Made by a program: the position numbers and the translations under genes. Shown here one piece after another: positions 1 to 36,909 of a stretch of 36,909 bases of DNA. Each line of letters begins with the position of its first letter. Within the stretch, counting starts at the first letter, position 1. The notes beneath the pieces were generated by a model. That model was not told the origin of the DNA, did not search any database, and worked only from the letters and a program-made list of their open reading frames with translations. Source of the DNA: Desulfarculaceae bacterium (GTDB lineage: Bacteria; Desulfobacterota; Desulfarculia; Desulfarculales; Desulfarculaceae); NCBI GenBank assembly GCA_027067385.1, contig JAMOVV010000104.1:1-36909 (forward strand). The letters run 5' to 3'.

Positions 1-34
1 CACCAAGCCTCAGGACCAGGCGCCGGCGGCGACC

Positions 35-787
35 ATGGAGCGCAACGGCTTCATCCCCCTGCTGGTGGGATCGCGCCAGGAAGACCCCCGCACCGTGGCC
101 GAACGCGAGGCTGAAAAGCTGCTGGCCTCGGCCACCGGCCAGGCGGAATCCATCCGCGAACAGGCCCACAGCGCCGGCTACGAGGCCGGCTACCAGCAAG
201 GTCTGCAAGAGGGGCGCGAGGCGGCCCAGGCCACCATCACCGCCGCCCTGGACAACCTGGCCCGGGTGACCCAGGCCCTGGAGGAGGTGCGGGCCAACAT
301 CCTGGCCAACATGGAAGAGGAGCTGGTAGCCCTGGTGGCCGCGGCCACCGACCTGGTGCTCACCACGCCGGGCGCGGTGGACCGGGAGGTCATAGGCCAA
401 GTAGTGTCCCAGGCGGTGCGCCGGGTGGCCGCGGCCGGGCGGCTCACGGTTCACCTCAACCCGGCCGACCTGGAGATGGTGGCCGATCTCCAGCCCAGCC
501 TCATGCAGACCTTCAGCGAGTTGGAGCACCTGGAGCTGGTGCCCGATCCCGAGCTGGAGCGCGGCGGCTGCCTGGTGGATAGCAACATCGCCCAGATCGA
601 CGCCACCCTGGCCACCCGGCGCGACCAGTTGCTGGCTGTACTGGACCAGGCCCTGCACTCCGGCGAGCCCCTGGACCTTGGCCCCGCGGCCGAGGAGCCG
701 GCCGAGCCGGCCGAGGACCAACCCGGCGAACCCGCCGCGGCCACCGGGGACGACGATGACGCCGGCGACTTGGCGGAGGACTGGTAA
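35..787 (+). CDS. fliH: Flagellar assembly protein FliH, possibly 5'-incomplete
   Basis: FliH is the peripheral stator and regulator of the flagellar export ATPase FliI, acting at the cytoplasmic face of the basal body. The N-terminal third is an Ala/Glu-rich helix followed by the family's glycine-repeat pattern (GYEAGYQQGLQEG, residues about 49-61). The C-terminal half fits the FliH/YscL domain, and the protein ends in a very acidic tail (about residues 215-250). The stop overlaps the fliI start as TAATG, so the two are translationally coupled. No Shine-Dalgarno precedes the ATG used here, and the frame stays open to the left window edge, so the true start may lie upstream. Identity rests on the repeat pattern plus the fliI-fliJ context. 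Confidence 0.88.
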   Translation: MERNGFIPLLVGSRQEDPRTVAEREAEKLLASATGQAESIREQAHSAGYEAGYQQGLQEGREAAQATITAALDNLARVTQALEEVRANILANMEEELVALVAAATDLVLTTPGAVDREVIGQVVSQAVRRVAAAGRLTVHLNPADLEMVADLQPSLMQTFSELEHLELVPDPELERGGCLVDSNIAQIDATLATRRDQLLAVLDQALHSGEPLDLGPAAEEPAEPAEDQPGEPAAATGDDDDAGDLAEDW

Positions 788-2109
788 TGTCCCTGGCGCT
801 GCTGGCCCGCTACGAGCAAGCCTTGACCCAGGGCGACAGCCTGGTGACCAAGGGCCGCATCACCCAGATGGTGGGCCTGGTGGCCGAGGCCCAGGGCCTG
901 GTGCTACCGGTGGGGGCCGGGGTGTTCCTCTATCCCGACGACGACCAGCCGGTGCTCGGCGAGGTGGTGGGGTTCAAGGGCGGGGCCATGCTCATCATGC
1001 CCTATGCCGAGGCCCGGGGCATCAAGCCCGGCTGCCTGGTGGCCCCGGCGGCCGTGGAGGGCATGGTGAAGGTGGGGCCCGGCCTGCTGGGGCGGGTCAT
1101 CGACGGCCTGGGACAACCGGCCGACGGACGGCCCGAGCCCGACTTCGAGACCCTCTACCCCCTGTACAACCAGCCCCCGGCCCCCATGACCCGGCGGCGC
1201 ATCGACCAGCCGGTGGACTGCGGGGTGCGGGTGCTCAACGCCCTGCTCACCCTGGGCAAAGGCCAGCGCATGGGCATCTTCGCCGGTTCCGGCGTGGGCA
1301 AGTCCACTCTGCTGGGCATGATCGCCCGCCACACCGCCGCCGACGTCAGCGTGCTGGCCCTGGTGGGTGAGCGTGGTCGCGAGGTGCGCGAGTTCATCGA
1401 GCGGGACCTGGGCCCCGAGGGCATGGCCCGCTCGGTGGTGGTGGTGGCCACCAGCGACCAGCCGGCCCTGGTGCGTATCCGCTCGGCCTACCTGGCCACC
1501 ACCATCGCCGAGTATTTCCGTGACCAGGGGGCCGACGTGATGCTGATGATGGACTCGGTAACCCGTTTCGCCCTGGCCGCCCGCGAGGTGGGGCTCTCCA
1601 TCGGCGAACCACCCACCACCAAGGGCTACACCCCCAGCGTCTTCTCGCAACTGCCGCGCCTGCTGGAGCGGGCCGGCACCGGGGCCGACCGCGGCTCCAT
1701 CACCGGCATCTACACCGTGCTGGTGGAGGGCGACGACGTCACCGAGCCGGTGAGCGACGCCATGCGCTCGATCCTCGACGGCCACGTGGTGCTCACCCGC
1801 CAGTTGGCCGACCAGGGACACTACCCGGCGGTGGAGCTGATGGGCTCGGTGAGCCGGCTCATGCCCGACATCAACCCGCCGGAGGTGCTGGAGGCCGGCC
1901 ACCGCCTGCTGGAACTGGTAGCCGCCTACCGCCGGGCCGAGGACCTGATCAACATCGGGGCCTACAGCCCGGGCACCAACCCCAAGATCGACCGGGCCAT
2001 CGAGATGTGGGACCGCATCAACGCCTTCTTGTGCCAGCCCAAGGACCAGGGGCAGGACCTGGAGTCCTCCCGGCGCATGCTCCGAGACCTGCTGAGGACG
2101 GAGGGTTAA
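787..2109 (+). CDS. fliI: Flagellum-specific ATP synthase FliI
   Basis: Hexameric ATPase of the flagellar type III export apparatus, which drives delivery of chaperone-substrate complexes to the export gate. The 440 residues are the normal length. Walker A (GSGVGKST) is at residues 167-174, the GERGREVREF segment with the catalytic glutamate is at about 194-203, and the Walker B strand (VMLMMD) is at 251-256. The N-terminal beta-barrel and the helical C-terminus (SRRMLRDLL) are both present. It starts inside the fliH stop codon and is followed after 3 nt by fliJ, so fliH-fliI-fliJ are clearly one operon. The F1-beta-like core and flagellar neighbours separate it from F-type ATPase and virulence type III homologs. 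Confidence 0.97.
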   Translation: MSLALLARYEQALTQGDSLVTKGRITQMVGLVAEAQGLVLPVGAGVFLYPDDDQPVLGEVVGFKGGAMLIMPYAEARGIKPGCLVAPAAVEGMVKVGPGLLGRVIDGLGQPADGRPEPDFETLYPLYNQPPAPMTRRRIDQPVDCGVRVLNALLTLGKGQRMGIFAGSGVGKSTLLGMIARHTAADVSVLALVGERGREVREFIERDLGPEGMARSVVVVATSDQPALVRIRSAYLATTIAEYFRDQGADVMLMMDSVTRFALAAREVGLSIGEPPTTKGYTPSVFSQLPRLLERAGTGADRGSITGIYTVLVEGDDVTEPVSDAMRSILDGHVVLTRQLADQGHYPAVELMGSVSRLMPDINPPEVLEAGHRLLELVAAYRRAEDLINIGAYSPGTNPKIDRAIEMWDRINAFLCQPKDQGQDLESSRRMLRDLLRTEG

Positions 2110-2112
2110 GGC

Positions 2113-2559
2113 ATGGCTTTTCGCTTTCGCCTGCAAGCGGTCCTGGAACACCGCCGCCACCAGCAGGAGGCGGCCATGGCCGAGCTGGCCGCCAAGCTGG
2201 GCAGCCAGACCCAGTGCGAGCAGCAGATCGCCTGGCTGGAAAAGGAGTTTCGCGCCGCCCGCGGTCAGTTGGGTCTGCGCCCAAGCGGCTCCATAGCGGC
2301 CAAGGATTTTGTGCTGGCCAACGAGTATCTCACCGTGTTGCGGCTAACCGCCCTGCGCGAGCAGGCTCGCCTGCCCGCCCTGCAGGCTGAAACCGAGCAG
2401 GCCCGGCTCAAGCTGGTGGAGGCCGACCGGCGCTGCCGGGTCCTGGAAAAGCTGCGCCAGCGGCACAAGGAGGCCTACGACCGGCAAGAGATGCTAAAGG
2501 AGCAGCGCCTACTGGATGAAGTGGCCGTGGGCGCCTACGCGCGGAGGCTAGTTTCATGA
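2113..2559 (+). CDS. fliJ: Flagellar export protein FliJ
   Basis: FliJ is a small coiled-coil protein that inserts into the FliI hexamer, like the gamma subunit of F1, and escorts chaperones. The 148 residues begin with the typical FliJ opening (MAFRFRLQAVLEHR) and are almost entirely charged heptad-like helix (QQEAAMAEL, EQARLKLVEADRRC, LRQRHKEAYDRQEM). Length and position directly after fliI are standard. The stop overlaps the next start (ATGA at 2556), implying coupled translation with the MotE-like gene. Identity is from the N-terminal motif, predicted coiled coil and gene order, since FliJ sequences are poorly conserved. Confidence 0.92.
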   Translation: MAFRFRLQAVLEHRRHQQEAAMAELAAKLGSQTQCEQQIAWLEKEFRAARGQLGLRPSGSIAAKDFVLANEYLTVLRLTALREQARLPALQAETEQARLKLVEADRRCRVLEKLRQRHKEAYDRQEMLKEQRLLDEVAVGAYARRLVS

Positions 2560-3260
2560 GACTGGTTCGGCTGCAAACGGTTTTATCGGTGGGTCTGGCC
2601 GTAAAGGTCCTGGCCTTGCTGTTGGCCATCATCATTACCGGGCCCGAGATGGCCGTGGGACCGGCCGAGGTGGCCGCCCAGGCCAAGGCCCTGGCCGCGA
2701 CCCCGGCGGCGGTCAAGCCGGCCGCCCGCCAGGCCACCCCGCCGCCCATGCCGTCGGCCACGGTCGACGACCGGCCGCAGTCCTACGACCCGCGGCTCAT
2801 CAAGCTGATGGAGGCGCGCCAGCAAGAGATAGCCCGCGAGGAAGCCCGCCTGGCCCACGAGCGCAAGGAGCTGCAAAAGTTGCGGGCCGAGGTGAGTCGC
2901 CGCATCGCCGAGCTCAAAAAGGTCCAGGTGATCTTGGAGAAGCTGGTCAAGGACGAGAAGACCAAGCGCGAGGCCCGCATCCGGCAGTTGGTCAAGGTGC
3001 TGTCCAACATGCGGCCCAACGCCGCCGCGGCGGTGGTGGCCAAGCTAGACGACCGCATGTCGGTGGAGATTTTCAGCCGCATGCAGAGCCGTCAGGCTGG
3101 CAAGCTGATGGCCGCGCTCAATCCCGTCCAGGCCGCGCGCATCAGCATACTGCTCACCAAGCAGCAGGAGGCCCGCCAGGCCGCCCAGGTGGCGGCCCAG
3201 GCCGCTCGCCAGGGAGCCCAGCCCCCACCGGCCAAACGCCGGCCGGCCGGCCGCAAGTAG
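2556..3260 (+). CDS. MotE-like flagellar protein (TM, coiled coil, MgtE-N-like domain)
   Basis: Probable membrane-anchored flagellar accessory protein. Residues 7-29 form one hydrophobic segment. A Pro/Ala-rich linker follows (30-78), then a long charged coiled coil (80-142). Residues 143-205 (LVKVLSNMRPNAAAAVVAKL, then SVEIFSRMQ) resemble the MgtE N-terminal helical repeat domain. The same architecture occurs in MotE, described in rhizobia as a periplasmic chaperone of MotC, and similar proteins follow fliJ in many Desulfobacterota. The start overlaps the fliJ stop by 4 nt. The C-terminal tail is Ala/Gln- and basic-rich. A motor or stator role is inferred from context only. Confidence 0.8.
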   Translation: MRLVRLQTVLSVGLAVKVLALLLAIIITGPEMAVGPAEVAAQAKALAATPAAVKPAARQATPPPMPSATVDDRPQSYDPRLIKLMEARQQEIAREEARLAHERKELQKLRAEVSRRIAELKKVQVILEKLVKDEKTKREARIRQLVKVLSNMRPNAAAAVVAKLDDRMSVEIFSRMQSRQAGKLMAALNPVQAARISILLTKQQEARQAAQVAAQAARQGAQPPPAKRRPAGRK

Positions 3261-3398
3261 CCCCTCGGCGCACTAGCCTCCCCTTGCCAGCGCGGCCGGG
3301 GGGGGTTATACCATTAGCGGGCCCCGTGCGGGCATGACTATCTACTTGCTTACTACTCCATAGCGCCGTGCGCCAAGCGCGGCCGCAGGGATAGCGCC
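3261..3398. other. Intergenic gap after the fli operon
   Basis: This 138-bp spacer separates the flagellar genes from the next plus-strand gene. It holds a GC-rich stretch with a G7 run (about 3297-3305), a short imperfect GC hairpin (gcgggccccgtgc, about 3317-3329) and a 9-codon open frame (3334-3363) without a ribosome site, which is probably chance. No convincing terminator U-tract or promoter is visible. Confidence 0.4.
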
Positions 3399-3905
3399 AT
3401 GACCACCCCCTTCATCCCCTACGCCGAACGCAGCCTGCCCCAACGCATCCAGGAGATTCGCCTGTTGATCATGGAGATGGAGGACGTCCTGGCCCCGGCC
3501 GGGGCGGACCCCATCGAGCCCGACCCGGCCGACCTGGCCGGCCTGGAGCGGTGGCGGGCCGCCGGCGGCCTGGTGGTGATAACCGCCCGGGCCGACTACC
3601 AGGCGGCGCGGGATTTCTGCGCCGCCCACGACCTGGCCTTCCAGGCCCACCGCGGCGACAAGGACCACGTGGTGCGTACCGCCATCGTGGAAAACAGCGC
3701 CCGGGCCGACAACGCCTGTTACCTGGGGGTAACCAAGGACGACCTGCCGGCCATGATCACCGCCGGGGTGTCGGCCGCGGTGGCCACCGACGACCCCTGG
3801 GTGAGCGGCGGGGCCCACATCGCCATCGAGGCCGCGGGTTGCGCCGGGGCGGTGGCCGAGCTGGTGGACCGGCTCATGGCCGACGGCGCCCTGTCCCAGG
3901 GTTAG
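3399..3905 (+). CDS. KdsC-like HAD-fold protein lacking catalytic aspartates (pseudo-phosphatase)
   Basis: The 168 residues track the KdsC (3-deoxy-manno-octulosonate 8-phosphate phosphatase) subfamily of HAD hydrolases. The order is an IRLLxxxxxxVL strand (20-31), a VVITAR strand (motif II, Thr62 kept), a Lys in RGDKDH (Lys88), a YLG....DDLPAM strand (109-119), then GCAGAVAELVDRLM at the C-terminus, matching the KdsC GG.GAVRE segment. The nucleophile motif DxDGVL reads EMEDVL (26-31), so both catalytic aspartates are glutamates and the glycine is Asp. In motif IV the expected GDDxxD reads GVTKDD, losing two metal-binding acids. Phosphatase activity is therefore unlikely, and a binding or regulatory role is inferred. 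The next gene (DUF3786) starts 4 nt downstream. Confidence 0.7.
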   Translation: MTTPFIPYAERSLPQRIQEIRLLIMEMEDVLAPAGADPIEPDPADLAGLERWRAAGGLVVITARADYQAARDFCAAHDLAFQAHRGDKDHVVRTAIVENSARADNACYLGVTKDDLPAMITAGVSAAVATDDPWVSGGAHIAIEAAGCAGAVAELVDRLMADGALSQG

Positions 3906-3909
3906 GGCC

Positions 3910-4560
3910 GTGTTTGATTCCGAGAGCCCCGAAGTCTATGAAACGGTCTACCAGGAGCTGGTCCAGCGCCTGGCCACGGCTGATCTCAAGTCAGCGGCCG
4001 AGGGACTGGGTCTGGCCTATGGCCAGGGGCGGGCCACGGTGGACTTCTTTGGCCGCGCCTACCTGGTGGGACCCGACGGGGTGAGCACGGCCGATGGCGG
4101 TGAGGCGGCCTTTACCCACCGCATCGTCCTGGCCTGGTACCTCTTGCACGCCGGGCGCGGCGAGCCGGCCGACAGGTTCGTGCCCTACCGCGAGTTGCCC
4201 GGCGGCCAGGACTTTGCCCGCAGCCTGGCCCAGACGGTGGAGGGGCGCCTGGCGGCCGGCTTCGGCCGGCGGGTGGATGAGCTGGTGGCGGCGGCGACGG
4301 CCATCGGCGGCCAGGAGGCTGGGGAGCGTTCGCCGGCGGCGGCCGACGCTTCGCTGTATTTCGCGGCCCTGCCCAAGGTGCCCCTGCTGCTTACCTTTTA
4401 CGAGGCGGACGAGGACTTCGGGGCCGAGGCCAAGGTGTTTTACGACATCACCGCCCCCAACTTCCTGGACCTGGAGTGCCTGGCGGTCTTGGGCTTGATC
4501 CTGGTCCTGGAGCTGGAGGCCGCCGACCCGGCCGGCGGCGGGCGGGCCGCACCAGGCTAG
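3910..4560 (+). CDS. DUF3786 domain protein
   Basis: The 216-residue soluble protein shows the DUF3786 pattern. An amphipathic N-terminal helix is followed by a short beta region (ATVDFFGRAYLVGPDG, about 38-53), then HRIVLAWYLLHAG (about 65-77), FVPYRELPGGQDF (about 85-97), and a C-terminal block with LPKVPLLLTFYEADEDFGAEA. The family has no firm function and is common in anaerobic bacteria, often beside corrinoid or redox genes. The start is GTG at 3910, four bases after the previous stop, and the spacing implies co-transcription with the KdsC-like gene. No membrane segment or signal peptide is seen. Confidence 0.75.
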   Translation: MFDSESPEVYETVYQELVQRLATADLKSAAEGLGLAYGQGRATVDFFGRAYLVGPDGVSTADGGEAAFTHRIVLAWYLLHAGRGEPADRFVPYRELPGGQDFARSLAQTVEGRLAAGFGRRVDELVAAATAIGGQEAGERSPAAADASLYFAALPKVPLLLTFYEADEDFGAEAKVFYDITAPNFLDLECLAVLGLILVLELEAADPAGGGRAAPG

Positions 4561-4585
4561 CCGGGAGGCCGGGGCTTAACGTACC

Positions 4586-5173
4586 ATGCGTATCCTTTTG
4601 CACATATGCTGCGCCCCCTGCGCCCTGATGCCGGTGGAGATTCTCACGGCCGAGGGGCACCAGTTGATGGGTCTTTTCTACAACCCCAACATCCATCCCT
4701 GGCAAGAGAACCAACGCCGGCTCGACTGCCTGCGGGATTGGGCCGGGCAGTGCGGGCTCAAGCTGGTGGTGCACGACGACTACGACCCCGAGGCGTGGTT
4801 TCAGCGGGTGGCCTATCGCGAGGCCATGCGCTGCGAGCTCTGCCACCACGACCGCATGACCCGGGCGGCCCAGGTGGCGCGCCGGGGCGGCTTCGATGGT
4901 TTCACCTCCACCTTGCTCTACTCGGTGCGCCAGAAGCACCAGTCGGTGGCCGAGGCGGGGCGGGCGGCGGCGGCCCGCTACGGGGTGGAGTTCGTCTACC
5001 GCGATTTTCGACCCTACTGGAAGCAGGGGGTGGCCCGCTCGCTGGAGCTGGGCCTTTACCGCCAGCCGTATTGCGGGTGTCTCTATTCCGAGCGCGACCG
5101 CTTCCTGGGCCCCAACGGCAGGGGCCAGTCCAAGCGCCAGGCCAACGTCCCGGACGCCCCCGGCGCAAAGTGA
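4586..5173 (+). CDS. queH: Epoxyqueuosine reductase QueH
   Basis: QueH performs the last step of queuosine synthesis, reducing epoxyqueuosine to queuosine in tRNA, and replaces the cobalamin enzyme QueG. The 195 residues show the family signature cysteines: HICCAPC (Cys8, Cys9, Cys12), CELC (Cys83, Cys86) and YCGCLYS (Cys163, Cys165). The QueH (DUF208) segments FYNPNIHPWQE and the SVRQKHQ loop are also present. The Cys and Asp set is known to bind a 4Fe-4S cluster and a nearby metal. The Shine-Dalgarno is weak (GGGAGG, about 19 nt upstream). The basic C-terminal tail (after residue 175) is probably disordered. Confidence 0.95.
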   Translation: MRILLHICCAPCALMPVEILTAEGHQLMGLFYNPNIHPWQENQRRLDCLRDWAGQCGLKLVVHDDYDPEAWFQRVAYREAMRCELCHHDRMTRAAQVARRGGFDGFTSTLLYSVRQKHQSVAEAGRAAAARYGVEFVYRDFRPYWKQGVARSLELGLYRQPYCGCLYSERDRFLGPNGRGQSKRQANVPDAPGAK

Positions 5174-5225
5174 TGGCCAGTTTAGGTAGTTACTTGGTAT
5201 GGTTAAAGATAAATACCCCGCGACC

Positions 5226-5246
5226 CCGCTGGCATGCATCCAGCGG
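5226..5246. repeat. Perfect 7-bp inverted repeat upstream of cheZ
   Basis: CCGCTGG and CCAGCGG flank a CATGCAT loop that is itself palindromic (ATGCAT). It lies 39 bp before the cheZ start, in the 111-bp gap after queH. There is no U-tract, so a terminator is unlikely. An operator or 5'-UTR hairpin is possible. Confidence 0.5.
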
Positions 5247-5284
5247 CCGGTTACAGCCAACCACCATTTGCAAAGGCGGATCAC

Positions 5285-6901
5285 ATGAGCCAGGCCAGTC
5301 CCCCCGAGATAACCTTTGAGCTGGATGGAGGATCGCTGACCATCCGCACCAGCGACGCCGTCTACCATATCGTGGTGACCGGCGCGGCCACCGCGCCGGC
5401 CGCCCTGCCCCAGGGGTCAGAGGCGGTGGGACAATTGCCGGCGGTGGACGAGTGGGACGTGCCAGAGCCCGTAACCGCAGACAAACCGGCGCCCACCTAC
5501 AAGCCGCAGAAGGACGATGGCTACTACAAGGAGCTGTCCCAGGAGATGTATCACGAGGTGGGACAGTTGGCCAAGCGCCTGAGCATGTCCATCTCCGACG
5601 TCAAGGGTGCGAAGGTCGATTCCATGGACCTGCAGGCGGCCGGGGACCAGTTGGAGAGCGCCAAGGACCAGCTGGAGTCGGTGGTGGAGATGACCGAGAA
5701 GGCCACCCTCACCATCATCGAGGAGAGCGAGAGCATCCAGAGCGCCATTGACCGCGTGCGCAGCATAATGGCCGAGATGTCAAGCGGCGCCCAGGACGGC
5801 GAGGAGAATGAAGACGGTCCGTCCCGGCAGAACCGCGAGGCCCTGGAGGAGATTCTGGAGACCCTGGCGCAGTACCTGGAGGCGGTGCGGCAGACACCGT
5901 TGGACGACGTGGTGGTGGAGGTGCATGCCATTGCCGGCGAACTGGGCCAAGCCAAGGGGGCGGCCGAGCCCGAGCCCGAGCCCGAGCCGGCGGCGACGGG
6001 TTATAGCTTTCCCCTGGAGCTGGTGTTCCAAACCACGTACGAGTTATGCACCAACGAGACGGTGAAGAAGCATCTCAAGGCCATGTGGGACGCCGGCGCC
6101 AAGGCCTTTGACCCGGCCAAGGTGGAGGCGGGGTTGAACAAGCTGGCCCCGGCCGAGCCGGACGAGGACAATTTCCTCAACGTGGATTTAAAGGGCGTGC
6201 TCAAGGTGCTGTTCCAGTCCACCAAGGTGGACAGTTACAAGGGCATCTTGAAAAAGATGGCCTCCACCGCCGACCAGATTTTTTTGGACCAGTTCCTGCC
6301 CATGGAGGCGGTGCCGGCCGAGGCCCCGGCGGCGGCTCCCAAGCCCAAGGCGGCCCCGGCCCCGGCCCCGGCGGCCGGCGGTGCGGCGGCCGAGCTAGCC
6401 GAGCGGCTGGAGGCTTTGGTGCAAAAACTGGAAGAGCGGGCCGCGGCGCTGAAACCGCCGGAGCTGCCTGGGGACCTCAAGGACCTGTTGCAGCGGGCCT
6501 TGGACGAGGCGTCCCAGGACCGCGCGAGGGTGACGCCGGAAAAGCTCCAGGAGCTCGACGAGAACATGAACCGGGTGATCAGCTCGGTCAACGCCATCAT
6601 CGAGGCCCTGAGTTTCCAGGACCTGTCGGGCCAGGCCATCTACCGCATCGTGCGGCTGCTCACCGACTTCCAGGTGCAGTTATTGGCCATGCTGGTGAGC
6701 TTTGGTTCCAAGATCAAGACCAAGGAGACCCGCGAGGAGATCACACCGGACGAGAGTGAGAAGCTGGCCCAGCAGGAGGTGGACAAGGCGTTGGAGAGCC
6801 TGGGGCTCAGTGACCCGGAGGCCGGCGGCGACAAGGAAGAAGAGCGTGGTCCCCTGGACCAGGACGCGGTGAACGCCATGCTGGAGTCGCTGGGTTTCTA
6901 G
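5285..6901 (+). CDS. cheZ: CheZ-type chemotaxis phosphatase with large central insert
   Basis: CheZ dephosphorylates CheY-P. The start at 5285 is preferred over an in-frame ATG at 5234 because AAAGGCGGA lies just upstream. The catalytic helix motif ALSFQDLSGQAIYRIV (441-456) keeps the acidic Asp446 and Gln450 expected from CheZ. The last residues (AMLESLGF) match the CheY-binding tail of E. coli CheZ (DDLLDSLGF). Residues 78-215 form long helices like the CheZ N-terminal hairpin. At 538 residues it is far longer than the ~214 of E. coli. About 222-370 hold an extra Glu/Pro/Ala-linked globular block (SFPLELVFQTTYELC to QIFLDQFLPM). No other chemotaxis gene is in the window. Confidence 0.85.
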   Translation: MSQASPPEITFELDGGSLTIRTSDAVYHIVVTGAATAPAALPQGSEAVGQLPAVDEWDVPEPVTADKPAPTYKPQKDDGYYKELSQEMYHEVGQLAKRLSMSISDVKGAKVDSMDLQAAGDQLESAKDQLESVVEMTEKATLTIIEESESIQSAIDRVRSIMAEMSSGAQDGEENEDGPSRQNREALEEILETLAQYLEAVRQTPLDDVVVEVHAIAGELGQAKGAAEPEPEPEPAATGYSFPLELVFQTTYELCTNETVKKHLKAMWDAGAKAFDPAKVEAGLNKLAPAEPDEDNFLNVDLKGVLKVLFQSTKVDSYKGILKKMASTADQIFLDQFLPMEAVPAEAPAAAPKPKAAPAPAPAAGGAAAELAERLEALVQKLEERAAALKPPELPGDLKDLLQRALDEASQDRARVTPEKLQELDENMNRVISSVNAIIEALSFQDLSGQAIYRIVRLLTDFQVQLLAMLVSFGSKIKTKETREEITPDESEKLAQQEVDKALESLGLSDPEAGGDKEEERGPLDQDAVNAMLESLGF

Positions 6902-6928
6902 CGTGGGCGCATTGGTGCGAGCGAGGAC

Positions 6929-7144
6929 ATGAACCCCCAGATCGGCAAGTTCCTGGTGGTGGTGGGGTTGGGCCTGGCCGGGGTGGGGTTGCTGTTGTGG
7001 CTCACGCCGCTGGGGACCTGGCTGGGTCGCTTGCCGGGAGACGTTGATTATCACGGCGAGCGCGTGAGGATTTATTTTCCCTGGGTGAGCTGCCTGGTGA
7101 TCAGCCTGGCGCTATCGTTGGTGGTATGGCTGCTGCGGCGTTAG
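6929..7144 (+). CDS. DUF2905 family membrane protein
   Basis: A 71-residue protein with two hydrophobic helices (about 8-27 and 49-68) around a short polar loop, GRLPGDVDYHGERVRIYFPW. The loop is the hallmark of DUF2905, where the G-DI/V-x-hydrophobic-x-G pattern precedes the second helix. It is an inner-membrane protein of unknown function. It starts 27 nt after cheZ on the same strand and is followed by a hairpin terminator, so it may close that transcript. Confidence 0.82.
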   Translation: MNPQIGKFLVVVGLGLAGVGLLLWLTPLGTWLGRLPGDVDYHGERVRIYFPWVSCLVISLALSLVVWLLRR

Positions 7145-7180
7145 GCGGCCGGCGACGATCGGTGATTGCCCCCCACGAAA

Positions 7181-7212
7181 AACCGCGCGACCCGGTTGAG
7201 GATCGCGCGGTT
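7181..7212 (+). terminator. Hairpin terminator after the DUF2905 gene
   Basis: A perfect 10-bp stem, AACCGCGCGA (7181-7190) with TCGCGCGGTT (7203-7212), has a 12-nt loop and lies 36 bp after the DUF2905 stop. The downstream sequence is only moderately T-rich (GGTTGCTCTTGGTGTT), so it may be a weak or Rho-assisted terminator. Confidence 0.65.
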
Positions 7213-7249
7213 GGTTGCTCTTGGTGTTCGTCTTAGCGCCGGTCGGGAC

Positions 7250-7585
7250 TTTAAGTTTTCTCCAACGCCGGCCGGCCCCTTGGCTCGATTGCCAACGCCC
7301 AGCAACAGACCGTAGCCCCCCCGGCCCTTTGGCCCGTCAGGTCCTAGGCAACCCTTCGGTCCTCCCGGCCCTTGGCCCTTAGCCAGTCAGCCCCCCGGCC
7401 CCTGGTCCTTCGCCCTTCGGCCCTCTCGCCCCTCGGCCTTTGGCCCTTAGCCGGTCAGCCCCCCGGCCCTTGGTCCCTCGGCCCTTAGCCCGTCAGCCCC
7501 TCGGCCCCTGGTCCTTCGCCTCCCGGCCCTTCGCCTCCCGGCCCTCTCTGCCCTCTCGGCCTTAGGCCCCTTGGCCCCCTTGGAC
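7250..7585. repeat. C-rich degenerate tandem-repeat tract
   Basis: This ~330-bp stretch contains no gene. It is built from variants of a short CCCTTCGGCC / CCCTTGGCC motif. A 37-bp higher-order unit beginning CCCTTAGCC and ending TGGTCC-TCG occurs at 7376-7412, 7444-7480 and 7482-7518, with a few substitutions per copy. The plus strand is strongly pyrimidine-biased. It lies between convergent genes and abuts the 3' end of the minus-strand gene at 7588. Confidence 0.8.
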
Positions 7586-7587
7586 CG

Positions 7588-7908
7588 CTAGTCGTCGGCG
7601 GGGGGGTCGGGTGGGGTTTCTTCTTTTTCCAGGGCGGCAAGCTTGGCCTTGAGCTCGGCCACCTCGGCCTTGTAGCGGTCTACGTCGGGGTTATCGCCCG
7701 CGGCGGCAAAGGACTCGCGTGAGGCTTCCATCTCGGCCCGACGTTTGTCTTTCATTTCCTCGACACCGAGGTAGGTGGCCAACGCACCGCCCAAAAGCAA
7801 GAGCACCGGGATCGCGCCCTTGAGCAGGTCGATGAATTCTCTTCCCCAACTGATGAGCCCGATGACGCCGAGAACCAAGGCGGCGACACCACCTACTAAT
7901 GCCACCAT
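7588..7908 (-). CDS. Small two-helix membrane protein, MamI-like pattern
   Basis: The start at 7908 is chosen because a strong ribosome site (GAAGGAGGAAATCAG) lies directly before the ATG. The 106 residues begin with two hydrophobic helices (about 1-20 and 31-50) joined by a short loop with a Trp (LISWGREFIDLLKG). A Lys/Glu-rich amphipathic coiled coil follows (about 52-95), with an acidic Pro-rich tail. The pattern (helix, W, LLKGxIP, helix with Gly) resembles the short magnetosome membrane protein MamI, although the charged C-terminal helix is extra. No other magnetosome gene is here, so function is unknown. It is transcribed alone from the promoter at 8030-8059. Confidence 0.72.
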   Translation of the reverse strand: MVALVGGVAALVLGVIGLISWGREFIDLLKGAIPVLLLLGGALATYLGVEEMKDKRRAEMEASRESFAAAGDNPDVDRYKAEVAELKAKLAALEKEETPPDPPADD

Positions 7909-7970
7909 CTGATTTCCTCCTTCAGAAGTAGACAAGTTAAGTCGCGGTAAATAAAACGGACTGGTCTTTC

Positions 7971-7996
7971 GATGTAACCCAACGATGTAACCCAAC
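7971..7996. repeat. Exact tandem 13-mer in the 5' UTR of the two-helix protein gene
   Basis: GATGTAACCCAAC occurs twice head to tail (7971-7983 and 7984-7996). On the minus strand it reads GTTGGGTTACATC twice, within the ~115-nt leader between the predicted promoter and the start codon at 7908. It could be a regulator site or a slippage duplication. Confidence 0.7.
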
Positions 7997-8029
7997 GGGG
8001 GGTTTTGGTGCTGGTTCGCCCGTTGATTC

Positions 8030-8059
8030 TGTGTAGCACGCACCCGGTGAAAGTGTCAA
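8030..8059 (-). promoter_or_regulatory. Sigma70-type promoter for the two-helix protein gene
   Basis: On the minus strand TTGACA (8059-8054, perfect -35) is separated by 18 bp from TACACA (8035-8030, 4/6 match to -10). The inferred transcript starts near 8023, leaving a leader of about 115 nt. Confidence 0.55.
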
Positions 8060-8081
8060 TGTAGAAGGTGGTTGTGGCGGG

Positions 8082-8330
8082 TTAAATCCGGCGGAATCGC
8101 CATTTTTTTCCCTGGCGGCGTCTCAGCTCCAGTTCCAGGCCGCCGGCGGTGCGCACCCGAAAGCGTCGCCGGGGTTCGTCGGTGGGGTCGGGGGAGGCGA
8201 CCAGGGTTTCTTGCAGGAGGCTGACGCCGAGCCAGCGGCCGGCGATGCGCAGAGCCACGGGGGTTTGATCGGCCCGGCCCGAGGCCATGAAGCGCACCCG
8301 GCAGGGGCTCCAGGACCGCGGGGTGGTCAT
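8082..8330 (-). CDS. Small basic hypothetical protein, DUF6504-like pattern
   Basis: The 82 residues, counted from the ATG at 8330, overlap the upstream stop as TGATG, which favours this start over another ATG 12 bp upstream. The sequence is soluble, Arg-rich and mostly beta-like (PVALRIAGRWLGV, RRRFRVRTAGGLELELRR, ending KWRFRRI). This resembles small DUF6504-type proteins in the order GRW-hydrophobic, FRVRT-GG, ELR, WR, but the match is by eye only. Function is unknown. Coupling to the PH-like membrane protein suggests they work together. Confidence 0.6.
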   Translation of the reverse strand: MTTPRSWSPCRVRFMASGRADQTPVALRIAGRWLGVSLLQETLVASPDPTDEPRRRFRVRTAGGLELELRRRQGKKWRFRRI

Positions 8331-8794
8331 CACCGCCGCCAAGCGCCGGTGACCACGGTATCGGAAGCGCCGCGGGCGAGCAGGATTTTTTTGAAGACCT
8401 CGGGATAGGGCACGCCGAAGAGTTTAACCACCGGCTCGGGTTGTTCGGCGGTGTAGATGTGCACGTGGGCCACGCCCAGGAGGCGCTGGGTGATGCCACG
8501 GCGCAGGTCGATACGGGTGATACGGCTGATGTCGGCGGCCATGGAGCGCCGCAGGGGAAAGACCACTTCGGCCCGCACCTGTTGGGCGTCGAGTTCGTAG
8601 CGGCTGGTGAAGCGTTTGATGATCACAAAGCCGGCGAAGCAAGTGGCCAGGAGGTTGCTCAGGGCCGGGCTGACGGGGGCCTCGGGGTTGATGAGGGGGC
8701 CCACGGTGAACAGGATCACGCCGATGTAGTAGACTCCGAAGGCCTTCCAGGCCGGGTTGAACTGGCGGAAGAAGGCGGCGGCTTCTTGACTCAT
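8330..8794 (-). CDS. PH-like (bPH2/YdbS-type) membrane protein
   Basis: The 154 residues start with a cytoplasmic amphipathic segment, then two hydrophobic helices (about 18-36 and 42-60, split by INPEAPVSP). They end in a small beta-rich domain with the bacterial PH pattern: RYELDAQQVRAEVVFPLRRSM, ISRITRIDLRRGITQRLLG, VHIYTAE, then PYPEVFKKIL. This is the architecture of the bPH2 (YdbS/YdbT) family of unknown function. Shine-Dalgarno GGAGGT lies 8 nt before the ATG. It is divergent from amrS across a 129-bp spacer and overlaps the small downstream gene. Confidence 0.72.
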   Translation of the reverse strand: MSQEAAAFFRQFNPAWKAFGVYYIGVILFTVGPLINPEAPVSPALSNLLATCFAGFVIIKRFTSRYELDAQQVRAEVVFPLRRSMAADISRITRIDLRRGITQRLLGVAHVHIYTAEQPEPVVKLFGVPYPEVFKKILLARGASDTVVTGAWRR

Positions 8795-8865
8795 GTCTGG
8801 GTACCTCCACCGTCTATCTACCTTAGGCCGCCGGCGAAGGCAAGGGCGGCATGAGGCGGTGGGTC

Positions 8866-8895
8866 TTGACCGGCCGGGCGGGGCGGCCTTATGCT
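8866..8895 (+). promoter_or_regulatory. Sigma70-type promoter for amrS
   Basis: TTGACC (8866-8871) and TATGCT (8890-8895) are separated by 18 bp. The inferred transcript starts near 8902, downstream of the ATG at 8891, which supports the amrS start at 8924. Confidence 0.5.
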
Positions 8896-8923
8896 GGGCT
8901 CATTGGACACGGGGAGCGAGGTG

Positions 8924-9949
8924 ATGCACGAAGCCATACTTTATGACCGTCTGGAGCGGGAGTGGGTGGTTTGCCGGCTCTGCGCCCACGGCTGCCGGAT
9001 CAAGCCGGAGGGGCGGGGCATCTGCGGGGTGCGGGAAAACCACGGGGGCCGACTCTACAGCCTGGTGTACGGCCGTCCCATCGCGGCCAATCCCGATCCC
9101 ATCGAGAAGAAGCCGCTGTATCATTTCCTGCCCGGCACCCGGTCTTTTTCCATTGCCACCTTTGGCTGCAATTTCCAGTGCGGGTTTTGCCAAAACTGGG
9201 ACATCAGCCAGCGACCGCGGGAGCAGCGGGTGGAGGCCGGCCGGGGGCGGGAGACGCCACCGGAGGAGATCGTAGAGATGGCCCTGGCGGCCGGTTGCGC
9301 CTCGATCAGCTACACCTACACCGAGCCGACCATCTATTTCGAGTATGCCCGCGACTGCATGGAGCTGGCGGTGGGTCGCGGGCTGAAGAACGTGTTTGTC
9401 ACCAACGGCTACGAGTCAGCCGACTGCGTGGAGGCCTGCCGGGGGCTGCTGCACGCGGCCAACGTGGACCTCAAGTCGTTTCGCGACGAGTTTTACCGCA
9501 GCCAGTGCAAGGCGCACCTGCAGCCGGTTTTGGATACCCTCAAAGCCATGCACGCCGCCGGCATCTGGCTGGAGGTTACCACCCTGCTCATCCCGGGCCT
9601 GAACGACGACCCCGGCGAGCTGGCCGAGCTGGCCGGGTTCATCGCCGGCGAGCTGTCGGTTCAGACGCCGTGGCACGTCAGCGCCTACACCCCGCGCTAC
9701 CGCTTCGAGGGCTCGGGCATCGGCCGCACCCCGGCGCGGGCCATTGACCGCGCCCTGGCCATCGGGGCCGAGGCCGGGTTGCAGTACCTCTACGCCGGCA
9801 ATATCCCGGGGCACCAGAGCGAGACGACCTTTTGCCCCGCCTGCGGGGCTACCCTGGTGGCCCGGCGCGGTTTTGGAGTGATCAGCAACCGGCTGTCCGG
9901 CGGCGCCTGCCCGGACTGCGGCGCGGCCATCGACGGGGTGTGGCTGTAG
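8924..9949 (+). CDS. amrS: AmmeMemoRadiSam-type radical SAM enzyme AmrS
   Basis: A radical SAM enzyme of the AmrS family, found with or without its AmrA/AmrB partners; substrate unknown. The start at 8924 is chosen because GGGAGCGAGGTG precedes it, homologs begin at this point, and the predicted promoter excludes 8891. In the 341 residues, an N-terminal Cys cluster (Cys17, Cys20, Cys24, Cys34) precedes the SAM cluster CNFQCGFC (Cys82, Cys86, Cys89). The glycine-rich and TIM-barrel strands follow (TYTEPTIYFEY, NVDLKSF). Two C-terminal CxxC pairs (CPACG, CPDCG) form a zinc-ribbon-like end. The stop overlaps the radC-like start as TAGTG. No amrA or amrB is in the window. Confidence 0.9.
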   Translation: MHEAILYDRLEREWVVCRLCAHGCRIKPEGRGICGVRENHGGRLYSLVYGRPIAANPDPIEKKPLYHFLPGTRSFSIATFGCNFQCGFCQNWDISQRPREQRVEAGRGRETPPEEIVEMALAAGCASISYTYTEPTIYFEYARDCMELAVGRGLKNVFVTNGYESADCVEACRGLLHAANVDLKSFRDEFYRSQCKAHLQPVLDTLKAMHAAGIWLEVTTLLIPGLNDDPGELAELAGFIAGELSVQTPWHVSAYTPRYRFEGSGIGRTPARAIDRALAIGAEAGLQYLYAGNIPGHQSETTFCPACGATLVARRGFGVISNRLSGGACPDCGAAIDGVWL

Positions 9950-10665
9950 TGGCGGGCGGGGACCATCCCGGGGCGGGGCACCGCGGCCGGTTGCGTGATA
10001 AGTTCCTGGCCCACGGCCTGGTGAAGTTCACCGACGACGAGGTGCTGGAGCTGCTGCTTACCCTGGCCACGCCGCGGCGCGACTGCAAGCTGCCGGCCCG
10101 GTCGCTGATGCAGGAGTTCGGCTCGCTGGCTGCGGTGCTGGAGGCCGAACCGCGGGAGCTGCAGCGGGTCAAGGGGGTGGGGCCGGTAAACATCCTGGGT
10201 CTCAAGCTGGTGCCGGCGGTGGCCCGGCGCTACCTGGAAGACCGCATGACCGCCGGGGTCCGCTACAGCCTGGCCGACGCGGCCGACTACCTGGCCATGA
10301 CCATGCGCCCCCTGGGGCGGGAGGTTTTCCGGGCCATGTTTTTAGACGGCGGCCGGCGCTGCATGGCCATCGAGGACATCGCCCAGGGCACGGTGGACCA
10401 GACGGTGATCTACCCTCGTGAGGTGGCCGGCCGGGCCCTGGCGGTGGGTGCCTCGGCGGTGGTCTGCGCCCACAACCACCCCAGCGGCGACCCGACCCCC
10501 AGTCGGTACGACCTGGCCAACACGCGGGCCATGTACCTGGCCTGCCGGGCGGTGGGGGTGGAGTTGTTGGATCACGTTATCGTGGCCGAGCGGGGCATGC
10601 AAAGCCTAGCGGCCGATGGGCTGATGCGGTCCTTGGCGGCGGAGGCCGACGAGTTGGGATTGTAG
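9949..10665 (+). CDS. radC: RadC-family JAB/MPN metallopeptidase-like protein
   Basis: RadC-like proteins pair a helix-hairpin-helix region with a JAB1/MPN metal domain; the historical DNA-repair role is doubtful. The GTG at 9949, overlapping the amrS stop, fits because the family motif HRGRLRDKFL begins shortly afterwards. The 238 residues contain DDEVLELLLTLATPRRD (about 27-43), the hairpin segment ELQRVKGVGPVNILGLKL (about 67-84) and the metal motif AHNHPSGDPTPSRYD (about 175-189), with His and Asp ligands intact. The stop is 14 nt before pyrF, so the three genes are probably co-transcribed. Confidence 0.9.
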   Translation: MAGGDHPGAGHRGRLRDKFLAHGLVKFTDDEVLELLLTLATPRRDCKLPARSLMQEFGSLAAVLEAEPRELQRVKGVGPVNILGLKLVPAVARRYLEDRMTAGVRYSLADAADYLAMTMRPLGREVFRAMFLDGGRRCMAIEDIAQGTVDQTVIYPREVAGRALAVGASAVVCAHNHPSGDPTPSRYDLANTRAMYLACRAVGVELLDHVIVAERGMQSLAADGLMRSLAAEADELGL

Positions 10666-10679
10666 GGAAGGAGGCGGCT

Positions 10680-11366
10680 TTGCAGGCCCGGGAGCGATTG
10701 ATTTTTGCGTTGGACGTGGATACGGCGGCCGAGGCCGAGCACCTGGTCAAGTTGTTGGCCGACGAGGTGGGGGTATTCAAGGTGGGGCTGGAGCTGTTCG
10801 TGTCAGCCGGCCCGGAGGTGATCAGCCGGGTGCGGGCGGCCGGGGCGCGCAGCATATTCCTGGACCTGAAGCTGCACGACATCCCGGCCACCATGGCCGC
10901 CGCCGCCCGGGCCGCCGCCCGCCTGGGGGTGCAGATGCTCACCTGCCACGCCGACCAGGCCGGCATCTTCGAGGGGGTGGACCTGGGCGGGGCCCAACTG
11001 CTGGGGGTTACGGTGCTCACCAGCCTGGGGCCCGACGACCTGCGGAACATGGGTTACCAAGACGAGCTGAGTGACCCCCAAGCCCTGGTGGTGCACCGGG
11101 CCCGGCTGGCCATGGCCGCCGGCTGCCACGGGGTGGTCTGCTCCGGCTGGGAAGCCCGGGCGGTGCGCCATGCCCTGGGGCCCGAGGCCCTGGTGGTGTG
11201 CCCGGGCATACGCCTGCCCGGCGGCCAGGCCCAGGATCAAAAACGGGTCATGACCCCGGGCGGAGCGGTGGCCGCCGGCGCCAGCCACATCGTGGTGGGC
11301 CGGCCCATCCGCACCGCCGAGAACCCGGCGCAAGCGGCCCGGCAAGTTATTAACGATATTGCCTAA
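10680..11366 (+). CDS. pyrF: Orotidine 5'-phosphate decarboxylase PyrF
   Basis: Catalyses the last step of UMP synthesis, decarboxylating OMP. The start is TTG at 10680, preceded by a strong ribosome site (GGGAAGGAGG). The 228 residues have the substrate strand FALDVD (9-14), the FKVGLELF strand (33-40) and the catalytic DLKLHDIP block (62-69) with Asp62, Lys64 and Asp67. The phosphate-binding end is VCPGIRLPGG followed by GASHIVVGRPI. Length and motif order match group 1 bacterial OMP decarboxylases. It sits at the end of the amrS-radC-pyrF run. Confidence 0.97.
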   Translation: MQARERLIFALDVDTAAEAEHLVKLLADEVGVFKVGLELFVSAGPEVISRVRAAGARSIFLDLKLHDIPATMAAAARAAARLGVQMLTCHADQAGIFEGVDLGGAQLLGVTVLTSLGPDDLRNMGYQDELSDPQALVVHRARLAMAAGCHGVVCSGWEARAVRHALGPEALVVCPGIRLPGGQAQDQKRVMTPGGAVAAGASHIVVGRPIRTAENPAQAARQVINDIA

Positions 11367-11445
11367 ACGGTTAAAAATCACTTATCTTGATTTTGGGTTG
11401 CCCCGCTGGTAAGCTTCATTTGCGGATCATAAAAACGGGTGCCCC

Positions 11446-11823
11446 ATGGCCAAGGTAATTGAGCTTAACCAACGCCAGGATCAACAGCGGCGCCGGCAAC
11501 GGGCCCAGGCGCGGCGACGGGCCCAGGCGGTGGCCAGCGCTTTGGCCTGCGGGCTTTGCCCCCGGCGTTGCGCCCACTGCGGTTTGGCCATCGAAGAACC
11601 GGTCACGCTCCCGAGCGAGGCGCCCTATCCCTTTTGCGGGCCCTGCCTGGAAGAATACCAGGCCTTTCGCCGGCGGCAGCAGGGCCAAGAGCAACCCGAG
11701 GCCTTTTGGCATAACGACGCCTGGGCCCGGAGCTGGAGCACCTGGCTGGAGTTCATGCGCTCCAAGGAGGAGTTCCGGCAATCGGCCGCCTTCTTGCGCC
11801 TGATGCAAGAGCATATCGATTAA
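11446..11823 (+). CDS. Cys-rich hypothetical protein (zinc-ribbon-like)
   Basis: A 125-residue protein I cannot assign. It opens with a very basic helix ([19 protein letters not shown], residues 9-27), which could bind nucleic acid. A cysteine cluster follows: [11 protein letters not shown] (about 35-45) and CGPC (about 64-67), enough for one or two zinc sites. The C-terminal 50 residues are a charged helical region rich in Trp and Phe ([19 protein letters not shown]). No membrane segment is present. It stands 79 bp after pyrF and 43 bp before tatA on the same strand. Confidence 0.65.
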
Positions 11824-11866
11824 CCGTCCACCCCGGTCCGACAACCATAAGTGGGGAGGAGATCAA

Positions 11867-12076
11867 ATGTTCACGCCAGGCCCCATGGAATGGGGAATCA
11901 TACTCGTCATCGTGCTGGTCATCTTTGGGGCCGGTAAACTGCCCCAGGTGGGCGGCAATCTCGGCAAGGCCATCCGAAACTTCAAGTCCGGCGTAAAAGA
12001 CCGGGAGTTGGAGGCCAAGGCCGAGGCCGACAAGCTCCAGGAGCAGTCGGCCGAAAAAACCAAGGAAGAGGTCTAG
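11867..12076 (+). CDS. tatA: Twin-arginine translocase subunit TatA
   Basis: TatA forms the protein-conducting assembly of the Tat pathway for folded proteins. The 69 residues have one N-terminal transmembrane helix (about 7-22), the [17 protein letters not shown] hinge and amphipathic helix (20-36) with the typical Phe-Gly, then NFKSG and a charged Glu/Lys-rich tail. Ribosome site GGGGAGGAG lies 7 nt before the ATG. No tatB or tatC is adjacent. The molybdoenzyme encoded nearby has no Tat signal, so it is not an obvious client. Confidence 0.93.
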
Positions 12077-12319
12077 GGCCCCTTCTCTTTCCCCGTGGTC
12101 GTGTACGCCCCGCCGATCCGGGCGGGGTTAAGTATGCCCTCACCCCACCCAGCCCTGCGCCCCGCCGGCAAAGGCGGGCCTCGCCGTTGCCCGAGAGGGG
12201 CGCGCCATCAGCGCCGATCCCCGGACGGAAAATCCTGTTCGCCCTGGCGATCCAGAGTGGTCCACTCCATGTGATCCACCGGGAAAGGCGCCACCTGCGC
12301 CGCATCCCGGACGCAGCGC
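12077..12319. other. Convergent intergenic gap with hairpins
   Basis: This 243-bp region lies between tatA (+) and the end of the redox operon (-). One GC hairpin (CCCCGCC 12108-12114 with GGCGGGG 12121-12127) follows tatA at the usual distance for a terminator, though without a T-tract. A second (CCCGCC 12161-12166 with GGCGGG 12173-12178, loop GGCAAA) could act on either strand. No gene is seen in the rest. Confidence 0.5.
12108..12127 (+). terminator. Possible terminator hairpin after tatA
   Basis: A 7-bp GC stem with a GATCCG loop lies 32 bp after the tatA stop. Only GTTAAG follows, so intrinsic strength is doubtful. Confidence 0.45.
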
Positions 12320-15300
12320 CTAGCGCGACACCCGTATGCGGGAGGCGCGCATCTGGCGCACGCACACCGGGCAGACGTACGGTTGGGCCTCGGGCCGGCT
12401 GGGGCGGTGCATCAGGTTGTCGAGCCGGTCCAGGTAGGCCTGGGAGGCGAACGGCCGGCCGCAGAGCGAGCACGGCACCAGCTTCAGCTCCTGGATGGCC
12501 GTGCCGGTGAACACGGTGCGCCGGGTGTCGCCTACCTCCTCCATGCGTATGGCCCCGGTGGGGCAGGAGTTGGCGCAGGAGCCGCAGCCCACGCAGCGCT
12601 CCGAGGCCCGCTCGAAGTCGGAGAACACCCGGCGGTTCATGCCGGTATCGCGCAGCACCAGGGCGTCGGAGCCCACCTCCTCGCAGGCCAACTGGCATAG
12701 GCCGCAGCCGATGCACAGGTCGCAGCGCAGGCAACGCAGGGCCTCGGAGCGGGCGGCCTCGTCGTCGAGAATCTGCATCACCAGGTCGAAGCTCTTGATC
12801 CGCTGGCTCGCCGGCAGGGTCACCGGGACCGAGCGTATGGGGTTGGCCCGCTGGGCCACGGTGCCACCCACCGGCTCCACCGGCATGGTGATGGTGGGAT
12901 GCTCAAAGGCCAGCTCCACCAGCTTGTCCTTGAGATAGGCGTCGATGGCCCGGGCCGCCTGTTTGCCCATGGCCACGGCGCCTATCACCGTGTCGGGCCC
13001 CACCACCGCGTCGCCACCGGCGAAGACCCAGTCCAGCGAAGTCTGCAAGGACTGGGGGTCCACCTCCAGCCGGCCCCGCTGGTTCACCGCCAGGCGGCCG
13101 GACTCACCCAGGTATTCCAGGCCAGGCCGCTGGCCGATGGCGATGAGCGCGCCGTCGATGGGCATGGAGTGCTCGGAGCCCTCGATGGGCACCGGCCGCC
13201 GGCGTCCGCTGGCGTCGGGTTCGCCCAGCTTCATGGAGATCAGCTTGATGGCGCTTAGCTTGCCGTCCTGGGCCTCGAACCCCGTGGGGGCCACCAGGTA
13301 CTCGATGGCCACCCCCTCTTCCACCGCCTGTTCCACTTCCTCGGCGTGGGCCGGCATCTCGTGGCGGGTGCGGCGGTAGAGGATGGTCACTTCCCGGCTG
13401 CCCAGGCGCAGGGCGGTGCGGGCGGCGTCGATGGCCACGTTGCCGCCGCCCAGCACTACTACCCTCTCCCCCGGTGAGTCGGCCTGGCCCAGGGAGGCCT
13501 GGAGCAGGAAATCCACCCCGGACAAAACCCCGGGCAGGTCCTCGCCCTCGATCCCCAGGCGCAGGCCGCGCTGGGCCCCGGTTCCCAGGAACACGGCGTC
13601 AAAGCCGTCATCGCGCAACGAGTCCAGGGTGAAGTCCCGCCCCAAGCTCCGGCCGGTGTGCATCTTCACCCCCATCTCGGCGATGGCGTTCACCTCGGCC
13701 TCGATGACCCAGTGGGGCAGGCGGTAGGCCGGGATGCCCAGGCGCATGGTGCCGCCGAGCACCTCGTGGGACTCGAAGATCTCCACCCGGTGACCCCGCA
13801 GGGCCAGGAAGTAGGCCACGCTGAGGCCGGCCGGGCCGGAACCGATCACCGCCACCCGCTTGCCGCTGTCGGCGGCCATGGGGGGCAGGGGGTAGCCACC
13901 CTGGTCCAGGCAATGCTGGGCGGCCACCGCCTTCATCACCCGGATGGAGATGGGGGCGTCGATGGCCCCGCGCAGGCAGACCTGCTTGCAGGGGGCCGGG
14001 CAGACCAGCCCGCAGATATAGGGCAAGGGGTTGTCGCGGCGGATGACCTCCAGGGCCTCGCGGTAGCGGCCGTGACCCACCAGGGCGATGAAGGCCGGGA
14101 TGTCTATGTTGGCCGGGCAGCCGGAGCGGCACGGCGGCACCAGGGGGGCGTGGGCGTCAAAGGTCACGCAGCTCTGGTTGTTGGCGTGGGCCATCCACTC
14201 CTCGCCAAAGTGCATCAGGGAGCTCTTGAGCGGCCAGCCCGAGGGCCAACCCACCGACACCAGCTTGTCGGCCAGGATGCCCAGTTGGTCCAGGAGGGTG
14301 GGGTCGCCCTGGCGCATGGCGATACGGGTCACCAGGCGCAGGGCGTTGAGAGCCAGTTGGTGGGTCACCTCGTCGTGGTAGCCTCCCTGGCCGGCCAGCT
14401 CGGTGAGCGCCCGGCGCACCAGGTCCACCACGCAGTGGTTGGGGTCCATTATCCAATAGGTGGTCGAGCCGGGGTTCACCCCGGCCAGGGATAGCTCCTC
14501 CGGGGCCAGCAAGGTGTGGGTGAGGTGTTGGGGCAAAAAACCGCCCAGGCCGTTGTCCAGGGCCAGGAAGCTGCCGTCTCCCTGGGAGGGGTCTTCCACC
14601 CCCCATCCCAGGACATGTGACAGCGGCTGGCCGGCGGCCACCTCCAGCAGGCGGGGCTCGCCGCCCCGGCCACCCACGGTGATCAGGCGGGTGCCGGGCA
14701 CCCCGTCCACGCCCTGGGCGGCGAACCATTCAGCCCCCCGGCTGAAAAGCAACGGCACTTGATACCAGGTCTGCTGGCGGTGGTTGATCGAGGGTTCATC
14801 GGTAGAGCCGGAGGTCTCATCGCTCTCCAGCGACAGCTCCACCCGCTGACCCGGGGCCAGCTCGTGCGAGGCGGCCTCGGCCAGGGCCGAGCGCAGGGCC
14901 GGCTTGAGATAGTCGTCGCCCGGCGAAAGCAACAACCGCACCCACTTGGCCCCGGTGGCCAGGGCAGCGATGAACAGCGCCTCCACCAGGCCATAGGGAT
15001 TTTGCTTGAGCAGGTTGGCGGTGAGCAGGGACCGCGGGTCCGACTCGCGGGCGTCGACCACCAGCACCCGGTCGCCGATGCTCTGCATCAACTCCAGCCA
15101 GGCCAGGTATACCGGCCCGCCGCCCGCTCTCCAGTCCCGCAGGCCGGCGGCCCGCAGCTCGGCGATGATGCCGGCCGGCCCCAACCGGCAGGCGCGGGCC
15201 GCGCCGGCAAAACCGCCGGCGGCCAGGTAATGGTCCATGAGCCCGCCGCCGGCCTCCCGGCACCAAGCCAACACACCATCGGCCGGATCGCCCCGGCGGC

Positions 15301-15337
15301 TCAGGTCCCTGGTCTCTTGGTTCACCTGGTCATGCAT
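12320..15337 (-). CDS. NuoF-like/GltD-like fusion flavoprotein with ferredoxin clusters (paralog 1)
   Basis: A predicted cytoplasmic electron-transfer flavoprotein of 1005 residues. Residues about 35-385 align by eye with NuoF (YLAAGGFAGAARA, IIAELRAAGLR, NPYGLVEALFIAA, an SLBB-like GTRLITVGG), but the FMN/NADH loop GRGGAGFP and the N3-cluster cysteines are gone. About 403-470 is the GltD/NfnB-type Fe-S region (CRSGCP, NPLPYICGLVCPAPCKQVC). FAD motif GSGPAG is at 499-504 and NAD(P)H motif GGGNVAIDAAR at 630-640. The C-terminal quarter holds CLRCDLCIGCGLCQLAC and CVGCGSCANSCP clusters, then a ribbon with CSLC and CPVC. Ribosome site GGAGAG precedes the ATG. It is last in the Mo-enzyme operon and probably exchanges electrons with NAD(P)H. 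Confidence 0.88.
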   Translation of the reverse strand: MHDQVNQETRDLSRRGDPADGVLAWCREAGGGLMDHYLAAGGFAGAARACRLGPAGIIAELRAAGLRDWRAGGGPVYLAWLELMQSIGDRVLVVDARESDPRSLLTANLLKQNPYGLVEALFIAALATGAKWVRLLLSPGDDYLKPALRSALAEAASHELAPGQRVELSLESDETSGSTDEPSINHRQQTWYQVPLLFSRGAEWFAAQGVDGVPGTRLITVGGRGGEPRLLEVAAGQPLSHVLGWGVEDPSQGDGSFLALDNGLGGFLPQHLTHTLLAPEELSLAGVNPGSTTYWIMDPNHCVVDLVRRALTELAGQGGYHDEVTHQLALNALRLVTRIAMRQGDPTLLDQLGILADKLVSVGWPSGWPLKSSLMHFGEEWMAHANNQSCVTFDAHAPLVPPCRSGCPANIDIPAFIALVGHGRYREALEVIRRDNPLPYICGLVCPAPCKQVCLRGAIDAPISIRVMKAVAAQHCLDQGGYPLPPMAADSGKRVAVIGSGPAGLSVAYFLALRGHRVEIFESHEVLGGTMRLGIPAYRLPHWVIEAEVNAIAEMGVKMHTGRSLGRDFTLDSLRDDGFDAVFLGTGAQRGLRLGIEGEDLPGVLSGVDFLLQASLGQADSPGERVVVLGGGNVAIDAARTALRLGSREVTILYRRTRHEMPAHAEEVEQAVEEGVAIEYLVAPTGFEAQDGKLSAIKLISMKLGEPDASGRRRPVPIEGSEHSMPIDGALIAIGQRPGLEYLGESGRLAVNQRGRLEVDPQSLQTSLDWVFAGGDAVVGPDTVIGAVAMGKQAARAIDAYLKDKLVELAFEHPTITMPVEPVGGTVAQRANPIRSVPVTLPASQRIKSFDLVMQILDDEAARSEALRCLRCDLCIGCGLCQLACEEVGSDALVLRDTGMNRRVFSDFERASERCVGCGSCANSCPTGAIRMEEVGDTRRTVFTGTAIQELKLVPCSLCGRPFASQAYLDRLDNLMHRPSRPEAQPYVCPVCVRQMRASRIRVSR

Positions 15338-15415
15338 GGGTCACTCTCTCCACTCCGGCGCCCTGCCCTGCGCGCACTACTGCGTCCAAAATCCCGCAAT
15401 GCCCTGTATGGTGTC

Positions 15416-15478
15416 TATAATTAATGCCCCCAACGCCCGGGCCGGTCAAGCCTTTGTGCGTTGGGGGCGGGTTTTTTT
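15416..15478 (+). ncRNA. Possible short intergenic RNA (TATAAT box plus intrinsic terminator)
   Basis: In the 149-bp gap between the two minus-strand paralogs, the plus strand has a perfect TATAAT (15416-15421). Six bases on comes a 10-bp stem, CCCCCAACGC (15427-15436) with GCGTTGGGGG (15458-15467), a 21-nt loop, then GCGGG and seven Ts (15472-15478). No plus-strand gene exists upstream for it to terminate. It could be a ~50-nt RNA divergent from the operon, or the hairpin may act in the minus-strand mRNA. The -35 is poor. Confidence 0.35.
15427..15478 (+). terminator. Strong intrinsic-terminator-like hairpin between the paralogs
   Basis: A perfect 10-bp GC-rich stem is followed by a T7 tract on the plus strand. 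On the minus strand, along which the operon is read, the hairpin remains but is followed only by ATTAATTATAGA. It may therefore modulate expression of paralog 1 or protect mRNA ends rather than terminate. Confidence 0.6.
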
Positions 15479-15486
15479 CCGGACAG

Positions 15487-18400
15487 TCAGTGGCTCAGGA
15501 TGAAGAGGTGACCCCCGGCCAGTTCCTCGGCCCGGTGCCGCCGGGCGCAGGGAGAACAGATATGGCGGTCGATATGCTCGTGGTAGTCCGGCCCGCCGCG
15601 GGCCTTGAGGTGCTTGAGGTAGGACAGGGGGGCGTAGGGCTTGCCGCATTCCTCGCAGGTGACCAGCTCCTGCTCGCGCACCACGGTGCCGGTGATGCTG
15701 GTGCGGCGCACTTTGCCGGAGTCCTCCACCCGGATGGCCCCGGTGGGGCACACCTGGCTGCAGGCCCCGCAGCCGATACAGCGGGTCGAGGGCCGGGTGT
15801 ACTCGGTGAAGGCCAGGCGATCGGCCTCGGTGTCGCCCAGGCGCAGGGCCTCGGCCCCCACCTCGGCGCAGACCAGTTGGCACAGGCCGCAGCCGATGCA
15901 CAGGTCGCAGCGCAGGCAGCGGGCCGCCTCGTCGTCGGCCTGTTGGTCGGTGAGCCCCAGCTCCACCTGGTGGTAGTTGCCCTCGCGGTCCTCCACGTCC
16001 AGCATGGAGATGGCCGTCCGCCGGGTGTTGGTGCGCTTGATGGCGTCGGTCTTGAGCGGCGGCACCACTTGGCGGTGGTCGCGGTCGCGCCAGTCTTCCG
16101 GCAGTTGCTGGCCGCGCAGGTAGGCGTCGATGGCCGCCGCCGCCCGCTTGCCGCCGCCCACCGCGTCGACCACGGTGCGGGGCCCGGTCACCACGTCGCC
16201 GGCCGAGAAGACCCCCGGCTCGGCCGTGGCCATGGTCCATTGGTCAGCCCGGATGAGCCCGCGCTCCACCTCCACATGGCTGCCGGCCTCCACGCAGGCC
16301 AGGTCGGTGGCCTGGCCGATGGCCAGGATCACGTGGTCGCCGTGCAGGGTGAGGGTGCGCTCCGGGTTGAAAGTGGGGTTGAAGCGGCCCCGCTCGTCAA
16401 AGACCTGCGGGCAGTGGATAAAGGTCACCGCGCCATCGGCTGCAATGGACTTGGGCCCCCAGGAGTTGTGGATGTCCACCCCCTCGGCGATGGCCGTGTC
16501 GATCTCGTGGGGGTGGGCCGGCATCTCGCGGCGTTTCTCCAGGCAGACCATGTCCACCCGCTTGCCGCCTTGGCGGCGGGCCGAGAGGGCCACGTCGATG
16601 GCCACGTTGCCGCCGCCCACCACCACCACCCGGGGTCCCACCCGGGGGTCTTCGCCGCGCCGCACCTGCTTGAGAAAATCCAGGCCGCCGAGCACGAACG
16701 GCTGATCGGCTCCGTCGATGGGTATCATGCGCGAAAGCTGGGTGCCCACCCCCAGCATGATGGCGTCAAACCCCTGGCGGCGCAGCACGTCCAGGTCCTC
16801 CACCTGGGTGCCGGTGTGGATGCGAACGCCCAGGCGCTCGATCTCGGCTACCTCGGCGTTGATCACGTCATGCGGCAGGCGGTAGGCCGGGATGCCGTAG
16901 CGCAGCATGCCGCCGGCCTCGTCCTGGGCCTCGAAAATCTCCACCTGGTGACCCTGGGCCGCCAGGAAGCGGGCCGCGGCCAACCCGGCCGGACCGGCCC
17001 CCACGATGGCCACCCGCTTGCCGCTGGACTCGGCCGGCGGGCCCCAGGGGTAGTGGCCCTCGGCCAGGGTCTTCTTGCTGGCCACCGCCTTCATGGCCCG
17101 GATACTCACCGGCTGGTCCACCTGCTGGCGCAGGCAGACCCCCTCACAGGGGGCCGGGCAGACCAGGCCGCAGGCATAGGGCAGCGGGTTGTCGGTGGTG
17201 ATCACCTCGATGGATTCGTCGTAGCGATGGTGGCCGATAAGCGCCAAAAAGGCCGGGATGTCGATGCCGGCCGGGCAGGTGCGGTGGCAGGGCGCCAGGG
17301 GCTTTTCCAGGCAGATGCCGGCCGGGCAGGTGCCACCGGACACATGGTCGCGCCACTGCTTGCGGAAATAGGTGAGCGCGGTGATCAGGGGCCAGGCCGG
17401 GGCCAAGCCCTCGGCGGCCATGGTGCGGCCCAGGGCCTCCAGCTCCACCAGGTGGGCTGGCAGTCCCTTGCCGCGGCTGATCTCCACCACCATGCGCAGG
17501 CCCCGGGTGATAAGGTTGCGCGACGGGGAGTCGAAGTTGCGCGACAGGTTCCAGTAGCGGTAGAGCATGCGGCGGGTCTGGTCCACTATGCAGTGGTCGG
17601 CCCCCAGAAGTTGCACTGTGCCCAAGCCCGGGTTCACCCCGGCGGCGGCCAACTCCTCCTGGGCCAGGGTGATGTCCCCGCCCGAGGGGGGCAGGAACCC
17701 GCCCATGCCGCCGTCCACGGCCAGGGCCAAGGGCTCCACCGCGTCGCGGAAACCACCGCCGATGGTATGCACCACCTGGGCCAGGCCGCCGCCCACCGGC
17801 ACCTCCACTAGGCCGGGGTTATTCACCTCGCCGCTGAGGGTGACCAGGCGGGTGCCGGCGTGGCCCTCGCGGCGCAGCTCCCCCATGCGCTCGGGGCCCA
17901 GGAGAAAGGCTAGGGCGATGTGGTACCAGGTCTCCAGGCTGTGGCGCAGAACCGGGCCCGGCTCCTCACCGGGGCGATGGCCGGCCATGAAGATCGATGG
18001 CTCCTGGTCGCTGACCAGCTCCAGGCTCGGGGGCTCCACCCCCGCCAGCCCCACCTCGGCCGCCTGTTCCACCGCGTTGAGCAATAGGTGCTCAAAGACC
18101 TCCATCTCCGGGGTCATCAAGACCTGGCAACGGTTCACCCCGAACACCTGGGCGGCGCAGAAAAGGCCCTCCACCAGGCCGAAGGGGTTTTGGCTCAGCA
18201 GGGTGAGCCAGGCCTGGCCGGCCGCGTCATACTCCACCGCATCCACCACCAGCACGCCCGGCTGGTGGGTGCGCGAAAACCGCTGCCACTGGAGATAAAC
18301 CGGGTCGGTGTCGCCGCCGCGGTCGCGCAGACCGCTGGAGCGCAGCTCGGCGATTACCTCCAGTTGGTTGAGCCGGGCCACCCGCTCCAGGCCCTCGAAT

Positions 18401-18507
18401 CCGCCCAAGCGGCGGTAGTGCTCAATGGTGGGCTCACCCAGTTCCTGGGACCAGGCCAGTAGGGTGCGGCCCAGGACCAGGGATAAAACATTGGCGTCAG
18501 TCCCCAT
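15487..18507 (-). CDS. NuoF-like/GltD-like fusion flavoprotein with ferredoxin clusters (paralog 2)
   Basis: A 1006-residue paralog of the downstream gene with the same domain order. The NuoF-like region (HYRRLGGFEGLERVARLNQ, EVIAELRSSGLRDRGG, NPFGLVEGLFCAAQVFG, SLBB-like GTRLVTLSGEVNNPGLVEV) keeps more of the ancestral pattern, including GLRDRGG, but lacks the AGFP half and the N3 cysteines. Next come CHRTCP, NPLPYACGLVCPAPCEGVC, FAD motif GAGPAG and NAD(P)H motif GGGNVAIDVA. It then has CLRCDLCIGCGLCQLVC, CIGCGACSQVCP and a CEECG...CSPC ribbon. There is no signal peptide or membrane segment. GTAGGGAG precedes the ATG, 11 nt after the ferredoxin stop, so it is co-transcribed with the Mo subunit. 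It probably links the ferredoxin subunit to NAD(P)H. Confidence 0.88.
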   Translation of the reverse strand: MGTDANVLSLVLGRTLLAWSQELGEPTIEHYRRLGGFEGLERVARLNQLEVIAELRSSGLRDRGGDTDPVYLQWQRFSRTHQPGVLVVDAVEYDAAGQAWLTLLSQNPFGLVEGLFCAAQVFGVNRCQVLMTPEMEVFEHLLLNAVEQAAEVGLAGVEPPSLELVSDQEPSIFMAGHRPGEEPGPVLRHSLETWYHIALAFLLGPERMGELRREGHAGTRLVTLSGEVNNPGLVEVPVGGGLAQVVHTIGGGFRDAVEPLALAVDGGMGGFLPPSGGDITLAQEELAAAGVNPGLGTVQLLGADHCIVDQTRRMLYRYWNLSRNFDSPSRNLITRGLRMVVEISRGKGLPAHLVELEALGRTMAAEGLAPAWPLITALTYFRKQWRDHVSGGTCPAGICLEKPLAPCHRTCPAGIDIPAFLALIGHHRYDESIEVITTDNPLPYACGLVCPAPCEGVCLRQQVDQPVSIRAMKAVASKKTLAEGHYPWGPPAESSGKRVAIVGAGPAGLAAARFLAAQGHQVEIFEAQDEAGGMLRYGIPAYRLPHDVINAEVAEIERLGVRIHTGTQVEDLDVLRRQGFDAIMLGVGTQLSRMIPIDGADQPFVLGGLDFLKQVRRGEDPRVGPRVVVVGGGNVAIDVALSARRQGGKRVDMVCLEKRREMPAHPHEIDTAIAEGVDIHNSWGPKSIAADGAVTFIHCPQVFDERGRFNPTFNPERTLTLHGDHVILAIGQATDLACVEAGSHVEVERGLIRADQWTMATAEPGVFSAGDVVTGPRTVVDAVGGGKRAAAAIDAYLRGQQLPEDWRDRDHRQVVPPLKTDAIKRTNTRRTAISMLDVEDREGNYHQVELGLTDQQADDEAARCLRCDLCIGCGLCQLVCAEVGAEALRLGDTEADRLAFTEYTRPSTRCIGCGACSQVCPTGAIRVEDSGKVRRTSITGTVVREQELVTCEECGKPYAPLSYLKHLKARGGPDYHEHIDRHICSPCARRHRAEELAGGHLFILSH

Positions 18508-18518
18508 CGCGTGGCTCC

Positions 18519-19034
18519 CTACATCTGGCTGAAGGATTCAGCGGCCATGGCCTTGGCGTAGCGCTGCCGGCGGTTGTCCGGCAGTTGGGAAGCCTCGCCG
18601 AATTGCAGGCACTGGGTTACGCACTTGGTGACGCAGGCCGGCTTGAGACCCTGGTCCAGGCGATCCTTGCAATAGTCGCACTTCACCGCCTTGCCCCGGG
18701 TGGGGTCCCACTGGCAGGCGCCCCAAGGACAGGCGGTGATGCAGCTCTTACAACCGATGCACAAGGACGGCTCGATGAAGACTATGCCGTCGCTCTTGCG
18801 TTTCTGGATGGCCCCGCTGGGGCAAACGTTCATGCACCAGGGCTCCTCGCAGTGGAAGCAGGGCATGAACACAAAACGGATGCGCGGCATGCCCTTGACG
18901 TCCACCGGGCCCACCACCATGTTTTTGCACAGCACCGGACCCACGCCGAGCCCCTTGTTGGTCTTGCAATGCACTTCGCAGCCCGAGCAGCCGATGCACC
19001 GTTCCGCTTCCTGCAAAAGATAGTACTTGCTCAT
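18519..19034 (-). CDS. Four-cluster 4Fe-4S ferredoxin subunit (DmsB/PsrB/HycB-like)
   Basis: The 171-residue electron-transfer subunit of the molybdoenzyme. The cysteines form four 4Fe-4S groups typical of the DmsB/NrfC/PsrB family: CIGCSGCEVHC (13-23), CFHCEEPWCMNVCP (about 59-72), CIGCKSCITACPWG (about 93-106), and CDYC plus CVTKC (about 119-138). There is no Tat or Sec signal, so it is cytoplasmic like its partner. The gene is 27 nt after the Mo subunit and 11 nt before paralog 2. It would carry electrons from the Mo/W centre to the flavoproteins. Confidence 0.93.
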   Translation of the reverse strand: MSKYYLLQEAERCIGCSGCEVHCKTNKGLGVGPVLCKNMVVGPVDVKGMPRIRFVFMPCFHCEEPWCMNVCPSGAIQKRKSDGIVFIEPSLCIGCKSCITACPWGACQWDPTRGKAVKCDYCKDRLDQGLKPACVTKCVTQCLQFGEASQLPDNRRQRYAKAMAAESFSQM

Positions 19035-19061
19035 GACTCTTTCGCCCTTTCGCTCGCCGGG

Positions 19062-21194
19062 TTAGGCCTTGGTTACCGTAACAACACACTCGGTAAGGTT
19101 GTTGCCGCCGCCGGCTTGATCATAGGCGGTGAGCAATCCCTTTTGCAGCCGCTGATCGGCCATGCCCTTGCCATAGGCCCGGGTCTGCAACGGCACCGTG
19201 CGGCCGAACCCGTGCAGCATGAACACCGCCTCGGGATGAATCCACGGAGTTACGGTAAGCGGTCCCTCGGTGCTATAGTCCCCGTTGCTCACCCGCACCG
19301 TGTCGCCGTCAGACAGCCCCAGCTCCTCGGCCGCCTGGGGATGCATCCACAGCGAGTTGCTCGGCAGAATCTCGTGCAACAGGGGGTTGTTCATGGTGTG
19401 AGCGTGGTTGTGCACCCCGGAGCGCCCAAAGAGCAGCCGGAACTGCCCCGGTGCCAAGTCCGGCGGCGGCTGGAACTCGGCTAGATCGGGCAGGCCGGCA
19501 TCGGCCAACACGCTGGAGGTGAGCTCGATCTTGCCGGAGGGGGTCTGGAACTTGAGCCCGTCGTCGCGGTCCCACAAGATGTCGCGGTCGCTTAGCTGCA
19601 CCAGGCCGCGCTCCCGCAGGTCCGAGACCGACACCCCGGTGCCCTCTAGTTGGTATTCCCAAAACTCCTCGATATTCTCAAAGTCGAAATATTCGCCCAC
19701 CCCCAGGCGCACGGCCAACTCACGGAAAATCCACCAGGCCGGCCGGCTGTCGAAACGGGGGGCTATGGCCTGGTCGCGCATGGTGAAATAGGGCTTGGTG
19801 CCGCTCTTGGAGATGAGAATATTGGCCCGCTCCAGGTAGGTGGCCTCCGGCAGGATCACGTCGCTGTACCACCCGAACTCCGAGTAGTTGACATCGATGG
19901 ATACCAGCAGGTCCAGCTTGTCATAAGCCCGCTTCTGGGCATCGGGATCCGGCAGGCTGGAGATGGGATCGTGGCGATAGGCGATATAGGCCTTGACGGG
20001 ATAGGGCTCGCCGCTCTCGATGGCCGGGAACAACAGGTGCAGCAGGCCGGGGCCGGAGTCGAAGTGAGTATACTTCCAGCCGCAGCCGTCCACTCGTTTC
20101 TCCTCCACCTCCGGTATCTTGTCGATGAGCTTGTTCAAGCTCTTCTTGCCGGCGTCGCTGGGTCCCTTGGCCGCGATGAGCCCGCCCTTCACCTCGATGG
20201 CTCCAAAGAGCACGTTGAGGATGTAGCTGGTCCGGCTGGTGTAGAACGACTGCCCGTGACGGGCGGTCATCCAACCGCCATGGAAGGTCACTCGCGGGGC
20301 GTCGGCGGCGATCTCGTGCACCATCTCGATCATCTCGGCCGCCGCAATGCCGGTTATCTCCTCGGCCCACTGGGGAGTCTTGTCGGCCACGAACTTCTGC
20401 AACTGCTCAAAACCCACCGTCCAGCGGGAAACGAAATCCTTGTCGTAGAGCTCGTCCTTGATCACCTGGTGAATCAAGGCCAGGTTCAGGGCGTACTCGG
20501 TGTTGGGCCTCACCTGCAGGTAGCGGGTGGCCTTGGAGGCGGTGTAGGTGGCCCGCGGGTCGATGTAGGTCATCTTGGCCCCAGCCGATAAGGCGTCGAT
20601 CACCGCCTTGGCCTCCTTGACCTGGAACGACTCTATGATATTGCGGCCGTAAAACACCATGTGCTTGGTGTTCTTGAAATCATACCCGAACCCGGTGCGC
20701 TTGAGACCAAACAAGCTCATGGAGGCGTGGTGGGCGTTGCGGCCGCAGGTGCAGTCGTGGTTGAAATAGTTGGGCGAACCGATGGCCCGGACAAAGCTCT
20801 TGCTCAGATCGGTGAAAGGTCCCCCCCGGTCGCTGTAGGCTATGGCCCGGCCGCCGTGCTCCTCGATGACCGCCTTGAGCTTGTCGGCGATGTAGTCCAG
20901 GGCCTCCTCCCAGGTGGCCCGCCGCCACTTGCCCTCACCCCGTTCGCCGGCGCGGATCAGGGGATACTGCGGCCGCTCGTCGTCATACTCAAAGGCCAGG
21001 CCGGCCGCGCCCTTGGCACACAGGCTGGTGCCCATGGACTTGTCATTCGGGTTGCCCTGCAGCCATACCGGCCGGCCGTCTTCCACTTCGACCTCGATAG
21101 GGCAACGCACCGCACACATGCCGCAAAGACTGAAAACTTTGCGGCGGCCGGGGCTCTCGACTCCGGTCACGTTAGGCGCCTTAAACGACTCCAT
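19062..21194 (-). CDS. Cytoplasmic molybdopterin oxidoreductase catalytic subunit (PsrA/PhsA-like)
   Basis: The 710 residues form a DMSO-reductase-superfamily catalytic subunit binding a bis-MGD Mo or W cofactor. The N-terminal 4Fe-4S motif is CGMCAVRC...C (Cys24, 27, 31, 59). The region where this family carries its metal-ligand Cys reads FNHDCTCGRNAHHAS (144-158; Cys148 or Cys150). Further cofactor segments are YGRNIIES, YIDPRATYT, and the C-terminal domain from LLFGRSGVHNHAHTMNN. An Arg pair (17-18) is followed directly by the cluster cysteines, not a hydrophobic stretch, so there is no Tat signal. Overall pattern and ferredoxin partner suggest thiosulfate/polysulfide-reductase or formate-dehydrogenase-like relatives. 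The substrate is not readable from sequence. First gene of the operon; AAAAGGAG precedes the ATG. Confidence 0.88.
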   Translation of the reverse strand: MESFKAPNVTGVESPGRRKVFSLCGMCAVRCPIEVEVEDGRPVWLQGNPNDKSMGTSLCAKGAAGLAFEYDDERPQYPLIRAGERGEGKWRRATWEEALDYIADKLKAVIEEHGGRAIAYSDRGGPFTDLSKSFVRAIGSPNYFNHDCTCGRNAHHASMSLFGLKRTGFGYDFKNTKHMVFYGRNIIESFQVKEAKAVIDALSAGAKMTYIDPRATYTASKATRYLQVRPNTEYALNLALIHQVIKDELYDKDFVSRWTVGFEQLQKFVADKTPQWAEEITGIAAAEMIEMVHEIAADAPRVTFHGGWMTARHGQSFYTSRTSYILNVLFGAIEVKGGLIAAKGPSDAGKKSLNKLIDKIPEVEEKRVDGCGWKYTHFDSGPGLLHLLFPAIESGEPYPVKAYIAYRHDPISSLPDPDAQKRAYDKLDLLVSIDVNYSEFGWYSDVILPEATYLERANILISKSGTKPYFTMRDQAIAPRFDSRPAWWIFRELAVRLGVGEYFDFENIEEFWEYQLEGTGVSVSDLRERGLVQLSDRDILWDRDDGLKFQTPSGKIELTSSVLADAGLPDLAEFQPPPDLAPGQFRLLFGRSGVHNHAHTMNNPLLHEILPSNSLWMHPQAAEELGLSDGDTVRVSNGDYSTEGPLTVTPWIHPEAVFMLHGFGRTVPLQTRAYGKGMADQRLQKGLLTAYDQAGGGNNLTECVVTVTKA

Positions 21195-21598
21195 ACCAGA
21201 CTCCTTTTAACGCTGGTCTCACCACAAGTAGTTACCAGTGAAATGCACCGCATTTATAGCGGCAAACTATCCTTTTTAGTAACCGACCTCCTTTTATACA
21301 ACAGCAGAGCATTATTCACAAGCTTTCACCCAAACTTGTCCCACCCCATGCCCGCCCCGGGCAATTACGCATATCACTACGTTTTTACTTGCTTTATGCC
21401 ATACCCCCCTGCCCAGACGGCATCGGTGCGCCAAAAAATACTTCCCCCCCCATAGGACTACTTGATAATCATTTCAGCCCAGCTAATCCCCAGCTCCTGG
21501 TTTAAGTTGTGCGCAGCCGGTGGGCGACCTATCTTATATAGTAGTCAGCCGTACCGAGGCCGATTATGGCGCATCGTCGGCTCTGTCCGCCCCAAAGC
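21195..21598. other. AT-richer intergenic region between the redox operon and tRNA genes
   Basis: This gap carries the leader and promoter of the minus-strand redox operon (to about 21321). The following ~280 bp is AT-richer than its surroundings and contains no convincing gene. Short runs (C8 near 21445-21452) and AT boxes (CTTATATAGT near 21534) are visible, but no paired promoter elements. Confidence 0.4.
21293..21321 (-). promoter_or_regulatory. Candidate sigma70 promoter of the Mo-oxidoreductase operon
   Basis: On the minus strand TTGTGA (21321-21316), a 17-bp spacer and TATAAA (21298-21293) fit a promoter about 95 nt before the start codon. A second TATAAA lies at 21258-21253. Two similar boxes, GGTTACTA and GGTAACTA, occur in the leader (about 21284 and 21235) and could be regulator half-sites. 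Confidence 0.45.
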
Positions 21599-21627
21599 TT
21601 GACGCCCCAACTGGCCGATGGTAATTA
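21599..21627 (+). promoter_or_regulatory. Sigma70 promoter for the tRNA-Ser genes
   Basis: TTGACG (21599-21604), an exact 17-bp spacer and TAATTA (21622-21627) lie about 42 bp before the first tRNA. The inferred start is near 21634. Confidence 0.65.
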
Positions 21628-21668
21628 ATGCGTGGGCCCAGGCCCCGGCGCTGGCGACCCCTATGTAC

Positions 21669-21754
21669 GGAGGGATGGCCGAGTGGTCGAAGGCGGCGGT
21701 CTTGAAAACCGTTGACCGAAAGGTCCGTGGGTTCGAATCCTACTCCCTCCGCCA
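21669..21754 (+). tRNA. tRNA-Ser (anticodon UGA)
   Basis: The 86-nt gene folds as a serine tRNA. Acceptor GGAGGGA pairs with TCCCTCC, the discriminator is G, and CCA is encoded. The D-arm region is GCCGAGTGGTCGAAGGC and the anticodon TGA is at 21703-21705 in CTTGAAAA. A variable arm, GACCGAAAGGTC, and the T-arm TGGGTTCGAATCCTA complete the fold. It reads UCN codons. Confidence 0.96.
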
Positions 21755-21774
21755 ACCCAGGCCACCGCCGGCCA

Positions 21775-21825
21775 GGGGGCCAAGGGGGCCAGGGGGCGGA
21801 GCCGGGGGCAGGCGGTGACGGGGGG
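21775..21825 (+). other. G-quadruplex-like tract between the two tRNA-Ser genes
   Basis: Five runs of at least five Gs occur on the plus strand at 21775-21779, 21784-21788, 21792-21796, 21804-21808 and 21820-21825, with loops of 4, 3, 7 and 11 nt. The first three belong to a local AGGGGGCC repeat. The tract lies in the spacer that would be transcribed with the tRNAs. Confidence 0.6.
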
Positions 21826-21959
21826 AGCCGGGTGACACCAAGCGGGAGCCGGGCGACGGGGTTGCCGGTAAAGCAAGGGGGACTGCCCGGCAAAGCATAT
21901 AAGGCCTTGGCCGCGCCAGGCTAACCAGGGCCTGTCCACAACCGAATCAGAACGCCAGC

Positions 21960-22052
21960 GGAGAGATGACCGAGAGGCCGAAGGTGCTCGCCTGCTAAGC
22001 GAGTGTGGGGTTAAAAGCTCCACCGAGGGTTCGAATCCCTCTCTCTCCGCCA
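21960..22052 (+). tRNA. tRNA-Ser (anticodon GCU)
   Basis: The 93-nt gene has acceptor GGAGAGA pairing with TCTCTCC, discriminator G and encoded CCA. The D-arm region is ACCGAGAGGCCGAAGGT and the anticodon GCT is at 21994-21996 in CTGCTAA. A long serine-type variable arm and the T-arm AGGGTTCGAATCCCT follow. It reads AGC and AGU codons. It is probably co-transcribed with the UGA tRNA 205 bp upstream. Confidence 0.96.
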
Positions 22053-22066
22053 ACCATATCCCCACA

Positions 22067-22103
22067 CCACGGCTCGGGCGTTTTGCCCGGGCCGTGGGCT
22101 TTT
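22067..22103 (+). terminator. Intrinsic terminator after the tRNA-Ser genes
   Basis: A long GC-rich hairpin (CCACGGC-CGGGC with GCCCG-GCCGTGG, one mismatch, GTTTT loop) is followed by GCTTTT, 15 bp after the second tRNA. Confidence 0.85.
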
Positions 22104-22199
22104 GGCCCCAGGCTGCGGTAGACTACCAGGGTCACCACCGGCGCCCGGCCGGCCCCGCCGGCCTGCGGCCCCACCAATCACTCCAACGGGGATGGCGTT

Positions 22200-24062
22200 T
22201 TGCTCTACTCGCAGATACTGGCCTTCATCCTGGTAATGGTGGTCTTCGAGGCCTACTCGCCGGCCAAGCCCATCCTCTCGCCGGGCGAAACCCTCCTCGG
22301 TTGCCTGGCCCTGGCCGCCTGGCTGTGGGCCGGCTGCCGCATGAGCATCGCTTGGCTCCTGCACCGGCTGGGCGGTCCCCGCTCCCCCCTGGACCCGGCC
22401 CGCGCCGCCCGGCGCCTCTCCTTCGCCCTGCAGATCGCCGCCCTGGCCGCCCAACTGGCCATGGTCACCACCCTGGACCTCAAGGCCCACCTGGTGAGCA
22501 TCCCCTGGCTGGCCGCCTCCCACACCCTGGCCGGCATCCTGGCCGCCTCCCTGTACATGGCCCTGGCCTGCCTGGTCTGGTCCCAGACCTACCGTCTGGA
22601 AAGCCTGGTATTGCAGCAGCCCTGGAGCCGGGGCCAGTTCGTGGCCGGCCAGGCCCGCTTCGTGGCCCCGGTCATTTTCCCCTGGTTCCTGCTGTCGTTG
22701 CTCAGCGACCTGGCCACCTGGCTCTGGCCCCAGGGTGAGGACTGGCTCTCTGGCCAGTGGGGCGACCTGGCCTTCCTGGCCCTGTTCGCCCTGATGGTGG
22801 CCATCATCTTCCCGCCCCTGGTGCGCGGGTGGTGGGGTTGCCGCGAGGTGCCGCCGGGGCCGGTGCGTAGCGTAGTGCAGGAGACCCTGGACCGCCTGGG
22901 GGTGAAGGTGGCGGCCATCCTCAACTGGCCCATCATGGGCGGCCGGGTGCTCACCGCCGGTGTGTTGGGCCTGGTGCCCCGCCTGCGCTATCTGCTCATC
23001 ACCCCGGCCCTGGCCGAGGTACTTAGCCCCTCGGAGCTCTCAGCCGTAGTAGCCCACGAGGCCGGCCACGTGAAAAAGTTCCACATGGCCAAGTTTATCG
23101 CCCTATTCATGGGCTTCTTCTTCATGGCCTACGCCCTGGCCGAACCCCTGGACATCCTGCTGCGCCTGCTCGTCTACTGGCTGGCCGGCACCGGCTGGGG
23201 CGCGGACATGCTCACCGCCGAAGACGGCGGCGAGAGCTTTCTCAGCCTGGCCCTATCCCTGCCGCTGGTGCTGCTGCTCATCGCCTACCTGCGCTTCGCG
23301 GTGGGCTATTTCATGCGCAACTACGAGCGCCAGGCCGACCTGTTCGCGCTGAAGGCCCTGGGCACCGCCGAGCCGCTAATCACTGCCCTGGAAAAGATCG
23401 CCCGCCTGGCCGGCAATATCCGCGACTTGCCCTCTTGGCACCACTTCTCGGTGGCCCAGCGGGTCCGCGCCCTGGAGGCGGCCCAGGCCCAGCCCCAGCT
23501 CATCGCGGCTCACGACCGCAAGATGCGCCGAGCCATGTTGGTCTACCTCTTAGTCCTGGGGGCCATGGTGGCCGCCGGTAACCTGATGACCTTCCGCCAG
23601 GCGGGGCGCGCCCTGGGACAGCGCACCGTTGACCGGCTCATCGAACGCCGCCTGGCCGAGCAGCCCGGCAACATCCGGCTCCTGGTCACCCGGGGGGTGC
23701 TGCGTTTCCAGCAGGGCCGCGAGGCCGAGGCCCTGGCCGACCTGCGGCGGGCCCTGGCCCTGGCCCCGCGCGACCCCGAGACCCTCAACGCCCTGGCCTG
23801 GGTCTACGCCACGGCCAAAGACGCCTCCCTGCGGCGGCCGGCAGAGGCCAGGCGCCTGGCCCTGGAGGCGGTGCGCCTGCGACCGGCGCCCCACATCTGG
23901 GACACCCTGGCCGAAGCCTTTTTCGCAAACGGCCAGCCCCGCCAGGCCCTGGCCGCGGCCCGCTCGGCCCTGGCCGCCGGCCCCAAGCAGCGCCTGGACT
24001 ACTACCGCAAGCAACTGCGCCGCTTCCGCCGGGCTGCCGGCCGGGAGCCCTCCCAGCCGTGA
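22200..24062 (+). CDS. M48-family membrane metalloprotease with C-terminal TPR repeats
   Basis: A 620-residue zinc protease of the M48 (HtpX/Ste24-like) family. The N-terminal half has several hydrophobic helices (about 1-20, 33-52, 76-128, 152-206). The zinc motif HEAGH is at 286-290 and the third ligand Glu376 is in NYERQADLFAL. A further helix (about 443-462) precedes TPR-like repeats (about 480-600: RLLVTRGVLRFQQGREAEAL, LNALAWVYATAKDAS). The start is taken as TTG at 22200; the ATG at 22192 is out of frame. The final codons overlap the GTG of the next gene by 4 nt. A role in membrane-protein quality control is inferred from the family; substrates are unknown. Confidence 0.87.
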   Translation: MLYSQILAFILVMVVFEAYSPAKPILSPGETLLGCLALAAWLWAGCRMSIAWLLHRLGGPRSPLDPARAARRLSFALQIAALAAQLAMVTTLDLKAHLVSIPWLAASHTLAGILAASLYMALACLVWSQTYRLESLVLQQPWSRGQFVAGQARFVAPVIFPWFLLSLLSDLATWLWPQGEDWLSGQWGDLAFLALFALMVAIIFPPLVRGWWGCREVPPGPVRSVVQETLDRLGVKVAAILNWPIMGGRVLTAGVLGLVPRLRYLLITPALAEVLSPSELSAVVAHEAGHVKKFHMAKFIALFMGFFFMAYALAEPLDILLRLLVYWLAGTGWGADMLTAEDGGESFLSLALSLPLVLLLIAYLRFAVGYFMRNYERQADLFALKALGTAEPLITALEKIARLAGNIRDLPSWHHFSVAQRVRALEAAQAQPQLIAAHDRKMRRAMLVYLLVLGAMVAAGNLMTFRQAGRALGQRTVDRLIERRLAEQPGNIRLLVTRGVLRFQQGREAEALADLRRALALAPRDPETLNALAWVYATAKDASLRRPAEARRLALEAVRLRPAPHIWDTLAEAFFANGQPRQALAAARSALAAGPKQRLDYYRKQLRRFRRAAGREPSQP

Positions 24063-25477
24063 GCCGCCGACCCCTGGCCGTCATCGGCCTGGACTGCGCC
24101 CCGCCGGCCCTGGTCTTCCACCGGCTGCGCCAGGGCCTGCCCCACCTGGCCGGGCTCATGGACCGGGGCCGCTGGGGCGAGCTGGCCAGCACCATCCCGC
24201 CCATCACCGTGCCGGCCTGGATGTGCCTGGCCACCGGCCGCGACCCCGGCCAGCTCGGGCTCTACGGCTTTCGCAACCGCCGCGACCACTCCTACGCCGA
24301 GCTGTCCTTGGCCTCCGGCCGCGATATAGAGAGCCCCACCCTGTGGGACCTGGCCGGGGAGGCAGGGCTCACCTCGGTGGTGCTGGGGGTACCGCTCACC
24401 TACCCGCCCCGTCCCATCAAGGGAGCCCTGGTGGCCGGCCCGCTCACCCCGGACAAGAGCGCCGACTTCACCCGGCCGCGCGCTTTAAAGCCCCTGCTGG
24501 ACCGCTGGGCCGAGGGCGACTACCTCATCGACGTGAAAAACTTCCGCCAGGCCCCGCCGGCCGAGCTGGCCGCCCAGCTAGACGACATGGCCCGGCGGCG
24601 CTTCCAGGTGGCCCAACGCCTGCTCAAACGCTTTGGCCCCGAGGTTTTCATGATGGTGGAGATGTCGCCGGACCGGCTGCACCACGCCTTTTGGGGCTAC
24701 AGCGACCCGGACCACCCGGCCTACGACCCGGCCGGGCCCTGGCGCGGGGTCATCGCCGAGCACTACCGGCAACTGGACCAACACCTGGGCCGGCTGCTGG
24801 CCGCCATGGACCCCGACACCCTGGTGCTGGTGGTGAGCGACCACGGGGCGCGACCCTTAAAAGGCGGCCTGGCCGTCAACCAGTGGCTCATCAACCAGGG
24901 CCTGCTGCGGCTCAAACGGCCGCCGGCCAAGCCCACCGCTCTCACCCACGACATGATCGACTGGCCGCGCACCCGGGTCTGGTCCACCGGCGGCTACTAC
25001 GCCCGGCTGTTTTTTAACCTGGCCGGCCGTGAACCGGCCGGGGTGATCGGTCCCCGTGAGCTCGACGCCTTCAAGGCCGAGCTCACCGCCGCCCTGGAGC
25101 AGATGACCGGCCCCAGCGGCGAGCCCCTGGGCAACCAGGTGCTGGACCCCCGCGATGTCTACCGCCGGGTGCGGCCCGTGGCCCCGGACCTCATCCTCTA
25201 CCCCGGCGGCCTGGACTTGCGCGCGGTGGGCCAGGTGTGGCCCGGCCGCGGCGCCGATCACCTGGTGCCCGGCAACGACACCGGCGCCGACCACGCCAAC
25301 CACGATCCCCGGGGTATCCTCATCGCGGGCCTGGCCGGCGACCGGCCCCTGGCCGCGGCCGGCCAGCCGGTGCACGGGGCCTCGATCCTCGACCTGCTGC
25401 CCAGCGCCCTGCAATGGCTGGGCCTGGCCGCGCCCGCGGGCCTGGCCGGCCGGGCCTGGGACTGGCTGTGCACATGA
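24059..25477 (+). CDS. Alkaline phosphatase superfamily (phosphodiesterase/pyrophosphatase-like) protein
   Basis: The 472-residue enzyme is of the type I phosphodiesterase/nucleotide pyrophosphatase group. Metal and catalytic positions are visible: IGLDCAPP (Asp12), Thr50 as nucleophile in PPITVPAW, DRLHHAFWGY (Asp205, His209), VSDHGA (Asp261, His262), and a final His in GADHANHDPRG. There is no signal peptide or membrane helix, so it is predicted cytoplasmic. Start GTG 24059 overlaps the M48 gene stop (GTGA). Similar cytosolic homologs in prokaryotes are often called nucleotide pyrophosphatases, but the substrate here is unknown. A shared bidirectional terminator follows. Confidence 0.88.
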   Translation: MSRRPLAVIGLDCAPPALVFHRLRQGLPHLAGLMDRGRWGELASTIPPITVPAWMCLATGRDPGQLGLYGFRNRRDHSYAELSLASGRDIESPTLWDLAGEAGLTSVVLGVPLTYPPRPIKGALVAGPLTPDKSADFTRPRALKPLLDRWAEGDYLIDVKNFRQAPPAELAAQLDDMARRRFQVAQRLLKRFGPEVFMMVEMSPDRLHHAFWGYSDPDHPAYDPAGPWRGVIAEHYRQLDQHLGRLLAAMDPDTLVLVVSDHGARPLKGGLAVNQWLINQGLLRLKRPPAKPTALTHDMIDWPRTRVWSTGGYYARLFFNLAGREPAGVIGPRELDAFKAELTAALEQMTGPSGEPLGNQVLDPRDVYRRVRPVAPDLILYPGGLDLRAVGQVWPGRGADHLVPGNDTGADHANHDPRGILIAGLAGDRPLAAAGQPVHGASILDLLPSALQWLGLAAPAGLAGRAWDWLCT

Positions 25478-25480
25478 AAA

Positions 25481-25503
25481 CCCGCCGGGGAATCTCCGGC
25501 GGG
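25481..25503. terminator. Bidirectional terminator between convergent genes
   Basis: A perfect 8-bp stem (CCCGCCGG with CCGGCGGG, 7-nt loop) lies 3 bp after the phosphodiesterase stop. On the minus strand it is followed by TTTT, so it best serves the HD-protein operon. Confidence 0.8.
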
Positions 25504-25530
25504 CTCGGGCTGGCGAGGGGTAGGTCGCGC

Positions 25531-26100
25531 TCAGCGGACCCAGAGGTCGTCGTTCTTCTCAAACCACCAGTCGGTCCAGTCGGTGTCCAGTATCTCCCGG
25601 GCCATGTCGCGGGCCGCCTGGGTGCCCAGCCGCTTCACCGCATAGTGAATCCAGTGCCGGGCATAAGGGTTGCCCAGGTCCTGCTGTTCCTTCAGCTCCA
25701 CGATGAGGTCCAGTTGGTCGGCGTCGCCGGCCAGGCGGGCCTCGGGCGTCTCCTTTTGGTTGAACTCGTCCACCAGGGCGCGCACCTGCCCGGCCACCGC
25801 CTCCGGCAGGCCGTCGACCATGTCTTCGGTGGCCTTGGCCTCGTCGGCCCGGGCATACTGCTTGTGCATGTAGTTGAGGTCCCCGGTGCGGGCCTCGGCC
25901 AGGTCGTGGTGCAGGAGCATCAGGGCCACCCGCGCCGCGTCCAACTCGGGATCGTCCAGGGCCAAGCTGTAGCCGATGAGCGCGGCGCGGAAGCAATGGT
26001 CGGCCACCGATTCACCGCCCGAGCCCAAAAAAGGATACCCGGTGCGGCGCATCTTCTTGAGCATGCCAGCCTCAAAGAAATAGTTGGCCAGCCCCTTCAT
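25531..26100 (-). CDS. HD-domain phosphohydrolase (YfbR-like)
   Basis: The 189-residue metal-dependent HD hydrolase resembles the YfbR 5'-deoxynucleotidase type. Ligands are visible in ESVADHCFRAA (His36 region), LLHHDLAEARTGD (the HD pair, about 63-75) and a later Asp in LAGDADQLDL (about 123-132). It contains the EARTGDLNYMHK loop seen in this subfamily. It is soluble, with no signal. The start overlaps the FmdE-like stop by 4 nt (ATGA), so it is the last gene of a three-gene operon. The nucleotide substrate is a family-based guess. Confidence 0.88.
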   Translation of the reverse strand: MKGLANYFFEAGMLKKMRRTGYPFLGSGGESVADHCFRAALIGYSLALDDPELDAARVALMLLHHDLAEARTGDLNYMHKQYARADEAKATEDMVDGLPEAVAGQVRALVDEFNQKETPEARLAGDADQLDLIVELKEQQDLGNPYARHWIHYAVKRLGTQAARDMAREILDTDWTDWWFEKNDDLWVR

Positions 26101-26651
26101 ACCGCTTCTCGCTGGGCGCAGGGCAGGCAGTAGGTCTCACCGCTGTAGGTGGTCACGGTGCGGCTGGCCTGTACCCCTTCACCGCAACAGGCGCAGATGA
26201 GCGACGGCTCGATCCGGGCCTCGGGCGGCGGTGGAGCGTCCACCGGCTCCACCCGCACCACCTGGTCCGCCGGCGCGGCCAGCAGGGCCTGCATAAAGGC
26301 CTCGCGGTCAGTCCCGCCATCGGGGCCCGGCCGCTTGAGGCCATCGCCCACAAAAACCACCCGCACCGCCCGGCCCCGGCCCCTGTCCATCAGGGTAAAA
26401 GCCTGCTTGCCAAAGTCCAACCACTTGAGATTGCCCTTGCCAAAAGTAGTGGACAAAAGCGCCTGGAAGGCGTCCACGCTGCAAGAGTTGTTCTCCACCA
26501 GGGCCACCAGTTCCTCGTCCTCGCTCTGGCCCACCCCCAGGGCGGCGGCCGCCGCCTTGGCCGCGCGATAGCCGATCACCAGGCCCGGGCACAGGTGGCC
26601 GTGAAAAGCCACCGCCTTTTGCAGATCATCCGGTAGCGATGCCGCGTCCAT
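26097..26651 (-). CDS. FmdE-family protein (formylmethanofuran dehydrogenase subunit E-like)
   Basis: The 184-residue FmdE-domain protein has the conserved HGHLCPGLVIGYRAA (about 15-29), ENNSCSVDAFQ (about 53-63), GKGNLKWLDFGKQAFTL (about 71-87) and a C-terminal zinc ribbon CACCG...CLPCA. In methanogens FmdE accompanies formylmethanofuran dehydrogenase. In bacteria the family is found near molybdenum and metal-cofactor genes, without proven function. It starts 11 nt after the epimerase stop and overlaps the HD gene. The nearby Mo-enzyme operon is 5 kb away and not linked. Confidence 0.9.
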   Translation of the reverse strand: MDAASLPDDLQKAVAFHGHLCPGLVIGYRAAKAAAAALGVGQSEDEELVALVENNSCSVDAFQALLSTTFGKGNLKWLDFGKQAFTLMDRGRGRAVRVVFVGDGLKRPGPDGGTDREAFMQALLAAPADQVVRVEPVDAPPPPEARIEPSLICACCGEGVQASRTVTTYSGETYCLPCAQREAV

Positions 26652-26662
26652 GGCCGGTCCCC

Positions 26663-27616
26663 CTAACGGTAAAAATCAATGGTCTTCTTAAGCCCCTGCT
26701 CCAAGGGGGTGGTGGCCTGCCAACCGATCACCCGCTTGATGCGGCTCACGTCGGGCACCCGGCGGGGGATGTCTTCATAGCTGTCGCCAAAGACCTCCAC
26801 GTGGGGCGTGAACACCAGCTCGTTGTCAAAGCCGCCCACCTGCTTCATCACCTGGGCCAGCTCCAGGATAGTCGTCTCCCGGTCGGCCCCCACGTTGAAG
26901 CACTGGCCCACCGCCGCGCGGTTGAGCGACAACTCCACCACCGCCCGGGCGCAGTCCTCGATAAAGGTGAAACAGCGGGTCTGGGAGCCGTCGCCGTGAA
27001 TCACCACGTCCTCGCCGCGGAAAAACTTCTCCAAAAAGATGGGGATCACCCGGCCTTGGCCCAGGTCGTCGCAGCGGGGACCGTAGACGTTGAAGAAACG
27101 CATGATCACAAACGGCAGGTTCTCCTGCTGGCCATGGGCATAGCAAAAATGCTCCACCAGCGCCTTGCCGGTGGAGTAGCACCAGCGGTTTATCGAGGGC
27201 GGACCCAGCACCCGGTCGGCCTCCTCGTCCCAGGGGACGTCGGGGTTGCGGCCCAACACCTCGCTGGTGGAGGCAAACACGAACTTCACCCCCAACTGGC
27301 TGCAACGCTCCAAAAGATGCAGCGAACCCTTGAGGTTCACGTTGAGCACGTTGAGTGGTTCGTTGACGTAGCGCTTGGGGTCGGCGATGGCCGCCAGGTG
27401 AATCACTACCTCCACCTTCTCCACCAGGCTGTCCACCTGGTCCTTGTTGAGCACCGACTCCTGCACAAACTTGAAGCGGCCGCTGTCGAACAGGTGCTCC
27501 ACCTTGCGCGAGCTGCCGGTATCCAAGGCCACCACCTGGTGGCCGTCGTCAATGAGGTATTCGCATACGTAGGAGCCGATGGAACCAGCCCCGCCGGTGA
27601 CCAGTATGCTGGCCAT
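26663..27616 (-). CDS. NAD-dependent nucleotide-sugar epimerase/dehydratase
   Basis: The start at 27616 (ATG, preceded by AAGGGAGAAAAGC) is preferred over an upstream open extension. The 317 residues form a short-chain dehydrogenase of the extended epimerase class. They have the Rossmann motif TGGAGSIGSYV (7-17), HLAAIADP, the active-site serine region in FASTSEVLG, and YSTGK for the catalytic Tyr-Lys pair. RFFNVYGPR and the FTFIEDCARAV segment resemble UDP-glucuronate decarboxylase and ArnA-type enzymes. The substrate is probably a UDP-sugar for surface polysaccharide, but no glycosyltransferase is adjacent. First gene of the epimerase-FmdE-HD operon. Confidence 0.9.
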   Translation of the reverse strand: MASILVTGGAGSIGSYVCEYLIDDGHQVVALDTGSSRKVEHLFDSGRFKFVQESVLNKDQVDSLVEKVEVVIHLAAIADPKRYVNEPLNVLNVNLKGSLHLLERCSQLGVKFVFASTSEVLGRNPDVPWDEEADRVLGPPSINRWCYSTGKALVEHFCYAHGQQENLPFVIMRFFNVYGPRCDDLGQGRVIPIFLEKFFRGEDVVIHGDGSQTRCFTFIEDCARAVVELSLNRAAVGQCFNVGADRETTILELAQVMKQVGGFDNELVFTPHVEVFGDSYEDIPRRVPDVSRIKRVIGWQATTPLEQGLKKTIDFYR

Positions 27617-27689
27617 GCTTTTCTCCCTTGTGTGGAGTGCTAAACCCGCCCCCAGCCATGTTATCGCTGGCCAATCTCTTCTACCCCAC

Positions 27690-28050
27690 CACCCCCACCC
27701 GGTCAAGGCCGCGAGCCGCGGCTCCCGTAGTGGGTCCAAGTCCACACGCTACAGGCTCGTCACCCGGCCTGCTCCGCTCAAGCGTTCTTTTAGGTCGGTG
27801 CAATGCTTGCACACCCGTATAGGCCCGGTGGCGGTACGTTGCGGGCTCGTTCCCCGCTATCCTACGCTCGAGCCGACTTTTAGGTCGGTGCAATGCTTGC
27901 ACACCCGTATAGGCCCGGTGGCGATACGTTGTGGGCTCGTCCCTCGGCCTTCTCCGCTCAAGCGTTCTTTTAGGTCGGGTCGTTTTTGCTTAGAACGCAA
28001 ATGATTGAACGACGGCGGCGGCCCGAAGGATAACGCCCCGGACCATATGG
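27690..28050. repeat. Tandem ~90-bp repeats and inverted modular element (left cluster)
   Basis: This gene-free stretch (gap 27617-28067) holds a 63-bp segment at 27788-27850 repeated at 27878-27940 with two mismatches, exactly 90 bp apart. The flanking AGCGTTCTTTTAGGTCGG at 27781 recurs at 27961, two periods on. A more diverged unit begins near 27700. The right end (28001-28050) is an inverted copy of a segment found three times at 31.5-32.0 kb. Core words are TTTTAGGTCGG, CCCGTATAGGCCCGGTGGC and GGGCTCGT. Confidence 0.85.
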
Positions 28051-28067
28051 CTGCGGCGGCACGCCGC

Positions 28068-28835
28068 CTAGCGGGAGGCCATGAAGTCGATGATGGCCTG
28101 GTTCACGGCGCGGGGCTGCTCCAGGTTGACCATGTGCCCGCCGCCCTCGATGACCTTCATCTCGGCGCCGGGGATGCGCTCGGCCAGGAAACGGCTGTAC
28201 TTCACCGGGGTGAGTTGGTCGCCGTCGCCCACCAGGACCAGGGTGGGCAGGCTGATGCGGCCCAGTTGGTCGCTCACGTCAAAGCGGTCGCAGGCGGTGA
28301 AGTTGGACCAGAGCACCTCGGGGTCCACCGCTGACATCTCCTTGGCCCCCTGGGCCAGGGTGGCCTCGTCGGCCTGGGGGGAGTAGGCGTAGCGCACGAT
28401 CATGGGCACGATGGCCGCGAAGTTGTCCCGTATGCCGTCGAGTATGGCCGGCAGCACCCGCAGCCGGCTGCCGGTACCCATGAGGATCAGCCCGCGGACC
28501 AGGCTGGGGCGCTCCAGGGCCAACTGCAGGGCGATGGCCCCGCCCAGGGAATGGCCCATCAGCACCGGCCGCACCGGGCCGGCGGCCAGGAAGTCGCCGA
28601 GCCACTGGGCGTAGTCCTCCACCCGCACCGGGGCCGGGCCCGGGGTCTGGCCGCAGCCGGGCAGGTCGATGGCCGCCGGGTTGATCTCCGGGCCCAGGCG
28701 GAACAACTGCGGCCGGTAGTTGGCCGCGCTGCCGCCGGAGCCGTGGATCATCAGCAGGGTGGGCCGGGACGGATCGTAGGGGCCGGGTCCCTGCAAAAGT
28801 CCGATATCACGTGAGGCCAGGTGCTTCTCCCACAT
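28068..28835 (-). CDS. Alpha/beta hydrolase
   Basis: The 255 residues form a compact alpha/beta hydrolase. The oxyanion strand is LLMIHGSGGSAANY (about 27-40), the nucleophile elbow is GHSLGG (Ser near 95), the acid Asp is in VGDGDQLTP and the catalytic His in EGGGHMVNLEQP. All triad residues are intact. There is no signal peptide. ACGGGAG lies 9 nt before the ATG. It follows the etf operon but is separated from it by a terminator with a T6 tract, so it may have its own promoter. The substrate (ester, lactone or acyl thioester) cannot be told from sequence. Confidence 0.92.
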   Translation of the reverse strand: MWEKHLASRDIGLLQGPGPYDPSRPTLLMIHGSGGSAANYRPQLFRLGPEINPAAIDLPGCGQTPGPAPVRVEDYAQWLGDFLAAGPVRPVLMGHSLGGAIALQLALERPSLVRGLILMGTGSRLRVLPAILDGIRDNFAAIVPMIVRYAYSPQADEATLAQGAKEMSAVDPEVLWSNFTACDRFDVSDQLGRISLPTLVLVGDGDQLTPVKYSRFLAERIPGAEMKVIEGGGHMVNLEQPRAVNQAIIDFMASR

Positions 28836-28852
28836 GAGCTGTCTCCCGTAAA

Positions 28853-28889
28853 AAAGTTGAGCCCGGACCGCGCGCGGCGGTCCAGGCTC
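28853..28889 (-). terminator. Terminator of the etfBA operon
   Basis: GAGCC-GGACCGC (28859-28871) pairs with GGCGGTCC-GGCTC (to 28889), and on the minus strand it is followed by AACTTTTTTAC. It starts 24 bp after the etfA stop and separates etfA from the hydrolase gene. Confidence 0.88.
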
Positions 28890-28912
28890 AAAACCTATCC
28901 GGTATCTCCCGG

Positions 28913-29878
28913 CTAGTCCAGCTTCTTGACCTCTTCGGTCATGGCCGGCACCACGTCGAACAGGTCGGCCACGCAGCTGTAGTCGGCCTTGGTGTGGATG
29001 GGCGCGTCGGGGTCCTTGTTGATGGCCACGATGAGCTTGGATGAGCCCATGCCAGCCAAGTGCTGGATGGCGCCGCTGATGCCGCAGGCGATATACATGT
29101 TGGGAGTGACCACCTTACCGGTCTGTCCCACCTGGTCGCTGTGCGGCCGCCAACCGGCGTCCACCGCCGAACGGCTGGCGCCCACCGCGGCGCCCAGCTC
29201 GGCGGCCAGGGCCTCGATGATGGAGAAGTTGTCGGCGTCCTTCATGCCGCGGCCGCCGGACACGATGATGGTGGCCTCGGTGAGGTCGATCTTGCCCTCG
29301 GCCTCCTTGAGCACCTCGATCTGCTTGGTCTTTATCTCGCCCGGGGTGACGCTAACCGTCTCCACCACGGCCTCGCCGCCCACTTCGTCGGCGTCGAACA
29401 CGTTGGGCCGCAAACTGGCGATCTGGGGCGAACTCTTGATCAACACGTCGGCGTAGACCTTGCCGGCGTAGATGGGCCGGGTGGCCTTGAGCCTGCCGTC
29501 TTCCACCGCCAGTTTGGTGCAGTCCACCGCGATGGAGGTATCGAGCTTGGCCGCCAAACGGCCGCCCAGCTCCTTGCCTTGCATGGAGGCCGGCAGCAAC
29601 ACTACCTCCGGCTGTCCCTCGCTGATCAGCCCGGCCAGGGCCCCGGCATAAGCGTTGACCAAATATACTTCAAAGGCGTCGTCCTCGGCGTAGAGGACCT
29701 TGTTTACGCCGTATTTACCCAGGTCGGCGCAAGCCGCTTCCAGGCCCTTACCCAGGACCACCGCGGTCACCTCGGCGCCCATCTCCTCGGCCACCTTCTT
29801 GGCCGCGCTGGCCGCCTCAAAGGTCACCTTGCGGAACTCGCCGTCACGATGCTCGGCTATTACCCAAACACCTGCCAT
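28913..29878 (-). CDS. etfA: Electron transfer flavoprotein alpha subunit
   Basis: EtfA binds FAD and, with EtfB, accepts electrons from acyl-CoA dehydrogenases or similar enzymes. The start at 29878 is chosen because AAGGGAGAG precedes it and homologs begin with MAGVWVIAEHRDG. The 321 residues have the alpha-subunit N-terminal fold, then the C-terminal FAD domain with VSGGRGMKDADNF, AVGASRSAVDAGW, QVGQTGKVVTPNMYIACG-like and SGAIQHLAGM, KLIVAINKDPDAPI segments. It lies 48 nt after etfB in one operon. The regulator upstream and operator type suggest use in fatty acyl-CoA oxidation. No acyl-CoA dehydrogenase is within the window. Confidence 0.96.
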   Translation of the reverse strand: MAGVWVIAEHRDGEFRKVTFEAASAAKKVAEEMGAEVTAVVLGKGLEAACADLGKYGVNKVLYAEDDAFEVYLVNAYAGALAGLISEGQPEVVLLPASMQGKELGGRLAAKLDTSIAVDCTKLAVEDGRLKATRPIYAGKVYADVLIKSSPQIASLRPNVFDADEVGGEAVVETVSVTPGEIKTKQIEVLKEAEGKIDLTEATIIVSGGRGMKDADNFSIIEALAAELGAAVGASRSAVDAGWRPHSDQVGQTGKVVTPNMYIACGISGAIQHLAGMGSSKLIVAINKDPDAPIHTKADYSCVADLFDVVPAMTEEVKKLD

Positions 29879-29926
29879 ATCTATAACTCTCCCTTCGGAA
29901 GAAAGGTTTCTCGCAATCAAAGCCCG

Positions 29927-30694
29927 TTAGATGACCTTGGCCTCTTCGCGCAGCAGCTTCACCAGGTTGATGGCTATCTCCTGGCCGGTCTCACCCTCCA
30001 CCTGCTTGCCCGGGGCACGCTCCGGCGGCGGATTCAGAGCGACGATCTCCAGCTTGTCGTCGCGCTCCACTCCCAGGTCGGCCAGGCTTATGACCTCCAG
30101 GGGCTTCTTCTTGGCCTTCATGATGCCCGGAAGCGACGCGTAACGCGGCTCGTTGAGACCCTTCTGAGCAGTGATCACGCAGGGCAGCGTGGACTCCAGC
30201 ACCAGAGTGGCGCCCTCCACCGGGCGGTGGGCCTGCACCGTGCCGTCGCCTACCTCAACCTTGGTCACCACCGAAAGCTGGGGCATGTCTAAAAATTCGG
30301 CCACCGCCGAACCGACCACGCCGCTGTCGTCGTCCACGGCCCGCTGGCCGAAGAAAATGATGTCGGGATTGAGGGGCTCGATCGCCTTGGCCAACACCTT
30401 GGCCACAGTGATGGGATCGGCCCCGTAGAAATCGTCGTCCTCGATCAACACCGCCTTGTCGGCGCCCATGGCCAGGGCGGTGCGCAAAGCCTCGGTCACC
30501 CGCTGGGGACCGGCCCCCACCACGGTCACCTCGGCGCCCTTCTCTTTCTGAAGAACCAGTGCTTCCTCAACCCCAAACTCGTCGTAGGGGTTCATGACCC
30601 ACTTGATGTCATCGGTCTCGATGGACTTGCCATCGCTCGCGATCTTGATCTGGGTCTCAGTGTCCGGCACCTGCTTGATGCAAACAACTATGTT
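29927..30694 (-). CDS. etfB: Electron transfer flavoprotein beta subunit
   Basis: EtfB binds AMP (or a second FAD in bifurcating forms). The start is GTG at 30694, preceded by AAAAGGAGG, giving MNIVVCIKQVPDT, the usual beginning. The 255 residues contain the WVMNPYDEFGVEEAL segment, VVGAGPQRVTEALRTALAMGAD, IIFFGQRAVDDDSGVVG (nucleotide binding) and the ETF-beta signature near VISLADLGV. Upstream in the same direction is the TetR gene (58 bp away), downstream etfA. From sequence alone I cannot decide whether this pair is bifurcating or conventional. Confidence 0.96.
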   Translation of the reverse strand, partial: NIVVCIKQVPDTETQIKIASDGKSIETDDIKWVMNPYDEFGVEEALVLQKEKGAEVTVVGAGPQRVTEALRTALAMGADKAVLIEDDDFYGADPITVAKVLAKAIEPLNPDIIFFGQRAVDDDSGVVGSAVAEFLDMPQLSVVTKVEVGDGTVQAHRPVEGATLVLESTLPCVITAQKGLNEPRYASLPGIMKAKKKPLEVISLADLGVERDDKLEIVALNPPPERAPGKQVEGETGQEIAINLVKLLREEAKVI

Positions 30695-30752
30695 CACTGC
30701 CAAAACCCTCCTTTTCAATCCAAGGGGCGCCGTGCCCGGTAAGGCGTCCGGC

Positions 30753-31364
30753 TCACGCCGCCAGCATCCCTCTTAGGAAATATGAACTTATCTCGTCGGC
30801 CGCGGTGGCAATGGAATATTTCCTGGTGGAAGACAACACCCAGTAGCGGCTCATCTCATCAAGCGCCCCCCATATGGCGCGCTTGGCGATGCCCGGCTCG
30901 ATGTCCTTGCGGAAAACTCCCTTTTCCTGCCCCTCGCGAATGATACTGCTGATTAGATTGAGGTACTCGTAAAACTTCTCGTTGTGATATTCCTTCATGA
31001 ACTTGGACGACTGACGCAACTCCACCTGGATTATCTCGGCCAACTCGGCGTTGCTCTGCAGTAAGGACAAATGGGCCTTGGCAAAGGCCTTGAGCTTTTC
31101 GGCCGGGTCGTCGTGCTCGGCTATGGCGGCGCGCATGGCGTCGAGGATTCTTTGCATCTCCTCTTCAAACAAGGTGATAAGAATATCGTCTTTGTTCTGA
31201 AAATACAAATAAATAGTGCCATCGGCCACGTTGGCGGCCCGGGCAATCTCACTCACCTTGGAGTTGTAAAAGCCGTTCTTGGCAAAGACCTTCACCGCCG
31301 CTGCGATTATGCGACGGTGCTTATCCGTGGACTTTTTGTTTTTGCGCTTCAAGGTTCGTCTCAC
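30753..31364 (-). CDS. TetR/AcrR-family regulator, FadR-like
   Basis: A 203-residue repressor-type regulator, probably of fatty-acid degradation. The helix-turn-helix reads KHRRIIAAAVKVFAKNG then VSEIARAANVADGTIYLYF, followed by a helical ligand domain. The start codon is uncertain. A TTG at 31418 would lie inside the operator and -10 box, so GTG at 31364 is preferred; TTG at 31352 after GGTGAG is an alternative. The gene leads etfB and etfA on the same strand, as fadR precedes etfB-etfA in the Bacillus subtilis lcfA-fadR-fadB-etfB-etfA operon. A perfect FadR-type palindrome in its promoter implies autoregulation and acyl-CoA control, by analogy. Confidence 0.88.
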   Translation of the reverse strand: MRRTLKRKNKKSTDKHRRIIAAAVKVFAKNGFYNSKVSEIARAANVADGTIYLYFQNKDDILITLFEEEMQRILDAMRAAIAEHDDPAEKLKAFAKAHLSLLQSNAELAEIIQVELRQSSKFMKEYHNEKFYEYLNLISSIIREGQEKGVFRKDIEPGIAKRAIWGALDEMSRYWVLSSTRKYSIATAADEISSYFLRGMLAA

Positions 31365-31399
31365 CCCGTGCCCGCTGGGGCCCTTAGGGATATTTCTGG

Positions 31400-31417
31400 T
31401 GAATGACGGTTCATTCA
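31400..31417. promoter_or_regulatory. FadR-type operator TGAATGA-N4-TCATTCA
   Basis: A perfect 7-bp inverted repeat with 4-bp spacer overlaps the predicted -10 box and start site of the tetR-etfB-etfA promoter. It matches the operator form known for Bacillus FadR. Confidence 0.82.
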
Positions 31418-31444
31418 ACTATCACGTCACGGGCACCATGTCAA
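31416..31444 (-). promoter_or_regulatory. Promoter of the tetR-etfB-etfA operon
   Basis: On the minus strand a perfect TTGACA (31444-31439) is 17 bp from TAGTTG (31421-31416), a weak -10. The overlap with the palindrome at 31400-31417 suggests repression by occlusion. Confidence 0.62.
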
Positions 31445-31467
31445 CCATTTTTCCAGGGGCCATCTAG

Positions 31468-31482
31468 GTGAATGTAATTCAC
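31468..31482. promoter_or_regulatory. Second palindrome upstream of the etf promoter
   Basis: GTGAAT-GTA-ATTCAC is a perfect 6-bp inverted repeat with 3-bp spacer, centred about 34 bp upstream of the -35 box. It shares TGAAT/ATTCA half-sites with the downstream operator but has different spacing. Confidence 0.5.
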
Positions 31483-31635
31483 GCAGCGGCGTGCCGGCAG
31501 CATGCTGCTGCACCCGTATGGGCCGGGGCGTTATCCTTCGGGCCGCCGTCATCATTCAATTGCCACCGAGCAAAGCAAAACTGACCCGACCTAAAAGTCG
31601 GCTCCGAGCGAAGCAGGTGGGGGGACGAGCTAAAA

Positions 31636-31680
31636 AATAGATGTCATCGCGAGCGGCAGCGAAGCGACCTTCCTCTTCCA
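31636..31680 (+). repeat. CGTCATTGCGAG-type dispersed repeat, copy 1
   Basis: AATAGATGTCATCGCGAG, then AGCGAAGCGACCTTCC, resembles the widespread family of intergenic elements beginning CGTCATTGCGAGGAGC and containing GAAGCGAC. It interrupts the Y-X module array. Confidence 0.6.
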
Positions 31681-32032
31681 TCTTTGGTTGAGAGAGAAGC
31701 GGAAGTTTGCTTCGTCGGCCGAGTGCCTCCGCTGCCGTATGGGCCGGGGCGATATTCTTCGGGCTGCTGTTACCATTCAATTGCCACCGACCGGAGCAAA
31801 ACCGACCCGACCTAAAAGTCGGCTCCGAGCGAAGCAGGTAGAGGGACGAGCCCGTAATGTGTGGACTTGGCCCCACTACGGGAGCCGCAGCTCGCGGCGC
31901 GGCGTGCCGCCGCAGCCGTATGGGCCGGGACGTTATCCTTCGGGCCGCCGTCATCATTCAATTACCATCGGGCAAGAGATTGCGGGTAATTCCCAAGGAT
32001 GTCATTTATGGCCAGCCAAGAGGGGAAAAGGA

Positions 32033-32073
32033 AGATTGCTTCGTCGCTTGCCAGCTCCTCGCAATGACGTCTA
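32033..32073 (-). repeat. CGTCATTGCGAG-type dispersed repeat, copy 2 (inverted)
   Basis: GAAGATTGCTTCGTCGCTTG, then CTCCTCGCAATGACGTCTATT, is the reverse-complement orientation of copy 1, and both copies share an AATAGA(T/C)GTCAT end. The pair forms a long-range inverted repeat 350-400 bp apart. Confidence 0.65.
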
Positions 32074-32270
32074 TTCTGTAAAAATGACCCGACCTAAAAG
32101 AACGCGCGAGCGGAGAAGGCCGGGGGACGAGCCTGGAGCGGCCCGCCACCGGGCCTATACGGGAGCCCGGGCACTGGGCCGACCTAAAAGTCGGCCCCGA
32201 GCAGAGCAGGCCGAGGGACGAGCCTGCTACCGCTGGGACTTGGACCCACTACGGCTGCCGCGGCTCGTGG

Positions 32271-33395
32271 CTAGCGGTATTTTTTGATGGCGCGTAGATG
32301 ATCGCGATAGTGGCGGTTGAAGACGTGGGTGCCGTCGCCCCGGGCCACGAAGTACAGGTAATCGACCTTGGCCGGGTCCACGGCGGCCTTGAGGCTGCCC
32401 AGGCCGGGCGAGCAGATGGGTCCCGGCGGCAGGCCGGGGTGCAGGTAGGTGTTGTACGGATGCTCGACCTTCAGGTGCTTGCGCAGCAGGGGTCCCTTGA
32501 GGTCCTTAATGCCATAGGCCACGGTGGGGTCGGCCTGCAGGGGCATACCCAGCTTGAGGCGGTTATGGTAGACCGCGCTGATGATGCGGCGTTCGCCGCC
32601 GGCCACGGCCTCGCCTTCGATGATGGAGGCCAGGGTCACCGCCTGGTGCATATCCAGGCCGAGTTTTTTGGCCTTGGCGGCCAGGGGCTGCCAGTGTTTT
32701 TTGAACTGGGCCACCATGACCTGCAGGGCGCGCTTGGCCCCGGCGCCGCGCACGAACTGGTAGGTATCGGGAAAAAGGTAGCCTTCCAGGCTGGCGGCCT
32801 TGAGCCCCAGGGAGGCGATAAACTTCCGGTCGGTGCTGAGCCGGCGGGCGTCATCGGCGTCGCAGACCCCGCTGGCGGCCAGGCGCTCGATTATGCGGGC
32901 CAGGGTAAAGCCTTCGGGGATGAGCACCGCCCGCCGGTTCACCCGGCCCTGGACCAGCACCTCGATGATGGCCCGGTAGCTCATGGAGGGGCTGAGGCGG
33001 TATTCGCCGGCCTTCACCACGGGGTGGTACTGCCAGCCGTGCAGCCGGGCGGCGGCCACCCACAGGCGGGGGTAGTCCACGATGCCTTGCCGTTTCAGGA
33101 TATAGGCCGTCTGGCGCAAGCTGGCCCCGCGGGGGATATCCACCACCTTGGGCAGGCCGCCGGCAGTGGCGCGGTGCTCCAGCAGCAGGCTGCCGCCGGC
33201 CCACAGGCCGGCGGCCAACACGGCCAGGCCAACCACCAGGATAACGGCCGCGCGCCTCAGGACCCGTCGCCGGTCCGGGCCAGGTAGCGGTCCAGGATCA
33301 GGGCCGCCGCCACCTTGTCGATCTTTTGGCGGCGCTTGGCCCGGCTCATGTCCCCGGCCAGCATCGCCTGGTCGGCCTGAAGAGTTGTCTCCCAT
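32271..33395 (-). CDS. mltG: Endolytic murein transglycosylase MltG (YceG-like)
   Basis: MltG cleaves nascent peptidoglycan glycan strands and helps set chain length. The sequence has one transmembrane helix (about 48-70), a LysM-like VDIPRGASLRQTAYILKRQ region, IPEGFTLARII, LEGYLFPDTYQF, and the catalytic block ASIIEGEAVAGGERRIISAVYHNRL with the conserved Glu. The C-terminal YNTYLHPGLPPGPICSPG motif is intact. The only ATG is at 33395, which would overlap ruvX by 139 bp. Its first ~45 residues are Gly/Pro-rich and look like a frame shadow of ruvX, so a start near 33236 (GTG) may be correct. The gene follows ruvX on the same strand. Confidence 0.9.
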   Translation of the reverse strand: MGDNSSGRPGDAGRGHEPGQAPPKDRQGGGGPDPGPLPGPDRRRVLRRAAVILVVGLAVLAAGLWAGGSLLLEHRATAGGLPKVVDIPRGASLRQTAYILKRQGIVDYPRLWVAAARLHGWQYHPVVKAGEYRLSPSMSYRAIIEVLVQGRVNRRAVLIPEGFTLARIIERLAASGVCDADDARRLSTDRKFIASLGLKAASLEGYLFPDTYQFVRGAGAKRALQVMVAQFKKHWQPLAAKAKKLGLDMHQAVTLASIIEGEAVAGGERRIISAVYHNRLKLGMPLQADPTVAYGIKDLKGPLLRKHLKVEHPYNTYLHPGLPPGPICSPGLGSLKAAVDPAKVDYLYFVARGDGTHVFNRHYRDHLRAIKKYR

Positions 33396-33691
33396 TCGTC
33401 CACGTACTCCACCGCCAGGCCGGTGGCCTTGGCCAATCGTTTACCGAGGCTAAGCGCCTTCTTGGCCGACTCGCCTATTTTATCACCGCTGGCCAGGGGC
33501 AGGCCCACCACGATGAGCCCTGCCCCTTGTTCGGCGATGATGCGGCGCAGGGCGGTGATATCGGCGTCGCGGTTCTTGCGGGTCAGCACGACCAGCGGGT
33601 TGGCCACCAAGCGCTGCTCATCGCTCACCGCCACCCCGATGCGCTTGGCCCCCACGTCCAGGGCCACTATGCGTCCGCCGCGCCCAAGCAT
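33257..33691 (-). CDS. ruvX: Putative Holliday junction resolvase RuvX (YqgF)
   Basis: A 144-residue RNase-H-fold protein of the RuvX/YqgF family, linked to pre-16S rRNA 5' processing and possibly junction resolution. Motifs are ALDVGAKRIGVAVSD (10-24, with the first catalytic Asp), IVVGLPLASGD (60-70), YVDEWETTLQA (96-106, Glu) and the C-terminal KIDKVAAALILDRYL (Asp125 region). The start is uncertain. ATG 33691 sits only 7 bp after a CATAAT box, so the mRNA could be leaderless; GTG 33667 after GGCGGA is the alternative. It is divergent from selB, and mltG lies downstream. Confidence 0.9.
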   Translation of the reverse strand: MLGRGGRIVALDVGAKRIGVAVSDEQRLVANPLVVLTRKNRDADITALRRIIAEQGAGLIVVGLPLASGDKIGESAKKALSLGKRLAKATGLAVEYVDEWETTLQADQAMLAGDMSRAKRRQKIDKVAAALILDRYLARTGDGS

Positions 33692-33698
33692 GGGGGTA

Positions 33699-33727
33699 AT
33701 TATGGCCAAAAGACCCCGGCCGCACAA
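33699..33727 (-). promoter_or_regulatory. Candidate ruvX-mltG promoter
   Basis: On the minus strand TTGTGC (33727-33722), a 17-bp spacer and CATAAT (33704-33699, 5/6) predict transcription starting at or next to the ruvX ATG at 33691. Confidence 0.45.
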
Positions 33728-33740
33728 GTCCCGCCCGCGC

Positions 33741-33769
33741 TTGACCAACCCCGGCGGCCCGCCTATAGT
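33741..33769 (+). promoter_or_regulatory. Sigma70 promoter of selB
   Basis: TTGACC (33741-33746), an exact 17-bp spacer and TATAGT (33764-33769) lie 49 bp before the selB start, giving a leader of about 43 nt. Confidence 0.7.
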
Positions 33770-33818
33770 TTGGCAAGCGGCCGTACCAGCCAACCCCCGG
33801 CCCGATAGAGAGCCCGTC

Positions 33819-35723
33819 ATGAAGCAGATCATCCTCGGCACCGCCGGCCACATCGACCACGGCAAGACCTCGCTGGTCAAGGCACTCACCGGCATCGACA
33901 CCGACCGGCTAAAAGAAGAAAAGGCGCGCGGCATCACCATCGAGTTGGGCTTCGCCCACCTGGAGCTGCCCTCGGGCCAGCACCTGGGCATCGTGGACGT
34001 GCCGGGCCACGAGAAGTTCGTGAAAAACATGGTGGCCGGCGCGGCCGGCATCGACCTGGTCTGCCTGGTCATCGCGGCCGACGAAGGGGTGATGCCCCAG
34101 ACCCGCGAGCACTTAGACATCTGCACCCTGTTGGGCATCCGCCACGGCCTGGTGGCGCTCACCAAGATCGACATGGTCGACGAGGAATGGCTGGAGATGG
34201 TGAGTGAGGACGTGGCCGAGTACCTGGCCGGCAGCTTTCTGGAGGGCGCGCCCATCGTGCCGGTATCCTCGCAGACCGGCCAGGGCCTCGACCAGCTCAC
34301 CGCCGCCCTGGACGAGCTGGCCGCCGAGATCGAGCAGCGCGCCGCCGGGGGTCCCTTTCGCCTGCCGGCCGACCGCGTCTTCACCATGCACGGCTTTGGC
34401 ACGGTGATCACCGGCACCGCCTTGGACGGGGTGGTGGAGGTGGGCCAGGAGGTGATGGTCTATCCCCAGGGCCTGGCCACCCGGGTGCGCGGCCTGCAGG
34501 TGCACAACCAGGAGGTGAACCAGGCCCGGCGCGGCCAGCGCACCGCCATGAACCTGCAGGGCCTGGAAAAGGCCGAGATCAAACGCGGTGACGTGGTGGC
34601 CGAGCCCGGGGCCCTCTCGCCCTCGATGTGGCTGGATATCCAGGTCGACGTCCTGCCCGAGATTCCCCGGCCCCTGAAGCACCGCTCGCCGGTGCGCTTC
34701 CACTCCGGCACCGCCGAGATCATGGGCCGGCTGATGCTCCTGGACCGCGACGAGCTGCTGCCCGGCCAGAGCGCCTTGTGCCAGGTGCGCCTGGAGAGCC
34801 CGGTGGCGGTGATGACCGGCGACCGCTACGTGCTGCGCTCCTATTCGCCGGTGTTCACCGTGGCCGGCGGGGAGGTCCTGCACCCCCACCCCGGCCGCCA
34901 CAAGCGCAACCGGCCCGAGATCATGGCCGACCTGCAGACCCTGCTGGACGGGTCGCCGGCCGACAAGCTCATGGTGCACGCCCGCCTGGCCGGCGAGGCC
35001 GGGGTCACCAGCGAGCAACTGCGCCGCCTGGTGAACCTGCCGGCCAAGGAGCTGGCCTCCGCGGTCAAGGACATGCTCTCGGTGCGCCAGTTGGTGCGCT
35101 TTGACAAGGAGGCCGGACGCATGGTGGCGGCGCAGGTGTGGGCGGAGCTGGAGCAAAAGGCCCTGGAGCTGTTGGCCGAGTATCACCAGGCCAACCCGCT
35201 CAAAAGCGGCATGGGCAAGGAAGAGCTGAAGCAGCGCCTGACTCGCTCTCCCGACGCCAAGCTGCTCAACCACCTGCTGTCCAGGCTGACGGCGGAAAAC
35301 AAGCTGGTGGCCGAAAAAGACATACTGCGCCTGCCGGACCACAAGGTGCGCCTGGCCGCGGACGAGAGCGCCCTGCGGGCCAAGCTGGAAAAGGCCTACC
35401 TCGACGGCGGGCTCACTCCGCCGACCTTCAAGGAGGCCAGCCAGGGCGAAGACCCGGACCAGGTGCGCGAGCTGATCAAGGTGTTGGTGGACCAAGGGGT
35501 GCTGGTGAAGGTGAAGCAGGACCTCTACTACCACCGCCAGGCCCTGGAGCGGGTGCAGGCCGACCTGGTGGACTATCTCCAGGCCCACGGCAGGATCGCC
35601 GCGCCCCAGTTCAAGCAGATGACCGGCCTGAGCCGCAAGTTCCTCATCCCGCTCTTGGAGTACTTCGACGCCATCCACCTCACCATCCGGGTGGGCGACG
35701 AACGTCAACTTCGCAAACGCTGA
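33819..35723 (+). CDS. selB: Selenocysteine-specific translation elongation factor SelB
   Basis: SelB delivers Sec-tRNA to UGA codons carrying a SECIS hairpin. The ATG at 33819 gives MKQIILGTAGHIDHGKTSL, the normal beginning. GTPase motifs are GHIDHGKTS (G1, 10-18), RGITIELGF (switch I), DVPGHEKF (G3) and TKID (G4). EF-Tu-like domains 2 and 3 follow (FTMHGFGTVITGT, HNQEVNQARRGQRTAMNL), and the last ~270 residues contain the winged-helix mRNA-binding repeats, ending FDAIHLTIRVGDERQLRKR. The 634 residues are the usual length. The gene shows the host makes selenoproteins, though no in-frame UGA gene or selA/selC is visible here. Confidence 0.97.
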   Translation: MKQIILGTAGHIDHGKTSLVKALTGIDTDRLKEEKARGITIELGFAHLELPSGQHLGIVDVPGHEKFVKNMVAGAAGIDLVCLVIAADEGVMPQTREHLDICTLLGIRHGLVALTKIDMVDEEWLEMVSEDVAEYLAGSFLEGAPIVPVSSQTGQGLDQLTAALDELAAEIEQRAAGGPFRLPADRVFTMHGFGTVITGTALDGVVEVGQEVMVYPQGLATRVRGLQVHNQEVNQARRGQRTAMNLQGLEKAEIKRGDVVAEPGALSPSMWLDIQVDVLPEIPRPLKHRSPVRFHSGTAEIMGRLMLLDRDELLPGQSALCQVRLESPVAVMTGDRYVLRSYSPVFTVAGGEVLHPHPGRHKRNRPEIMADLQTLLDGSPADKLMVHARLAGEAGVTSEQLRRLVNLPAKELASAVKDMLSVRQLVRFDKEAGRMVAAQVWAELEQKALELLAEYHQANPLKSGMGKEELKQRLTRSPDAKLLNHLLSRLTAENKLVAEKDILRLPDHKVRLAADESALRAKLEKAYLDGGLTPPTFKEASQGEDPDQVRELIKVLVDQGVLVKVKQDLYYHRQALERVQADLVDYLQAHGRIAAPQFKQMTGLSRKFLIPLLEYFDAIHLTIRVGDERQLRKR

Positions 35724-35906
35724 GAGCGCTATAACCGGGCTCCAGCCAAGGGCTTCTACATTCGCGAATCGCGCAAGCGAAAAATTTAGTTTATCGCCAA
35801 TACGACCTTGCCCGGCCGGCGGACGGTGCAAAAAGGCGGACGGCCGGCAGAGCCGTCCACCGGTTTGTATGGATAACGTGGCTGGTAGCCGCCGGCGGCC
35901 GGGGGC
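35724..35906. other. Convergent gap between selB and gcvH
   Basis: The first part has a weak hairpin (TTCGC 35761-35765 with GCGAA 35777-35781, then AAATTTAG) that may end selB transcription. The second part carries the minus-strand terminator described separately. No gene is seen. Confidence 0.4.
35833..35858 (-). terminator. Terminator of the lgt-gcvH transcript
   Basis: GGACGGC (35838-35844) pairs with GCCGTCC (35852-35858), and on the minus strand the stem is followed by GCCTTTTTGC, about 50 bp after the gcvH stop. Confidence 0.78.
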
Positions 35907-36287
35907 TCAGCCCACCTGGGCCTGGTAGTCCTCGGCGCTTAGCAGGCCGTCCAGCTCGGCCGGGTCGGCGAGTTGGACCTGGGCGATCCAGCCCTGGCCG
36001 TAGGGGTCGTTGTTGAGCGGAGACGGATCGTCCAGGAGGTCCTGGTTCACGGCCAGCACCTGGCCGCTCACCGGGGCGATGAGGTCGCTGACGCTCTTGG
36101 CGCTCTCCACCGCGCCCATCTCGTCACCGGCCGCGATATCGTCGCCCACCTCTGGCAGATCGATGTAGACCACCTGCCCCAGTTGGTCCTGGGCAAAGTC
36201 GGTGATGCCCACGGTGACCTTGCCGTCGGCGTCGTCGCGCACCCACAGGTGTTCGGGGTGGTACTTCAATTGAGCGGGAAACTGCAC
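35907..36287 (-). CDS. gcvH: Glycine cleavage system H protein
   Basis: GcvH carries the lipoyl arm that shuttles the aminomethyl group between the P, T and L proteins of glycine cleavage. The 126 residues show YHPEHLWVR (9-17), VGITDFAQDQLGQVVYIDLP (26-45) and the lipoylation region ESAKSVSDLIAPVSG (61-75) with the modified Lys64. The C-terminal PSPLNNDPYGQGWI block is typical. The start is GTG at 36287 with a strong AAGGAGG site. The stop of lgt is 15 nt upstream, so the two share a transcript. No other gcv gene is in the window. Confidence 0.96.
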   Translation of the reverse strand: MQFPAQLKYHPEHLWVRDDADGKVTVGITDFAQDQLGQVVYIDLPEVGDDIAAGDEMGAVESAKSVSDLIAPVSGQVLAVNQDLLDDPSPLNNDPYGQGWIAQVQLADPAELDGLLSAEDYQAQVG

Positions 36288-36302
36288 GGCAAACCTCCTT
36301 TT

Positions 36303-36909
36303 TTAGCGCTGGCGGCGGCGGTTGAGGTAAAACAGGGCCGCCGCCGAGACCACGGCGAAGACCAGGGCCAGTAGGCCGGTGGTGGTGAGCCCGGCCACCA
36401 GGGTCTCACCGCGCCAATCACCCCTGAACTGCTCGATGACCAGGCGGCTAACCCCGTGGATCAGGCCGTAGGTGAAAAACACCTGGCCTGCGAAGCGGCG
36501 GCGCCGGCTGAGCCACATGAGCAGGCCAAAGAGGACAAACAACTCCAGGGCGCTGTAGAGCTGGGCCGGGTGCAGGGGGATGTCGCGGGGGGCCAGGGTG
36601 TGGGGATCGCTGAAGACCACCGAGCAGACCCCGTCCCAGGGCCGGCCGTAGCAGCAACCGGCCGAAAAACACCCCAGGCGACCAAATCCCTGGGCCAAGG
36701 CCAGTCCGGGGGCGCTCACGTCCAGCAGGGGCAGCAATGGCTGGCGCCAGCGCCGCGCCAAGATGACAAGCAGGGGCACGGCAAAGGCGATACCGCCGTA
36801 AAACACCAGGCCCCCCTCCCACAGGGCGAAGAAGCGCCAGGGATGTTCCAGGAAGCCCTCGGGCTCGAGGAAAACAAAGAACACCCGGGTGCCCAGAAGC
36901 CCCACGATG
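36303..36909 (-). CDS. lgt: Prolipoprotein diacylglyceryl transferase Lgt (5'-truncated by window edge)
   Basis: Lgt transfers the diacylglyceryl group from phosphatidylglycerol to the lipobox cysteine of prolipoproteins in the inner membrane. About 200 C-terminal residues are present, with at least five hydrophobic helices. The Lgt core reads EGGLVFYGG, GLALAQGFGRLGCFSAGCCYGRPW, HPAQLYSALELFVLF and LIHGVSRLVIEQFRGD. The frame continues past the right window edge, so roughly 60-90 N-terminal residues are missing. The Cys-rich FSAGCCYGRP variant of the family's N/GxxYGR motif is common outside enterics. It lies upstream of gcvH on the same strand. Confidence 0.93.
   Translation of the reverse strand, partial: IVGLLGTRVFFVFLEPEGFLEHPWRFFALWEGGLVFYGGIAFAVPLLVILARRWRQPLLPLLDVSAPGLALAQGFGRLGCFSAGCCYGRPWDGVCSVVFSDPHTLAPRDIPLHPAQLYSALELFVLFGLLMWLSRRRRFAGQVFFTYGLIHGVSRLVIEQFRGDWRGETLVAGLTTTGLLALVFAVVSAAALFYLNRRRQR

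Follow-up and report, generated by a model that had tools for sequence, protein, structure and literature searches.

The four genes A, B, C and D of a Desulfarculaceae bacterium (contig JAMOVV010000104.1) are proposed to encode a cytosolic, non-bifurcating, NAD(P)H-linked molybdenum reductase acting on a Dsr-linked sulfur compound, a reading to which a probability of roughly 0.5 is attached. Within this reading, the NAD(P)H-linked, non-bifurcating architecture is much firmer than the substrate assignment. A preliminary description of this DNA had recognised the gene set, which is confirmed, and its cytosolic link to NAD(P)H, which is supported; its analogy with bifurcating complexes and its cofactor-bearing NuoF half are not. 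The features new here are a seemingly dead NuoF scaffold, two nucleotide motifs, an association with dsrA and an A-B head that swaps between NAD(P)H modules and complex I.

Operon organisation and conservation

The window, meaning the whole stretch of 36,909 nucleotides analysed, carries the four genes on the minus strand, at the place first described, with the following features:

A, 19062-21194, minus strand: 710 aa, cytosolic PsrA/PhsA-type bis-MGD catalytic subunit
B, 18519-19034, minus strand: 171 aa, four-cluster [4Fe-4S] ferredoxin subunit of the DmsB/PsrB/NrfC type
C, 15487-18507, minus strand: 1006 aa, fusion of relic NuoF/SLBB, Fer4_20/GltD and C-terminal 2[4Fe-4S]
D, 12320-15337, minus strand: 1005 aa, paralog of C with the same architecture, GltD domain with YRRTR
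Putative relic NuoF domain of C, 17323-18507, minus strand: FMN motif GLRGRGGAGFPT..KW replaced by GLRDRGGDTDPVYLQW, glycine loop excised, N3 cysteines lost
Putative relic NuoF domain of D, 14150-15337, minus strand: FMN motif replaced by GLRDWRAGGGPVYLAW

The tight spacing reported at first holds for A-B (27 bp) and B-C (11 bp), and less well for D, which is separated from C by 149 bp. The flanking genes (pyrF, tRNA-Ser, flagellar genes and EtfAB) are unrelated to A-B-C-D. Scans of the operon and of flanking genes revealed no NrfD, cytochrome or quinone protein, and to that extent the lack of a membrane anchor, cytochrome or quinone site noted earlier stands. The GC content of the A-B part is lower (about 0.61-0.64; window 18000-22000) than that of the C-D part (about 0.70). 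At 7588-8043 of the window, a small membrane-like protein adjoining a bPH_2 protein gave a MamI-like match; this magnetosome lead is probably due to chance and is unsupported, as the match is below the cut-off, is the genome's only one and arises in a control archaeon too.

The order A-B-C-D recurs in six other genomes of the same family (G004, G012, G014, G017, G018 and G019, that of G017 and G019 being read across contig ends), and the identity of A and C to their orthologs in the syntenic genomes is about 58-72%. A-B-D without C is present in three genomes (G003, G007 and G010), and A-B-C without D in G021, which belongs to a different family of the same class. Because synteny recurs in six further genomes, and A-B accompanies C or D elsewhere, the set is not a product of chance. 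A scan of genome contigs returned only one distant locus, from Verrucomicrobiota. The NuoF-like and GltD-like parts are separate genes in opposite orientation in G006, G009, G011 and G015, and in G004 a free-standing relic NuoF domain of 365 aa is encoded directly after D (L041:14788-15885).

The catalytic subunit and its ferredoxin

Subunit A contains the Molybdop_Fe4S4, Molybdopterin and Molydop_binding domains of Pfam and has the features of the PsrA/PhsA branch of the DMSO reductase (CISM) family, namely the Mo-bisPGD fold, an FS0 cluster (cysteines C24/C27/C31/C59) and a Cys ligand to molybdenum (C150). Its best NCBIfam match is PhsA (NF012032), at 555 bits and below the curated cut-off of 694, while its best PDB sequence match is Thermus polysulfide reductase (PSR), at 406 bits. 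The predicted model (pLDDT 88) also has PSR as its top structural match (2vpw_A, TM 0.87), with acetylene hydratase and Arr as the next-closest structures. Judged from the reading frame and the genes of the operon, A lacks the Tat export and NrfD/PsrC anchor of this branch. With only 714 open codons in the frame, the 710 aa protein could gain no more than 4 residues at its N-terminus, too few for a Tat signal; recovery of such a signal through an alternative start is rejected on this ground, and the initial description of a bis-MGD catalytic subunit without a Tat signal is borne out by both domains and frame. The window's genome also encodes two PhsA-like enzymes that carry twin-arginine leaders and are accompanied by B subunits (L149:4749-7702 and L150:5763-8675). 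Subunit B is DmsB/PsrB-like and contains 16 cysteines in four CxxC-type groups, in agreement with the four-cluster ferredoxin first proposed.

In the 2008 paper on the PSR structure, His145 and Arg332 are reportedly important in the active site. Alignment places Arg123 of A at His145 and Trp308 at Arg332, so that neither PSR residue is present in A. Arg123 and the Mo-ligand Cys150 are kept in all 55 A proteins, position 308 being Trp in 51 and Tyr in 4, and Arg persists at PSR position 332 in both exported PhsA-like proteins that the window's genome encodes. With these residues, A follows the plan of PSR, to which its model is nearest, yet is not a PSR. On such sequence grounds the A proteins form a distinct clade, marked by invariant R123 and C150 and by W/Y308, with an active site that differs from those of known sulfur reductases, which may mean that the substrate differs as well. 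Formate dehydrogenases are recognised by a His adjoining the Cys/Sec ligand to molybdenum; the residue after the ligand is Gly, Ala or Ser in the A sequences shown, and the identity of A as a formate dehydrogenase is rejected on the missing His.

The flavoproteins C and D

Profile searches return weak NuoF matches for C and D, followed by Fer4_20, Pyr_redox_2 and Fer4_7. In C, matches to Complex1_51K and SLBB lie below the cut-off; the NuoF/SLBB region spans about residues 1-395, Fer4_20 and the GltD FAD/NAD(P) domain about 399-800, and the C-terminus holds 2[4Fe-4S] plus a CxxC...CxxC finger. The NuoF region aligns over its full length with NuoF/HydB chains, and the best PDB match of the family profile is 9bov_B, the B subunit of Caldicellulosiruptor NfnABC, which served as reference for the motif comparison. 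Relative to this chain, all 14 relic sequences lack the FMN motif (GLRGRGGAGFPT..KW) and the motif NADEGDP, have the NADH/FMN glycine loop (GAGAFVCGEETAL...PPFP) excised and lack the N3 cysteines, including that of LCGLGQ; the motifs are intact in the controls, the NuoF of G002 and two intact fusions. C and D are thus without the FMN motif, glycine loop and N3 cysteines of NuoF/HydB bifurcating flavoproteins, and, as read from these lost cofactor motifs, their NuoF half is a relic. It would bind no FMN, NADH or N3 cluster and would be retained as a scaffold or docking fold. A NuoF module turned pure scaffold next to a live partner would be a clean case of modular decay. The X proteins (G001 and G020) and the fusions of G102 and G115 represent intermediate or other grades of NuoF decay. 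Families f12 and f25 also pair A-B with degenerate NuoF-GltD fusions, so the relic is not confined to one class. Of the multi-cofactor flavoproteins of about 1000 residues first described, the size (1006 and 1005 aa) and the GltD and Fe-S motifs stand, and the cofactor-bearing NuoF half does not.

In C and D, it is only the GltD half that looks live. Conservation covers both Rossmann motifs, the cysteines of the C-terminal clusters and most of the Fer4_20 cysteines. D has all the features of a GltD/StnC-type NAD(P)H-oxidising FAD domain (Rossmann folds, Fer4_20 clusters and NADPH motif), while C carries CLEKR in place of the NADPH motif. The NADPH-type sequence YRRTR is present in every D and X protein examined, and CLEKR in every C, which on the basis of this single motif suggests that C uses NADH. 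As the motifs differ, one entry for NADH and one for NADPH are suggested. Together with the missing Tat signal, the live-looking GltD sites support the earlier proposal of a cytosolic complex coupling a bis-MGD enzyme to NAD(P)H. In the tree, C and D form two old clades; the window's D sits on a long branch and is missing a cysteine ahead of the Fer4_20 clusters (FDAH vs FDCL in other D proteins). Both paralogs are not strictly required, because G003, G007 and G010 have D only and G021 has C only. The need for two, left open at first, is thereby answered in part: they do not always occur together, and their motifs suggest separate entries.

At the position of StnC K170, all 19 C, D and X sequences have lysine. 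In StnC, whose FAD does not bifurcate, this lysine is a ligand of the FAD-proximal cluster, while NfnB has glutamate there (PMC10482914). The operon departs from the NfnB-type bifurcating GltD in having Lys in place of Glu and no NfnA homolog, and the StnC-type lysine makes simple transfer from NAD(P)H to molybdenum likelier than bifurcation. HydABC-like bifurcation is rejected on NuoF motif loss; with the FMN motif, NADH/FMN loop and N3 cysteines gone and Lys standing for Glu, the analogy with bifurcating NuoF complexes (HydABC, Stn) drawn in the preliminary description is not supported.

Distribution and exchange of electron partners

In a sample of 395 genomes, one per species from one phylum, the A clade occurs in 101, so that a cytosolic molybdoenzyme for which no assigned role was found is present in about a quarter of the genomes. 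Of these carriers 97 of 101 have dsrA, against 93 of 294 non-carriers, and within the class the figures are 19 of 21 against 3 of 42, both comparisons being confounded by ancestry; half of the dsrA carriers are without A.

At 46 A loci, the same strand carries nuoABCDHIJK in 12 (families f20, f33, f70, f84 and f97), other partners being NuoEF (5), GltD (3) and degenerate NuoF-GltD fusions (2); the remaining loci have B alone or no partner. Partner labels need 14 changes in all on the A tree, and the electron partner of A has been swapped repeatedly between relic NuoF-GltD, intact NuoEF, GltD alone and NuoABCDHIJK. In at least 12 genomes (L165, L166, L168, L176, L177, L179-L182, L193, L195 and L196) a nuoABCDHIJK operon is headed by A-B, and searches for NuoE and NuoF gave no match beside these 12 operons. 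The Nuo identities were confirmed by NCBIfam for one operon and for the NuoH of another. It looks as if the molybdoenzyme had replaced the NADH module of complex I in these operons. The absence of a membrane partner described earlier thus holds for the operon of the window and does not extend to other families, whose A-B pair heads a complex I operon. In G006 and G011 a second A-B pair follows NuoN-/antiporter-like membrane genes on the same strand (L141:6352-13420 and L148:1002-10440).

Proposed function and alternatives

In the proposed reductase, electrons would enter at the FADs of the GltD halves, from NADPH via D and probably from NADH via C. The two N-terminal and two C-terminal [4Fe-4S] clusters of the flavoprotein would relay them to the four clusters of B, and from there they would travel by way of FS0 in A to the Mo/W-bisPGD on Cys150, where a cytosolic sulfur compound would be reduced without bifurcation. 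Both this order and the assembly of A, B, C and D into one complex are inferred. The substrate is most likely a sulfur compound that Dsr-bearing bacteria produce or encounter in their cytosol; thiosulfate (to sulfite and sulfide) ranks first among the candidates, followed by polysulfide or trithionate.

Thiosulfate is placed first on three grounds. The low potential of thiosulfate fits donors at the level of NAD(P)H. In G002, A is the only PsrA/PhsA-type match in the genome. Finally, according to PMC4215793, citing Parey 2010, thiosulfate is released by DsrAB in vitro, so that a cytosolic thiosulfate reductase would have a role to play. The same paper states that DsrAB can itself reduce thiosulfate in vitro (PMC4215793), and a separate enzyme may therefore be unnecessary. 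Cytosolic NAD(P)H-dependent reduction of polysulfide and thiosulfate occurs in Thermotoga, by an NSR-type enzyme with no known molybdenum centre (PMC9431562). Literature searches found no paper on cytosolic NAD(P)H-linked molybdenum thiosulfate reductases and no biochemistry for any A-B-C-D member. The identity of the substrate would show whether sulfate reducers recycle thiosulfate leaked by Dsr, and what drives some of the A-B-bearing complex I operons without adjacent NuoEF; A-B-C-D is a tractable soluble version, with NADH and NADPH as predicted donors.

A broader reading, offered tentatively, takes A-B as a cytosolic oxidoreductase of sulfur compounds that has gone unrecognised in Dsr-bearing bacteria, a plug-in unit whose whole electron partner is exchanged. 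As parts of the same joint proposal, A-B would replace NuoEFG in Thermodesulfobacteria-like lineages to give a molybdoenzyme-headed, proton-pumping complex I, and in Desulfarculaceae-like and some other bacteria it would be wired to NADH and NADPH via a pseudo-NuoF scaffold, as a mirror of Stn.

Since A-B lies within complex I operons of other families, the direction could also be oxidative. A would then oxidise a low-potential cytosolic substrate, either sulfite plus sulfide (to thiosulfate) or an organic compound, with C and D making NADH and NADPH or, with complex I, electrons passing to menaquinone and protons being pumped. This is held to be unlikely, though a donor is needed where A-B heads nuoABCDHIJK without adjacent NuoE/NuoF, and Thermosulfurimonas dismutans, which is missing NuoEFG, has no assigned donor to its complex I (PMC4911364). 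Against it, complex I is also reversible, the closest characterised families (PSR and PhsA) are reductases, and A is without the formate dehydrogenase His beside the Mo ligand.

It is improbable that A-B docks in vivo on the orphan complex I core of its own genome and is membrane-attached, with C and D as side entries for NADH and NADPH. A nuoABCDHIJK set without NuoEFG upstream does lie at the end of contig C46 of the window's genome, and A-B is found inside nuo operons elsewhere; however, A-B-C-D is unlinked to nuo in the window's genome, and five genomes with A-B, namely G012 (A-B-C-D), G007 (A-B-D), G001, G002 and G020, have no NuoD match, which argues that A-B with C/D does not need complex I. 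A complex of the HydABC/Stn/NfnABC kind that bifurcates or confurcates electrons, linking the molybdenum reaction to NAD(P)H and ferredoxin, is very improbable, since despite the modules shared with StnABC/NfnABC (NuoF, GltD and molybdopterin domain), the best PDB matches to those complexes and the intact NuoF-GltD partner of A in G197, the NuoF half of C/D appears dead, Lys replaces the Glu of NfnB, and homologs of NuoE and NfnA are absent from the operon.

Comparison with known systems

In relation to PsrABC/PhsABC (Thermus PSR, 2vpw), A corresponds by homology to the catalytic subunit and B to the ferredoxin subunit, with the Mo-ligand Cys aligned. They differ in the lack of Tat and of an NrfD/PsrC anchor, in the NAD(P)H flavoprotein as partner, and in the changes of PSR His145 to Arg and Arg332 to Trp in A. 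StnABC/NfnABC (8oh5, 9bov and 9n5u) are the best structural relatives of both halves of C/D, which share the StnC-type lysine. In Stn, the molybdopterin (FdhF-like) domain is inactive, NuoF is alive and bifurcation is carried by the StnAB module (PMC10482914), whereas in the operon NuoF seems dead and fused to GltD, and the molybdopterin enzyme looks alive.

The nuo operons without adjacent NuoE/NuoF of Thermodesulfatator-like genomes resemble the present operon in the A-B orthologs at their head, but the partner there is a membrane quinone module rather than NAD(P)H flavoproteins. Intact NuoF-GltD fusions (G197, G001 and G036) have the domain order of C/D and differ in retaining the FMN, NADH loop and N3 motifs (G197 and G001). 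Those of G001 and G036 adjoin formate-dehydrogenase-like proteins, while that of G197 follows an A ortholog and NuoE (L163:3369-9103) and looks like a living counterpart of the decayed NuoF-GltD fusions.

Follow-up and report, generated by a model that had tools for sequence, protein, structure and literature searches.

The fadR-etfB-etfA locus and its predicted operator

The window, as we call the whole analysed stretch of 36,909 nucleotides, carries a gene for a TetR-family regulator followed by the genes for the two electron transfer flavoprotein (ETF) subunits. All three lie on the minus strand, in the order tetR-etfB-etfA given in the original prediction. The features of the locus are:

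31439..31444, minus strand: -35 box TTGACA, read from the sequence
31416..31421, minus strand: putative -10 box TAGTTG, at 17 bp spacing, with an extended TG at 31423-31424
31400..31417, no strand assigned: predicted FadR operator, perfect TGAATGA-N4-TCATTCA (sequence, genome scan, relatives)
30753..31355, minus strand: fadR, TetR-family regulator of 200 aa, TTG start behind GGGGTGAG (NF053878, PF08359, PF00440)
29927..30718 (start as listed for the ORF), minus strand: etfB, ETF beta subunit (PF01012)
28913..29920, minus strand: etfA, ETF alpha subunit (PF01012 and PF00766)
28068..28835, minus strand: alpha/beta hydrolase gene after etfA (profile match)

For etfB, an internal GTG at about 30697 is a likelier start than the one listed. 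The alpha/beta hydrolase gene is probably not part of the conserved module and was rejected as a member because just 2 of 35 relatives have it behind etfA.

The operator, TGAATGACGGTTCATTCA, is the 18-mer TGAATGA-CGGT-TCATTCA at 31400-31417, and both of its 7-bp arms are perfect, as had been predicted. We take its half-sites, TGAATGA/TCATTCA, to be the Bacillus FadR consensus. When the window was scanned with up to three mismatches allowed, the 18-mer was the sole match; shuffled sequences gave a mean of 0.24 such matches. By a first-order Markov estimate, the exact 18-mer is expected about 1.6 × 10−5 times in the window and 0.0014 times in a whole genome as large as this one. If any sequence is allowed, perfect 7-4-7 inverted repeats are not rare in the window (7 seen versus 4.8 expected), so the weight lies with the specific sequence and not with the symmetry. 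The frequency of such repeats would be in line with a palindrome that arose by chance, but the rarity of this particular sequence, the occurrence of its other genomic copies solely before fadN, and its retention by 30 of 34 relatives, with one mismatch or none, led us to reject this reading, the probability of which we consider negligible.

The protein search gave 75 loci, and the operator was sought at the 35 nearest of them (L006-L040, 39-78% identity) and at the remote loci L041, L042, and L057. L039 has no upstream DNA, hence the counts refer to 34 relatives and the window. In these 35 sequences the best site had no mismatch in 28, one in 3, two in 2, and three in 2, the last of which may be chance matches. 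In the relatives alone, the operator was exact in 27 of 34 and had one mismatch in 3. Desulfocarbo indianensis and Dethiosulfatarculus sandiegensis (L015 and L022) are among the relatives with an operator at fadR. Among the remote loci only L057 has a site, with two mismatches. Column counts revealed near-invariant seven-base arms, with T favoured on either side of the 18-mer and weak conservation beyond. The gene etfB adjoins fadR in 30 of 35 loci; three of the five exceptions (L027, L032, and L036) end at or near a contig edge, while L037 and L040 do not.

The perfect TTGACA of the original prediction is present on the minus strand at 31444-31439, and TTGAC was found at most 45 bp upstream of the operator in all 35 sequences (34 relatives and the window), as compared with 0.8 expected from shuffles. 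In the same set, a -10 hexamer starting with TA follows at a spacing of 17 bp in 31/35 and of 18 bp in 4/35. The window's own TAGTTG is weak by consensus. The operator had been placed on the -10 region, which is roughly right, but it shares only the last two bases of the -10 box and mainly covers the start-site region. Its placement behind the -35/-10 pair, a typical repressor position, suggests a repressor role for the regulator.

The gap upstream of the promoter, at 31495-32223, is filled by two repeats, one of 136 nt and one of 51 nt (ACCTAAAAGTCGGCTCCGAGC...GGGACGAGC), each in three imperfect copies. A search with Rfam at the gathering score found no known RNA in 31300-32300, and the repeats had no Rfam match.

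The regulator scores 202.4 bits against the NCBIfam FadR equivalog NF053878 and thus passes the cut-off of 200 by only 2.4 bits. It also matches PF00440 (TetR_N) and, with 101.5 bits against a cut-off of 21, PF08359 (YsiA-like C-terminal region), for which it is the only match in the genome. The PsrA model gave just 21 bits. The top PDB matches were 5gp9 and 5gpa, named there merely as TetR/AcrR family, followed by 1vi0 and 3whb, and 3whb alone among these four is named as a fatty acid metabolism regulator; we take 5gp9 to be B. halodurans FadR and 1vi0 to be B. subtilis FadR. Identity to 5gp9 amounts to 79 of 190 aligned positions for the whole protein and to 46 of 134 for the ligand domain. 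In the HTH, the two chains share 16 of the 20 residues that span helices 2 and 3, VADGTIYLYF being unchanged. Orthology of the window's regulator with Bacillus FadR is supported, and so is the FadR-type reading of the original prediction.

Operators at fadN and the proposed control circuit

The window's genome (G000) comprises 3.17 Mb in 206 contigs and is 86% complete. With up to two mismatches allowed, it contains three operator sites, all perfect, and no match to the reversed control pattern. The two sites outside the window lie 77 bp apart on another contig, their first bases 156 and 79 bp ahead of the motif by which fadN was recognised. The first follows its own TTGACA and the second lies well downstream. 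The gene fadN encodes a 3-hydroxyacyl-CoA dehydrogenase (PF02737) and is cut by the contig end after 205 aa; a second contig opens with fadN residues 361-812, followed by fadA and fadE. We infer that the two contigs hold one fadN-fadA-fadE operon across an assembly gap. The order fadN-fadA-fadE is evident at L140, a locus of another family member, where FadE scores 841.7 bits against the Bacillus FadE equivalog and so clears the cut-off of 600. Additional TGAATGA half-sites were seen between the two perfect operators in the fadN leader (L004, approximately 5233-5327, contig C64).

The second locus was read in seven other genomes of the family, and two exact operators 57-66 bp apart were found in six and a single one in G015. 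Paired fadN operators at a spacing of 57-77 bp are therefore present in 7 of 8 family genomes, that of the window included. The start of fadN was recognised by its motif in 6 of the 8, L141 and L146 being missed. The kept spacing and the extra half-sites hint at cooperative or looped binding. The pairing also bears on the idea that FadR is an activator or a dual regulator at some sites and not a plain repressor, as a first operator just behind the fadN promoter and a second one downstream would allow looping or a roadblock. At fadR, however, the operator always comes after the -35/-10 pair, and we regard this idea as very unlikely.

The original prediction had named the absence of the motif upstream of other fatty-acid genes as an argument against itself; two perfect copies precede fadN-fadA-fadE, and this check did not refute it. 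It had also suggested a scan near acyl-CoA dehydrogenase and ligase genes: as the genome has only three sites, no promoter of an acyl-CoA ligase or of another acyl-CoA dehydrogenase carries one at up to two mismatches in this 86%-complete genome. The envisaged switch is too narrow in being limited to ETF supply, as core beta-oxidation enzymes also belong to the predicted genome-wide regulon. In the same scan (at most two mismatches, 86%-complete genome), no further operators were found at the equivalents of lcfB, fadHG, and fadF-acdA; such sites belong to the B. subtilis regulon as a feature of that lineage and do not define the FadR protein. FadF, an FeS oxidoreductase, was considered as an extra target and rejected: partial homologues exist (the best with 36% over residues 300-682), but there is no fourth site at up to two mismatches.

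The operator, the promoter, the gene order, the orthology, the conservation, and the genome-wide distribution are supported at the level of sequence, from which we infer DNA binding by the window's FadR, repression as the sign of control, and acyl-CoA as the ligand. Very probably, the FadR orthologue represses its own fadR-etfB-etfA operon and, via the two further operators, fadN-fadA-fadE, and is relieved by acyl-CoA. When long-chain acyl-CoA is lacking, a FadR dimer would sit over the transcription start region and block RNA polymerase. Accumulating acyl-CoA would bind the C-terminal domain and the dimer would leave the operator, upon which the beta-oxidation enzymes and the electron transfer flavoprotein taking their electrons would rise together. 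Such a scheme would provide a concrete and testable control circuit for anaerobic fatty-acid oxidisers of a lineage that is uncultured.

Anaerobes of this kind use many acyl-CoAs, and with an equivalog margin of 2.4 bits and a ligand domain just 46/134 identical to that of 5gp9 the ligand could have drifted. A FadR-clade TetR protein that sits on the operator but answers to something other than long-chain acyl-CoA, e.g. a short-chain, aromatic, or alicyclic acyl-CoA, is nevertheless rather unlikely in view of the PF08359 match of 101.5 bits, the Bacillus-type fadNAE under the same operators, and the appearance of a Desulfococcus multivorans FadR2 on myristate (PMC5109826).

In B. subtilis, C14-20 acyl-CoA inhibits FadR, and the operons that FadR represses include lcfA-fadR-fadB-etfB-etfA and fadNAE (PMC4525379). 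The original prediction had likewise named fadR and etfB-etfA as members of the Bacillus operon. The window's regulator resembles B. subtilis and B. halodurans FadR (YsiA, TetR family) in NF053878, PF08359, the helix VADGTIYLYF, and the half-sites TGAATGA/TCATTCA, as well as in an operator at its own etfB-etfA operon and in fadNAE as a target, both of which are predictions from sequence for the window. In contrast to Bacillus, the operon lacks the acyl-CoA ligase gene (lcfA) and fadB, the central four bases are CGGT, fadN has two operators, the equivalents of fadF, fadHG, and lcfB have none, and the host is a Gram-negative anaerobe.

In the sulfate reducer D. multivorans, a TetR-type FadR2 is encoded in one locus with etfA5B5 and fadF and was detected specifically in myristate-adapted cells (PMC5109826); this fits autoregulated derepression in Desulfobacterota. 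The locus is like that of the window in combining a TetR-type FadR with etfAB in the same phylum, and differs in also containing fadD5, acdA9, and fadF; its description in PMC5109826, as far as consulted, mentions no operator. The E. coli-type FadR and the PsrA and FadP of Proteobacteria do the same job, control of fatty-acid degradation, but the former is of another family (GntR) and the latter two belong to other TetR branches than the window's FadR. The PsrA regulon extends to TCA genes in Shewanellaceae (PMC5343134). The window's case is a further example of the known FadR type.

Distribution and origin of the regulator and its operator

To call FadR in 297 Desulfobacterota genomes, hits at E 1e-40 or better were counted, a threshold that was set after the list was seen. 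FadR was hit in 127 of the 297 genomes, and the exact 18-mer was present in 74, versus 2 for the reversed control. Both occurred together in 68 genomes, FadR only in 59, the motif only in 6, and neither in 164 (Fisher p 2e-24, kinship ignored). This co-occurrence speaks for the circuit proposed above; the 59 of 127 FadR-bearing genomes that have no exact 18-mer count against it. Of the six genomes with the motif alone, three (G003, G031, and G137) have a completeness of 82-85%, and in a fourth, G170, the site precedes an etfB. In the other two, G098 and G202 (L238 and L239), the gene behind the exact 18-mer is a different TetR gene, accompanied by an RND efflux operon. Specificity of the 18-mer for FadR is hence not complete, and this site, or one very much like it, may also be recognised by another branch of TetR proteins. 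Within the window's family, the site is present in 8 of 9 genomes; the ninth, G146, has neither a strong FadR hit nor the site. The 18-mer can serve to predict regulons from genome sequences throughout the phylum.

In a tree of 75 proteins, the root of which is unsure, the window's FadR groups with its own family inside a 31-row Desulfobacterota clade (97/90). The Bacillota FadR proteins form a separate clade (100/100) that also holds nine Desulfobacterota rows. Together, the Desulfobacterota and Bacillota proteins group apart from the outgroup TetRs, on a branch with a support of 86/87 and with long outgroup branches. The nine nested FadR proteins (L081, L082, L086, L088, L090, L094, L097, L101, and L104) are probable lateral transfers, perhaps with an altered site. 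Their genomes lack the exact operator.

These nine rows would be in line with a recent acquisition of the window's regulator and operator from Bacillota as well. The window's FadR, however, has its own family as nearest neighbours in the 31-row clade, apart from Bacillota, and its lineage therefore did not recently borrow the regulator and the site; we rejected such a transfer as highly improbable. Between the two origins left open by the original prediction, conserved or convergently acquired, the former is favoured: the FadR equivalog model, the structure matches, and the tree point to homology with the Bacillota regulator and operator, for which convergent acquisition was rejected. In the control genome G297 (Oceanobacillus), the exact site lies about 40 bp before its own fadR match. 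The presence of the regulator/operator pair in two phyla could reflect either shared descent or an old transfer. Two bacterial groups that are very far apart thus appear to control fat breakdown by one and the same regulator and site, and the pair and two target operons would have been kept together between Bacillota and Desulfobacterota.

Operators at energy-metabolism genes in other lineages

Exact sites were listed in 19 chosen genomes, which gave 75 sites and no match to the reversed control, and the surroundings were read for part of them. Many of these sites precede beta-oxidation genes, but not all. Sites and first genes are approximately 20 to 480 bp apart; where the genes diverge, it is uncertain which side would be controlled.

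In genus g9, all three genomes (G001, G041, and G077; L147-L150, L206-L211) have five exact sites each. In G001, one is at fadR. Another precedes aprB-aprA (200.1 bits over 135.65 for aprB, 931 over 642 for aprA), with further oxidoreductase genes behind. A third stands before a gene for a cobyrinate a,c-diamide synthase (dsrN-like), which is followed by dsrC and dsrK (DsrC 82 over 24.9, DsrK 741 over 400), a fourth before an HdrA-type gene set, and the remaining one has a folC-like gene on one side and on the other folD, with CODH/ACS (1111 over 800) behind it. The sites read in G041 and G077 precede matching genes where the contigs allow; the apr and dsr sites of G041 were matched to those of G077 only by their identical central four bases. 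In this genus, FadR may control both sulfate respiration and acetyl-CoA oxidation. In G068 (family f32), folD is again found with a CODH-type cluster, FolD being identified by Pfam and the cluster by eye.

In family f15, three genomes of three genera (G013, G051, and G087; L217, L218, L219, L220, L230, L231, L233, and L234) have sites before both F-type ATP synthase operons, that for the b/delta/alpha subunits and atpI-atpB-atpE, and in G087 a site also precedes rnfA. AtpB and AtpF of G051 and RnfA of G087 were checked by profile and the rest by eye.

We lean slightly towards the view that FadR is a phylum-wide acyl-CoA switch in Desulfobacterota that has, judging from the positions of these sites, grown in several lineages from a repressor of beta-oxidation into a general regulator of energy metabolism. 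If this is true, acetyl-CoA oxidation, sulfate respiration, and ATP synthesis would all be adjusted by a signal derived from fat; the sites before sulfate-reduction, Wood-Ljungdahl, and ATP synthase genes predict a respiration tuned to fatty-acid supply. The putative expansion of the regulon in these lineages is more surprising than the window's case. Among the papers listed in literature searches, none dealt in its title or abstract with a FadR operator in Desulfobacterota or with apr, dsr, CODH/ACS, or ATP synthase as FadR targets. In PMC6687939, the string FadR belongs to the name of an author.

At two further sites, the genes were named by eye. In G087, a site also lies before a V-type ATPase-like operon, and G031 has one before a malic enzyme-like gene with apparent sdh genes behind it.
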